The notes beneath the pieces were generated by a model that did no database searches, had not been told where the DNA came from, and saw nothing but the letters and a program-made list of their open reading frames with translations. The translations under genes were made by a program, and so were the position numbers. Shown here piece after piece: positions 1-37,334 of a DNA stretch of 37,334 nt (position 1 is its first letter; each line of letters opens with the position of its first letter). Source of the DNA: Neisseriaceae bacterium (GTDB lineage: Bacteria > Pseudomonadota > Gammaproteobacteria > Burkholderiales > UBA11063); contig RXKI01000080.1 of assembly GCA_003962895.1 (NCBI GenBank), forward strand, positions 1 through 37,334. Reading direction: 5' to 3'.

Positions 1-2
1 AC

Positions 3-77
3 CAAGCCTACATGGTTATGTGGGAAGATGGCAAGTCAGCAAAGTCTGCTGCTGCCAAGGCAATCCGTGACGCCTGA
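3..77 (+). CDS. C-terminal end of a truncated protein
   Basis: Only the last 24 codons are in the window; the frame is open from base 3 to TGA at 75-77. The visible residues end in SAKSAAAKAIRDA, an Ala/Lys-rich helical tail. The stop TGA is directly followed by the first copy of the TGTACCC element, so it belongs to the same small-gene block as the genes that follow. No function can be assigned from this fragment. Confidence 0.6.
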   Translation, partial: QAYMVMWEDGKSAKSAAAKAIRDA

Positions 78-128
78 TGTACCCTAATGGGCACTGACAA
101 CCTCTCTTCTCTCTCAAGGAACAAGAAA

Positions 129-344
129 ATGCAGATTTCTGTCACCGCCAAGGGATTCAAGATCGACGGCAAGCAACATTTCTTCGGCAAGCTCCCCACT
201 GTGCTGAGTGGCTTGTCCAAGGGCAATGCTCGTCTCCTCCGCAAAGCATTGTGGAACGCTGGTCATCGCAATCATGCGGCAACTAAGCGGACTCCTTCGG
301 TCCAACCAATGGCAAAGCAGGAAAAGCTCCTGCAAATTGCCTAA
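129..344 (+). CDS. Small basic protein, function unknown
   Basis: A 71-residue protein rich in Lys, Arg and His (RLLRKALWNAGHRNHAATKR near the middle). The ATG at 129 is chosen because AAGGA at 116-120 sits 8 nt upstream; an in-frame ATG at 87 lies inside the intergenic element and has no ribosome site. The basic character would fit nucleic-acid binding, but this is inference. It is followed by a clear terminator, so it ends the first transcription unit. Confidence 0.75.
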   Translation: MQISVTAKGFKIDGKQHFFGKLPTVLSGLSKGNARLLRKALWNAGHRNHAATKRTPSVQPMAKQEKLLQIA

Positions 345-360
345 ATCTCCAAGGTTCGGG

Positions 361-402
361 AAACGAGTGCGATCCAAGATGGGTCCACTCGTTTTTCTTT
401 CT
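361..402 (+). terminator. Intrinsic terminator after the 129-344 gene
   Basis: AAACGAGTG (361-369) pairs with CACTCGTTT (386-394), with a further GATCC/GGGTC-type pairing inside the loop, and is followed by a T-rich run TTTTTCTTTCTT. Confidence 0.85.
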
Positions 403-457
403 TAAAATAAAATTTTAGCTGTACCCTAGTGTGCATCGATCACTAAGGAACAACAAA

Positions 458-699
458 ATGAACGAATTCCAAAACGCTTTCGCTCTCTCTCAAATGGAAC
501 GTCAACGTGCCGCTTCACCGATGCCCAACTGCCAGACTATAAAACCATGATGTCCTCATGGTGGACAAAAGAAATGGCAGAAGGATACTTGGCAAATCAA
601 GAAGGAGAAAATGTCGAAATTCTCCATATTGAAAAACAAAAAGAAACAAATCCACCACAAACAAATCCACCACCAATCTCTGATGACATTCCCTTCTGA
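458..699 (+). pseudogene. Small protein with SSB-like acidic tail, split by an apparent 1-nt deletion
   Basis: As read, two overlapping ORFs appear: 458-550 (30 aa, start MNEFQNAF, after AAGGA) and 547-699 (50 aa), joined by ATGA. The second frame stays open well upstream of its ATG and reads RFTDAQLPDYKTMMSSWW from 511, which looks like real protein. Restoring one C at about 510-511 (GCC to GCCC) joins them into one 80-residue protein. The C-terminus is Pro-rich and ends ISDDIPF, matching the tip of single-stranded DNA-binding proteins that recruits partner enzymes. The protein is too short for an SSB OB fold, so it may be a tail-bearing mimic. Alternatives are genuine translational coupling of two peptides, or a sequencing error. 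Confidence 0.6.
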
Positions 700-740
700 T
701 GTACCCTAGTGGGTATCACCGAACCTCACTGAGAACCAAA

Positions 741-1004
741 ATGAAAAATTTCACCGATCAAGACGTTGTGAAATCCGATTTCGACAGAATCTTGGCAAAT
801 TGCAAAGAACTGATCGAAGCCCCTCCCGAATGGATGAAAAGAGGACTCCAAGAAACAGCGTCAGGTTACGGATCAAAACTAAATTCGGGATTCAAGATTT
901 CATTCAACGGAAAAATCTACCGAATTTATACCACAATCTGGTCGAATTGTGGGACAAATTGGTTCGTCTCTAAGGGAAGAAAAATCATCGTGAGCTTGTG
1001 TTAA
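741..1004 (+). CDS. Small protein of unknown function
   Basis: 87 residues beginning MKNFTDQDVVKSDFDRIL. The N-terminal half is predicted helical (LANCKELIEAPPEWMKRGLQ); the C-terminal half alternates like beta strands (FKISFNGKIYRIYTTIW) and ends with KGRKIIVSLC. The ATG at 741 is preceded by GAGAACCAAA, a weak ribosome site. An in-frame ATG at 699 overlapping the upstream stop would add 14 element-encoded residues (MYPSGYHRT...), which is unlikely to be used. No family recognised. Confidence 0.75.
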   Translation: MKNFTDQDVVKSDFDRILANCKELIEAPPEWMKRGLQETASGYGSKLNSGFKISFNGKIYRIYTTIWSNCGTNWFVSKGRKIIVSLC

Positions 1005-1047
1005 TGTACCCTAATGGGCACCTAACCAACTCCTCGGAAACAAACAA

Positions 1048-1191
1048 ATGAAACTCCTCCTGTTCGTCGTCTGGGCGACCGTCGCCTTCCACGGTCCTGA
1101 ATTTCTTGAAATTGCAAATCACCCTGCAATTGTCCTCATCCAAATTCTCTGGGCAACCGTCTGCATCGGGTTTCTCCAACTCACAGAATAA
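1048..1191 (+). CDS. Small hydrophobic membrane protein
   Basis: 47 residues: an N-terminal hydrophobic stretch (MKLLLFVVWATVAF), a short polar part (HGPEFLEIANHP) and a second hydrophobic stretch (AIVLIQILWATVCIGFL), ending LTE. This predicts two short membrane segments. The ATG at 1048 follows TCGGAAACAA. It is preceded by the element at 1005 and followed by decayed elements. It could be a superinfection or envelope-acting peptide, but nothing shows this directly. Confidence 0.7.
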   Translation: MKLLLFVVWATVAFHGPEFLEIANHPAIVLIQILWATVCIGFLQLTE

Positions 1192-1273
1192 TCCGAACGG
1201 TGTCCTCTAGTAGGATTCCACTTAACTGTGGGACTAATCCGAAATTGGCCACCTAGTAGGATTTTCAAACAAT
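1192..1273 (+). repeat. Gene-free spacer with two decayed TGTACCC elements
   Basis: TGTCCTCTAGTAGGAT (1201-1216) and GCCACCTAGTAGGATT (1249-1264) are diverged copies of the element, each preceded by AATCCGAA. Only about 33 nt lie between them and no start/stop pair is present. The spacer looks like the scar of one or two deleted gene units. Confidence 0.6.
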
Positions 1274-1313
1274 TGTACCCTATTGAGTGTCCTCACCACT
1301 CAAGGAAACAATC

Positions 1314-1607
1314 ATGTCAGCAATCCAGACCAAAGATCACCTCTTTTCAATCATCAACAACGTCGAAAATGTCGACGATCTCTATCATGTGTGCGAAAAT
1401 GTCATCATGCCAGTTCTCGTACACACCGAAGGGTTCTGGATCGAACTGAGATACTGCTATAAAGCTGCTGAAATTGCAGATCGTTGTGTTGCTTGCCTCA
1501 ATCACTGGCTCACCACTTGCCAGCATCACAAAACAATTCAAAAACTTTCCCAATTGAAAGCAAATATGCAAACAATTGGAGACAAGTACCGAATTCTTCA
1601 AAATTAG
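1314..1607 (+). CDS. Small helical Cys/His-containing protein
   Basis: 97 residues starting MSAIQTKDHLFSIINNVENV, with CTCAAGGAAACAATC just before the ATG giving good spacing. It appears mostly helical with scattered Cys (CENV, CYKAAEIADRCVACLNHW, TTCQHH). The Cys and His do not form a regular CxxC pair set, so a zinc site is possible but unproven. The stop TAG is 1 nt before the next element. No family recognised. Confidence 0.75.
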   Translation: MSAIQTKDHLFSIINNVENVDDLYHVCENVIMPVLVHTEGFWIELRYCYKAAEIADRCVACLNHWLTTCQHHKTIQKLSQLKANMQTIGDKYRILQN

Positions 1608-1649
1608 TTGTACCCTAATGGGCACCGAACCACCCAACAGGAAAACATC

Positions 1650-1904
1650 ATGTCAGTCCAAATTCTCGAAGGCCCAACCAAATATGTGACGCAATGTCAC
1701 AATTGTTCAGCAATTCTTTCTTACGAGAAAGAAGATGTGGAAGAAACAATAAATCTCAACCCTGATTCTCCATCGCACGTCATCCCCTGCCCCCATTGCA
1801 AAAATGAAACAGGAGTTCATTCCAATCCGATTTATCGGGTAACAATGGAATCTTACAGAAAAGACCCCGCAAAAGCCAAAGAAAAAATGAAATGCATCGA
1901 ATAA
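1650..1904 (+). CDS. Small zinc-ribbon protein
   Basis: 84 residues with two CxxC knuckles, C16-HN-C19 and C47-PH-C50 (CHNC and CPHC), the usual layout of a zinc ribbon. The segment between is acidic (EKEDVEETINLNPDSPS) and the C-terminus is Lys-rich. The partner could be nucleic acid or protein; the sequence does not tell. The ATG at 1650 follows CAGGAAAACATC. An in-frame TTG at 1608 inside the element gives a longer ORF but is not favoured. Confidence 0.8.
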   Translation: MSVQILEGPTKYVTQCHNCSAILSYEKEDVEETINLNPDSPSHVIPCPHCKNETGVHSNPIYRVTMESYRKDPAKAKEKMKCIE

Positions 1905-1955
1905 TCGATGTACCCTAGTGGATGTTCTCACCAACCTCCTCTCAAGGAAACGATC

Positions 1956-2168
1956 ATGGTCATCACTGGCGAAAAGATTACTCTCTACCGAATGGCAACC
2001 CTCAAAGTTGGTCTGAAGCTCGAATGTAAAGGATTGAAAAAGCGGGGAGAATCCTGCTTCTCAATCATCAAACGAGAATGGAATTTGAAAGGAACCAAAC
2101 AGAAAGTCCTCGAAGAGTTCTCTGCGATTTATGAGAAAGCTAAAATCGCTCAGGGAATTCAAGGGTAA
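1956..2168 (+). CDS. Small basic protein, unknown function
   Basis: 70 residues starting MVITGEKITLYRMATLKVGL, Lys-rich, with a central GLKKRGESCFSIIKREW and a helical C-terminus (KVLEEFSAIYEKAKIAQ). CTCAAGGAAACGATC before the ATG gives a good ribosome site. It is the last gene before a terminator, so it closes a transcription unit. No family recognised. Confidence 0.75.
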   Translation: MVITGEKITLYRMATLKVGLKLECKGLKKRGESCFSIIKREWNLKGTKQKVLEEFSAIYEKAKIAQGIQG

Positions 2169-2174
2169 ATCCCG

Positions 2175-2216
2175 TGTCCTAATTTCAAGGAAATGCCCCA
2201 TGACATGGAATTAGGT
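2175..2216 (+). other. Decayed element and hairpin upstream of terminator
   Basis: TGTCCTAAT at 2175-2183 resembles the intergenic element with bases missing, followed by AAGGA and ATG at 2193. CCTAATTTCA (2178-2187) pairs with TGGAATTAGG (2206-2215) with one wobble. The ATG would start an 8-codon ORF (2193-2219), but AAGGA is only 1 nt away. It reads as a decayed gene unit. Confidence 0.5.
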
Positions 2217-2217
2217 T

Positions 2218-2254
2218 AAAGAGACAGAGAGAAATCTCTGTCTCTTTTTTTTCT
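2218..2254 (+). terminator. Strong intrinsic terminator
   Basis: A perfect 11-bp stem AGAGACAGAGA (2220-2230) / TCTCTGTCTCT (2235-2245), a GAAA tetraloop and a T8 tract. It ends the unit containing the genes from 458 to 2168. The next element copy begins at 2272. Confidence 0.92.
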
Positions 2255-2309
2255 TTAATTAAAAAATTAGCTGTACCCTAATGGGCACGAAACCCAACAG
2301 GAACCATCT

Positions 2310-2495
2310 ATGATCCTCGATCTCAACAAAAAGTTCCAAATCACCTTCCTCGGACGAAAGAAATCAGAAGCTGGTCGTGGTCCAAAACAAATCATGACCG
2401 CCATTTCATTCGGAAACGACGCAATGGATGCAATTGCTGATGTGAACCGACGTTTTGATGTCTGGCTTGTGAAAAATATCGCAATTGTACCCTAA
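2310..2495 (+). CDS. Small protein, unknown function; stop codon lies in the element
   Basis: 61 residues from ATG 2310, with CAGGAACCATCT upstream. The N-terminus is beta-like (LNKKFQITFLGRKK), followed by AISFGNDAMDAIADVNRRF. The last codons GTA CCC TAA are bases 2487-2495 of the next TGTACCCTAA element, so the element provides the terminal Val-Pro and the stop. The gene at 5590-5889 ends in exactly the same way. Confidence 0.75.
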   Translation: MILDLNKKFQITFLGRKKSEAGRGPKQIMTAISFGNDAMDAIADVNRRFDVWLVKNIAIVP

Positions 2496-2530
2496 TGGGC
2501 ACGAAACCACTCACCAAACGAGACAGAACC

Positions 2531-2779
2531 ATGCCAAAACCGATCTTCAACAAGAAAGACATCATCAAGGCTTACTACCTGATCGAAGTCCTCTGGAATC
2601 GATCAGGCTGGCTTCCCGAACGTCCTTCAAACTCCCGCCGCAAAGAAGCAACTCACGTTCAAATCCATCGCATGGGCATCAATTACCAAAATTTGTGCCC
2701 AAATGGATGGAAATCTCTTTCCCGTAATGGAAAGAAAATCTTCAAATTACTGGAAAAACGATACGGATTCATCCAGTAA
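2531..2779 (+). CDS. Small basic protein, unknown function
   Basis: 82 residues, strongly basic (SNSRRKEATHVQIHRMG, SLSRNGKKIFKLLEKRYG). The ATG at 2531 is preceded by GAGACAGAACC, a weak ribosome site. An in-frame ATG at 2495 inside the element gives a 94-residue form. The C-terminal FKLLEKRYGFIQ could be part of a small winged-helix or HTH fold, but this is only an impression. Confidence 0.7.
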   Translation: MPKPIFNKKDIIKAYYLIEVLWNRSGWLPERPSNSRRKEATHVQIHRMGINYQNLCPNGWKSLSRNGKKIFKLLEKRYGFIQ

Positions 2780-2825
2780 TTGTACCCTAATGGGCACGAA
2801 ACCTCCCCCAAATCGAGAAAAATCC

Positions 2826-2924
2826 ATGTGCCCAAAGAAATTTCTTCAGATTGTCACAATGACAGCCGTAGCATCTCTCGGAATTTATGCCTATCTGGCA
2901 GTAGCCATTCTGTATGTCGACTGA
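2826..2924 (+). CDS. 32-residue single-pass membrane peptide
   Basis: A short basic N-terminus (MCPKKFLQ) is followed by a continuous hydrophobic segment (IVTMTAVASLGIYAYLAVAI) and ends LYVD. GAGAAAAATCC precedes the ATG. It is flanked by intact elements at 2781 and 2925, which supports it as a real unit despite its size. Confidence 0.6.
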   Translation: MCPKKFLQIVTMTAVASLGIYAYLAVAILYVD

Positions 2925-2969
2925 TGTACCCTGATGGTCATCACCTCACCTCAAACAGGAATGTGCAAG

Positions 2970-3209
2970 ATGCAAGGTTCCAAAGGTCTCGGAAGAAATC
3001 AAAGAAATCTCTACAATTTCTTTGTGAGACACCCAAATAACTGGCATACCATCGGCGGGGATGTCGTCACCCAAAGGATATTAAATGATTTAATATCCAG
3101 AAATCTCGTCAAAAAAAATGAGTTCGGTCAATGTACCCTAGTGGTCAACGAACCCATTCAGGACCAAAACCATGAACCGTGTCACCTTCCTCTACCATCC
3201 AATTCTTGA
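2970..3209 (+). CDS. Small winged-helix-like protein whose ORF reads through the next element
   Basis: 79 residues. LYNFFVRHPNNWHTIGG, VVTQRILNDLISRNLVKK and a following hairpin resemble a winged-helix DNA-binding domain, suggesting a small regulator (inference). ATG 2970 is preferred over ATG 2961 because CAGGA lies directly against 2961 but 9 nt before 2970. The reading frame does not stop before the element at 3131: TGT ACC CTA GTG is read as CTLV, adding about 25 residues and overlapping the next gene by 38 nt. The tail is probably an accident of a lost stop. Confidence 0.65.
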   Translation: MQGSKGLGRNQRNLYNFFVRHPNNWHTIGGDVVTQRILNDLISRNLVKKNEFGQCTLVVNEPIQDQNHEPCHLPLPSNS

Positions 3210-3369
3210 CGTTACCATCGTAATTAAAAGAAAAGATGGAAAAGAAACGACAATCCAAGTATTCGGAGAGAATGCCCATCTAATCTCCGAATTTGAAAAA
3301 AATCTCTCAATTTCGGGAGGAATTCCTTCAGGATGGGTCGAAGCTGGATTTGTAACCACCAGAAACTGA
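3172..3369 (+). CDS. Small beta-rich protein, unknown function
   Basis: 65 residues beginning MNRVTFLYHPILDVTIVIKR; alternating hydrophobic strands (TFLYHPILDVTIVI, ETTIQVFG) precede a short helix (AHLISEFEKNL). CAGGACCAAAACC precedes the ATG. The stop at 3367-3369 is followed at 3371 by a degenerate element (TGTACAGCGG). No family recognised. Confidence 0.72.
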   Translation: MNRVTFLYHPILDVTIVIKRKDGKETTIQVFGENAHLISEFEKNLSISGGIPSGWVEAGFVTTRN

Positions 3370-3409
3370 TTGTACAGCGGCATCTCACCCCCGTTCAAGG
3401 ATCAAACCA

Positions 3410-3586
3410 ATGGCTCGCCTCACTCTCAAGTTTCTCGAAGAACTCGGAAAAGCTCACGGAATCAAAATCGAACGCCGTGGAAGGGGCAATTCCTACGATG
3501 TGTGGAAGCATGACCACACAATCCACGAAGTTCCCAATTTGATGGAAGCATATCGTTCCATCAATGAACTGAAAAACGAAAAGTAA
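3410..3586 (+). CDS. Small protein, unknown function
   Basis: 58 residues from ATG 3410, with TTCAAGGATCAAACCA upstream giving good spacing. The sequence runs from a helix (LTLKFLEELGKAHG) to a strand-like IKIERRGRGNSYDVWKH and a C-terminal helix (LMEAYRSINELKNEK). The alpha-beta-alpha order with a basic centre is common among small phage proteins, but no family is recognised. The element before it is one of the decayed copies. Confidence 0.72.
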   Translation: MARLTLKFLEELGKAHGIKIERRGRGNSYDVWKHDHTIHEVPNLMEAYRSINELKNEK

Positions 3587-3633
3587 TTGTACCCTAGTGT
3601 GTGTTCTCCCCACCACCCACTCAGGAAACAATA

Positions 3634-3849
3634 ATGGACATCGAAGCAAATTGGGAACAAATCTGTGATTGCTGCTCGAAAGAATCTCCTGACATGGAAA
3701 TTCTCTACGATCTCGCCAATGAAGGACTCCTTTGGCTAAAACGTGGTGGCTTCCCACCAAAACTTTTTGGCGGGAATACAAAGCTGGCAATAGACATCTA
3801 CCAATCACTCAGATCAATCGCCAGTGATTGTACCCTGATTGTTGCCTAA
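3634..3849 (+). CDS. Small acidic helical protein reading through the element
   Basis: 71 residues starting MDIEANWEQICDCCSKES. An acidic helical N-terminus with CDCC is followed by EILYDLANEGLLWLKRGG and a C-terminal helix. As in the gene at 2970, the frame enters the next element (3829): TGT ACC CTG ATT is read as CTLI, and the protein ends CTLIVA at a TAA just after it. CTCAGGAAACAATA precedes the ATG. Confidence 0.72.
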   Translation: MDIEANWEQICDCCSKESPDMEILYDLANEGLLWLKRGGFPPKLFGGNTKLAIDIYQSLRSIASDCTLIVA

Positions 3850-3875
3850 ACCAGAACCCCTAAAGGAACCAACTC

Positions 3876-4040
3876 GTGCCAACAATCAATTCCCTCATCC
3901 AATCCTATCTCGATTTCGTCAACAATTATCTGACAATCGAGAAGTTCGCTGAACATCACCAAATCACCCCAAAACAAGCCAATCTCATTCTCGCCACAGG
4001 AAAAGAATTGCACGAAAATCGTGTCTCTGGCGAAGAATAA
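3876..4040 (+). CDS. Small helical protein with GTG start
   Basis: 54 residues from GTG 3876; AAAGGA at 3862-3867 is 8 nt upstream and no ATG is available. Two helices, SLIQSYLDFVNNYLTIEKFA and PKQANLILATGKELHE, are linked by EHHQIT in a helix-turn-helix-like order. The same order is common in short phage proteins, but its role here is unknown. The stop TAA abuts the element at 4041. Confidence 0.72.
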   Translation: MPTINSLIQSYLDFVNNYLTIEKFAEHHQITPKQANLILATGKELHENRVSGEE

Positions 4041-4080
4041 TGTACCCTAATGGGCATCACAACCCAAACAGGAACAAATC

Positions 4081-4251
4081 ATGGGAACCAATCACCGAAA
4101 TCTTGCATCGTGGACTTACAGAACTGTGATCCACTCGGGTCGTCAAGTCCTCACTGGCATCTTCCGAGACGAAAAAGATAAATTCTATGTTCTCCATGCC
4201 AAGAATCGTGTGAGTGGACCATATCCACTCAATGACCCCAGGTTCAAATAA
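4081..4251 (+). CDS. Small beta-strand-rich protein, unknown function
   Basis: 56 residues beginning MGTNHRNLASWTYRTVIHSG. The pattern TYRTVIHSGRQVLTGIF then KFYVLHAKNRVSG suggests three short strands, like a small beta-barrel fragment. CAGGAACAAATC precedes the ATG. The element at 4041 before it and that at 4252 after it are intact. Confidence 0.72.
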   Translation: MGTNHRNLASWTYRTVIHSGRQVLTGIFRDEKDKFYVLHAKNRVSGPYPLNDPRFK

Positions 4252-4297
4252 TGTACCCTAATGAGCGGTAGAACCAACCACTCTCAGGATCAGAACC

Positions 4298-4408
4298 ATG
4301 TCCACTCTCGAAATTGCAATCCGACTCCAACTCCGTTGTTTTCTTGCCAAAAATAATGACAAGAAAATAATCCACAATCTCCTGTCTCAACTCAAAAACT
4401 GCAAGTAA
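4298..4408 (+). CDS. 36-residue helical peptide
   Basis: Starts MSTLEIAIRLQLRCFLAK, basic and amphipathic, ending LLSQLKNCK. CTCAGGATCAGAACC precedes the ATG. The leader GCGGTAGAACCAACC(A)CTCTCA after its element is almost identical to that before the gene at 4908, showing recent duplication of the leader though the genes differ. Confidence 0.62.
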   Translation: MSTLEIAIRLQLRCFLAKNNDKKIIHNLLSQLKNCK

Positions 4409-4447
4409 TTGTACCCTAATGGGCACGAAACCCAACAGGAAACAACC

Positions 4448-4861
4448 ATGCTCAAAGTTTGTGACTGCGTGTTCTACGGATTGGACTCGTTCGGAAAAAA
4501 ACGCCAAAGCTGGCGGGTGACACAATGCTATAGAAAACAAACCGTCCAAGAATTCGACGAATTGTACCCTATGGATTGTGATGTCCTCAAGGACATCATC
4601 GAACTCGACCGACTCAAATCCAAATACTCAAGAATGGAACAGGGTCTGCCGACAAATGAATTCTTCAGATTGATTCCATGCCTCCCCGAAGAAGCAACCC
4701 ACGTAGGATTGACATCAATTTGTGGGGCAATTGCACCAATCGAAGAGTGTGAATTCATCGAAGTCGTTCCTTGGTCTCAAGAATTGATCGAATCCACACA
4801 AGAGGCAGCAGCAAGTCGAATTAAAAACGATTTGCGTTACTACGAATGGCAATGGTCCTGA
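4448..4861 (+). CDS. 137-residue protein with a complete element embedded in its frame
   Basis: The longest gene of this block. It begins MLKVCDCVFYGLDSFGKK and ends WQWS. At 4563 the sequence TGTACCCTATGG, followed at 4586 by CTCAAGGA, reproduces an intergenic element with its ribosome site, but here it is translated (LYPMDCDVLKDI) without interruption. The part before (about 38 residues) and the part after may be two genes fused across an element, or the match is chance. The C-terminal part has LIPCLPEEATHVGL, ICGAIAPIEECEFIEVVPW and a helical tail. No family recognised. Confidence 0.75.
   Translation: MLKVCDCVFYGLDSFGKKRQSWRVTQCYRKQTVQEFDELYPMDCDVLKDIIELDRLKSKYSRMEQGLPTNEFFRLIPCLPEEATHVGLTSICGAIAPIEECEFIEVVPWSQELIESTQEAAASRIKNDLRYYEWQWS
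4563..4593 (+). repeat. TGTACCC element inside the 4448-4861 reading frame
   Basis: TGTACCCTATGGATTG plus CTCAAGGA about 23 nt later matches the core and spacing of true intergenic copies. No start codon follows at the usual distance; ATCATC is where an ATG would be expected. Confidence 0.55.
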
Positions 4862-4907
4862 TGTACCCTAGTGTGCGGTAGAACCAACCCTCTCAAGGAT
4901 CAGAACC

Positions 4908-5099
4908 ATGTCGAATGTCAAGGTCAAGTCTGGAATGGGCGGATCACGTTGCGGGAAAGGTCGCCGTGAACGCACCGAAACCCTCAAGAAACTCAGCAAA
5001 AAACTCCGCCGTCAACAAGCAAAAAAATTTCTTGATTCTGTTGACATGGTTTTCGGTCAAGCTCGAACTTTCCACCCCGAAGATGTTTGGAAAGTTTAA
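4908..5099 (+). CDS. Small highly basic protein
   Basis: 63 residues, very rich in Lys and Arg (KGRRERTETLKKLSKKLRR), with a Gly-rich start (KVKSGMGGSRCGKG). Such composition fits nucleic-acid binding. CTCAAGGATCAGAACC gives a good ribosome site for ATG 4908. The C-terminus (FLDSVDMVFGQARTFHPEDV) is less basic. The overlapping frame from 4915 has a poorer start and is treated as a shadow. Confidence 0.75.
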   Translation: MSNVKVKSGMGGSRCGKGRRERTETLKKLSKKLRRQQAKKFLDSVDMVFGQARTFHPEDVWKV

Positions 5100-5146
5100 T
5101 GTACCCTAATGGGCGGTAACTCACCCTCTCCTCAAGGATCAACGCA

Positions 5147-5278
5147 ATGCCAAATGTCTTCGTTTCAACCAAGGATTCATGCGAAAATTTTGAAAATTTT
5201 CTCAAGATTTTCGTCCCGCTTTGTGTCGCCACCCTGATCTTCTTTCTCGCACTCTTCATCTGGGTTTATAACATCTGA
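5147..5278 (+). CDS. 43-residue single-pass membrane protein
   Basis: A polar N-terminus (MPNVFVSTKDSCENFENF) is followed by one hydrophobic segment (FVPLCVATLIFFLALFIWVY) and NI. CTCAAGGATCAACGCA precedes the ATG. It is the third small membrane protein of this block, with those at 1048 and 2826. Confidence 0.68.
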   Translation: MPNVFVSTKDSCENFENFLKIFVPLCVATLIFFLALFIWVYNI

Positions 5279-5323
5279 TGTACCCTAATGGTTGTGACAA
5301 CCGAACCCATCAGGACCAGAACC

Positions 5324-5539
5324 ATGAACATCGTCTTCGCCTTCTCGACCCCCTTCTTCGCCAATCTCCCAGCTTCGGGAAAGGATTCTGTAAGAAAAGA
5401 ATGGCACTATTCTTACATTATTAAAGGCAATGAACGGGCGGGCTGGCAATCAATCACGACTTTCGAGTCCCCAGAAGAATTCATGCGAGAACAATTCGGA
5501 GAAAATCACGGACGACAATTGATGATCGTCGCATCCTGA
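5324..5539 (+). CDS. Small protein, unknown function
   Basis: 71 residues starting MNIVFAFSTPFFANLPASG, then WHYSYIIKGNERAGWQSITT and a helical SPEEFMREQFGENH, ending LMIVAS. This strand-strand-helix order resembles small phage proteins that pass a residue from strand to helix, but no family is recognised. CAGGACCAGAACC precedes ATG 5324. Confidence 0.75.
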   Translation: MNIVFAFSTPFFANLPASGKDSVRKEWHYSYIIKGNERAGWQSITTFESPEEFMREQFGENHGRQLMIVAS

Positions 5540-5589
5540 TTGTACCCTAGTGTGTGGTGAGACCGAACCCCAACCACTGGAACCTGACC

Positions 5590-5889
5590 ATGCCTGCTAC
5601 CACGACCACGACCACGACTCTGACCACGACTCTGACCTACTCAATCAATGAGCGATGGGAAGGCGGAACCGAATGGATGCTCCCCAATCAAATGGGAAGC
5701 ATCGTCGGCAATGCAATGGGAGACTACACTGTATATCACCGATCCTATTCCTGTCGGGATTTCGATACCTTCGAACAAGCTGAGAAGTGGCTGATCGTAA
5801 TCCTCAAACAGGAATTGCGATCAGCAAACGAACAAGTGGAACGAGCCGCAAAGAAAGCAAAAGAAATCTGCGAAGTGCTTGTACCCTAA
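5590..5889 (+). CDS. Protein with an N-terminal poly-Thr tract; stop in the element
   Basis: 99 residues. The N-terminus is a low-complexity Thr run (MPATTTTTTTLTTTLT), encoded by ACC/ACG/ACT repeats that could expand or contract. The rest is ordinary: YSINERWEGGTEWMLPNQMG, DYTVYHRSYSCRDFDTFEQA, and a C-terminal helix (ELRSANEQVERAAKKAKEI). GTA CCC TAA of the last element forms the end of the frame. It is the last gene of the GC-richer block, followed by a terminator. Confidence 0.75.
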   Translation: MPATTTTTTTLTTTLTYSINERWEGGTEWMLPNQMGSIVGNAMGDYTVYHRSYSCRDFDTFEQAEKWLIVILKQELRSANEQVERAAKKAKEICEVLVP

Positions 5890-5903
5890 TGGGCACGAGT
5901 CTG

Positions 5904-5975
5904 ATTCTTTACTAAACAAAAGAATTGTTTAGTAAAGAATCCTTTTCTTTTCTTTATTTTTTTTAAAGAAAAGAA
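5904..5975. terminator. Double hairpin closing the small-gene block
   Basis: A perfect 16-bp inverted repeat ATTCTTTACTAAACAA (5904-5919) / TTGTTTAGTAAAGAAT (5925-5940) with loop AAGAA is followed by a pyrimidine run. A second stem TTCTTTTCTTT (5945-5955) / AAAGAAAAGAA (5965-5975) has a T8 loop. The long near-symmetric stem could terminate transcription from both sides. Confidence 0.85.
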
Positions 5976-5997
5976 TTAAAAAATTCTTGTGAAAAAT

Positions 5998-6007
5998 ATA
6001 GGGTACA
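5998..6007 (-). repeat. Reversed TGTACCCTAT element
   Basis: ATAGGGTACA is the reverse complement of the element core, and the only inverted copy seen. It points left into the double hairpin, mirroring the forward copy at 5880 on the other side. No gene start follows it on the minus strand. Confidence 0.55.
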
Positions 6008-6251
6008 GTTAAACCCCCCTCCCCCACCCCCCGCAACATCACCCCTGTCTTTATTTAATTGAAAGACTAATTCCAAAATTATCCCGAAACTGATTTTAAA
6101 AACAATTTTCCCAAAGATTTTAATCCAACAATTCTAAATTAATCTCTAAATCTAGAAAAAGTTGCAAAAAACCAATTTCAAAAAAATCCGCCACAAAATT
6201 TTTGCGAAAATTCACGAGAGGGTTTCTATAATAAACTTAAAGGAGACAATT
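6008..6251. other. Non-coding boundary with a C-rich tract
   Basis: C6-T-C5-A-C6 at 6014-6032 (G-runs on the minus strand) could form a G-quadruplex-like structure. The remaining ~200 bases are AT-rich with no convincing ORF and contain the promoter of the next gene. Composition and codon use change sharply across this stretch. Confidence 0.55.
6202..6245 (+). promoter_or_regulatory. Sigma70-like promoter and ribosome site for the 6252 gene
   Basis: The -10 is a perfect TATAAT at 6227-6232. The -35 candidate TTGCGA at 6202-6207 has a long 19-nt spacing, or GCGAAA at 17. AGGAG at 6241-6245 is 6 nt before the ATG. Confidence 0.55.
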
Positions 6252-6728
6252 ATGATTCGTAGAAATTTTTTAAATAGTATTTTGGCGTTGCCTGTGTTTA
6301 GTTTTTTGGGGATGTCAAAAAACAAAGAAGAAAATAAGATAGAAAAAGAGCCGATTGAATTTTATAATGGAGTTAATATAGATTATAGTAAAAACATGAC
6401 AGATGAGATGAAAATCGGTTTAGAAGCGGATATTGCAACTTGGTTGAAGAATTATGATTCTCCAATGTTGGAAGTGAATATTAAAGGAATTTCTGGACCG
6501 ATTGTTTTCTTTCGTTCAGAAATCAATATTAAATCTGCTCTTAACGTGTGGGAAGTTTGGTATATTGCAAGTAGTGATGTATATCCTAAATTAATTTCTT
6601 ATAAAAAAGGATATATTGGAACAAATCAATATGAAGATGGTCTTGTTTTAAATAATGAAATTAGACCTGTAAATTATGGTTCAGGGGAAGAAAAAAGATC
6701 ATTTTATTGGTTTAATGAAAAATACTAG
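6252..6728 (+). CDS. Putative exported protein with Tat-like signal
   Basis: 158 residues. MIRRNFLNSILALPVFSFLG is a twin-arginine-like signal (RRNFL plus hydrophobic core), close to the signals of the minus-strand proteins at 8794 and 9522, but it lacks an obvious AxA cleavage site. The mature part is acidic, with IEFYNGVNIDYSKNMTDEMK, an alternating GISGPIVFFRSEINI strand region and a Trp/Tyr-rich end (SFYWFNEKY); no MORN-like repeat is seen. AAAGGAG and a perfect -10 give a confident start. It converges on the repeat array and its stop codon shares bases with that of the 6725 gene. Confidence 0.78.
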   Translation: MIRRNFLNSILALPVFSFLGMSKNKEENKIEKEPIEFYNGVNIDYSKNMTDEMKIGLEADIATWLKNYDSPMLEVNIKGISGPIVFFRSEINIKSALNVWEVWYIASSDVYPKLISYKKGYIGTNQYEDGLVLNNEIRPVNYGSGEEKRSFYWFNEKY

Positions 6729-7159
6729 ATTGTTTCCATTTTAACAAACTCTCCATAATGAAACCAATATTGTTTGTTGCCGTAGATTGCTGCTGGACCA
6801 TTATTTCTGTGAAGTTTTCCCCACTCCCAATATTCTTGATCTCCATTTGAATAAATGACTGCTGGTCCATTACGTTTATGCAGACAAATACCGTGATGTC
6901 TGTCGTAATGCCATTCTTTAGTTCCATTTTCATATTCTACAATTTTGTATGGAATGCCATTTTCCCAATATTCACAACTCCCATCTGCATAAATTACGGC
7001 AGGAAGGCAATTATCTCTATGTCTTCTTCCATCAAACCACCATTCTACATCTCCATCATCCCATTCTATTGCTGGACCTTTTGTTCTATGACGGTACATA
7101 CTAACAAGAGTTAATTTTCTCCAAGTTTTTCTTGAATTGCTGAAATTTACGATGTACAT
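6725..7159 (-). CDS. MORN-like repeat protein, last gene of the array
   Basis: 144 residues, four repeat units (HRTKGPAIEW, HRDNCLPAVIY, HKRNGPAVIY, HRNNGPAAIY). ATG 7159 overlaps the upstream gene's end by 13 nt. The usual KCIV end is replaced by VKMETI, as expected since no gene follows to share the junction. It converges with the 6252 gene, stops overlapping, with no terminator between. Confidence 0.85.
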   Translation of the reverse strand: MYIVNFSNSRKTWRKLTLVSMYRHRTKGPAIEWDDGDVEWWFDGRRHRDNCLPAVIYADGSCEYWENGIPYKIVEYENGTKEWHYDRHHGICLHKRNGPAVIYSNGDQEYWEWGKLHRNNGPAAIYGNKQYWFHYGEFVKMETI

Positions 7160-7605
7160 TTAATAAACTCTCCATAATAAAACCAATATTGTTTGTTGCC
7201 GTAGATGACAGCGGGACCGTTATTTCTATGTCGTTTTCCCCATTGCCAATATTCTACATCGCCATTTGGGTAAATTATTGCAGGTTTATTTTCCATATGT
7301 AATTTGAGGCTATTTGGTGAGCTATTTGTGGAGATTAGATAGCTCCAATATTCTTTAGTTCCATTTGGTTGTTCTATTATTTTGTATTTGACTCCATTGT
7401 TCCAATATTCGAATCCTCTATGAGAATTCACTGCTGGCAGATCACTGTCACGATGTCTCCTTCCTTGAATCCAATATTCTTTGTCTCCATTTGAGTAAAC
7501 TACTGCTGGACCTTTTTTTCTATGATTTCTATTATTGGAATTTATCCAAATTTCATAACAACCTTTTTGTCTATGGATATTATAAGTTCTCAAACAATAA
7601 TGCAT
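7147..7605 (-). CDS. MORN-like repeat protein
   Basis: 152 residues starting MHYCLRTYNIHRQKGC, with units HRKKGPAVVY, HRDSDLPAVN, a diverged KPAIIY unit and HRNNGPAVIY; ends FIKCTS. ATG overlaps the upstream gene by 16 nt instead of 13, because one codon was added to both sides (KCIIV / MHYCL). Confidence 0.85.
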   Translation of the reverse strand: MHYCLRTYNIHRQKGCYEIWINSNNRNHRKKGPAVVYSNGDKEYWIQGRRHRDSDLPAVNSHRGFEYWNNGVKYKIIEQPNGTKEYWSYLISTNSSPNSLKLHMENKPAIIYPNGDVEYWQWGKRHRNNGPAVIYGNKQYWFYYGEFIKCTS

Positions 7606-8018
7606 TTCACAAATTCTCCACGATAGAACCAGTATTGTTTATTGCCGTATATGACAGCAGGACCATCTAGTCTGTTAAGTTTTCCCCAATTCCAATATTC
7701 AACATCTCCATTTGAATATTGGACAGCAGGACCACTATATCTGTGTAGAAGACCTACGCAGTGCCATTCTTTAGTTCCATTTGTATAAGTTACGCTGGGG
7801 TTATCGTCAAAAGATTGTAATTTATGGTCATTATTGTCTATAATTGCAATAATTTCTGTTTTTTCATCTGTTTTCGATATTGTATATTCAAGACAATTCC
7901 ACCAATAAAATTTAGTTCCGTCTGGGTATTCTACTGCGGGTTGTCCGATAATTTTTCTATGTGGGATTTGGTTTTTTCTCCAAATTTTGTTAAATACGTT
8001 GTAGGTTAATGAGTACAT
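7590..8018 (-). CDS. MORN-like repeat protein
   Basis: 142 residues starting MYSLTYNVFNKIWRKN, units HRKIIGQPAVEY, a diverged NPSVTY unit, HRYSGPAVQY and NRLDGPAVIY; ends FVKCIIV. Between the first two units lies a variable acidic stretch (ISKTDEKTEIIAIIDNND). Its start lies inside the restored end of the frameshifted gene upstream (13-nt overlap at 8006-8018). Confidence 0.85.
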   Translation of the reverse strand: MYSLTYNVFNKIWRKNQIPHRKIIGQPAVEYPDGTKFYWWNCLEYTISKTDEKTEIIAIIDNNDHKLQSFDDNPSVTYTNGTKEWHCVGLLHRYSGPAVQYSNGDVEYWNWGKLNRLDGPAVIYGNKQYWFYRGEFVKCIIV

Positions 8019-8505
8019 TTGATAAAATTCCCATTTTCAAACCAGTATTGTTTGTTACCATATATGACAGCAGGACCATCTGATTTATGTTTTTTCCATA
8101 ATCCCAATGTTCTATATCGCCATTTGAATAAGATATTGCTGGGATATTGTTTAATGATTGTAATTCAAATTTTTTACGATGTGTATTATAACGATAAAGT
8201 TCTCTAGTTCCATTTTCATATTTTGCAACTTTAAATTGACTATCTGAATAAAAATAATAGTCTTCTTTAAACATAACGGCTGGACCTTCTACGGGGCTTC
8301 TGTGTCTTTTCCCATCTAGCCACCATTCTTTATCGCCATTTGTGTATTCTATAGCAGGTTTATTTTTTCTATGATATTTTCTATTCTTTTCCCAGCATTT
8401 TGCTTTGGGTCTTGAAGAGGAAAGAACATAAAACAATCTACGTCCATCTTCATGGTGTATATCTAAATCAGGAATTAAAATTTTTTTAAAAGTTAATGAG
8501 TACAT
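8006..8505 (-). pseudogene. MORN-like repeat protein with a frameshift at a slippery A6 run
   Basis: Starts MYSLTFKKILIPDLD and carries HRKNKPAIEY, HRSPVEGPAVMF and NNIPAISY units. Read straight, the frame leaves the repeat at GGAAAAAACAT (8087-8097) and ends at 7990 with unrelated residues. In the -1 frame the sequence continues as HKSDGPAVIYGNKQYWF...FIKCTH and stops at 8006, giving exactly the usual 13-nt overlap with the next gene. The site reads GG-A-AAA-AAC in the zero frame, a classic -1 slippery heptamer. Options are programmed -1 frameshifting, a real one-base deletion (A7 to A6), or a homopolymer sequencing error. Confidence 0.75.
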
Positions 8506-8789
8506 TTTTGAAATTCTCCATTAACAAACCAATATTGTTTATTCCTGTAGATAACTGCTGGACCATCAGTTCTATGTCTTTTGCCATTAAACCAATATTC
8601 AACGTCTCCATTTGAATATTCAATAGCTGGCTTACCTGCTCTGTGTAAGACTCCATAGAGATGCCATTCTTTTGTGCCATTGTCCCAAATTATTTGAGGA
8701 TGACTTGGATTTCCTACAGAAAGAGTTAAACAACCGTTTTTTTTGAAATACCAACCGCCATTTTCATGATAAGTCTTATTATTAGTCAT
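8493..8789 (-). CDS. Short MORN-like repeat protein
   Basis: 98 residues starting MTNNKTYHENGGWYFKKNG rather than MYxL. Units: a diverged HPQIIWDNGTKEWH, HRAGKPAIEY and HRTDGPAVIY, ending FQKCTH with a 13-nt overlap to the next start. It appears to be a shortened member that lost the usual N-terminal half. It follows the Tat-signal gene at 8794 by 4 nt. Confidence 0.82.
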   Translation of the reverse strand: MTNNKTYHENGGWYFKKNGCLTLSVGNPSHPQIIWDNGTKEWHLYGVLHRAGKPAIEYSNGDVEYWFNGKRHRTDGPAVIYRNKQYWFVNGEFQKCTH

Positions 8790-8793
8790 AATT

Positions 8794-9309
8794 TTAAGAA
8801 TTCATTAACCACTCATCATTTTTACGAATTCCTTGGCACCAATATTCATTATGTCCATTGATTCTTTCGATAGCAGGCAGGTTATCTCTGTGTATTTTTC
8901 CGTCAAAAAACCATGCTTTAAATTCATGATTTTCTATAGCAGGTCCATCGATTCTATGGCGTTTTCCGTTAATCCAATATTCTTTATTTCCATTGGAGTA
9001 AACAACTGCTGGACCATTTTCTCTATGACGTTTTCCCTTACAATACCATTCTTTTGATCCATCTTTGTAGATTACCGCTGGGAGGTTATTGTCTCGATGA
9101 ATCTTTCCATTTTTCCAATATGTTTTAATGTTATTTTCACAAGATAAATATACTTCTCCGTTCATTGCGTAATAAGTTTTTTCTCCTAAGCGGAATCTAT
9201 TGTAGACTGCATTTTCTATATTCTTTTTGGGTTGTAGATTTTCCGCTAAGGCGGCACTACCTAATCCAAGAAATCCTAAAATGCCTTTGATGATATTTCT
9301 GCGGTTCAT
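8794..9309 (-). CDS. Exported MORN-like repeat protein with Tat-type signal
   Basis: 171 residues. MNRRNIIKGILGFLGLGSAALAE has twin Arg, a hydrophobic core and an ALA cleavage site, so export through the Tat pathway or membrane anchoring is likely. The mature part has four units (HRDNNLPAVIY, HRENGPAVVY, HRIDGPAIEN, HRDNLPAIER) but lacks the GNKQYWF terminal unit, ending GIRKNDEWLMNS. The ATG overlaps the stop of an upstream remnant (ATGA). It shares the leader of the 9522 protein, so the repeats occur in both cytoplasmic and exported forms. Confidence 0.85.
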   Translation of the reverse strand: MNRRNIIKGILGFLGLGSAALAENLQPKKNIENAVYNRFRLGEKTYYAMNGEVYLSCENNIKTYWKNGKIHRDNNLPAVIYKDGSKEWYCKGKRHRENGPAVVYSNGNKEYWINGKRHRIDGPAIENHEFKAWFFDGKIHRDNLPAIERINGHNEYWCQGIRKNDEWLMNS

Positions 9310-9521
9310 GATTGTTCTTTTTGAAATGGGTTTGGGTTGAATGGGGGATAGTTGTTTGGAATGTCGTAATTATAGACTCTATATTGGAGTTTTCCATTTT
9401 TGTAATAAGTGATAGTTTGTTCGTTTACGATTTGTTCTTGTGGTGTATTTTTAGTTTCGTTTGTTGGTGTGTAATTTGCCGTTAAGGCGGCATCACTTAA
9501 TCCGAGAAATGCTAATGCACT
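9306..9521 (-). pseudogene. Remnant of a third Tat-signal paralog, start lost
   Basis: Directly after the stop of the 9522 gene, in the same frame, the sequence reads SALAFLGLSDAALTANYTPT, clearly the hydrophobic core and cleavage region of a Tat-type leader like that at 8794, but the MNRRN start is missing and there is no ATG. It continues TITYYKNGKLQYRVYNYD and ends KEQS at a TGA overlapping the next ATG. About 70 codons remain. Confidence 0.7.
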
Positions 9522-10034
9522 TTAGGAAACAATTTCTTCTAATTTTATAAATTTACCGTTTTGATACCATTCAGCTCGAAATCGATTTTCATAAGTTATA
9601 GCAGGTCCATCTTCTCTATGTAATTTTCCATGTTTCTGCCATTGTTCTGTTCCATCGCTCCAAATAGATGCAGGTCCATTATCTCTATGTTGAAGACCAT
9701 TTTGATACCAATGTTGGTCTCCTTTTTTAGTTCCTCCATGCGTATTATCAATTGCTGGGAGATCGTCGTCTCTATGAAGCAACCCATTTTTCCAATATTT
9801 TTTGCCAGATTTGTCACAAGTCAAATAAACTTCACCATTTAGAGTGTAGTAATTTTCATCTCCTTTTCGAAATGTGTTATAAACATTTCCATTTGAATCC
9901 ATATAAGGTTCGCCATTTTTCTTAAATGATTCAAGTTGCATACAAGAATTTGTATTTGAGCTTTTTGTTGCGAAGGCAACAGAGCATGCCCCAAAAAATC
10001 CCAAAATGCTTTTGAATATATTTCTACGATTCAT
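9522..10034 (-). CDS. Exported MORN-like repeat protein with Tat-type signal
   Basis: 170 residues. The leader MNRRNIFKSILGFFGACSVAFA has twin Arg and a hydrophobic core with a Cys (GACSVA), so either signal-peptidase cleavage or a lipoprotein-like site could be considered. Units: HRDDDLPAID, HRDNGPASIW and HREDGPAITY, each with the NG turn. A linker with YTLNGEVYLTCDKSGKKYW matches the 8794 protein (YYAMNGEVYLSC). It ends IKLEEIVS, followed immediately by the remnant at 9306. Confidence 0.85.
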   Translation of the reverse strand: MNRRNIFKSILGFFGACSVAFATKSSNTNSCMQLESFKKNGEPYMDSNGNVYNTFRKGDENYYTLNGEVYLTCDKSGKKYWKNGLLHRDDDLPAIDNTHGGTKKGDQHWYQNGLQHRDNGPASIWSDGTEQWQKHGKLHREDGPAITYENRFRAEWYQNGKFIKLEEIVS

Positions 10035-10093
10035 GATTTTTTCCTTCTGAATTTGGTTTTGACTCTTTTGAATACATTTCTGCGATTAGTCAT
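10031..10093 (-). pseudogene. Remnant N-terminus of a fourth Tat-signal paralog
   Basis: A 20-codon ORF, MTNRRNVFKRVKTKFRRKKS. The first nine residues match the MNRRNIFK start of the 9522 protein; the hydrophobic core is gone. Its TGA overlaps the next ATG. Confidence 0.6.
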
Positions 10094-10107
10094 TGTTTTT
10101 TTGAATT

Positions 10108-10281
10108 TTAATAAGAAACCAGTGATAGCAAACCGCCAACAAAAGAAATGACAATTGACATTACGCCAACCGTCCAAGTAATGATTTGAGCGAATCCATT
10201 TACTTTTTTTGTTTTCTTTAAGGAATAAATTCCAAACAAGAATAGATTGGTTAAAACAACAATTTGCACAATAAAAAGCAT
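10108..10281 (-). CDS. 57-residue membrane protein
   Basis: Two hydrophobic segments (MLFIVQIVVLTNLFLFGIY and VGVMSIVISFVGGLLSLVSY) are separated by a basic loop (SLKKTKKVNGFAQIITW), predicting a hairpin with cytoplasmic loop. GAAGAAGGATTAGAATA precedes the ATG at 10281 and gives a good ribosome site. The gene lies between the gatB relic and the decayed Tat leader. Confidence 0.72.
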   Translation of the reverse strand: MLFIVQIVVLTNLFLFGIYSLKKTKKVNGFAQIITWTVGVMSIVISFVGGLLSLVSY

Positions 10282-10307
10282 TATTCTAATCCTTCTTCAT
10301 TATAGGA

Positions 10308-10846
10308 TTAAACAGAATCTTTCAAGCATTTTAAGATTAGAGTTTTAACATTTTGTGGGTCTTCTCCTTTTGATTCCTTTAGGACTTTTCCTATTAAAGC
10401 TGAAGCTGCTTCTGTTTTTCCATTGAGATAATCTTGTTTTATTTTTTGATTTTCTTTTATAACTTTTTTTATAATTGAATCTAAATCTTTTGATTGAGTA
10501 TACTCTGAAATTATTTTTTCATAAGAATTTAATTCAAAATTTTCTTCACTCCATTTTTCTAGAATTTTTTTTGCAATTGATTTTGGAAATTTGATAATTT
10601 TTTCTATGTAATCAATTGGTAGTTTTCTAAAAATTGGTTCATTAATATACCAATTTGCAATTTCTTGGGAATTTTGATTAATTATTGCTTTAGAATAAAT
10701 TTCAGTTAATCCTTGTTCTATGATAAAAGAAGAATCTTTTAATGATAATCCCCATTCTTGTCTTGATTCATTAAGAGTTTTTATTTTTGGAATATGTTTT
10801 ATTTTTACTTGGCATGAATTTCCAACCCAACTATAAGTTTATACAT
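10308..10846 (-). pseudogene. gatB: Internally deleted, frameshifted gatB relic
   Basis: The first codons read MYKLIVGLEIH, the hallmark start of GatB (Asp/Glu-tRNA amidotransferase subunit B). The frame then breaks at about 10814; one frame over it continues CQVK, completing the GatB motif GLEIHCQ. The rest corresponds to the GatB tail and YqeY-like tRNA-binding domain (SRQEWGLSLKDSS, EIANWYINEP, NGKTEAASALIGKVLKESKG). The whole catalytic core (roughly 270 residues in normal GatB) is absent. The long frame is open to 10308 without an ATG. One missing base explains the shift, giving 179 residues if restored. AAGGAAAAG precedes the ATG, which shares a base with the upstream stop (TAATG). It may be a dying horizontally acquired gene or a tail-only tRNA-binding protein. 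Confidence 0.8.
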
Positions 10847-11205
10847 TAAAACTTTTCCTTTAGTTTTTCCCACTTTTCTTGAGTAAGTGGAATTCCGTTT
10901 AGATAATATGATTGTATTTTTTTAGATTCTATTGCTGGACCGTCTGTTCTGTGTAATTTTCCATCAATCCACCATTCTTTTGTTCCGTCTTTCCATTCAA
11001 CGGCTGGACCATCTGTTCTATGACGTTTTCCGTTAATTTGCCATTCTTTATCGCCTGCGAGAGTTTCAATAGCTGGTCCTGTGTTACAATGGAGTTTATT
11101 GTTTAATTTGAACTTAATTAGACCGTCTACTGATATTGTGTATTTTATATCTGGTTTTTTTTCTTGTTCTTTTTGAATTCTAGCTTCATATTGTTTAGGA
11201 ATCAT
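10846..11205 (-). CDS. MORN-like repeat protein, compact form
   Basis: 119 residues starting MIPKQYEARIQKEQEKKPDI, without the MYxL start. Three clean units (HCNTGPAIET, HRTDGPAVEW, HRTDGPAIES) then a unique helical tail (LTQEKWEKLKEKF). The ATG overlaps the upstream stop as ATGA (11202-11205). The repeats are the closest here to a perfect consensus. Confidence 0.85.
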   Translation of the reverse strand: MIPKQYEARIQKEQEKKPDIKYTISVDGLIKFKLNNKLHCNTGPAIETLAGDKEWQINGKRHRTDGPAVEWKDGTKEWWIDGKLHRTDGPAIESKKIQSYYLNGIPLTQEKWEKLKEKF

Positions 11206-11642
11206 TTTGTTTCTCTAATGAATTTGCCATTTTCGAAATAGTATTGTTTTTTACCATAGATGACTGCTGGACCGTTTTTATTGTGTCTTTCTCCATAAAG
11301 CCAATATTCTTGATCTCCATTTGAATAAGTTACAGCGGGTCCATCATATCTGTGAAGACGATCTTCTCTTCGCCATTCTTTTGTTCCATTATTCCAAATT
11401 ATTGATGGGCTATTATTTTCTATGTTATAACCGCTTAATATTGAACAATCTTTTTCTTTTGTGTAATGTCTTCCTTCAAAATACCAGCTTGTTCTAACAT
11501 CGACGCTTGTATTTGTCGTTAGAATTTCTTGAATTGCTGGACCTCTGGTTCTGTGATGTAGGAAATTGTTTTTTGATTTAAACTTTCCCCAATCCTCATA
11601 AATTTGATTTTTGCTTATGTTTCTCCTTATTAAACAATACAT
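11202..11642 (-). CDS. MORN-like repeat protein
   Basis: 146 residues starting MYCLIRRNISKNQIYEDWGK. Units HRTRGPAIQE, a diverged NSPSIIW, HRYDGPAVTY and HNKNGPAVIY. The variable middle (RTSWYFEGRHYTKEKDCSIL) resembles that of the 21533 and 16183 genes (EYFRREDYLVL, EYVRGDFCLIL), marking a subfamily. Ends FIRETK with ATGA overlap to the next gene. Confidence 0.86.
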   Translation of the reverse strand: MYCLIRRNISKNQIYEDWGKFKSKNNFLHHRTRGPAIQEILTTNTSVDVRTSWYFEGRHYTKEKDCSILSGYNIENNSPSIIWNNGTKEWRREDRLHRYDGPAVTYSNGDQEYWLYGERHNKNGPAVIYGKKQYYFENGKFIRETK

Positions 11643-12034
11643 TTGATAAAAACTCCATTAATAAACCAATATTGTTTGTTGCCGTAGATGACTGCTGGAC
11701 CATCTGATCTATGTCGTTTTCCATCTAACCAAAATTCTTTGTCTCCATTTGCGTATTCTACTGCTGGAAGGTCTTCTCTATTTAACTTTCCAAAAAGATC
11801 AATAAATTCTCTAGTTCCATTTTCTTGTAAATTGTATTCTTGTCCATTAATCCAATATTCTTTAGTTCCATTTGGTCTTTCTACTGCTGGTAGATTATGG
11901 TCACGATTCATACGTCCTTTTGTTGCCCACCATTTTTCTCCATTAGAAAAATTTATCGCTGGACCTTTTGTTCTATGTGCTTCTCCATCAAGCGTCCATT
12001 CTTTTTTGTTTTTTTTCAAAATCAAACAATACAT
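11630..12034 (-). CDS. MORN-like repeat protein
   Basis: 134 residues starting MYCLILKKNKKEWTLDGEAH. Units HRTKGPAINF, NRDHNLPAVER, NREDLPAVEY and HRSDGPAVIY, so it has unusually regular repeats throughout and no long variable stretch. Ends FIKCIV; both ends use the 13-nt overlap. Confidence 0.87.
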   Translation of the reverse strand: MYCLILKKNKKEWTLDGEAHRTKGPAINFSNGEKWWATKGRMNRDHNLPAVERPNGTKEYWINGQEYNLQENGTREFIDLFGKLNREDLPAVEYANGDKEFWLDGKRHRSDGPAVIYGNKQYWFINGVFIKCIV

Positions 12035-12528
12035 TTTTGAAATTCTCCATTTTCAAACCAATATTGTTTGTTTCCATAAATTACTGCTGGTCCGTTTGTT
12101 TTAAGTCTATGTCTTTTCCCGTGTTGCCACCATTCTTTATCGCCATTTGCGTAAATGACAGATGGAGAGTCGAGAACTAAAGTTCTACTTAGAAATCCGA
12201 AACAATGCCATTCTTTTGTTCCGTTTTTATAAATCACACTTGGATGATCGGCTATTGAATTTAATTTATATTCTATTGCTTGGGGAGTGAAAACAAAAGA
12301 TCGTATTTCTGTTGAAAATTCTGTCTCAACAATTTGGTACTCTCTTCCTTCATAAAACCATTCTTTTACACCTCCTTTTATATGTTCGTAAGCTGGTTTT
12401 AAAATTTTTCTATGTTTAATAAAAATGTTTTCAGACGTTTTCTTTGTCCAAGTTTTAGAAGATGGGGTTCTAACAATAAGCCCATTCGCTGGTGTGAAAT
12501 AAAATATAGAAACAGTCAAACAATACAT
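12022..12528 (-). CDS. MORN-like repeat protein
   Basis: 168 residues starting MYCLTVSIFYFTPANGLIV. Units: diverged HRKILKPAYE, DHPSVIY and LDSPSVIY, then HRLKTNGPAVIY with a two-residue insertion. The middle YQIVETEFSTEIRSF recurs in the 27836 and 18645 genes (VVKTIFSTEIRR, KIETDFSTETLT). Ends FQKCIV. Confidence 0.86.
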   Translation of the reverse strand: MYCLTVSIFYFTPANGLIVRTPSSKTWTKKTSENIFIKHRKILKPAYEHIKGGVKEWFYEGREYQIVETEFSTEIRSFVFTPQAIEYKLNSIADHPSVIYKNGTKEWHCFGFLSRTLVLDSPSVIYANGDKEWWQHGKRHRLKTNGPAVIYGNKQYWFENGEFQKCIV

Positions 12529-12755
12529 TTAAAATCTCCATAGTTTGCTTTTTTTAATATATTTAATTCACATTCTTTAAATGTTATTTGATCGTTGTAT
12601 ATTTCTATAAATTCTTTATATTTAAGTTCTGCTGTTCCATCTGTGTTGAAAATTGCTTTTAAAGGAAGATTGGCAACAAAGAATTCATAATCATTCACAG
12701 CTTCCCATTTGAGAAGCGTGGGAATTCTGTCGTATTTGAAGGGAAGTTTTGGCAT
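12516..12755 (-). CDS. Non-repeat protein carrying the array's KCIV junction
   Basis: 79 residues starting MPKLPFKYDRIPTLLKWEAV. It has no GPAV/HR unit; the body is beta-like then helical (VNDYEFFVANLPLKAIF, ITFKECELNILKKANYG). Yet it ends GDFKCIV and overlaps the next MYCL start by the same 13 nt as the repeat genes. This suggests a foreign body joined to a conserved junction by recombination. Starts 1 nt after the stop of the 12757 gene. Confidence 0.75.
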   Translation of the reverse strand: MPKLPFKYDRIPTLLKWEAVNDYEFFVANLPLKAIFNTDGTAELKYKEFIEIYNDQITFKECELNILKKANYGDFKCIV

Positions 12756-12756
12756 T

Positions 12757-13674
12757 TTATTTTAAAGAAAGAATGTAAAAAACGTAAAATATTATAAAGG
12801 CAATTGCGAAAAGTGCTAGACCTATATCGAAGCCTAAACTTGACTCTTCTTTAAACCATTTCTTAATTCTTCTTATTTTGCTTGAGCATTTAATGAATTT
12901 TCCATTTTCATACCATTCATTATCTCCATTGGGTCTTGTGATAGCAGGACCATCTGTTCTATGAAGTTTGTTCCATGAATACCATTTTTCTGTCCCGTCT
13001 GAGAATTCCATTGCAGGACCATTTGTTCTATGTTTCAATCCGTATTGATACCATACTACAACGTCATTATAAAAGATTGCTGCTGGCTGGTCATCTTCGT
13101 CTCTGTGTAATTTGTCATCTTTGAACCAAAACCTTCCTGTTTTATCTGAAAGATAAGATACTTTTTCTTCTTCAAATTCTGTATATGTTTCTTTTGTTTT
13201 AATAGATTTTACTAAATCATTTTCATAAATAATTTCAATTTCATCATCTTTAGTTTGTTCAAGAATTCCGTGATTCCACCATTCTGCTCGGGAGACTTTT
13301 TCATTTTCTATATAATATTCAACTGCTGGCAGAGGAGATGTTCTGTGTTTGAGTCCTCTTTCGTACCAAACTTTTAGATTATCTTTGATTAAAGCAGGAT
13401 CATTTTCTCTGTGTCTAAGTCCCTTTTTATACCAAATTTTAATGTTTTCGGAATCGACTGCGGGTCCGTCTTCTCTATGTCTTTTCCCTTCAAAATACCA
13501 TTCTTCTCTTCCATTTTTATAGATGACTGCTGGACCATTGGTATTATGTAATTTATTCTTGTGTAAAATTTGTATTTTCTTTTTAGAGATTTTCAGACTT
13601 TGAAAATCTTCTAAAGAGTTTAGACAAAGATTTATTTTTTCTCTGAACTCTTCGTCTGTAAATGGCTTATCCAT
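12757..13674 (-). CDS. Long membrane-anchored MORN-like repeat protein
   Basis: 305 residues. An N-terminal helical segment (DEEFREKINLCLNSLEDF) is followed by seven units (HNTNGPAVIY, HREDGPAVDS, HRENDPALIK, HRTSPLPAVEY, HRDEDDQPAAIF, HRTNGPAMEF, HRTDGPAITR), an FIKCSS remnant of the usual end, a basic stretch (KIRRIKKWFKEE) and a C-terminal membrane helix (IGLALFAIAFIIFYVFYIL). The repeats would be displayed on one face of the membrane, probably cytoplasmic by the positive-inside rule. The only member with a C-terminal anchor. Its ATG shares a base with the upstream TAA. Confidence 0.86.
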   Translation of the reverse strand: MDKPFTDEEFREKINLCLNSLEDFQSLKISKKKIQILHKNKLHNTNGPAVIYKNGREEWYFEGKRHREDGPAVDSENIKIWYKKGLRHRENDPALIKDNLKVWYERGLKHRTSPLPAVEYYIENEKVSRAEWWNHGILEQTKDDEIEIIYENDLVKSIKTKETYTEFEEEKVSYLSDKTGRFWFKDDKLHRDEDDQPAAIFYNDVVVWYQYGLKHRTNGPAMEFSDGTEKWYSWNKLHRTDGPAITRPNGDNEWYENGKFIKCSSKIRRIKKWFKEESSLGFDIGLALFAIAFIIFYVFYILSLK

Positions 13675-14084
13675 TAAAATCTTTCCTGAGCAGCTTTTAG
13701 AGATTCGATGAATTTATCTTTTTTGTTAATTTTATCGAAAGCATCTTCCCAAATTTTTTGTATCTTTTGTTTAAGATTTTTATCTTTAATGGTTCTAGTT
13801 TCCCAATGTGCTGAGACTCCGATGAGTTTCATGATAGGGCACCTTTGGTCTTCTGTTAAATTTTCACTCATATAATTGTTGGCATGCCAAGTAGCGTTTG
13901 ATTTGTTTTCTTGTAGAATCAAATCATCATAGATTTCTTGCTCGTTTTCAAATGTAGCTTGCCAAACTGCAAAATCGTTTTGAGAAGAATTCTCTGGAAC
14001 AATCGGTTTTGTTCCATTCTTGATATATTCTTTAAGTGCATCCATTGCGTCGTCAACGCATGATCTTTTAGATACTTCGTTCAT
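13674..14084 (-). CDS. Helical protein of unknown function
   Basis: 136 residues starting MNEVSKRSCVDDAMDALKEY, no MORN-like unit. It is mostly helical and charged, with WHANNYMSENLTEDQRCP in the middle and a Lys-rich C-terminus (KQKIQKIWEDAFDKINKKD). ATG overlaps the stop of the preceding 36-residue membrane peptide (ATGA), so the two are probably co-translated. Confidence 0.78.
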   Translation of the reverse strand: MNEVSKRSCVDDAMDALKEYIKNGTKPIVPENSSQNDFAVWQATFENEQEIYDDLILQENKSNATWHANNYMSENLTEDQRCPIMKLIGVSAHWETRTIKDKNLKQKIQKIWEDAFDKINKKDKFIESLKAAQERF

Positions 14085-14191
14085 TTTACTTCTTCTTCCA
14101 TAAGTAGTTGGAATGTTGAAATTGCAAAAAACAAAACCAGTGCAAGAAAAGGAATTAAAAAGATAATTGCTAAAAGAATTAAGATAATCAT
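14081..14191 (-). CDS. 36-residue membrane peptide
   Basis: Almost wholly hydrophobic (MIILILLAIIFLIPFLALVL), then FFAISTFQLL and an acidic MEEEVK end. TGA overlaps the ATG of the next gene, and its ATG lies directly after the upstream stop. The arrangement suggests a small partner of its neighbours. Confidence 0.65.
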   Translation of the reverse strand: MIILILLAIIFLIPFLALVLFFAISTFQLLMEEEVK

Positions 14192-14542
14192 TTAAAATCC
14201 TGACAGCATGAGGTCTCTTACTGTTTCCATTTCGAAATTGTCTTCGAATTTAGCTCCATTTTTGTGATATTCGTCAGCAACGTATTCACAAATTTTAGGA
14301 TCAATTGTTGCATAACAATTTTCAAATTGTTTAAGTTTTATTGTTGTTTTATCTTTTTCTAAGCGTTCTATTTCTTCTAGTGAACAACAACCTTTTTCTT
14401 CAAATTCAATAGCAGCTTCAATTGGGCTTAACATTTTTGTAGCTTCAATTGGGCTTAACATTTTTGTTTTTCTACCTGCAATTAAAATTATACAAAAGAT
14501 CATTGTTACAAATGCAATTGAGGTTTGAACGTAATCATACAT
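14192..14542 (-). CDS. Membrane-anchored protein with a duplicated 9-residue segment
   Basis: 116 residues from ATG 14542, which lies within the end of the upstream gene (8-nt overlap); a longer frame from 14617 is less likely. N-terminal membrane helix (TSIAFVTMIFCIILIAG), then TKMLSPIEA twice in a row, then a charged cytoplasmic-type domain (EEIERLEKDKTTIKL, NCYATIDPKICEYVADEYHK). The duplication is encoded by an exact 27-bp tandem repeat, so it is recent. Function unknown. Confidence 0.75.
   Translation of the reverse strand: MYDYVQTSIAFVTMIFCIILIAGRKTKMLSPIEATKMLSPIEAAIEFEEKGCCSLEEIERLEKDKTTIKLKQFENCYATIDPKICEYVADEYHKNGAKFEDNFEMETVRDLMLSGF
14414..14467. repeat. Exact 27-bp tandem duplication
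   Basis: Two identical 27-bp copies (14414-14440 and 14441-14467) starting AGCTTCAATTGGGC and ending TTTTTGT, inside the 14192 gene. The length is a multiple of three and the frame is kept. Confidence 0.93.
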
Positions 14543-14747
14543 TGGGATTCTCCGCAGACAGGTTTTGCAGGTAGGTGCGGACTTTGTTTCTAAGATCAGT
14601 GATATTATGGGCACCAACTTCGTAGTCGTCAGATAGAGTTAACCAAAAGTAATGCTCTAATCCATCACCCGAGATTTCTTTGCTACTGTGATGTCGTATC
14701 ATCATTTCAACAACAGTTTCAATTGGCAAACATATTTTTTCATTCAT
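14535..14747 (-). CDS. Small protein of unknown function
   Basis: 70 residues from ATG 14747 (MNEKICLPIETVVEMMIRHH), 1 nt after the upstream stop. A longer frame begins at a TTG inside the upstream gene and is not favoured. Middle: GLEHYFWLTLSDDYEVGAHN; the C-terminal helix is DLRNKVRTYLQNLSAE. Overlaps the next gene by 8 nt. Confidence 0.72.
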   Translation of the reverse strand: MNEKICLPIETVVEMMIRHHSSKEISGDGLEHYFWLTLSDDYEVGAHNITDLRNKVRTYLQNLSAENPNV

Positions 14748-14748
14748 T

Positions 14749-15033
14749 TTAAATGATTTCGTCAAAGAAGAGTGTGTTGAATTTTACTGTTATTTTTGCG
14801 TCTAAGGTTTTTTCCATAACTTTCATTGTTTTCTCATATTTTTCTATTTCTTTTAAAGATTCTGTTTTATCTTTTTCCTTTAAGTATTGGCATTCTATTT
14901 GATATTTTTTTATTTTTGCTAAATTTTGATATGACATTTCTGCTTGATAGATTCCGCAATAGGAACATTTGTATATTTTTTTTCTTATACAAATAAATCT
15001 ATTTCTAGATTTGCATTGAAGGCATTCTTTCAT
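14749..15033 (-). CDS. Small zinc-ribbon, coiled-coil protein
   Basis: 94 residues from ATG 15033. C4-LQ-C7 and C23-SY-C26 form a zinc-ribbon-like N-terminal module (KECLQCKSRNRF, KCSYCGIYQ), followed by a Lys/Glu-rich helix (ECQYLKEKDKTESLKEIEKY) likely to be a coiled coil, and a C-terminal VKFNTLFFDEII. A TTG 15 nt upstream would extend it by five residues. It may be a nucleic-acid-binding or adaptor protein. Confidence 0.75.
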   Translation of the reverse strand: MKECLQCKSRNRFICIRKKIYKCSYCGIYQAEMSYQNLAKIKKYQIECQYLKEKDKTESLKEIEKYEKTMKVMEKTLDAKITVKFNTLFFDEII

Positions 15034-15048
15034 GAATTTGAAGTCCAA

Positions 15049-15127
15049 TCAAAATTGATATAACTTATCATGTCAATGAAATATAAGTTATTGCCGATTA
15101 AATACACTCCATTACCATAACTTTCCT
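15049..15127 (-). other. Short spacer with a decayed C-terminal unit
   Basis: On the minus strand one frame reads YGNGVYLIGNNLYFIDM after the stop of the 15128 gene, resembling the YGNKQYFYENGVYLG end of the 23857/27037 proteins. It lacks a start and is probably a frameshifted leftover of the repeat gene's usual terminus. Confidence 0.4.
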
Positions 15128-15436
15128 CTATTCTCCATAATGTTTTTCTCCATTAATCCAATATTCTTTAAAACCTCTTTTAATGACTGCGGGGAGATCA
15201 TAATCACGATGTAGTTTTCCTTCAACCCACCATTCTCTATCGCCATTTATAAATTCGACTGCTGGAAGATCATAATCTCTATGTGTGCGTCCAAATTTCA
15301 GCCAATGTTTAGTTCCATCATAATATTCTAAAGCTGGACCTTTAGTTCTATGTGATAACAATATTCTATTTTTTGTTGTTTTTGACGAATACCATTTTTT
15401 AGTTTCGTTAAATCTTTCTTTTATTCTAGTGAACAT
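15128..15436 (-). CDS. MORN-like repeat protein, truncated end
   Basis: 102 residues starting MFTRIKERFNETKKWYSSKT. Units HRTKGPALEY, HRDYDLPAVEF, HRDYDLPAVIK; two consecutive HRDYDLPAV units show recent internal duplication. It ends NGEKHYGE, without the GNKQYWF terminal unit, and decayed terminal-unit sequence follows. The ATG adjoins the upstream TAA. Confidence 0.82.
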   Translation of the reverse strand: MFTRIKERFNETKKWYSSKTTKNRILLSHRTKGPALEYYDGTKHWLKFGRTHRDYDLPAVEFINGDREWWVEGKLHRDYDLPAVIKRGFKEYWINGEKHYGE

Positions 15437-15730
15437 TTATTTAGCCTTTTCCCAACGAGTGAGGAGACCGTATTCGTGCCATTCTCGATCTCCGTTTGGA
15501 TAGATCACAGAGGGTCCATCTTCACGATGTAGCTGTCCAGAATTCATCCATACTTTGAGTCCTGTTTTGTAAACAATGGCTGGCAAATCGCTTTCTCGGT
15601 GTTTGAAGCCATTGAACCACCATTGTCTGTCTCCATTTGCATATTCGACCGCTGGTCGGATATCTCTATGGATTTTATTGTTTAAAAACCAAGTTCTTTT
15701 TTCAGAATCGATGATTAGTTTAATTGCCAT
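15437..15730 (-). CDS. MORN-like repeat protein
   Basis: 97 residues starting MAIKLIIDSEKRTWFLNNKI, the same N-terminus as the 16641 gene. Units HRDIRPAVEY, HRESDLPAIVY and HREDGPSVIY; ends GLLTRWEKAK. The leader (TTAAAGAAAAACAAATG) and even the last codons of the upstream gene (HLN-stop) are shared with the 16641 locus, so the duplication extends past the gene start. Confidence 0.85.
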   Translation of the reverse strand: MAIKLIIDSEKRTWFLNNKIHRDIRPAVEYANGDRQWWFNGFKHRESDLPAIVYKTGLKVWMNSGQLHREDGPSVIYPNGDREWHEYGLLTRWEKAK

Positions 15731-15740
15731 TTGTTTTTCT

Positions 15741-16181
15741 TTAATTTAAGTGATTAAATTTCACAAATTCTCCACATTCGAAGAAATATTGTTTATTCCC
15801 ATATGTGACTGCTGGTCCTTCTCGTCTATGTCTTTGTCCCATAAAATACCATTCTTCGTCGCCATTTAAATAAACAATTGCTGGTCCGTTTATTCGATGA
15901 AGTTTATCGTGTCTATACCATTCTTTTGTTCCGTTTTTGTAACAAATAGCTGGGCTATCTGAGAATGAATGCAGTTCAATTTTAACAGAGGATACTCTAG
16001 CAAAAGTTGCACAAAAGCATTCATCTTCAATTTTTTCATAAGGGAATCCATTGTCGTACCATGATTTCCCTCCATTTCTCCATTTAATTGCTGGACCTCT
16101 TTTTCTATGATAGGCATATAGTTTTTTTTCTATCAACTTTTTCCATGATTCTTTTCCTTTCACTCTTTCCATAGCATACAT
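15741..16181 (-). CDS. MORN-like repeat protein
   Basis: 146 residues starting MYAMERVKGKESWKKLIEKK. Units HRKRGPAIKW, a diverged SDSPAICY, HRINGPAIVY and HRREGPAVTY; the variable stretch is ECFCATFARVSSVKIE. The end is FVKFNHLN instead of KCIV, its last codons matching those of the phosphatase gene at 17107, a trace of recombination at the gene boundary. Confidence 0.86.
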   Translation of the reverse strand: MYAMERVKGKESWKKLIEKKLYAYHRKRGPAIKWRNGGKSWYDNGFPYEKIEDECFCATFARVSSVKIELHSFSDSPAICYKNGTKEWYRHDKLHRINGPAIVYLNGDEEWYFMGQRHRREGPAVTYGNKQYFFECGEFVKFNHLN

Positions 16182-16182
16182 T

Positions 16183-16653
16183 TTAAACCTCTTTTATTGT
16201 TTCTTTTTTGATAAAATTGCCATACTCGAAGAAGTATTGTTTATTGCCGTATATTACAGCAGGTCCATTTTCTCTATGTCTTTCTCCATTAACCCAATAT
16301 TCTACATCGCCATTTGAATAAATAATAGCAGGCTCTATATGTCGATGTAGAAAACCAAAACAAGGAGTAATTATTTGTTTTTTTCTCCACTCTTTTGTGC
16401 CATTATCCCAAATTATTTCAGGACAATCACTTCTAAAGTTAGATAAAACAAGATAATCTTCTCTTCTGAAGTATTCGACTCCATTTATATACCATTCTAC
16501 AAAAACGCCTCTAATGTCTTCTTCAATTAACGCTGGTCCTTTTTTTCTGTGAAGTTGAAATTGGAATTTTCCTTTAATAAAACCCCAACTTTTTTTTGTA
16601 GTAGCTGGGCGGGAATATTCATATTTTTTTGAAGTTATGTTTAAACAATACAT
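16183..16653 (-). CDS. MORN-like repeat protein
   Basis: 156 residues starting MYCLNITSKKYEYSRPATTK. Units HRKKGPALIE, a diverged DCPEIIW, HRHIEPAIIY and HRENGPAVIY. The middle (VEWYINGVEYFRREDYLVL) places it in the subfamily of 11202 and 21533. Ends FIKKETIKEV; 13-nt overlap at its start. Confidence 0.86.
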   Translation of the reverse strand: MYCLNITSKKYEYSRPATTKKSWGFIKGKFQFQLHRKKGPALIEEDIRGVFVEWYINGVEYFRREDYLVLSNFRSDCPEIIWDNGTKEWRKKQIITPCFGFLHRHIEPAIIYSNGDVEYWVNGERHRENGPAVIYGNKQYFFEYGNFIKKETIKEV

Positions 16654-17096
16654 TTTTGAAATTCTCCTTCTTCAAACCAGCATTGTTTATTGCCAATGGT
16701 CACAGCAGGACCATCTATTCTATGTCTCTTTCCAAGATACCACCACTCTTCGTCTAAATTTGAGTAAACAACTGCTGGACCGTCTATTCTGTGCAATTTT
16801 CCATCAAAATGCCATTCTTTAGTTCCATTTTTATAAAAAACAGAAGGAAGATCGCCAAAAGAATGGAGCAAGGCTGTCATTTTTAGCACAGCCTGTCCCC
16901 CTTGAACAAATCCTCTTTGAATAAAAAATGTAGAAGTAGAATATTGTGTTTTATCAACAAAAAATTTTGATCCAAAAGAAAAATATTCTAATTCACCGTC
17001 AAAATATTCAACTGCTGGTTTTAATTTATCTCTATGGATTTTGTTATTTTTAAACCAAGTTCTTTTTTCAGAATTCATGATGAGCTTAGTTGCCAT
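16641..17096 (-). CDS. MORN-like repeat protein
   Basis: 151 residues. N-terminus MATKLIMNSEKRTWFKNNKI is a duplicate of the 15437 protein, while the C-terminal half (HRIDGPAVVY, HRIDGPAVTI, FQKCIV) is of the standard type. The middle FFIQRGFVQGGQAVLKM is unique. It therefore looks like a chimera of one member's start and another's end. Confidence 0.86.
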   Translation of the reverse strand: MATKLIMNSEKRTWFKNNKIHRDKLKPAVEYFDGELEYFSFGSKFFVDKTQYSTSTFFIQRGFVQGGQAVLKMTALLHSFGDLPSVFYKNGTKEWHFDGKLHRIDGPAVVYSNLDEEWWYLGKRHRIDGPAVTIGNKQCWFEEGEFQKCIV

Positions 17097-17106
17097 TTGT
17101 TTTTCT

Positions 17107-17670
17107 TTAATTTAAATGGTCTGTACTTTTGTATAGATTGTCTAAGTCATTTGTATCTGTGATGCAGCAATTTTTTATAGTTCCGTCCCATTCTGGACAG
17201 TATTGTACATTTTCATTTTTTGCGAATCTTATCAAGATGTCAATAGGAGTTCCGTGAGAAACCACTATGCAATTTTCATCTTTATATTTTTCCCAAAAAA
17301 GTTTTAATCTTTCAATAACTGATTGATCGTCTTCATGTCCTTTAACTTTTAGTTTACTGTTTATTTCGTGCCAATCATCTATTTTAAATCCATTCTTTTC
17401 TATTTGATGTTCTAGAATTAAATTGTTTGGTTTTATTTCCAATCCATTATAAGCTGCAATGTGTAAAGAAGTTTCGAATGTTCTTTTTAATGGACTTGTA
17501 ATTATTTTTGAATAATGTTTTTGTTGGTTTTTTCTAATTTCATCTAAATATACTTCAAGAAAAAGTGCTGTTTTATTTGCTTGCTCTATTCCTAATTTAG
17601 TTAAGCTGGAATTATGGTGATTGGTTAGTTTTGCGTTGAATTCGCTTTGAGCATGTCTAATAAGAATCAT
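17107..17670 (-). CDS. Histidine phosphatase (phosphoglycerate-mutase-like) superfamily protein
   Basis: 187 residues. MILIRHAQSEF carries the catalytic RH motif (R5, H6), followed by LTKLGIEQA, SPLKRTFET (R63) and VVSHGTPI (H139), the full signature of the superfamily. Members hydrolyse phosphate esters through a phospho-His; the substrate cannot be told. The usual RHG is RHA here, a common variant. It sits alone among repeat genes and its last codons (HLN) share sequence with the end of 15741. Possible roles are nucleotide or sugar-phosphate metabolism during infection (inference). Confidence 0.88.
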   Translation of the reverse strand: MILIRHAQSEFNAKLTNHHNSSLTKLGIEQANKTALFLEVYLDEIRKNQQKHYSKIITSPLKRTFETSLHIAAYNGLEIKPNNLILEHQIEKNGFKIDDWHEINSKLKVKGHEDDQSVIERLKLFWEKYKDENCIVVSHGTPIDILIRFAKNENVQYCPEWDGTIKNCCITDTNDLDNLYKSTDHLN

Positions 17671-17680
17671 TTGTTTCTTT

Positions 17681-18232
17681 CTAGAGATTTTTGGTTTCTT
17701 CTGAATACTGTAAAAATTGTCCTAATGTATACCAATATTTTTTATTTCCATGAATAATCGCTGGCAGGATTTCTCTGTGTCTCTTCCCAAGATACCACCA
17801 CTCTTTATCACCATTTGCATATTCTATCGCTGGGTATGGGTAGTTGTGTAGACAATCTTGAAAATAATGTTCGATTGTCCCATTTGGGTAGACTCTTTTT
17901 TTTAAATTATCTTGACGATACCATTCTTTAGTTCCGTCTCCGTAAGTAACAGTTGGTTCTCCAAAAAAAGAATCTAACATAGAAACTCCATCTATTTCTA
18001 TAAATGTATATTTATTAATTGTGTTTGGCGGTGGATAAAAAAAATCAAGAAGTAGAGAATTACTGTGAATTTCTTTGAAATAGAATCTATTTCCCAAACA
18101 CCAATATTCTTCTTGATTTTCTTTTTTTAAAGCTGGTCCTCTTTTTCTATGTAAAACAAATCCGCTTCTGCTGATTGTGCTATATCTTTTTAACCAAAGT
18201 TCTTCTGATTTTTTTCTTTTTAAACTATACAT
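17681..18232 (-). CDS. MORN-like repeat protein
   Basis: 183 residues starting MYSLKRKKSEELWLKRYSTI. Units HRKRGPALKK, a diverged GEPTVTY, NYPYPAIEY and HREILPAIIH. The variable region is long and Pro/Ser-rich (SNSLLLDFFYPPPNTINKY). The end is YWYTLGQFLQYSEETKNL, clearly drifted from the standard terminal unit. Confidence 0.85.
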   Translation of the reverse strand: MYSLKRKKSEELWLKRYSTISRSGFVLHRKRGPALKKENQEEYWCLGNRFYFKEIHSNSLLLDFFYPPPNTINKYTFIEIDGVSMLDSFFGEPTVTYGDGTKEWYRQDNLKKRVYPNGTIEHYFQDCLHNYPYPAIEYANGDKEWWYLGKRHREILPAIIHGNKKYWYTLGQFLQYSEETKNL

Positions 18233-18657
18233 TTGATAAATTCTCCATTTTCAAAAAAATATTGTTTATTGCCATAGATTACAGCAGGACCATCTTCTCT
18301 ATGTCTTTTTCCAAAAAACCAATATTCTTGGTCGCCATTCTGATAAATTATAGCTGGGAGTTCTCTTCTATGCGGGTAATTACAATAATGCCATTTTTTA
18401 GTCCCATTCTTGTAAATTACTGCTGGTTCGTCTGCAAAAGAACTTAGAACAAAGTTGTTTTTATAACAAGATGTGACATAAGAACAAAATTCTGTCTTTT
18501 CTTTAAAATATTCCTTTCCCCAAAAATACCAACGCTTTATATTTAAAAAACTATATGCTGGTCCTTTTTTTCTGTGAGTTAAATTGTCAACCAAATAATC
18601 TCTTTGCCAAATCTCTTCTACAGAATTATTTATCTTTCTTCTTTTTAAGATATGCAC
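18220..18657 (-). CDS. MORN-like repeat protein
   Basis: 145 residues starting MHILKRRKINNSVEEIWQRD. Units HRKKGPAYSF, DEPAVIY, HRRELPAIIY and HREDGPAVIY; ends FIKCIV. The variable middle has three Cys/Tyr-rich residues (TEFCSYVTSCYKNN). 13-nt overlaps on both sides. Confidence 0.87.
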   Translation of the reverse strand: MHILKRRKINNSVEEIWQRDYLVDNLTHRKKGPAYSFLNIKRWYFWGKEYFKEKTEFCSYVTSCYKNNFVLSSFADEPAVIYKNGTKKWHYCNYPHRRELPAIIYQNGDQEYWFFGKRHREDGPAVIYGNKQYFFENGEFIKCIV

Positions 18658-19103
18658 TTTTTAAATTCCCCATTTTTATACCAATATTGTTTATTGCCAT
18701 AGATTACAGCAGGACCATCTTCTCTATGTCTTTTTCCTTGAATCCAATATTCTTTGTCCCCATTTGAGTAAACTACTGCTGGACCGTCCCTTCTGTGCAA
18801 ATCATCAATACAATACCATTCTTTAGTTCCATTTTTATAAATTATTGCTGGGTTATCTGAAAATGAATGAAGATGAGCTATTTTGGTGACAGGCTTCATT
18901 GTTAAAGTTTCTGTCGAGAAGTCAGTTTCAATTTTTTGATATTGAATTCCTGCGTCGTGCCATTCTTCGCTTCCGTTTTCCCATGTAAGTGCTGGTCCTT
19001 TTTTTCTGTGAAAGCCTTTTTTTAAAAGTTTCCAATATTCTTTGAGATGATAATTTTTTTTTAAAGATACCTTTTTTATTTTTAATCTAATCAAGACATA
19101 CAT
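18645..19103 (-). CDS. MORN-like repeat protein
   Basis: 152 residues starting MYVLIRLKIKKVSLKKNYHL. Units HRKKGPALTW, DNPAIIY, HRRDGPAVVY and HREDGPAVIY; ends FKKCIS. The middle IETDFSTETLTMKPVTK links it to the STE(I/T)R subfamily. A 17-nt overlap with the upstream gene replaces the usual 13. Confidence 0.87.
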   Translation of the reverse strand: MYVLIRLKIKKVSLKKNYHLKEYWKLLKKGFHRKKGPALTWENGSEEWHDAGIQYQKIETDFSTETLTMKPVTKIAHLHSFSDNPAIIYKNGTKEWYCIDDLHRRDGPAVVYSNGDKEYWIQGKRHREDGPAVIYGNKQYWYKNGEFKKCIS

Positions 19104-19878
19104 CTGCTTCTCCGTTTATTTCTCCAAGTTTATAAAAATATTTTTTCTTTCCATAAACCACAGCGGGACCGTCCCATCGATGTCTTTTCCCGTAATACCA
19201 CCATTCTTTGTCGCCATTTGAGTAAACTACTGCTGGTCCTTTTTTTCGATGCAGTATCCCTTCATTATGCCACTCTTTTGTTCCATTTTTGTATATAATT
19301 GAAGGTTTGTCGTCAATGCTTTCAATGATATATTCTTTAGATTTTTCAAATATTTTTCTTATTTCCTTCCCATCTTTTGTGCAAACTGTTTTAAAATAAT
19401 ATCTTTTGCCAAAATTAAAATATTCTTTTATTTTGCCTTCTATAACGGCTGGCTTGTTATCGCCCCTATGAAACTGATCTTTGAAAGCCCAAACTAAATT
19501 TTTTCTATTTATTATAGCAGGTTTATCTCCCATTCTATGTAATTGCCCTTTTTCAAACCAATTTAAACTTTCAGATGATATCACAGCAGGAAGACCATAA
19601 TCTCTATGTGTTACACCATTTTTAAACCATTGTTTCAAATCAGGGCTTATTCGTGCTGGGAAGTCTCCATCTCTATGAATTTTTCCAAAATTCCACCATT
19701 CTTTAGTTCCATTTTTGTATTCAATTGCAGGAAGATCGTGGTCTCTGTGTCTTTTTCCACGATTCCACCATTCTTGATCTCCATTACAATAAATTACTGC
19801 TGGTCCATTGTGTCTATGTTTATAACCATTGGCAGTCCATTTTCTTGAATTGACTTCATTTAAAATTAAACTATACAT
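19087..19878 (-). CDS. Long MORN-like repeat protein with nine units
   Basis: 263 residues starting MYSLILNEVNSRKWTANGYK. The units run almost without interruption: HRHNGPAVIY, HRDHDLPAIEY, HRDGDFPARIS, HRDYGLPAVIS, HRMGDKPAIIN, HRGDNKPAVIE, a diverged DDKPSIIY, HRKKGPAVVY and HRWDGPAVVY. It ends GEINGEADVCLD instead of EFIKCIV, and the overlap with the next gene is 17 nt. The most repeat-rich member, likely an extended beta structure. Confidence 0.87.
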   Translation of the reverse strand: MYSLILNEVNSRKWTANGYKHRHNGPAVIYCNGDQEWWNRGKRHRDHDLPAIEYKNGTKEWWNFGKIHRDGDFPARISPDLKQWFKNGVTHRDYGLPAVISSESLNWFEKGQLHRMGDKPAIINRKNLVWAFKDQFHRGDNKPAVIEGKIKEYFNFGKRYYFKTVCTKDGKEIRKIFEKSKEYIIESIDDKPSIIYKNGTKEWHNEGILHRKKGPAVVYSNGDKEWWYYGKRHRWDGPAVVYGKKKYFYKLGEINGEADVCLD

Positions 19879-20312
19879 TTGATAAATTCCCCATTTTCAA
19901 ACCAGTATTTTTTATTGCCATAAATTACAGCAGGACCATCTATTCTATGTTTTTGTCCTAGAAACCACCATTCTTCATCGCCATTTGCGTAAACCACAGC
20001 AGGAGCGTTTTCTCTATGAATAGAACCATATCGGTGCCATTCTTTTGTTCCGTTTTTGTAAATTACTGCTGGTTTGTCTGAAAAAGAATGTGTTTGAATT
20101 ATGCAAAATTTGACTTCAATATAGGTTTCAATAAAGTTTTCTGTTTTGAATACTCTATAACAAATCCCATTGTCGAACCAAGATTCTGTTCCATCTTCAT
20201 AAGTTATTGCTGGTCCGTTTTTTCTATGAAAACATAGCACAGAGTTAGCTTTTTTTAAATCAACTTTTTGCCATACTTCTTTACGACCACCTTTTCTTTT
20301 CAAAAAATACAT
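19866..20312 (-). CDS. MORN-like repeat protein
   Basis: 148 residues starting MYFLKRKGGRKEVWQKVDLK. Units HRKNGPAITY, DKPAVIY, HRENAPAVVY and HRIDGPAVIY; ends FIKCIV. Variable part: YRVFKTENFIETYIEVKF. Follows the stop of the 20314 gene by 1 nt. Confidence 0.87.
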   Translation of the reverse strand: MYFLKRKGGRKEVWQKVDLKKANSVLCFHRKNGPAITYEDGTESWFDNGICYRVFKTENFIETYIEVKFCIIQTHSFSDKPAVIYKNGTKEWHRYGSIHRENAPAVVYANGDEEWWFLGQKHRIDGPAVIYGNKKYWFENGEFIKCIV

Positions 20313-20313
20313 T

Positions 20314-20922
20314 TTAATCAGCCTGTATTTGGTCGTCTTTTGTGCATTCTACCAAAGATTTTTTACTATAATAATGATTCAAAACTGTTTCTACAGTTCT
20401 TTTTTCTCCCCAATTAAAACCAAAAATTTCTTGTTCATCAGCTTGGCTCCATTTTGACAAATTAATTCTACGAGGATAGTGATTTAATCCCAAATAAGTT
20501 TGAATTACATCATCTTGCAAGTCTTTCAAAGTTTTAAATTTTTTTCCATCATAAACAGAACCTTCTCTTTCTGAGTGAGGGGTGCAAATTATAAGTTCAT
20601 ATTCAAAAGGAGACAAATGAACTAAATCTTCTTTATTTTTAACAGGGGATAAAGAACAAGAAACCTTCAATCCGTTATTTCCTTGTCCAAGAAAACAATA
20701 TGGCAACTCTGCTTTTTCATCAAATACATAACTAATGTAAAATTGAATATATGGCAAATTAACTCTTTTGGCTTGACAAGTGTTACCAGAGAAAAACAAA
20801 GTTCTTGCTTGAGGAGATTGTTCTAAGACAACAACCCCAATTTTAGTGCTATTTTCTTCACGATCAAGTTTATAACTATAATTAAAAACTCTTTCTACTT
20901 CTTTTTCAAATATTTTTTTCAA
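20314..20922 (-). CDS. Unknown protein, paralog of the next gene upstream
   Basis: 202 residues starting MKKIFEKEVERVFNYSYKLD, no MORN-like unit. Shared with the 20919 protein: KIGVVVLEQSPQARTL, RVNLPYIQFYISY, GLKVS and ICTPHSE, then a helical C-terminal half with TYLGLNHY. The order suggests a compact alpha/beta domain; ARTL and CTPH may hold functional residues but I recognise no family. Its ATG overlaps the paralog's TGA, so the pair is co-translated. It ends in an acidic KDDQIQAD. Confidence 0.8.
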   Translation of the reverse strand: MKKIFEKEVERVFNYSYKLDREENSTKIGVVVLEQSPQARTLFFSGNTCQAKRVNLPYIQFYISYVFDEKAELPYCFLGQGNNGLKVSCSLSPVKNKEDLVHLSPFEYELIICTPHSEREGSVYDGKKFKTLKDLQDDVIQTYLGLNHYPRRINLSKWSQADEQEIFGFNWGEKRTVETVLNHYYSKKSLVECTKDDQIQAD

Positions 20923-21536
20923 GACATTTCTCCAAAAAAGTCTTCTTCGTTGATTTTCAACTCATGCTGTCTTGTTCTTTCTTCGTTAATATAATCAAAA
21001 AAATCAGAACATCTTCCCAAACTTTCACATCTTTCTAGAACTTCTTCTTGGCTAAAATTTTTCCATTTAATGTATTCATGAACAAGACCCCAATAAACGC
21101 CAATGACTTCTTTGTATAAAGATTCTAAATCATCATAAATTTTATGATCGTATACATTAAAACCATTTTCTTCATAGTGTGGAGTACAAACAAATCCATT
21201 TCTTCCTGCGTCTTGTGGAGGGACTACAACTATGTCTTTTTTGCTTTTTATAGAGTTTTTAGAGAAAGAAACTCTCAGTCCATCATAGCCAATCCCGTGG
21301 TATACATATTTGTTTTCATCATTGATTGAATATTTGACATAGAACTGAACATAAGGAAGGAAAACTCTATTTTTGCCTGAGTTTTCAAAGTTTAAAAGAG
21401 TTCTTGCATGAGGTTCTTTTTCTAAAACTACAACCCCAATTTTATTTGTAGCAAGTTCTTTTTCATCTCCCGTACGAGAATTATAAACATAATATGGAAG
21501 AATTTTGTCTATTTCTTTTTGAAAAATTAATTTCAT
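20919..21536 (-). CDS. Unknown protein, paralog of the 20314 gene
   Basis: 205 residues starting MKLIFQKEIDKILPYYVYNS. Shared signatures with the 20314 protein: KIGVVVLEKEPHARTL, RVFLPYVQFYVKYS, GYDGLRVSFSKN, VCTPHYEENG and VYWGLVHEY. The two differ mainly in the C-terminal quarter, which here is Glu-rich (EERTRQHELKINEEDF). Overlaps its neighbours by 4 nt on each side (ATGA). Tandem duplication without the MORN-like repeat shows that gene doubling here is not limited to that family. Confidence 0.8.
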   Translation of the reverse strand: MKLIFQKEIDKILPYYVYNSRTGDEKELATNKIGVVVLEKEPHARTLLNFENSGKNRVFLPYVQFYVKYSINDENKYVYHGIGYDGLRVSFSKNSIKSKKDIVVVPPQDAGRNGFVCTPHYEENGFNVYDHKIYDDLESLYKEVIGVYWGLVHEYIKWKNFSQEEVLERCESLGRCSDFFDYINEERTRQHELKINEEDFFGEMS

Positions 21537-21982
21537 GTTACGATCTCTTTTACGAATTGTTTTACAAATTCACCGTGACAAAACCAATATTGTTTATTTC
21601 CGTAGATTACTGCTGGTCCGTGGGGTCTGTGTCTTTTTCCATTAAACCACCATTCTTTATCGCCATTTGGATATTCTATTGCGGGGTCGTGAAAACGATG
21701 AAGTACACTTGATTCCCAATCTGATTTTCTCCATTCTCTGGTTCCGTTGTCCCAAATTATTTTAGGTGAATTTGATCCAGAGTTTGCTAAAATTAAACAA
21801 AAATCTCCTCTTACATACTCTATTCCATCCACATACCATTTGGTCGGCTCAATTGCTCCTGTTTTGTCTTTTGTAATTAATGCTGGTCCTTTTAGTCTGT
21901 GATGTTTAAAATTTCTCCCTGTATTCTTTCCCCAATCTTCTTCTATTCTAGACGTTTTTTGAACTCTTACTAGACAATACAC
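21533..21982 (-). CDS. MORN-like repeat protein
   Basis: 149 residues starting MYCLVRVQKTSRIEEDWGKN. Units HRLKGPALIT, a diverged NSPKIIW, HRFHDPAIEY and HRPHGPAVIY. Middle TKWYVDGIEYVRGDFCLIL groups it with 11202 and 16183. Ends FVKQFVKEIVT, a duplicated FVK tail, with ATGA overlap to the non-repeat pair. Confidence 0.87.
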   Translation of the reverse strand: MYCLVRVQKTSRIEEDWGKNTGRNFKHHRLKGPALITKDKTGAIEPTKWYVDGIEYVRGDFCLILANSGSNSPKIIWDNGTREWRKSDWESSVLHRFHDPAIEYPNGDKEWWFNGKRHRPHGPAVIYGNKQYWFCHGEFVKQFVKEIVT

Positions 21983-21984
21983 TT

Positions 21985-22494
21985 TTATACCTTTTTTATA
22001 AATTTGCCTCTTTTAAACCAATATTGTTTATTGCCAATAATAACTGCTGGTCCGTTTTTACGATGTCTTTTCCCATGATCCCAATATTCACAATCTCCGT
22101 TAGGATAAATCACAGCAGGTCCATTTTCTCTGTGCCTTTTTCCATTGACCCAATATTCTTCTTCGCCATTAGGATACATTATTGCTGGACCGTTTGTTCT
22201 ATGAAAACCTTTTTGTTCATCTTTCCATTCTTTTATGCCATCTTTATAAACAACTGTAGGTTCGTCTTTGTATTTTTTTTCTAACACAGAAAGCACTAAG
22301 TTACTTGTGAGAATTGAATGAAAGGCGTTAGTTTCACGAAATAAACCATTTGTGCAATAAATTTTTCTTCCATTATGAAATGTCATGGCTGGAAAAAAAT
22401 ATTTTCTGTGGCACAATAAATCCTTTCTCCAATGTTCTTTCAACCCTCCTGAATTTTTTGTATAAAGCGAATTATATCTATGCACTACATACAT
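21985..22494 (-). CDS. MORN-like repeat protein
   Basis: 169 residues starting MYVVHRYNSLYTKNSGGLKE. Five units: HRKYFFPAMTF, DEPTVVY, HRTNGPAIMY, HRENGPAVIY, HRKNGPAVII. Its first unit and the TNGLFRETNAFHSIL segment match the 24713 protein (TNGCFRENDEICSII), defining another subfamily. Ends FIKKV. Confidence 0.87.
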   Translation of the reverse strand: MYVVHRYNSLYTKNSGGLKEHWRKDLLCHRKYFFPAMTFHNGRKIYCTNGLFRETNAFHSILTSNLVLSVLEKKYKDEPTVVYKDGIKEWKDEQKGFHRTNGPAIMYPNGEEEYWVNGKRHRENGPAVIYPNGDCEYWDHGKRHRKNGPAVIIGNKQYWFKRGKFIKKV

Positions 22495-22495
22495 A

Positions 22496-22849
22496 TCAGT
22501 TCTTACCTTCTGCTAATAGGCGTATAGCTTTTGTAATAAGGTGCCCACCCTCCTTTGCTCCCAATTTTCGTGCTTCTGCAAAGAGTTTGTCCACTTCGGA
22601 CATTTTAGATAGTTGAGCTTCTTTCCATTCCTGTGTTATAGGCACAAGAGTCCCAGAACGAACATTATCAGATTCATCTGCCACTCGATAGCCTATATCT
22701 TTAAGAGCTTGGTGGTATTCTGTCACCATTCTAAGATAAATTGTGGAAGCGTCTTCTGTCTTTCTGCAAGTAGAGTTAATCCTAGCCTTTTCCAACTTGG
22801 GATAATATCTTTTTCGGATTAGCTTTGCATCTTCTAATGAGGCAATCAT
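22496..22849 (-). CDS. Helical protein, first gene of the left leftward operon
   Basis: 117 residues from ATG 22849 (MIASLEDAKLIRKRYYPKLE). The frame is open 42 codons further upstream, but that part overlaps the promoter and the divergent gene and is hydrophobic, unlike the rest. Mostly helical: YLRMVTEYHQALKDIGYRV, SEVDKLFAEARKLGAKEGG and AIRLLAEGKN. ATAAGAGAG lies before the ATG. It may be a small regulator of the operon it leads, but no family is recognised. Confidence 0.78.
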   Translation of the reverse strand: MIASLEDAKLIRKRYYPKLEKARINSTCRKTEDASTIYLRMVTEYHQALKDIGYRVADESDNVRSGTLVPITQEWKEAQLSKMSEVDKLFAEARKLGAKEGGHLITKAIRLLAEGKN

Positions 22850-22889
22850 TTTTGACTCTCTTATGAAGTTTTTAACAGATTCCAGTGTT

Positions 22890-22918
22890 ATTATACTAAT
22901 ATTGAGACAGAATGTAAA
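22890..22918 (-). promoter_or_regulatory. Sigma70-type promoter, leftward
   Basis: On the minus strand TTTACA (22918-22913), 17-nt spacer, TATAAT (22895-22890), near-consensus. It lies about 40 nt before the ATG at 22849. The same -10 bases in the other direction give TATACT (22892-22897), which could serve the divergent radical SAM gene. Confidence 0.8.
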
Positions 22919-22939
22919 GTGACAAGAAATATATAAAAT

Positions 22940-23860
22940 ATGTTGAAAATAAGCACTTTCGATTCTGTCAAGCATCTAATCAAAACAAGACCTGGAATAA
23001 TTGTAACAAACGTTTGTAATTTGTCTTGTGGAGGATGTTATGCTCAATGTGGAAAATTTGAAAAAGACAAAAATTGGTTTATATCTCTAGATCAATTCAA
23101 AGAAAATTTAGATTATATAATCTCTTACATGTATTCAGGTTCCACTACAATTTTAAATGGAGAAAAGGTAAGAATTAATCCCAATAATCATCCAATCGAT
23201 CTTATTGGAGGAGAACCAACAATACATCCAGAGTGGGGGAAAATATGGGAAACAATTACATTGAATTACAAATCAATTAATTTTTTGGTTTCAACAAATG
23301 GAAGAATGGAGCTTCCAAGCGTATCAAATGTAAAAACACATACAGATTACAAAACAAAAGAAAAGGCATCTAATTATTCTTTTGCTCCTACTTTAGTTGC
23401 TCCAATTGACATAATAGGAGATGAAAACAAAGGATTTTATTGGAAACAAGCACAAACAGATTGTGGGATATGGAAATCTTTAGGATGTGTTAATCCAATT
23501 TATAAAAACAAAATATCAATTTGCTCTGTTGCTTCTAGTTGGAATGATTTGCTTGGTTTAGATTTAGGATGGGAATTAACTAAAGGAGAAAATCCTTTTT
23601 CTAAATTAACAGATTTTGAAATTAGAAAAAAAGCAAATCAAGTTTGTTATCGTTGTGGCTGGGCATGCAAACTAAACTTACCTGAAGATCAAAAATCAAA
23701 TTCTTATGATTTAGTAAGTCCAACTAATTTAGAAGTTTTAACCAAAAATGATATAAAAAAACCATATAAAATAATTAAAAAAGAAAATAACAAATTTCAA
23801 ATAAGCGAATTAAAACAATCAAATGAAATTCAACTTGTTTCTCTTGACCTTAATTTTTAA
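22940..23860 (+). CDS. Radical SAM protein with a second Cys cluster
   Basis: 306 residues. C26-x3-C30-x2-C33 (CNLSCGGC) binds the [4Fe-4S] cluster that cleaves S-adenosylmethionine; GGEP at 90-93 is the SAM-binding motif. Further Cys at 175, 183, 195 and CYRCGWAC (236, 239, 243) suggest an auxiliary Fe-S site as in SPASM/twitch enzymes. Those often modify peptides or act as dehydrogenases or maturases. It is the only rightward gene inside the array. No Shine-Dalgarno is visible; TATATAAAAT abuts the ATG. It converges with the 23857 gene with overlapping stops. A role in modifying the Trp/Tyr-rich repeat proteins is possible but is inference. Confidence 0.88.
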   Translation: MLKISTFDSVKHLIKTRPGIIVTNVCNLSCGGCYAQCGKFEKDKNWFISLDQFKENLDYIISYMYSGSTTILNGEKVRINPNNHPIDLIGGEPTIHPEWGKIWETITLNYKSINFLVSTNGRMELPSVSNVKTHTDYKTKEKASNYSFAPTLVAPIDIIGDENKGFYWKQAQTDCGIWKSLGCVNPIYKNKISICSVASSWNDLLGLDLGWELTKGENPFSKLTDFEIRKKANQVCYRCGWACKLNLPEDQKSNSYDLVSPTNLEVLTKNDIKKPYKIIKKENNKFQISELKQSNEIQLVSLDLNF

Positions 23861-24726
23861 GATGATTCTTGGTCTCCTAAATACACTCCATTTTCATAAA
23901 AATATTGTTTGTTTCCATAGACTACTGCGGGTCCGTCCAATCTATGTCGTTTGCCAAAAATCCACCATTCTTTATCGCCGTTTGCATAAACAATTGCAGG
24001 AAGATCGTTGCCTCTGTGAAGAGTTGTATAGCTTCCAATATAATTGTTTGTTCCTTTGCAATACCATTCTTGAGTTTCGTTAGAATAAAATATCGTATCT
24101 GTACTTATCGACGCAGAATAGTTTTTAAATGCGTTTACATAAGGATTCTGAATTTTACTAGGAGTGCTTTTGAAAGTATGTTTGAGTCCGCTTTTTGGCG
24201 AAGTATAGCATGTATTTGAAACTGTCCAACTCATTGTAGGGGGTAAAATATAACCTTCATAATATTCATAATTATAATAAGTTTTATAATGAGAAACAAG
24301 CCAAAATTTATTCCTGAAATAAGCATATCTGATAGATGCATCATCATCTATATTACTAGATGTTGATAATAGTTTTATTTTTTCTCCCGCAGGGTTTTCA
24401 TGTCCTAATTCTGCGAAAAATTTCAATGAATCTCCTGTTGAGGCATAATTGTGAGCAGGGTAAACATCAAATATCACAGACCAATCGTCATTACAATAAA
24501 AACAATCATGATTGTTTAAATAACAATTTCCTAAATTTGCATGAGGATTCCAATCATGAGTTTTAACATCTTTGAACCGATCAGCAGGATTTATAAGGTC
24601 TAAAAGAACTCTTTTTCTTGAAGTCAAAGGATATTGTTTAAATAAATTGCTCTCATAATCTTCCCATAAATTAAAATAAAATTCAACTCTTTTTGTTGTT
24701 TCATCATAAACTTCAAATGGATACAT
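23857..24726 (-). CDS. MORN-like repeat protein with a unique N-terminal domain (copy A)
   Basis: 289 residues. The N-terminal ~200 residues are not repeats: MYPFEVYDETTKRVEFYFNL, KTHDWNPHANLG, NNHDCFYCNDDWSVIFDVYP, LLSTSSNIDDDASIRYAYFR. The C-terminus has HRGNDLPAIVY and HRLDGPAVVY units and ends NGVYLGDQESS. Copy B lies at 27037; this copy carries an extra ~35-residue insertion (SWTVSNTCYTSPKSGLKHTF). The HDWNPHA...HDCFYCNDDW segment is rich in His, Asp and Cys and may be an active or metal site. Its ATG lies in a 14-nt overlap with the upstream gene. Confidence 0.86.
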   Translation of the reverse strand: MYPFEVYDETTKRVEFYFNLWEDYESNLFKQYPLTSRKRVLLDLINPADRFKDVKTHDWNPHANLGNCYLNNHDCFYCNDDWSVIFDVYPAHNYASTGDSLKFFAELGHENPAGEKIKLLSTSSNIDDDASIRYAYFRNKFWLVSHYKTYYNYEYYEGYILPPTMSWTVSNTCYTSPKSGLKHTFKSTPSKIQNPYVNAFKNYSASISTDTIFYSNETQEWYCKGTNNYIGSYTTLHRGNDLPAIVYANGDKEWWIFGKRHRLDGPAVVYGNKQYFYENGVYLGDQESS

Positions 24727-25123
24727 TTTCTTCCTTTACAAATTCACCATTGACAAACCAATACTTTTTATTTCCGTAGATTACGGCTGGTCCATTTTTT
24801 CTATGTCTTTTTCCATTCCACCAATATTCTATATCGCCATTGTTGTAAATGATAGCAGGAAAATTACCATCTCTATGGAATCCTCTTCCCATTTTTTTCC
24901 ATTCTTTCGTCCCATTTTTCCAAACAATTGTTGGCTCGTCTGATTCGTATTCATCCTCTGGGATAATAATCGAACAGATTTCATCGTTTTCTCTAAAACA
25001 TCCGTTAGTTGCATAGTTTTTTGTACCACTTCTATAAGTGATTGCTGGATAAAAATATTTTCTATGAAGGATTAAATTTTTTACCCAACGGTCAAATCGC
25101 CATGTTCGATACATTGAATACAT
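24713..25123 (-). CDS. MORN-like repeat protein
   Basis: 136 residues from ATG 25123 (MYSMYRTWRFDRWVKNLILH); a longer frame from 25150 begins inside the upstream gene and is not favoured. Units HRKYFYPAITY, DEPTIVW, HRDGNFPAIIY and HRKNGPAVIY. Ends FVKEENVSI, the same end as the 27836 protein and likewise followed by a MYPFEV gene, forming a 14-nt junction. Confidence 0.85.
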   Translation of the reverse strand: MYSMYRTWRFDRWVKNLILHRKYFYPAITYRSGTKNYATNGCFRENDEICSIIIPEDEYESDEPTIVWKNGTKEWKKMGRGFHRDGNFPAIIYNNGDIEYWWNGKRHRKNGPAVIYGNKKYWFVNGEFVKEENVSI

Positions 25124-25551
25124 TTTATGAACTCCCCACGATGAAACCAATATTGCTTATTGCCATAAATTACAGCAGGACCATCAATTCTATGCTTTCG
25201 TCCTAAAAACCACCATTCTTCATCTCCATTTGAGTAAATTACAGCAGGCCCGTTTTCTTTATGCAATGAATTTTTACTATTGTAATATTCTTTAGTGCCA
25301 TTTTCTTGTTCTACAAAATTATATCTAAATCCATTTCTATAAAAATAAACATCGCCATTTGGCAAAGATACGGCAGGAAGATCGTTATCTCTGTGCCATT
25401 GTCCATTATAACACCATTGTTTTTCTCCGTCCGAATGAAAAACGGCAGGACCGTTTTTTCTATGTAAAATTTTACCTTTTTTCCACATTTCTGATTTAAG
25501 AGAATGTGAAAAAGACAAGTCGAAGTGTGTTTTTTTAATTAAACAATACAT
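25081..25551 (-). CDS. MORN-like repeat protein with lost stop at the junction
   Basis: 156 residues starting MYCLIKKTHFDLSFSHSLKS. Units HRKNGPAVFH, HRDNDLPAVSL, HKENGPAVIY and HRIDGPAVIY. The usual KCIV-stop is missing: the frame reads FIKCIQCIEHGDLTVG and overlaps the next gene by 43 nt rather than 13. Confidence 0.85.
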   Translation of the reverse strand: MYCLIKKTHFDLSFSHSLKSEMWKKGKILHRKNGPAVFHSDGEKQWCYNGQWHRDNDLPAVSLPNGDVYFYRNGFRYNFVEQENGTKEYYNSKNSLHKENGPAVIYSNGDEEWWFLGRKHRIDGPAVIYGNKQYWFHRGEFIKCIQCIEHGDLTVG

Positions 25552-25931
25552 CTTTGAAACTCTCCATCAACAAACCAATATTGCTTATTACCGTAAACAA
25601 CAGCAGGACCATTTATTCTATGTCTTTTTCCATTACACCACCATTCCGCATCACCATTTGGATATATTACAGCAGGACAATCATTAAAACTGTGTAGTGT
25701 TTTAGAAAAGCTATTTTCGTTCCTAGAAATTACAAAATCAGTAAGTGAAATTATACATTTGTGCCACTCTTTTGTTCCATTTTCATGTTGTATAATTTCA
25801 TATCTAATGCCATTATTGTACAAAACTTTAAAACCATCGTAATATTCGATGGCTGGGGAATTTTTGCTTCGATGTCGCACTTTGTTTTTGTGCCATTCTT
25901 TTCTTATATGCAATTTCATCAAACAATACAT
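25539..25931 (-). CDS. MORN-like repeat protein, short
   Basis: 130 residues starting MYCLMKLHIRKEWHKNKVRH. Units HRSKNSPAIEY, DCPAVIY and HRINGPAVVY; ends FQRCIV. Variable stretch: CIISLTDFVISRNENSFSK. 13-nt overlaps both sides. Confidence 0.87.
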   Translation of the reverse strand: MYCLMKLHIRKEWHKNKVRHRSKNSPAIEYYDGFKVLYNNGIRYEIIQHENGTKEWHKCIISLTDFVISRNENSFSKTLHSFNDCPAVIYPNGDAEWWCNGKRHRINGPAVVYGNKQYWFVDGEFQRCIV

Positions 25932-26530
25932 TTTTGAAATTCCCCATCAACAAACCAATATTGTTTATCGCCGTAGATTACTGCGGGTCCGTTGTCTCTG
26001 TGTCTTTTACCTTTCCTCCACCATTCTTGATCTCCATTTCCATAGATTATCGCTGGCTCGTTTTCTCTATGAAATTTATCTTCATTAAACCAAATTTTTG
26101 TTCCATTTTTAAAAACAATAGAAGGCATGTCATCAATAGAATGTAAAATAGATTTTTCATAAAGAAAATTAGGATCAGGAATTAAACGAATTTCTTCAAA
26201 TTCTTCTTCTTTGTTTATTGCATATTTGTTTCCATGAATAAAAAAATGTTCTTCTCTTTTAGATGTTAAAGGTGAAAATGTAGAAGGAAGAATTATAGCT
26301 GGACCCTTGTCTCTGTGTCTCTTTCCATTAAAAAACCAATGTAAAGCACCGTTAAAATGCTCTACAGCAGGTCGATCATTTTTCCTGTGAGCAAGTCCAT
26401 TTTTTAACCAAATTTTATCTTTTGAATTACAAATCAGATCAAAAAAGCGATAAACCTGTCTTAGAAAAGTAAGTCTACTTCTGCCTATTCTAACTATATC
26501 AACTGGAGTGGAGATTATAACAGTCATCAT
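25919..26530 (-). CDS. MORN-like repeat protein, MMTV type (copy A)
   Basis: 203 residues starting MMTVIISTPVDIVRIGRSRL. Five units: HRKNDRPAVEH, HRDKGPAIIL, DDMPSIVF, HRENEPAIIY, HRDNGPAVIY; ends FQKCIV. The N-terminus and EEHFFIHGNKYAINKEEEF match the 28303 protein (KEHFFIHGKKYIINQKDGF), its copy B. ATG overlaps the upstream TGA (ATGA). Confidence 0.87.
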   Translation of the reverse strand: MMTVIISTPVDIVRIGRSRLTFLRQVYRFFDLICNSKDKIWLKNGLAHRKNDRPAVEHFNGALHWFFNGKRHRDKGPAIILPSTFSPLTSKREEHFFIHGNKYAINKEEEFEEIRLIPDPNFLYEKSILHSIDDMPSIVFKNGTKIWFNEDKFHRENEPAIIYGNGDQEWWRKGKRHRDNGPAVIYGDKQYWFVDGEFQKCIV

Positions 26531-27024
26531 CTTTGAAATTCTCCATCAAAAAACCAATATTGTTTATCGCCGTAGGTCACAGCAGGACCATCATATCTAT
26601 GTTTTTTTCCATCAACCCACCATTCTTCATCGCCATTTGAATAGATTACAGCGGGAAAAAAATTTCTATGTAATTTTCCATTACAATGCCACTCTTTTGT
26701 TCCATTTTTATAAATAACAGATGGATTGTCTGCGATGGAGTGAGGACAACTTTCATCTGTATATGAAATTTTATCTCCGTTTTCTTCTTTTATTTTATAT
26801 TTTTGACCTTGTATGTAAAACTCTGAGAAACAGGAGCTGACAACAGACTTGTAAACAATAGCTGGAAGTCCGAAATCTCTATGTAATTTGCCAAAAAGAT
26901 ACCAAAGCTCCGTCTCAGATTTATTATATAAAATAGCTGGGGCTTTTTTTCTATGATAGGCAAAGTGCGTACCTGAAAGAAAGTACCATAATTCTTTATC
27001 TTTTGATTTTGAGCAAACATACAT
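26527..27024 (-). CDS. MORN-like repeat protein
   Basis: 165 residues starting MYVCSKSKDKELWYFLSGTH. Units HRKKAPAILY, HRDFGLPAIVY, DNPSVIY, HRNFFPAVIY, HRYDGPAVTY; ends WFFDGEFQR with an early stop overlapping the next ATG (ATGA), so KCIV is cut off. It follows the MYPFEV gene at 27037 by 12 nt. Confidence 0.86.
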   Translation of the reverse strand: MYVCSKSKDKELWYFLSGTHFAYHRKKAPAILYNKSETELWYLFGKLHRDFGLPAIVYKSVVSSCFSEFYIQGQKYKIKEENGDKISYTDESCPHSIADNPSVIYKNGTKEWHCNGKLHRNFFPAVIYSNGDEEWWVDGKKHRYDGPAVTYGDKQYWFFDGEFQR

Positions 27025-27036
27025 TTAAAAACAATC

Positions 27037-27849
27037 CTAACTATCGGCAAGACCAGAACATGAGTCGAAAATAAAAGTTTTTGAAAAATTTAATCTGCTT
27101 GAATAATATTCATAATCTAAGATGGGAATTCCAGTAGAATTTTTGGAAATTCCAATTGGTTTTTGGTCTCCTAAATAGACTCCATTTTCATACCAATATT
27201 GTTTATTTCCACAAATTATTGCTGGACCTTCGCTACGATGCCTTCTTCCACGAGACCACCATTCTTTATCACCATTTGCATATTCAATTGCGGGAAAATC
27301 GTGGTCTCTATGAAGAACGCCGTATGAATACCATTCTTTTGTTTCGTTCGAATAATGGATTACTTCTTCTGTCAAAAACAAATCATAAACATTATTTTTA
27401 GTATATTGCGTGTAATTAAGTACAAGCCAAAATTTATCTCTAAAATATGCGTATCTTATTGCATTGTCGTTATCAATAGACGAAGATGTCGACAATAAAG
27501 TTAATCTCTCTCCCAAAGGATTTATATGCCCTCTTTCTGCAATAAATCTATACGATTCCGAAAAGTGTCGATGAGACGGATAAACGTCAAAAATCACGGA
27601 CCAATTTTCATTATAATAAAAACAATCATGATTATTTAAATATAATTTCCCTATTTCAGCATGAGGATTCCAATCATGACGAGTTTTAACATCTTTTAAT
27701 CTATCTTCTGGATTTACAAGTTCTATCTCAATTCTTCTTCTAGCATTGGCTGGGTATTGTTTGAATAACTCTATTTTATAATCTTCCCATATAGGAAAAG
27801 AAAATTCAACTCTTTTTGTTTTTTCATCATAAACTTCAAATGGATACAT
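27037..27849 (-). CDS. MORN-like repeat protein with a unique N-terminal domain (copy B)
   Basis: 270 residues. N-terminal domain: MYPFEVYDEKTKRVEFSFPI, KTRHDWNPHAEIG, NNHDCFYYNENWSVIFDVYP, LLSTSSSIDNDNAIRYAYFR. Two units follow (HRDHDFPAIEY, HRSEGPAIIC), then NGVYLGDQ and, unlike copy A, a ~40-residue tail (ISKNSTGIPILDYEYYSSRL). The Cys pair of copy A (CFYC) is CFYY here, which argues against a metal-binding CxxC. Confidence 0.86.
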   Translation of the reverse strand: MYPFEVYDEKTKRVEFSFPIWEDYKIELFKQYPANARRRIEIELVNPEDRLKDVKTRHDWNPHAEIGKLYLNNHDCFYYNENWSVIFDVYPSHRHFSESYRFIAERGHINPLGERLTLLSTSSSIDNDNAIRYAYFRDKFWLVLNYTQYTKNNVYDLFLTEEVIHYSNETKEWYSYGVLHRDHDFPAIEYANGDKEWWSRGRRHRSEGPAIICGNKQYWYENGVYLGDQKPIGISKNSTGIPILDYEYYSSRLNFSKTFIFDSCSGLADS

Positions 27850-28315
27850 TTTCTTCCCTTACAAATTCTCCATTAACATAAAAATATTGTTTATTACCAC
27901 AGACAACTGCTGGTCCGTCTACTCTATGTCTTTTCCCATAATACCACCACTCTTTATCGCCATTTGAATACTCAATAGCTGGTTTTGATTCTCTGTGTAA
28001 CTCCCCGAAAGAATGCCATTCTTTAGTTCCATTATTGTAGATTACGCTTGGATGATCCGCATAAGAATTAAAATTAAATTCATCTGAAGTATTAGTTACT
28101 CTTCTTATTTCTGTTGAAAAAATTGTTTTTACAACATCATATTGAGAACCATAATAATACCATTGAATTGTTCCATTGTGACTTTCGTAACAAGGTTGCC
28201 CAATTCTTCTTCTATGGAAATAAAAAATAGGATTTAATTCTCCTTTCTTTTTCCAAGATTTAAAAAAGAAAAAATTAGAATCATGGCTTAATATTTTATA
28301 AGTCAAGCAATACAT
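27836..28315 (-). CDS. MORN-like repeat protein
   Basis: 159 residues from ATG 28315 (MYCLTYKILSHDSNFFFFKS); a frame from 28342 starts inside the upstream gene. Units: RIGQPCYES, DHPSVIY, HRESKPAIEY, HRVDGPAVVC; middle VVKTIFSTEIRR (STEIR subfamily). Ends FVREENVSI, forming the 14-nt junction with MYPFEV. Confidence 0.86.
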   Translation of the reverse strand: MYCLTYKILSHDSNFFFFKSWKKKGELNPIFYFHRRRIGQPCYESHNGTIQWYYYGSQYDVVKTIFSTEIRRVTNTSDEFNFNSYADHPSVIYNNGTKEWHSFGELHRESKPAIEYSNGDKEWWYYGKRHRVDGPAVVCGNKQYFYVNGEFVREENVSI

Positions 28316-28929
28316 CTTATAAATTCTCCGTAATGAAACCAATATTGTTTATCACCACAGATGACTGCTGGTCCGTTCCATCGATGTCTAGCTCCATGAA
28401 ACCAATATTCCTTGTCTCCATTTGAATATTCAATAGCTGGTTTGTCTTTTTCTCTGTGTAGTTTTCCATCAAAATACCATTCTTTTGTTCCATTATCAAA
28501 AACAACAGAAGGCATGCCATTAATAGAATGCAAAATAGCTTCATCTTGATTAGTAGTAGAAAACTTTGAAGAAGGGATGAAAAGGAACTCTTTAAATCCA
28601 TCTTTTTGATTTATTATATATTTCTTTCCATGTATAAAGAAATGTTCTTTTTGATGACTCGACAATTTATTGTAAGAAAAGACTACAGCAGGCTTATTAT
28701 TATCTCTATGTCTGCGTCCATATAAATACCAATGCTTTGTCCCACAAAAATTTTCAACAGCAGGCAAATCTTTGTCTCTGTGAACATAATTATCTTTAAT
28801 CCAAATTCTATCTTTTACATCATAAACAACATCTTTGAAATTTTTTCTTTTTTGTTCTTTATTTAAATAAGCTGTTTTAAGATTTTCTTTAACAATAGAA
28901 AATGGAGTTCGAATTACAATGGTCATCAT
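28303..28929 (-). CDS. MORN-like repeat protein, MMTI type (copy B)
   Basis: 208 residues starting MMTIVIRTPFSIVKENLKTA, paralog of the 25919 protein along its length. Units HRDKDLPAVEN, HRDNNKPAVVF, GMPSVVF, HREKDKPAIEY and HRWNGPAVIC; ends FIRCIA. An ATGATG pair 3 nt after the upstream stop gives two possible starts. Confidence 0.87.
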   Translation of the reverse strand: MMTIVIRTPFSIVKENLKTAYLNKEQKRKNFKDVVYDVKDRIWIKDNYVHRDKDLPAVENFCGTKHWYLYGRRHRDNNKPAVVFSYNKLSSHQKEHFFIHGKKYIINQKDGFKEFLFIPSSKFSTTNQDEAILHSINGMPSVVFDNGTKEWYFDGKLHREKDKPAIEYSNGDKEYWFHGARHRWNGPAVICGDKQYWFHYGEFIRCIA

Positions 28930-28932
28930 AAT

Positions 28933-29388
28933 TTATACTCCTTTCTTGTTTTCTTCTTTTATAAATTTGTCCATCTCAAACCAGTATTGTTTATTTCCGC
29001 AGATAACAGCAGGACCGTCTTCTCTGTGCCTTTTCCCAAAACACCAATATTCTTCGTCTCCATTTGAATACTCAATAGCAGGTAGATCAATCCTATGTAA
29101 TTTTTGTGCCCAATACCATTCTTTTGTTCCGCTTTTCCAAATCACTTTTGGATAAAATAAAGATTCAGAATTACGAACCAATTTTACATCATCTCTTAGT
29201 TGATAAAGAGACCCTTCTTTGAAATAACTATAAATCATGTATTCATCTGTTCTATCATGTACTGAATGTCTTTTGAAAATAGAAGAAGGAGCAAACTTAT
29301 GTCTATGTTCAATTAACACTCCAAACTGGTTTTTCTTTTTCCAAGTTTCAATTATTTGTTTTTTTAAAGGTCTGCACATTATGTACAT
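28933..29388 (-). CDS. MORN-like repeat protein, diverged N-terminal half
   Basis: 151 residues starting MYIMCRPLKKQIIETWKKKN. Units: HRHKFAPSSIF (diverged), YPKVIW, HRIDLPAIEY, HREDGPAVIC; ends FIKEENKKGV. Variable middle DEYMIYSYFKEGSLYQLRDD. 10-nt overlap at its start with the 29379 gene. Confidence 0.86.
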   Translation of the reverse strand: MYIMCRPLKKQIIETWKKKNQFGVLIEHRHKFAPSSIFKRHSVHDRTDEYMIYSYFKEGSLYQLRDDVKLVRNSESLFYPKVIWKSGTKEWYWAQKLHRIDLPAIEYSNGDEEYWCFGKRHREDGPAVICGNKQYWFEMDKFIKEENKKGV

Positions 29389-30107
29389 TTTATTTTCCTT
29401 CTAACAAAACGTCCATATTCAAACCATATTTTATTCCCATTAGCATACTCAACAGCAGGACCATCTAATCTATGTCTCTCTCCATGAATCCACCACTCTT
29501 TGTCCCCATTTGAATAAATCACAGCAGGACCATACTCTCTATGTAATTTTCCAGCACAGTGCCATTCTTTTGTTTCTCTTTTTCTAAACCAAGATTTTCT
29601 AACTACAGATGGAATATCACCATAGCTATGATAATGATTTAAATCTGTGTGTCCTGATCCCAAAAAAATTAATTTAACAAAACTTTCTTTTAATTCTGTA
29701 CTATACCCATACGATCCACTAACTTTGGTTCCGTTTAAAAAATGATTGATATAATGAATTAATTCTCCTTTTAAGAATTTTTCTGAACATTCTTGCAGAT
29801 GGATTTCATCTTCAAGCCACCATTCTTTTATTATGCCTCCTTTTATGATTTTAATACGAGCAGGATTTCCTCCAAGTCTATGACGTTTTCCCTTACAATA
29901 CCATTCTTTTGATCCATCTTTGTAAATTACCGCTGGGAGATCGTTATCTCGATGAATCTTTCCATAATGATACCAAACTTCTTTGTCTGGAAAAATAACC
30001 GCAGGACCATTGTCTTTATGAATTCTACCATTTTTGTAATGATAGAGAGCATCTTCTTTTTGTATCCAACAAGTTTTATTTTCTTTTTTGGTTCGATTTC
30101 TAATCAT
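29379..30107 (-). CDS. Long MORN-like repeat protein
   Basis: 242 residues starting MIRNRTKKENKTCWIQKEDA. Units HKDNGPAVIF, HRDNDLPAVIY, HRLGGNPARIK, a diverged GDIPSVV, HREYGPAVIY, HRLDGPAVEY. The DNA around HRDNDLPAVIYKDGSKEWYC closely matches part of the exported 8794 protein, showing exchange between distant members. It ends RRKIKCT. Confidence 0.87.
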   Translation of the reverse strand: MIRNRTKKENKTCWIQKEDALYHYKNGRIHKDNGPAVIFPDKEVWYHYGKIHRDNDLPAVIYKDGSKEWYCKGKRHRLGGNPARIKIIKGGIIKEWWLEDEIHLQECSEKFLKGELIHYINHFLNGTKVSGSYGYSTELKESFVKLIFLGSGHTDLNHYHSYGDIPSVVRKSWFRKRETKEWHCAGKLHREYGPAVIYSNGDKEWWIHGERHRLDGPAVEYANGNKIWFEYGRFVRRKIKCT

Positions 30108-30585
30108 TAATAAATTCCCCTAATTCATAAAAATATTGTTTGTTTCCATAGACTACTGCGGGTCCGTCCAATCTATGTCGCTTCCCAAAAAACCACCATT
30201 CTTTATCTCCGTTTGAGTATTCAACGGCAGGGCCATTATCTCTATGCAATTCTCTTTTTCTTTCCCATGCTGTATCTTTGTGACGCCACCACTCTTTTGT
30301 TCCATTTTCATAAATTACAGTGGGCAATTTATTTTCTAAATCTCTGTTTATACTAGACAAAATCAAGCAATTTTGTTTTTTTACATAACAACCTCCAAAA
30401 ACATACCAAATTTCACAAAAAGTTTTTACCTTCCCACTTTTTTCAGAATACCTACAAAATGCTGGTTTTCTAAGTCTGTGAAGTTTCGCTCTATTTTTAA
30501 ATACAACATGCCATCTTTCGACAACGATATATTTTTCGAAAATAGAGTCATCAGAAACAACTTTTGTTCTTGTAACATAATACAT
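30100..30585 (-). CDS. MORN-like repeat protein
   Basis: 161 residues starting MYYVTRTKVVSDDSIFEKYI. Units HRLRKPAFCRY, a diverged LPTVIY, HRDNGPAVEY, HRLDGPAVVY; ends FIND with an 8-nt overlap to the next start. Variable: CEIWYVFGGCYVKKQNCLIL. Confidence 0.86.
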   Translation of the reverse strand: MYYVTRTKVVSDDSIFEKYIVVERWHVVFKNRAKLHRLRKPAFCRYSEKSGKVKTFCEIWYVFGGCYVKKQNCLILSSINRDLENKLPTVIYENGTKEWWRHKDTAWERKRELHRDNGPAVEYSNGDKEWWFFGKRHRLDGPAVVYGNKQYFYELGEFIND

Positions 30586-30593
30586 TTCAAATC

Positions 30594-31151
30594 CTAATCA
30601 TTAATTAACTTAACAAATTTTCCATTTTTGAAATAATAATTCTTTTTGCCAATAATTACTGCTGGACCTCTTGTTCTATGTCTTACGCCGAAATGCCAAT
30701 ATTCTTTATCTCCATTTGAGTATTCTACTGCTGGGCCTTTCTCTCTATGCAATCTCCCGTTAAACCAATATTCTTTGTCGCCATTTGAAAATTCTATAGC
30801 AGGTAATTTTTTTCTACTTAAAACTCCTAAATGGTAAAAAAATTTTGTTTTTCCTTCTAAAATGTATTGTTCACCATGACAAAAAAAATATTCAAATCCT
30901 CCAACAAGAACGATAGCAGGCAAATCGTTATCACGATGATTTTTTCCTTCGAAATACCATTCTTTATTACCATTTGAATATTCTACTGCTGGTAGATCGC
31001 CATCACGATGTTTCAGTCCATTAACCCACCATTCTTTAGTTCCATTGGATTTTTCTAGTGCTGGGAGTTTTTTATAACGATGCTTTTTCCCATCTTTCCA
31101 CCATTGTCTACATACAGATAGTCCTAAAGGCTTGATAAGCAAACTCTTCAT
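30594..31151 (-). CDS. MORN-like repeat protein, first gene of the right leftward operon
   Basis: 185 residues starting MKSLLIKPLGLSVCRQWWKD. Six fairly regular units (HRYKKLPALEK, HRDGDLPAVEY, HRDNDLPAIVL, SRKKLPAIEF, HREKGPAVEY, HRTRGPAVII); ends FVKLIND. AAGGAGAATTAA precedes the ATG, the best ribosome site in the array, as expected for the leading gene, which cannot rely on translational coupling. Confidence 0.87.
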   Translation of the reverse strand: MKSLLIKPLGLSVCRQWWKDGKKHRYKKLPALEKSNGTKEWWVNGLKHRDGDLPAVEYSNGNKEWYFEGKNHRDNDLPAIVLVGGFEYFFCHGEQYILEGKTKFFYHLGVLSRKKLPAIEFSNGDKEYWFNGRLHREKGPAVEYSNGDKEYWHFGVRHRTRGPAVIIGKKNYYFKNGKFVKLIND

Positions 31152-31238
31152 TTAATTCTCCTTGGAAGGACTATACTTTGTACAATCGCAAAAATAAAAT
31201 ACAAAAACACTAAATATATTAGAACACAGGAGAATGTG
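31152..31238. promoter_or_regulatory. Divergent promoter region
   Basis: Leftward: -10-like TATAGT (31175-31170 on the minus strand) with a weak -35, before AAGGAG and the 31151 start. Rightward: TATATT at 31215-31220 and AGGAG at 31228-31232, 6 nt before ATG 31239. Confidence 0.5.
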
Positions 31239-32219
31239 ATGAAGAAAAATTTATATGTATCATTTCTTTTATTGTTGGCTATTTTTTCTGTCTGGTCTTT
31301 TAAAAGACAAAAAGAAGAACAAAAAAACATACCAATAGAAAAAATAGAAATTAAAGAATCAGAAGTAGAAGAAGAAAAACCAGAAGAAATTAAAGAGGAA
31401 GAACCTCCAAAAGAAGAAGTCAAAGAAGAACCTGAATGGATTACATATCCTAAATTAAGAGAAGTAAACAACTTAGGAGTTGTTTTAAGTGACATAGAAT
31501 CTCACATGCCAGCAGGACATCATTTCGTCGACCCAGATAAAGTCACATGGGCACACGAGACTACTCATGGAATAAATAACGATATAAGAAACTCAAAAGG
31601 AAGAGGCATCAATGCATTTTATGTACTAAATGATAAAGCAGCAGTGATCGCAGAACCTAGAACAACCATAAGAAGAGTCGCTTCTACAATTCCACCAGTT
31701 TTAAGAGGATTCTCATACCAGCTTTACCTAGTTCAACAAGCAGGAGACTGGAACAATGAACCTCTTTATCTTATGGATGAATGGACAGCTTACGCAAACG
31801 GGGCAGAATGTGCAATAGAGATAGATAAAGATAGAGTAGCATCAGACCTTATAAGCAGCCATAATTTTAATGTATATTGTCTCTATTTGGCAAAATGCAT
31901 TAAAGAAGATTGCCCAGATTATGATGATAAACAATTTAAAGCATATTTAAAATGGGGGATTGAAAGAGTTTTTGATTTATCTAAAAATTCAGGATTTTTA
32001 ACATCTTATAGAATAGAAAAACAAAAAGTTGTTATCATACACATTCATAAAAAAATTAAAAACAAAGAAACAAAAGATCATTTCTTCTTGACAGAAGCAG
32101 ATTTGAACGTAGAAAGTTATTTAAATAAAGTTAGACAAGCAAGAGAAGCAGAGTTATTAAGAACTTTCATGAAAGAATACTTTGGCGAAGAATGGTGCAA
32201 AAAAACTTATGGGTTTTAA
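31239..32219 (+). CDS. Membrane-anchored HExxH zinc metallopeptidase-like protein
   Basis: 326 residues from ATG 31239; a GTG three bases earlier is too close to AGGAG. An N-terminal membrane segment or signal (YVSFLLLLAIFSVWSF) is followed by a Glu/Lys/Pro-rich linker (residues ~22-68). The catalytic-type motif is HETTH (106-110), with a probable third ligand in DEWTAY (E181), the gluzincin pattern. The likely role is a protease acting at the envelope or outside the cell; the substrate is unknown. Its TAA directly precedes the terminase-like ATG, so both are co-transcribed. Confidence 0.82.
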   Translation: MKKNLYVSFLLLLAIFSVWSFKRQKEEQKNIPIEKIEIKESEVEEEKPEEIKEEEPPKEEVKEEPEWITYPKLREVNNLGVVLSDIESHMPAGHHFVDPDKVTWAHETTHGINNDIRNSKGRGINAFYVLNDKAAVIAEPRTTIRRVASTIPPVLRGFSYQLYLVQQAGDWNNEPLYLMDEWTAYANGAECAIEIDKDRVASDLISSHNFNVYCLYLAKCIKEDCPDYDDKQFKAYLKWGIERVFDLSKNSGFLTSYRIEKQKVVIIHIHKKIKNKETKDHFFLTEADLNVESYLNKVRQAREAELLRTFMKEYFGEEWCKKTYGF

Positions 32220-33017
32220 ATGATAGATCATCAAAAAGAAATTATAAAATGTTCATCTGATTTTTTTTACTTTTGTGAAAATTATATCTTTATAAAGACA
32301 ATTAATTTTCCTGTTAAATTTAAATTATATGAATATCAAAAAAGATTATTTAATCATTGGGAAAAACACGATCATTCAATACAAAGTAAATTCAGACAAG
32401 GTGGATTCACAACACTGGTAACAATCTATGCTTTGTGGCTATGTCTGTTCAAAGAAAATCAAAAAGTAGTATTTTGCAGTAATTCAGACAGTATGTCACT
32501 AATAGTCGGAGAATCAATCTTAAAATTTGCAATAGCAACACTTCCAGATTGGCTCAAGGGAAACGTTTTGAAAATGACAAGTCAATATCAAAAGAAATTT
32601 GAAGATACAAATTCAACTTTTGTTTTAAAAAATCCAAAACATTTATCAACAATCGGCGAACCAATATCATTACTAATATTAGACGAAATTGACACTTGTT
32701 TCACAGAAAAGAACTGGTCTGCTGTTTACCCCTATATAAAAGGCAAGGTAATTGCACAGTCAACATTAAGTAACAACGACACATGGTTTTGGGGAAAATT
32801 AATCGATGCTAAAATCAAAATAAACTCATTTAATTCATTTGAATGTCATTATAAAGAACGTCCAGAATTTGACGAAAAATGGGAAATAGAAATGAAAAAA
32901 AATAGCATCTATTGGGAACAAGAATTTGAACAAAAAGCAATAGACACAGATGTTAAAGAAATAATTAAAGAAACAAAACAAAAAAAGAAAAGATATAGAG
33001 ATATTAATGAAGTTTAA
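32220..33017 (+). CDS. Terminase-like packaging ATPase, N-terminal domain only
   Basis: 265 residues. The order matches the ATPase half of phage large terminases: CSSDFFYFCENYI at the start, KLYEYQKRLF, a Walker-A-like FRQGGFTT (58-65), and Walker B LLILDE (151-156) followed by an STLSNND coupling motif. The lysine-poor Walker A (RQxGxT) occurs in this family. The nuclease domain (another ~200-250 residues) is missing; the protein ends in a basic KETKQKKKR tail. Either a split terminase with the nuclease elsewhere, or a relic or accessory ATPase. It converges with the 33014 gene with 4 nt of overlap. Confidence 0.78.
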   Translation: MIDHQKEIIKCSSDFFYFCENYIFIKTINFPVKFKLYEYQKRLFNHWEKHDHSIQSKFRQGGFTTLVTIYALWLCLFKENQKVVFCSNSDSMSLIVGESILKFAIATLPDWLKGNVLKMTSQYQKKFEDTNSTFVLKNPKHLSTIGEPISLLILDEIDTCFTEKNWSAVYPYIKGKVIAQSTLSNNDTWFWGKLIDAKIKINSFNSFECHYKERPEFDEKWEIEMKKNSIYWEQEFEQKAIDTDVKEIIKETKQKKKRYRDINEV

Positions 33018-33394
33018 TTAATTACAATTATTCCTAAATTTTGCCAATCACTTATTTTAGCAGAATCTTCATTAAAAGGCCAATCGTCAATTTCAATGAT
33101 GTCGTTTTCATCATCGTAACTAGCCCAATGCAAAATCCATTCTGCCCCATCATCATAAACTGCTAAATAAAAATTATCATTGGGAGGATTTGGTTTAACC
33201 CAATTTTCTTTAACAGTTGCAGCAGGTTTTTTTAAATTTTCTAACAAATTTAATTGTGAATCTAAAATTTCAATTAAATGATTGTATTTAAGTTTTGCTT
33301 CTTCATTTGCAGCACAATAAAAAGCAGAGCAAGAACAATTTTTCATTGCACATTGCTTTACCATCGCTTTCATTCTGGCAACACTACTATACAT
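33014..33394 (-). CDS. Small protein of unknown function, end of the accessory operon
   Basis: 126 residues starting MYSSVARMKAMVKQCAMKNC. The N-terminal helix contains CSCSAFYCAANEE; the C-terminal half is acidic and aromatic (FYLAVYDDGAEWILHWASYD, EIDDWPFNED), the DDGAEWILHWASYDD part resembling small phage proteins with a beta-hairpin. No family named. Overlaps the 33387 gene by 8 nt. Confidence 0.75.
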   Translation of the reverse strand: MYSSVARMKAMVKQCAMKNCSCSAFYCAANEEAKLKYNHLIEILDSQLNLLENLKKPAATVKENWVKPNPPNDNFYLAVYDDGAEWILHWASYDDENDIIEIDDWPFNEDSAKISDWQNLGIIVIN

Positions 33395-33575
33395 TTTTTT
33401 CGCCAGTTAATTGAATTAAAACCATCAATTCTTGAAGTTCGTCTTCTATTTCTTCTATATTTCTTGCAGTATCAATTTCTAATTGACACTCTTCGCAACA
33501 ATTGCAAACAACATCATCATGTTTAACTCCTTTGGGAAACAATTTTTTGCATTTAAAATACAAATCATTTCTCAA
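33387..33575 (-). CDS. Small Cys-rich protein
   Basis: 62 residues starting MRNDLYFKCKKLFPKG. Cys at 24, 26, 27 and 30 (CNCCEEC) could bind a metal, followed by an acidic helix (DTARNIEEIEDELQELMVL), probably a coiled coil. Co-translated with its neighbour. Confidence 0.72.
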   Translation of the reverse strand: MRNDLYFKCKKLFPKGVKHDDVVCNCCEECQLEIDTARNIEEIEDELQELMVLIQLTGEKNV

Positions 33576-33587
33576 GGTAAATCCTCA

Positions 33588-33833
33588 TCATCTTAAATAT
33601 CCATGAGTTCCCAAGAATTCAAAAACATGTTTGATTTGTTTTGAATCTAGTGGTTTAGGAAAAAAGAATTTAGACTCAGAAGCATAACACAAAGCATTTC
33701 CGTCACCGTAAGAAAGTTTAATCACTTTCTTCCCAAACCCAGCAAAATCCTGAGTCGGTGATTCAAAAATTAAATCTTCACGTTCTTTACGAACGGGAGC
33801 TAAAACTGCGTTTTTCTTTGCTTGTTTTTTCAT
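33588..33833 (-). CDS. Small protein of unknown function
   Basis: 81 residues starting MKKQAKKNAVLAPVRKERED. A basic N-terminus, then DFAGFGKKVIKLSYGDGNAL and a helical end (KQIKHVFEFLGTHGYLR). ATG overlaps the upstream TGA (ATGA). Confidence 0.72.
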   Translation of the reverse strand: MKKQAKKNAVLAPVRKEREDLIFESPTQDFAGFGKKVIKLSYGDGNALCYASESKFFFPKPLDSKQIKHVFEFLGTHGYLR

Positions 33834-34123
33834 GTTGCTTGTTCGTAAGTTTTTTCAAAAATATCTGGCTTACAAGGATACAATTCACCATTAATTCCTT
33901 GAATGATCCAATCATCCCAAGTAATACGATGAATTCCTTCTAAAGTAACAATCTCAAGCAATTCACGATCTCCTTCTGTGACCTGCAAAGCTCCTACTGT
34001 GCCAGAATTTAAATCCCACGCACGATTAAGCCATTCGGGCCAATCTCTATTGTCCCATCTTCTGGCTTTCGTCATCTGAAACGCTTCAATGACAATGGGT
34101 TTCTTTCGCCATTTGTAATTCAT
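33830..34123 (-). CDS. PGDYG-type phage protein
   Basis: 97 residues from ATG 34123 (MNYKWRKKPIVIEAFQMTKA); a TTG 12 nt earlier lies in the upstream gene. The start RKKPIVIEAFQ, the middle ETVTLEG-like LEIVTLEGIHRITWDDWII and the end GELYPCKPDIFEKTYE are the hallmark of a very widespread family of small phage proteins. The molecular role of the family is not established. Good evidence for phage origin. Confidence 0.88.
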   Translation of the reverse strand: MNYKWRKKPIVIEAFQMTKARRWDNRDWPEWLNRAWDLNSGTVGALQVTEGDRELLEIVTLEGIHRITWDDWIIQGINGELYPCKPDIFEKTYEQAT

Positions 34124-34125
34124 GA

Positions 34126-34323
34126 TTACTCGCAATCAGGGGGGCCATCAATCCAACTATCAGTCCATTGATAAAAAACATCCAAATCTTTACTTGTTTT
34201 TGCTTCTTTTATACCTTCGATCATTTCATTGTGACCAAGGTCTTTCTTGTGATATTTATCTCTATACCAAATAACCAAATCAATTAATACTTGTTTTTCT
34301 TCGTCTAAAGTTTCGTTTGTCAT
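34126..34323 (-). CDS. Small acidic protein, unknown function
   Basis: 65 residues from ATG 34323 (MTNETLDEEKQVLIDLVIWY); a TTG start overlapping the upstream gene would add four residues. Helical and charged (YRDKYHKKDLGHNEMIEGIK), ending DSWIDGPPDCE. Stop is 2 nt before the next ATG. Confidence 0.7.
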   Translation of the reverse strand: MTNETLDEEKQVLIDLVIWYRDKYHKKDLGHNEMIEGIKEAKTSKDLDVFYQWTDSWIDGPPDCE

Positions 34324-34327
34324 TTTA

Positions 34328-34903
34328 TTACTCAATAAATGCCATGATTATCAAAAAAATAAGCAATCCTACAAAAATAGATACATAAAAAAAAGGAGAC
34401 GGCTCAGAATTTAATTCTTTTGAATCGATGAGAGATGACTCTTCTTTGCAATCAGTATATAAATTTAAATCAATTTCAAATGTATTCGGTTTTACAAACT
34501 CTGGGTTAAACAGCCATTCTTTGTCCCAAATTTTATAAAAACCATCATATAAACAATAAGTGTAAGAATAGCATCCAGTAAGTCCACTATAGTCGGTTCT
34601 TGTCACAGCATTATCAGTTAAAAAAACATGATCTTCTTTTGCATATAAAGAATACGCTTTCTCTCTCAACTCTTCATGAGAATTTTTTGGTAAAAAATAT
34701 TTACAACCATAAATTCCATTGAGAACTTCCCTCTCTGGGGATATTGTGTCAATGTGTTTGTAAAATCCTGTTTTTGGATTTAATTTTAAAATATAAATAT
34801 CTCTGTTCTTCATCAAAGCATGATGTTGCTCTTTTAAATTTTTATAACCATCCCGTCTATTACAATAACCAACAGGAGAATTATTTTTACTATACCCTTT
34901 CAA
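34328..34903 (-). CDS. Tail-anchored membrane protein, probable TTG start
   Basis: About 191 residues if TTG 34903 is the start (LKGYSKNNSPVGYCNRRD), overlapping the upstream TGA as TTGA; GGACGGA lies 5-11 nt before it. The frame itself is open to 34951. The soluble part is rich in Tyr and charged residues (DYSGLTGCYSYTYCLYDGFY), followed by a Ser/Glu-rich linker and a C-terminal membrane helix (FFYVSIFVGLLIFLIIMAF). No family recognised. A downstream ATG (in ALMKNRD) would be the next choice. Confidence 0.68.
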   Translation of the reverse strand: MKGYSKNNSPVGYCNRRDGYKNLKEQHHALMKNRDIYILKLNPKTGFYKHIDTISPEREVLNGIYGCKYFLPKNSHEELREKAYSLYAKEDHVFLTDNAVTRTDYSGLTGCYSYTYCLYDGFYKIWDKEWLFNPEFVKPNTFEIDLNLYTDCKEESSLIDSKELNSEPSPFFYVSIFVGLLIFLIIMAFIE

Positions 34904-35145
34904 AATGATCCGTCCGATCTTTCCATCTTTGGAACAAATTTGGAAGCACAATCATCGCAAATATATGCTCTAAAAACAGTTCCAGACATATTCAAATCAT
35001 ACTTCTCAGAGCCATAGGCAAAAAGAAATTTAATTTCTCCTCCGCCCCACGGCTGTCTAGTATCCCAAGCATTTGGACACGCAGGCTCCAATTGTTTGTC
35101 ACAAAACAGACAAGGTTTAGTTTCTTCTGGCAATTCTTCAGACAT
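34900..35145 (-). CDS. Small zinc-binding phage protein
   Basis: 81 residues starting MSEELPEETKPCLFCDKQLE. C12-LF-C15 and C63-DD-C66 (YICDDCASKF) frame a beta-rich middle with GGGEIKFLFAYGSEKYD. This Cys arrangement with the YGSxxYD core occurs in many small phage proteins of unknown role. Starts after GGAGAAAAAC. Confidence 0.8.
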   Translation of the reverse strand: MSEELPEETKPCLFCDKQLEPACPNAWDTRQPWGGGEIKFLFAYGSEKYDLNMSGTVFRAYICDDCASKFVPKMERSDGSF

Positions 35146-35173
35146 GTTTTTCTCCTATTTTTTTATTATAGTT

Positions 35174-35317
35174 TTAATAAGCGAATAAATAAACCAAAAA
35201 AACAATAGACAAAAGAACAAAACCCAAAAAAGATAAAAAAGCCCTATCAGCCATTTTATTCATTTTTTCAAAATCTCTGAATGAATCATTGATTTGATTT
35301 ATTTTTCTTTTAGACAT
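35174..35317 (-). CDS. 47-residue tail-anchored membrane protein
   Basis: From ATG 35317 (MSKRKINQINDSFRDFEKMN), overlapping the upstream gene end by 8 nt; a longer frame from 35359 lies within that gene. A basic/polar head is followed by a membrane helix (FLSFLGFVLLSIVFLVYLF). Confidence 0.7.
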   Translation of the reverse strand: MSKRKINQINDSFRDFEKMNKMADRAFLSFLGFVLLSIVFLVYLFAY

Positions 35318-35705
35318 TATTGATTTCTTGAAGAATTCCTTCGACTGTAAGAATCTCATTTTTACCTAGAAAAGGCTTCAAGGAAATCCAATCAATAATA
35401 TCATTACTGGCTCTTGTGTTGCCTTTGACATAAGGATTTTTCGCCAAAGTAATATGAGGAATTCTATCCTTAGACTTAATCTCATCACAGGAAACCTTAA
35501 CAGCAATAGTTTGTGTGCAAAATCCAATTTCTTTTACAATCAATGTGAATTTTTTTCCTAAATGAGCCTTATGCTCATCTAAAGCTGGTCCTTCATTAAT
35601 CACATGTTCTTTAGACAACTCTATCCAATCATTTGGAATGAAGTTTTCTAATTTTGATTTAAGATTTTTTTTAGACTTATCTGTCAAAACTATTGCTGAT
35701 TGCAT
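35310..35705 (-). CDS. Single-HxT 2H-phosphoesterase-like protein
   Basis: 131 residues starting MQSAIVLTDKSKKNLKSKLE. EHVINEGPALDEHKAHLGKK, FTLIVKEIGFCTQTIAVKV and RIPHITLAKN (H84-I-T86), followed by RASNDIIDWISLKPF, resemble the C-terminal phosphodiesterase domain of tRNA-ligase-type RNA repair enzymes. Only one HxT is clear; a second catalytic His could be H45 or H48 (DEHKAH). If right, it would act on cyclic phosphate ends of RNA, perhaps repairing tRNA cut by host defence. Overlaps the 35690 gene by 16 nt. Confidence 0.6.
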   Translation of the reverse strand: MQSAIVLTDKSKKNLKSKLENFIPNDWIELSKEHVINEGPALDEHKAHLGKKFTLIVKEIGFCTQTIAVKVSCDEIKSKDRIPHITLAKNPYVKGNTRASNDIIDWISLKPFLGKNEILTVEGILQEINNV

Positions 35706-36121
35706 CTTGCCAATTGTCCTAATGTGGGTCGATATTTATCTTCTTGCAAAACGTATTTTACAACTGTTTCTACAAAAACTTCTGTTTCAAACTTCAAAGA
35801 CACCAAAAAAGGCTTTTTCAACCTAAACTCATAAGTGCCTTTTTGAGAAACATCATAAAAATTGCTGATAGTGTACTTCGCAGAAACACTCTCTCCTGAC
35901 TTTACATGAATGTAATCAGAAGACATAGGAACGCCTTTCTTGAAGAAAGGTCCATCATATTTGATTTCTGCTCCGTCTCTTGTTACTGAGAAGCAATCAC
36001 AAGATTCAAATGGAGTATTGCGATTTAAAAAATAAAGATCGTTATCGCTGGTATTGGATAAGGTGAAGTCCAATACCAGCAAACGATCTGTTTCTTGCAA
36101 TTCTACTTTTGAACTAAGCAT
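35690..36121 (-). CDS. Lone Ig-like domain of the kind found in M35 proteases
   Basis: 143 residues starting MLSSKVELQETDRLLVLDFT. LSNTSDNDLYFLNRNTPFE, CFSVTRDGAEIKYDGPFFKK, VPMSSDYIHVKSGESVSAKY and FYDVSQKGTYEFRLKKPF follow the N-terminal domain of deuterolysin-like (M35) peptidases in order. The catalytic domain is absent and there is no signal peptide. It may be a protease inhibitor or binding domain (inference). It is the promoter-proximal gene of the leftward accessory operon; GGAGATAAAAC precedes the ATG. Confidence 0.72.
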   Translation of the reverse strand: MLSSKVELQETDRLLVLDFTLSNTSDNDLYFLNRNTPFESCDCFSVTRDGAEIKYDGPFFKKGVPMSSDYIHVKSGESVSAKYTISNFYDVSQKGTYEFRLKKPFLVSLKFETEVFVETVVKYVLQEDKYRPTLGQLARCNQQ

Positions 36122-36151
36122 GTTTTATCTCCAATACGAAAAGACATAGCT

Positions 36152-36180
36152 ATTATACTTCTTATTTTGGAATCGTAAAA
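36152..36180 (-). promoter_or_regulatory. Sigma70-type promoter of the accessory operon
   Basis: On the minus strand TTTTAC (36180-36175), 17-nt spacer, TATAAT (36157-36152), 31 nt before the ATG at 36121. Same architecture as the promoter at 22890-22918. Confidence 0.7.
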
Positions 36181-36236
36181 TCAGACCTTTTTAAAGTGAT
36201 TTGTCAAAAAAAAAGATAATTTTAATTAAAAATTCC

Positions 36237-36244
36237 TATAAATA
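36237..36244 (+). promoter_or_regulatory. TATAAATA box immediately before the 36249 gene
   Basis: Exact match to the T4-type late promoter -10 (TATAAATA), only 4 nt before the ATG, where no ribosome site is visible. If used, the transcript would start at or just inside the gene (leaderless). May be chance in AT-rich DNA. Confidence 0.35.
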
Positions 36245-36248
36245 AAAT

Positions 36249-37238
36249 ATGAATTTCAAAAATTGGCAAATACTCTCTGAATTAACACAAGTTGGATATC
36301 AAGAAGTCCAAAATAAAAAACTATTTGGTCCAGTTTATCACGGAACTACCGAAGAAAGCATGTCTAACATCATGACAGGTGGTTTTAAAGTCTTTTCTGG
36401 ACAAGCTCGTACTGGCGATGTCAGACACGGATATATACTTCAAGAATACGCCGATGGAAAACCTGCTCCAGTGCATCACCTTGGATATGGCATTTACTTT
36501 ACCCAAAGTAAATCTATTTTCAAACAATACCAAGGCAGCGGCAAAGGAATGAAGGAATTTTATCTTGATGTTCCAAGAATTGAAACCATTAACTTTGCTT
36601 CTCCAAATACCATGATGAAATGGTGGGTCAAAAATGGCTATGATATGCCAAAGTTAAAAGAATTATCTAATTATGCACCTTCTCAAGTAGAAGAAATTAG
36701 AATCAAAGCAACTCAAAACATGACAAACAAAATCAAACAAAATTATGATGCAATTTTGTTTAAAGGAAAAGGACTTTATAGCTTGTTAGATGGAAACCAG
36801 ATTTGCGTCTACGATCCATCAAGAATTTATTTGTTAAATCAAGAATTAAACGACGAAAATGAAATTTTTCCAGGTGACAAAGTTAAACTAAAAAATATTA
36901 AAGGTGCTGTAATCGTTCAAGATAAAAGACCTAAAAAATATAGATTTGATATAATGGACAAAATATTAAATCAAAATTCAAATTATATCTATACTGTGAA
37001 AATTGACTCCAAAACCCTTCAATTACTTAAAGATACATACCAAGAACAAGCTAGGTCTATTATAGAAAACGATCCTGAAGTAGCTGAGTTTTTAACTAAT
37101 AGAATGCAAAACTTAAACATGTCAAAAGAAGAAGCAATTCAATCTTATCTTGATTACTATTTTAGTAAATCAATTGCTCTAAACTTCCCCGAAAGATTAT
37201 TAGAGAAAAAAGTTAAAAAAGGAAGCAGAATTAGTTAA
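36249..37238 (+). CDS. ADP-ribosyltransferase-like protein
   Basis: 329 residues. GPVYHGTTEESMSNIMTGGF has the H-G motif (H31), HHLGYGIYFTQSKSIFKQY has the Y motif (Y83) plus the SKS..Y segment, and DGNQICVYDPSRIYLL is where the catalytic Glu of PARP-like H-Y-E enzymes is expected; here it is Gln (Q184). Phages use such enzymes to modify host proteins; with Gln the transfer activity may be altered, absent or rely on another residue. The C-terminal ~110 residues (helical, MSKEEAIQSYLDYYF) are unassigned. No ribosome site is evident. The 3' end overlaps the convergent gene by 8 nt. Confidence 0.78.
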   Translation: MNFKNWQILSELTQVGYQEVQNKKLFGPVYHGTTEESMSNIMTGGFKVFSGQARTGDVRHGYILQEYADGKPAPVHHLGYGIYFTQSKSIFKQYQGSGKGMKEFYLDVPRIETINFASPNTMMKWWVKNGYDMPKLKELSNYAPSQVEEIRIKATQNMTNKIKQNYDAILFKGKGLYSLLDGNQICVYDPSRIYLLNQELNDENEIFPGDKVKLKNIKGAVIVQDKRPKKYRFDIMDKILNQNSNYIYTVKIDSKTLQLLKDTYQEQARSIIENDPEVAEFLTNRMQNLNMSKEEAIQSYLDYYFSKSIALNFPERLLEKKVKKGSRIS

Positions 37239-37334
37239 CAACAACTGCATTAAATGGAGATAAATAAAGAATTTCACTTAATTTTTCATCTCCAATAAAA
37301 ACATTTACTCTACCACCACCATAATCATTTGCAA
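37231..37334 (-). CDS. C-terminal end of a gene entering from the right
   Basis: The minus strand is open from the window edge to TAA at 37233-37231; the last residues read NDYGGGRVNVFIGDEKLSEI then LYLSPFNAVVVN. Convergent with, and overlapping, the 36249 gene. Too short to classify. Confidence 0.6.
   Translation of the reverse strand, partial: ANDYGGGRVNVFIGDEKLSEILYLSPFNAVVVN

What the first reader, a model, noticed from the sequence alone, without database searches (positions are those of the whole stretch)
36249..37238. ADP-ribosyltransferase-like enzyme with Gln at the usual catalytic Glu
H31 and Y83 motifs are well kept, but NQICVYDPSRI has Gln where Glu is expected. This could be a pseudo-enzyme that binds NAD or competes with active ones, or a variant chemistry.
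Basis: partly seen in the sequence, partly recalled or inferred. Interest (0 to 1): 0.5.

Follow-up and report, generated by a model that had tools for sequence, protein, structure and literature searches.

The report
Phage ADP-ribosyltransferase with fixed glutamine
This phage gene encodes an enzyme-like protein resembling human PARP, and the unusual glutamine in its active site is no accident: every relative found in other viral sequences carries it too, so the protein is probably a working one-unit ADP-ribose transferase rather than a decayed enzyme.

Summary
ORF 36249-37238 (329 aa) has His31, Tyr83 and Gln184 (codon CAG, 36798-36800) where ADP-ribosyltransferases (ARTs) of the PARP type carry H-Y-E. 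It lies on a T4-like phage contig (terminase, prohead protease).

Single-sequence searches found nothing, but DNA-motif scans of viral contigs led to 26 distinct family members (20 clusters at 70% identity), from contigs of 4 to 543 kb (8 of 33 loci over 180 kb). His31, Tyr83, Asp181-Gly182 and Gln184 are identical in 26 of 26. A further scan allowing Gln or Glu gave 17 of 17 Gln. Two AlphaFold models match PARP1/PARP2 best, and residue counting puts the Gln on PARP1 Glu988.

So the Gln is a fixed family feature, not a lost Glu. PARP1 E988Q keeps mono-ADP-ribosylation in published work, and the H-Y-[EDQ] clade already allows Gln. The best reading is an active mono-ART, possibly packaged in the virion: head or tail genes lie near the ART in 11 of 20 neighbourhoods, and some members sit inside polyvalent proteins. 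Catalysis, target and packaging are inferred; a pseudo-enzyme is not excluded. New variant of a known kind; moderate interest.

The parts
36249..37238 (+). ART-like gene, 329 aa
   Evidence: ORF; family alignment; AlphaFold model
36273..36839 (+). ART catalytic domain, residues 9-197
   Evidence: model residues 9-197 align to PARP1 841-1001, Z 7.3, rmsd 4.0, 127 aligned
36339..36341 (+). His31 codon, motif I (YHGT, just after strand E26-30)
   Evidence: 26 of 26 His, codons CAT 14 / CAC 12; motif partly used for retrieval
36495..36497 (+). Tyr83 codon, motif II (GYGIYFT, strand E82-85)
   Evidence: 26 of 26 Tyr, codons TAT 17 / TAC 9; motif partly used for retrieval
36789..36791 (+). Asp181 codon, the only invariant acidic residue of the core, three residues before Gln184
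   Evidence: 26 of 26 Asp
36798..36800 (+). Gln184 codon (CAG) at the usual catalytic-Glu position, first residue of strand E184-187
   Evidence: 26 of 26 Gln, codons CAA 17 / CAG 9; 17 of 17 in the Gln-or-Glu scans
36861..37235 (+). C-terminal region (residues about 205-329), strands plus helices in the window model; a five-stranded set in the L072 model
   Evidence: secondary structure; L072 model residues 195-257 align to part of Sen1 (48 aligned, rmsd 1.3, Z 7.0)
36122..36248 (+). divergent intergenic gap upstream; holds TATAAATA at 36237-36244, which is not enriched in the window and lies very near the start codon
32220..33017 (+). T4-like terminase large subunit (marks the contig as phage)
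   Evidence: phrog_5989 E 1.2e-25; tblastn matches in 1776 phage records

Best explanation
The gene encodes a member of a tailed-phage ART family whose active site is H-Y-Q by design. His31 and Tyr83 hold NAD+ as in PARPs. Gln184 takes the place of the catalytic Glu and could still hydrogen-bond to the nicotinamide ribose but cannot act as a base. The protein would therefore transfer a single ADP-ribose to an acceptor that is a ready nucleophile (or brings its own base), and could not extend chains. It is probably carried in the virion and delivered with the DNA to modify a host macromolecule, as T4 Alt is. Shown: the ORF, the fixed Gln, the PARP-like predicted fold and register, and head/tail or polyvalent contexts of part of the relatives. 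Inferred: NAD+ binding, catalysis, mono-transfer, packaging and target.
For: Gln184 is the same in 26 of 26 distinct sequences, with both Gln codons used (CAA 17, CAG 9), in 20 clusters at 70% identity. Scans of viral contigs for the strand-5 motif with Gln or Glu allowed gave 17 of 17 Gln, all in this family. His31 26 of 26, Asp181-Gly182 26 of 26. Best solved-structure matches are PARP2 and PARP1 (best Foldseek E 6.2e-4 and 1.5e-4; best VIA Z 7.3 and 7.8). In both models the last aligned residue lies 13 after the Gln and matches PARP1 1001, 13 after Glu988. PARP1 E988Q is used as a mono-ADP-ribosyltransferase (PMC5552275 passages), though its elongation falls 2800-fold; [quoted passage not shown] Head or tail genes lie within 7 kb in 11 of 20 neighbourhoods. 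Members sit inside larger proteins, one with 2'-5' RNA ligase, KptA, NUDIX, GNAT and ART-PolyVal domains.
Against: No member found has a known activity. VIA-align Z is below 8, which the tool says may mean only a common arrangement; a profile search of PDB sequences with A2 found no ART. The register rests on range ends, not on a residue list; the same count on diphtheria toxin (188 against 163) misses its recalled Glu148 by two, so a small gap occurs in some pairs. Profile comparison with two Glu-bearing ARTs gave no reliable alignment. Inactive PARP-fold proteins exist (PARP9, PARP13; PMC6486540). Asp181 could be the real acidic partner. Packaging is inferred from neighbours only; 8 of the 11 supporting loci share a tail-tube homolog and largely one gene order and are probably one lineage, and the other nine neighbourhoods were mostly not annotated.
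Confidence: 0.58

Rival explanations
1. Pseudo-enzyme: it binds NAD+ or ADP-ribosylated ligands through His31/Tyr83 but does not transfer ADP-ribose, and acts as a sensor, sponge or competitor of active ARTs.
For: The carboxylate that acts on the ribose is absent in 26 of 26 members. In the L064/L076 protein (one contig) another ART-type domain of the same chain reads SNVEYVVF, with Glu at what looks like the strand-5 place (motif reading), so an active/inactive pair in one protein is conceivable. Inactive PARPs are known (PMC6486540, PMC7955679, passages).
Against: A mere binder has no evident need for one residue fixed at strand 5 across 20 divergent clusters; the inactive PARPs named in the passages are altered at the His (PARP9, PARP13), which is kept here. 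PARP1 E988Q is still a mono-transferase (PMC5552275).
Confidence: 0.2
2. NAD+-consuming or NAD+-rerouting enzyme (NADase, or transfer to a small molecule or phosphate) rather than a macromolecule modifier.
For: One member is fused to NUDIX (L043, E 4.2e-11) and one large protein also has NUDIX, 2'-5' RNA ligase and KptA domains, an ADP-ribose and RNA-end processing set. PMC9503650 (section read) suggests NADase or phosphorylase activity for some phage ARTs, in a passage on the minority related to toxin systems.
Against: NUDIX was seen in only two of the four ART-bearing large chains scanned; polyvalent proteins link unrelated activities (PMC5512222, passages), so fusion does not fix the reaction. 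Loss of the carboxylate would be expected to hurt hydrolysis as well (inference).
Confidence: 0.12
3. The catalytic acid has moved: Asp181 (invariant) reaches into the pocket and replaces the Glu, so the enzyme is canonical in chemistry though not in layout.
For: Asp181 is Asp in 26 of 26 and is the only invariant acidic residue of the core; it lies in the loop just before strand 5.
Against: It precedes the Glu place by three residues, and Gln184 would not need to be fixed if it were idle.
Confidence: 0.1

Closest known systems
PARP1/PARP2 catalytic domain (Pfam PF00644; H-Y-E)
   Same: Best solved-structure matches of two models; same order of HGT, YFT and [EQ]xxV[FY] motifs; Q184 = Glu988 by residue count; 11 of 26 members touch PF00644 at E up to 0.1, best 4.5e-8.
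   Different: Gln for Glu in 26 of 26; family-specific MMKWWxxNGY stretch and C-terminal region; the window protein itself has no PF00644 match at E up to 1.
ART-PolyVal (Pfam PF18760), ARTs of phage polyvalent proteins
   Same: Phage location, fusion in polyvalent proteins, profile matches in 21 of 26 members at E up to 0.1, best 5.4e-7.
   Different: The window protein is below the curated cut-off, as are the members of this family whose own domain was scored (the over-cut-off matches in the L071 and L076 chains are to other domains of those chains). The literature gives that clade an H-Y-D site (PMC5512222, passages); here D189 is D 19, N 4, E 3 and the fixed residue is Gln.
T4 Alt / ModA / ModB (R-S-E ARTs)
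   Same: Phage ART; proposed virion delivery and host-macromolecule target; structural genes nearby in part of the relatives.
   Different: Strand-1 His and strand-2 Tyr in place of R and S; Gln in place of Glu.
PARP1 E988Q laboratory mutant
   Same: Same H-Y-Q triad; mono-ADP-ribosylation retained in published assays (PMC5552275, passages).
   Different: An engineered single mutant of a polymerase, not an evolved family.

Membership tests
ART superfamily, H-Y-[EDQ] clade | His in strand 1 (HG[ST] motif) | tested here: met
   H31 directly after strand E26-30, 26 of 26; partly by construction of the retrieval
ART superfamily, H-Y-[EDQ] clade | Tyr in strand 2 (YF[AT] motif) | tested here: met
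   Y83 in strand E82-85, 26 of 26; partly by construction of the retrieval
ART superfamily, H-Y-[EDQ] clade | Glu, Asp or Gln at strand 5 | tested here: met
   Q184 is the first residue of strand E184-187 and Gln in 26 of 26; clade definition from PMC7955679 passages
ART superfamily, H-Y-[EDQ] clade | ART fold | tested here: met
   Foldseek best hits PARP2/PARP1, E 6.2e-4 and 1.5e-4; predicted models only, VIA Z below 8
ART superfamily, H-Y-[EDQ] clade | NAD+-dependent transfer of ADP-ribose | not testable with these tools
   needs biochemistry
PARP (PF00644) | curated Pfam score reached by the window protein | tested here: not met
   no PF00644 match at E up to 1. For other members the tally shows best E 4.5e-8 without a score; the one scored singly had 15.9 against 26.7 bits
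PARP (PF00644) | catalytic Glu of the polymer-forming H-Y-E site | tested here: not met
   Gln in 26 of 26
ART-PolyVal (PF18760) | curated Pfam score of 31.2 bits reached by the window protein | tested here: not met
   18.2 bits; highest score shown for this domain in another member 25.5 bits; the best member (E 5.4e-7) has no score shown
ART-PolyVal (PF18760) | H-Y-D active site | tested here: inconclusive
   D189 is D 19, N 4, E 3 of 26; the passages read do not say which strand-5 position is meant (PMC5512222)
T4 Alt/VIP2 R-S-E clade | R-S-E triad | tested here: not met
   H-Y-Q
virion-packaged ART (Alt-like delivery) | presence in the capsid | not testable with these tools
   neighbourhood evidence only: 11 of 20 loci with head or tail genes within 7 kb

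The most novel reading that the evidence does not exclude
Tailed phages, some of them huge, have evolved a dedicated H-Y-Q ART family, a natural counterpart of the PARP1 E988Q mutant, in which loss of the carboxylate is the point: it locks the enzyme to single transfers onto an acceptor that supplies its own nucleophile or base (possibly a nucleic acid or RNA end, given the RNA-repair domains that accompany it in one large protein), with the invariant Asp181 and the WW-NGY stretch shaping acceptor choice, and it is injected with the phage DNA.
Probability: 0.25. Interest if true: 0.65.

Novelty: new variant of a known kind. Interest (0 to 1): 0.42.

Why it matters
The role of the ART glutamate is usually argued from mutants. 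A family with Gln fixed through wide divergence is a natural experiment on whether that carboxylate is needed for mono-ADP-ribosylation, and a warning against calling ARTs without Glu dead. It also adds a family that the libraries searched here recognise poorly (window protein: no PHROG match at E up to 0.1 and no Pfam family over its cut-off) to the likely host-takeover set of large phages.

Tried and rejected
Direct searches with the window protein gave nothing: phages (first 201 residues), plasmids, viral contigs, genome contigs, relative genomes (1 of 100, the window's own), PDB sequences (two chance matches). The L065 homolog also had no match in phages or plasmids. NCBIfam gave one chance match.

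Random degeneration or sequencing error as the cause of the Gln: rejected, because 25 other distinct members have it, with both codons.

Retrieval bias: the patterns (GYGIYFT; FGPV[YW]H) favour intact motifs I and II, so conservation of H31 and Y83 is partly by construction. Gln184 was in no retrieval pattern. The scans fixed its neighbours but left Gln/Glu open.

Duplicates: 43 ORFs matched the profile at domain E up to 1e-20; 17 with an identical or contained core were dropped before counting. Of the 26 kept, 20 neighbourhoods were laid out, and only selected neighbours were searched in PHROGs or Pfam.

PHROGs: weak matches of some members to unnamed families (phrog_14664 in 11 of 26, best E 0.0028; phrog_19290 in 3, best E 2.8e-4); these families carry no function, so they were not used.

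Profile comparison with two Glu-bearing ARTs (L076 second ART; L003) gave no reliable alignment (E 0.058 and 0.37). The single-protein Pfam scans did not settle the register either. In one search the stretches of L002 and L005 came out with internal stops (apparently the wrong strand); that output was not used.

A T4-like late promoter (TATAAATA, 36237-36244): 4 sites in the window against 3.6 expected, and very close to the ATG; rejected.

Sample of the host's phylum: the family profile matched 1 of 398 genomes, the window's own; PF00644 1 of 398, below its cut-off; PF18760 3 of 398. It is not a common gene there.

Literature: a search with 'H-Y-Q' among four terms listed 15 of 56 papers, none of the 15 with that term; requiring it gave 0 papers; 'H-Y-EDQ' gave 0; 'jumbo phage' with ART, PARP and glutamine gave 3 papers. 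Only open-licence PMC papers are covered. Aravind 2015 is not held and is cited through PMC7955679.

Diphtheria-toxin and exotoxin A-like chains stand beside PARP in the structure lists, tied within 1 Z; the register count was made on PARP. A cyanophage ejection-protein chain appears weakly (E 0.017, rmsd 13); not used.

Full report
Observation. The ORF at 36249-37238 (+) encodes 329 aa. It carries FGPVYHGT (H31), HHLGYGIYFT (Y83) and LLDGNQICVYDPSRI (Q184, CAG at 36798-36800).

What the contig is. A T4-like terminase large subunit lies at 32220-33017 (phrog_5989, E 1.2e-25; tblastn matches in 1776 phage records, among the best a 595 kb uncultured phage at 32% identity). Beyond the window the same contig has a prohead protease (Peptidase_S77, 35.8 bits against a cut-off of 27, contig about 45370-45924) and a D12-class adenine methyltransferase. 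The contig is therefore phage DNA in a bacterial bin. That the phage is a very large one is inference.

Finding relatives. Searches with the protein itself failed. A degenerate DNA pattern for GYGIYFT in viral contigs (57 stretches) gave seven clear homologs among many chance matches (L035, L041, L043, L052, L056, L064, L065). Six of these and the window protein made alignment A1. A scan with A1 gave 33 viral loci and one genome contig titled as a Bacteroidota MAG (L100). The 33 source contigs run from 4 to 543 kb, 8 of them over 180 kb. A profile search over all fetched loci found 43 ORFs, of which 26 are distinct in the domain.

The glutamine is fixed. In the 26 distinct sequences Gln184 is Gln in 26, His31 His in 26, Tyr83 Tyr in 26, Asp181 and Gly182 the same in 26; Asp189 is D 19, N 4, E 3. 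Core identity between pairs runs from 40% to 95% (median 53%), in 20 clusters at 70% identity; the Gln codons are CAA 17 and CAG 9, so the constraint is on the amino acid. Only 26 of 189 core positions are invariant. Conservation of H31 and Y83 is partly by construction, because retrieval patterns hold those motifs; Gln184 was in none. As a separate test, two scans of viral contigs for the strand-5 motif with Gln or Glu allowed gave 12 and 5 stretches; all 17 read Gln and all lie in proteins of this family, three of them (L107, L108, L114) on contigs not seen before.

Fold and register. AlphaFold2 with the family alignment gave pLDDT 83.1, pTM 0.73 for the window protein and 88.4, 0.82 for L072. 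H31 follows strand E26-30, Y83 is in E82-85 and Q184 opens E184-187. Foldseek's best solved structures are PARP2 and PARP1 (best E 6.2e-4; 1.5e-4). VIA-align 2 pairs residues 9-197 with PARP1 841-1001 (Z 7.3, rmsd 4.0, 127 aligned), and 10-188 of L072 with the same range (Z 7.8, rmsd 3.9, 125 aligned). The last aligned residue is 13 after the Gln in both proteins (197-184; 188-175) and 13 after Glu988 in PARP1 (1001-988), so Gln falls on Glu988 if the last stretch has no gap. The PARP motif YxEY[VI][VI][FY] quoted in PMC7955679 (passages) gives the same register for [DN]Q[IV]xV[FY]. Against this: Z below 8 is not decisive by the tool's own note, only range ends are given, and for diphtheria toxin the same count misses the recalled Glu148 by two. 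In the library of viral predicted structures the hits include several annotated as PolyVal ADP-ribosyltransferase. No other Glu evidently fills the place: no Glu column is invariant in the core, and the only invariant acidic residue is D181.

What Gln would do. [quoted passage not shown] PMC5552275 (passages) states that E988Q alters PARP1 to mono-ADP-ribosylation and uses it to make mono-modified substrates. PMC7955679 (passages) gives the clade as H-Y-[EDQ]. An H-Y-Q ART is thus expected to be a mono-transferase, not necessarily dead.

Context of relatives. Of the 26 neighbourhoods 20 were laid out. Head or tail genes lie within 7 kb of the ART (midpoint to midpoint) in 11: a tail tube homolog in L043, L080, L081, L082, L083, L085, L087 and L090 (family named through the L043 member, phrog_4542, E 1.1e-22); a tail tube protein beside the L094 ART (phrog_13438); and the head maturation protease and major head protein in L069, with their homologs in L068. 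In L069 the portal gene lies directly upstream (Portal_T4, with an intein). The first eight largely share gene order and are probably one lineage. A baseplate hub protein is in the same run (phrog_150). The other nine neighbourhoods were mostly not annotated protein by protein. Several members are parts of larger proteins: L043 (779 aa, with NUDIX), L100 (1073 aa), L064/L076 (one contig), L095, L072/L074, and L071 (3327 aa, with 2'-5' RNA ligase, KptA, PARP-like, NUDIX, GNAT and ART-PolyVal matches). In L064/L076 another ART domain of the chain reads SNVEYVVF, with Glu at what looks like the strand-5 place, while L071 and L074 have Ser there (motif reading only). PMC5512222 (passages) treats T4 Alt as the model for ARTs in polyvalent proteins, and PMC9503650 (passages) says such proteins are likely injected with the genetic material.

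Explanation. The best-supported account is an active mono-ADP-ribosyltransferase with a fixed H-Y-Q site, carried by tailed phages and probably delivered from the virion (0.58). Rivals: pseudo-enzyme (0.20), NAD+-consuming enzyme (0.12), relocated acid Asp181 (0.10). The sequence work cannot separate these; the bench tests listed can.

Known or new. By fold and motif it belongs to the H-Y-[EDQ] clade of ARTs, and Gln at the third place is allowed there. The window protein reaches neither the PARP nor the ART-PolyVal Pfam cut-off and matches no PHROG at E up to 0.1; some relatives come closer (best E 4.5e-8 for PARP, 5.4e-7 for ART-PolyVal, scores not shown). I therefore call it a new variant of a known kind. 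Searches for an H-Y-Q family in open papers found none; subscription papers were not covered.

Noticed in passing
window 6728-31151, - strand: At least 36 open frames (102-318 aa, stop to stop) carry a shared repeat of the type GPAVIYSNGDKEWWFNGKRHR; many match three further copies beyond the window (L007 10287-11577) by BLASTP. Pfam gave only weak, below-cut-off matches, or none, for the seven members scanned. A very long array of paralogs for a phage contig.
   Followed up: partly
L003:1495-2121 (another contig of the same genome bin): A 208-aa ART-like protein with Glu in its last motif (IEYIIFEP), ART-PolyVal 28.2 bits, just under the cut-off of 31.2.
   Followed up: partly
L069:2113-5976: T4-like portal gene of a 298 kb viral contig interrupted by an intein with an HNH-like domain.
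   Followed up: no
window 32220-33017: The terminase ORF is only 265 aa (matching positions 110-281 of the 347-position phrog_5989), and the 327-aa ORF directly before it (31236-32219) matched no family. A split terminase is possible.
   Followed up: no
window 22940-23860: Radical-SAM-like protein on the + strand inside the - strand repeat array (phrog_1802, E 8e-7; Pfam 25.1 bits, below the cut-off of 29.5).
   Followed up: no
L071:1-9981: 3327-aa frame with seven HGT ART-type motifs plus 2'-5' RNA ligase/Acb1-like, KptA, NUDIX and GNAT matches.
   Followed up: partly
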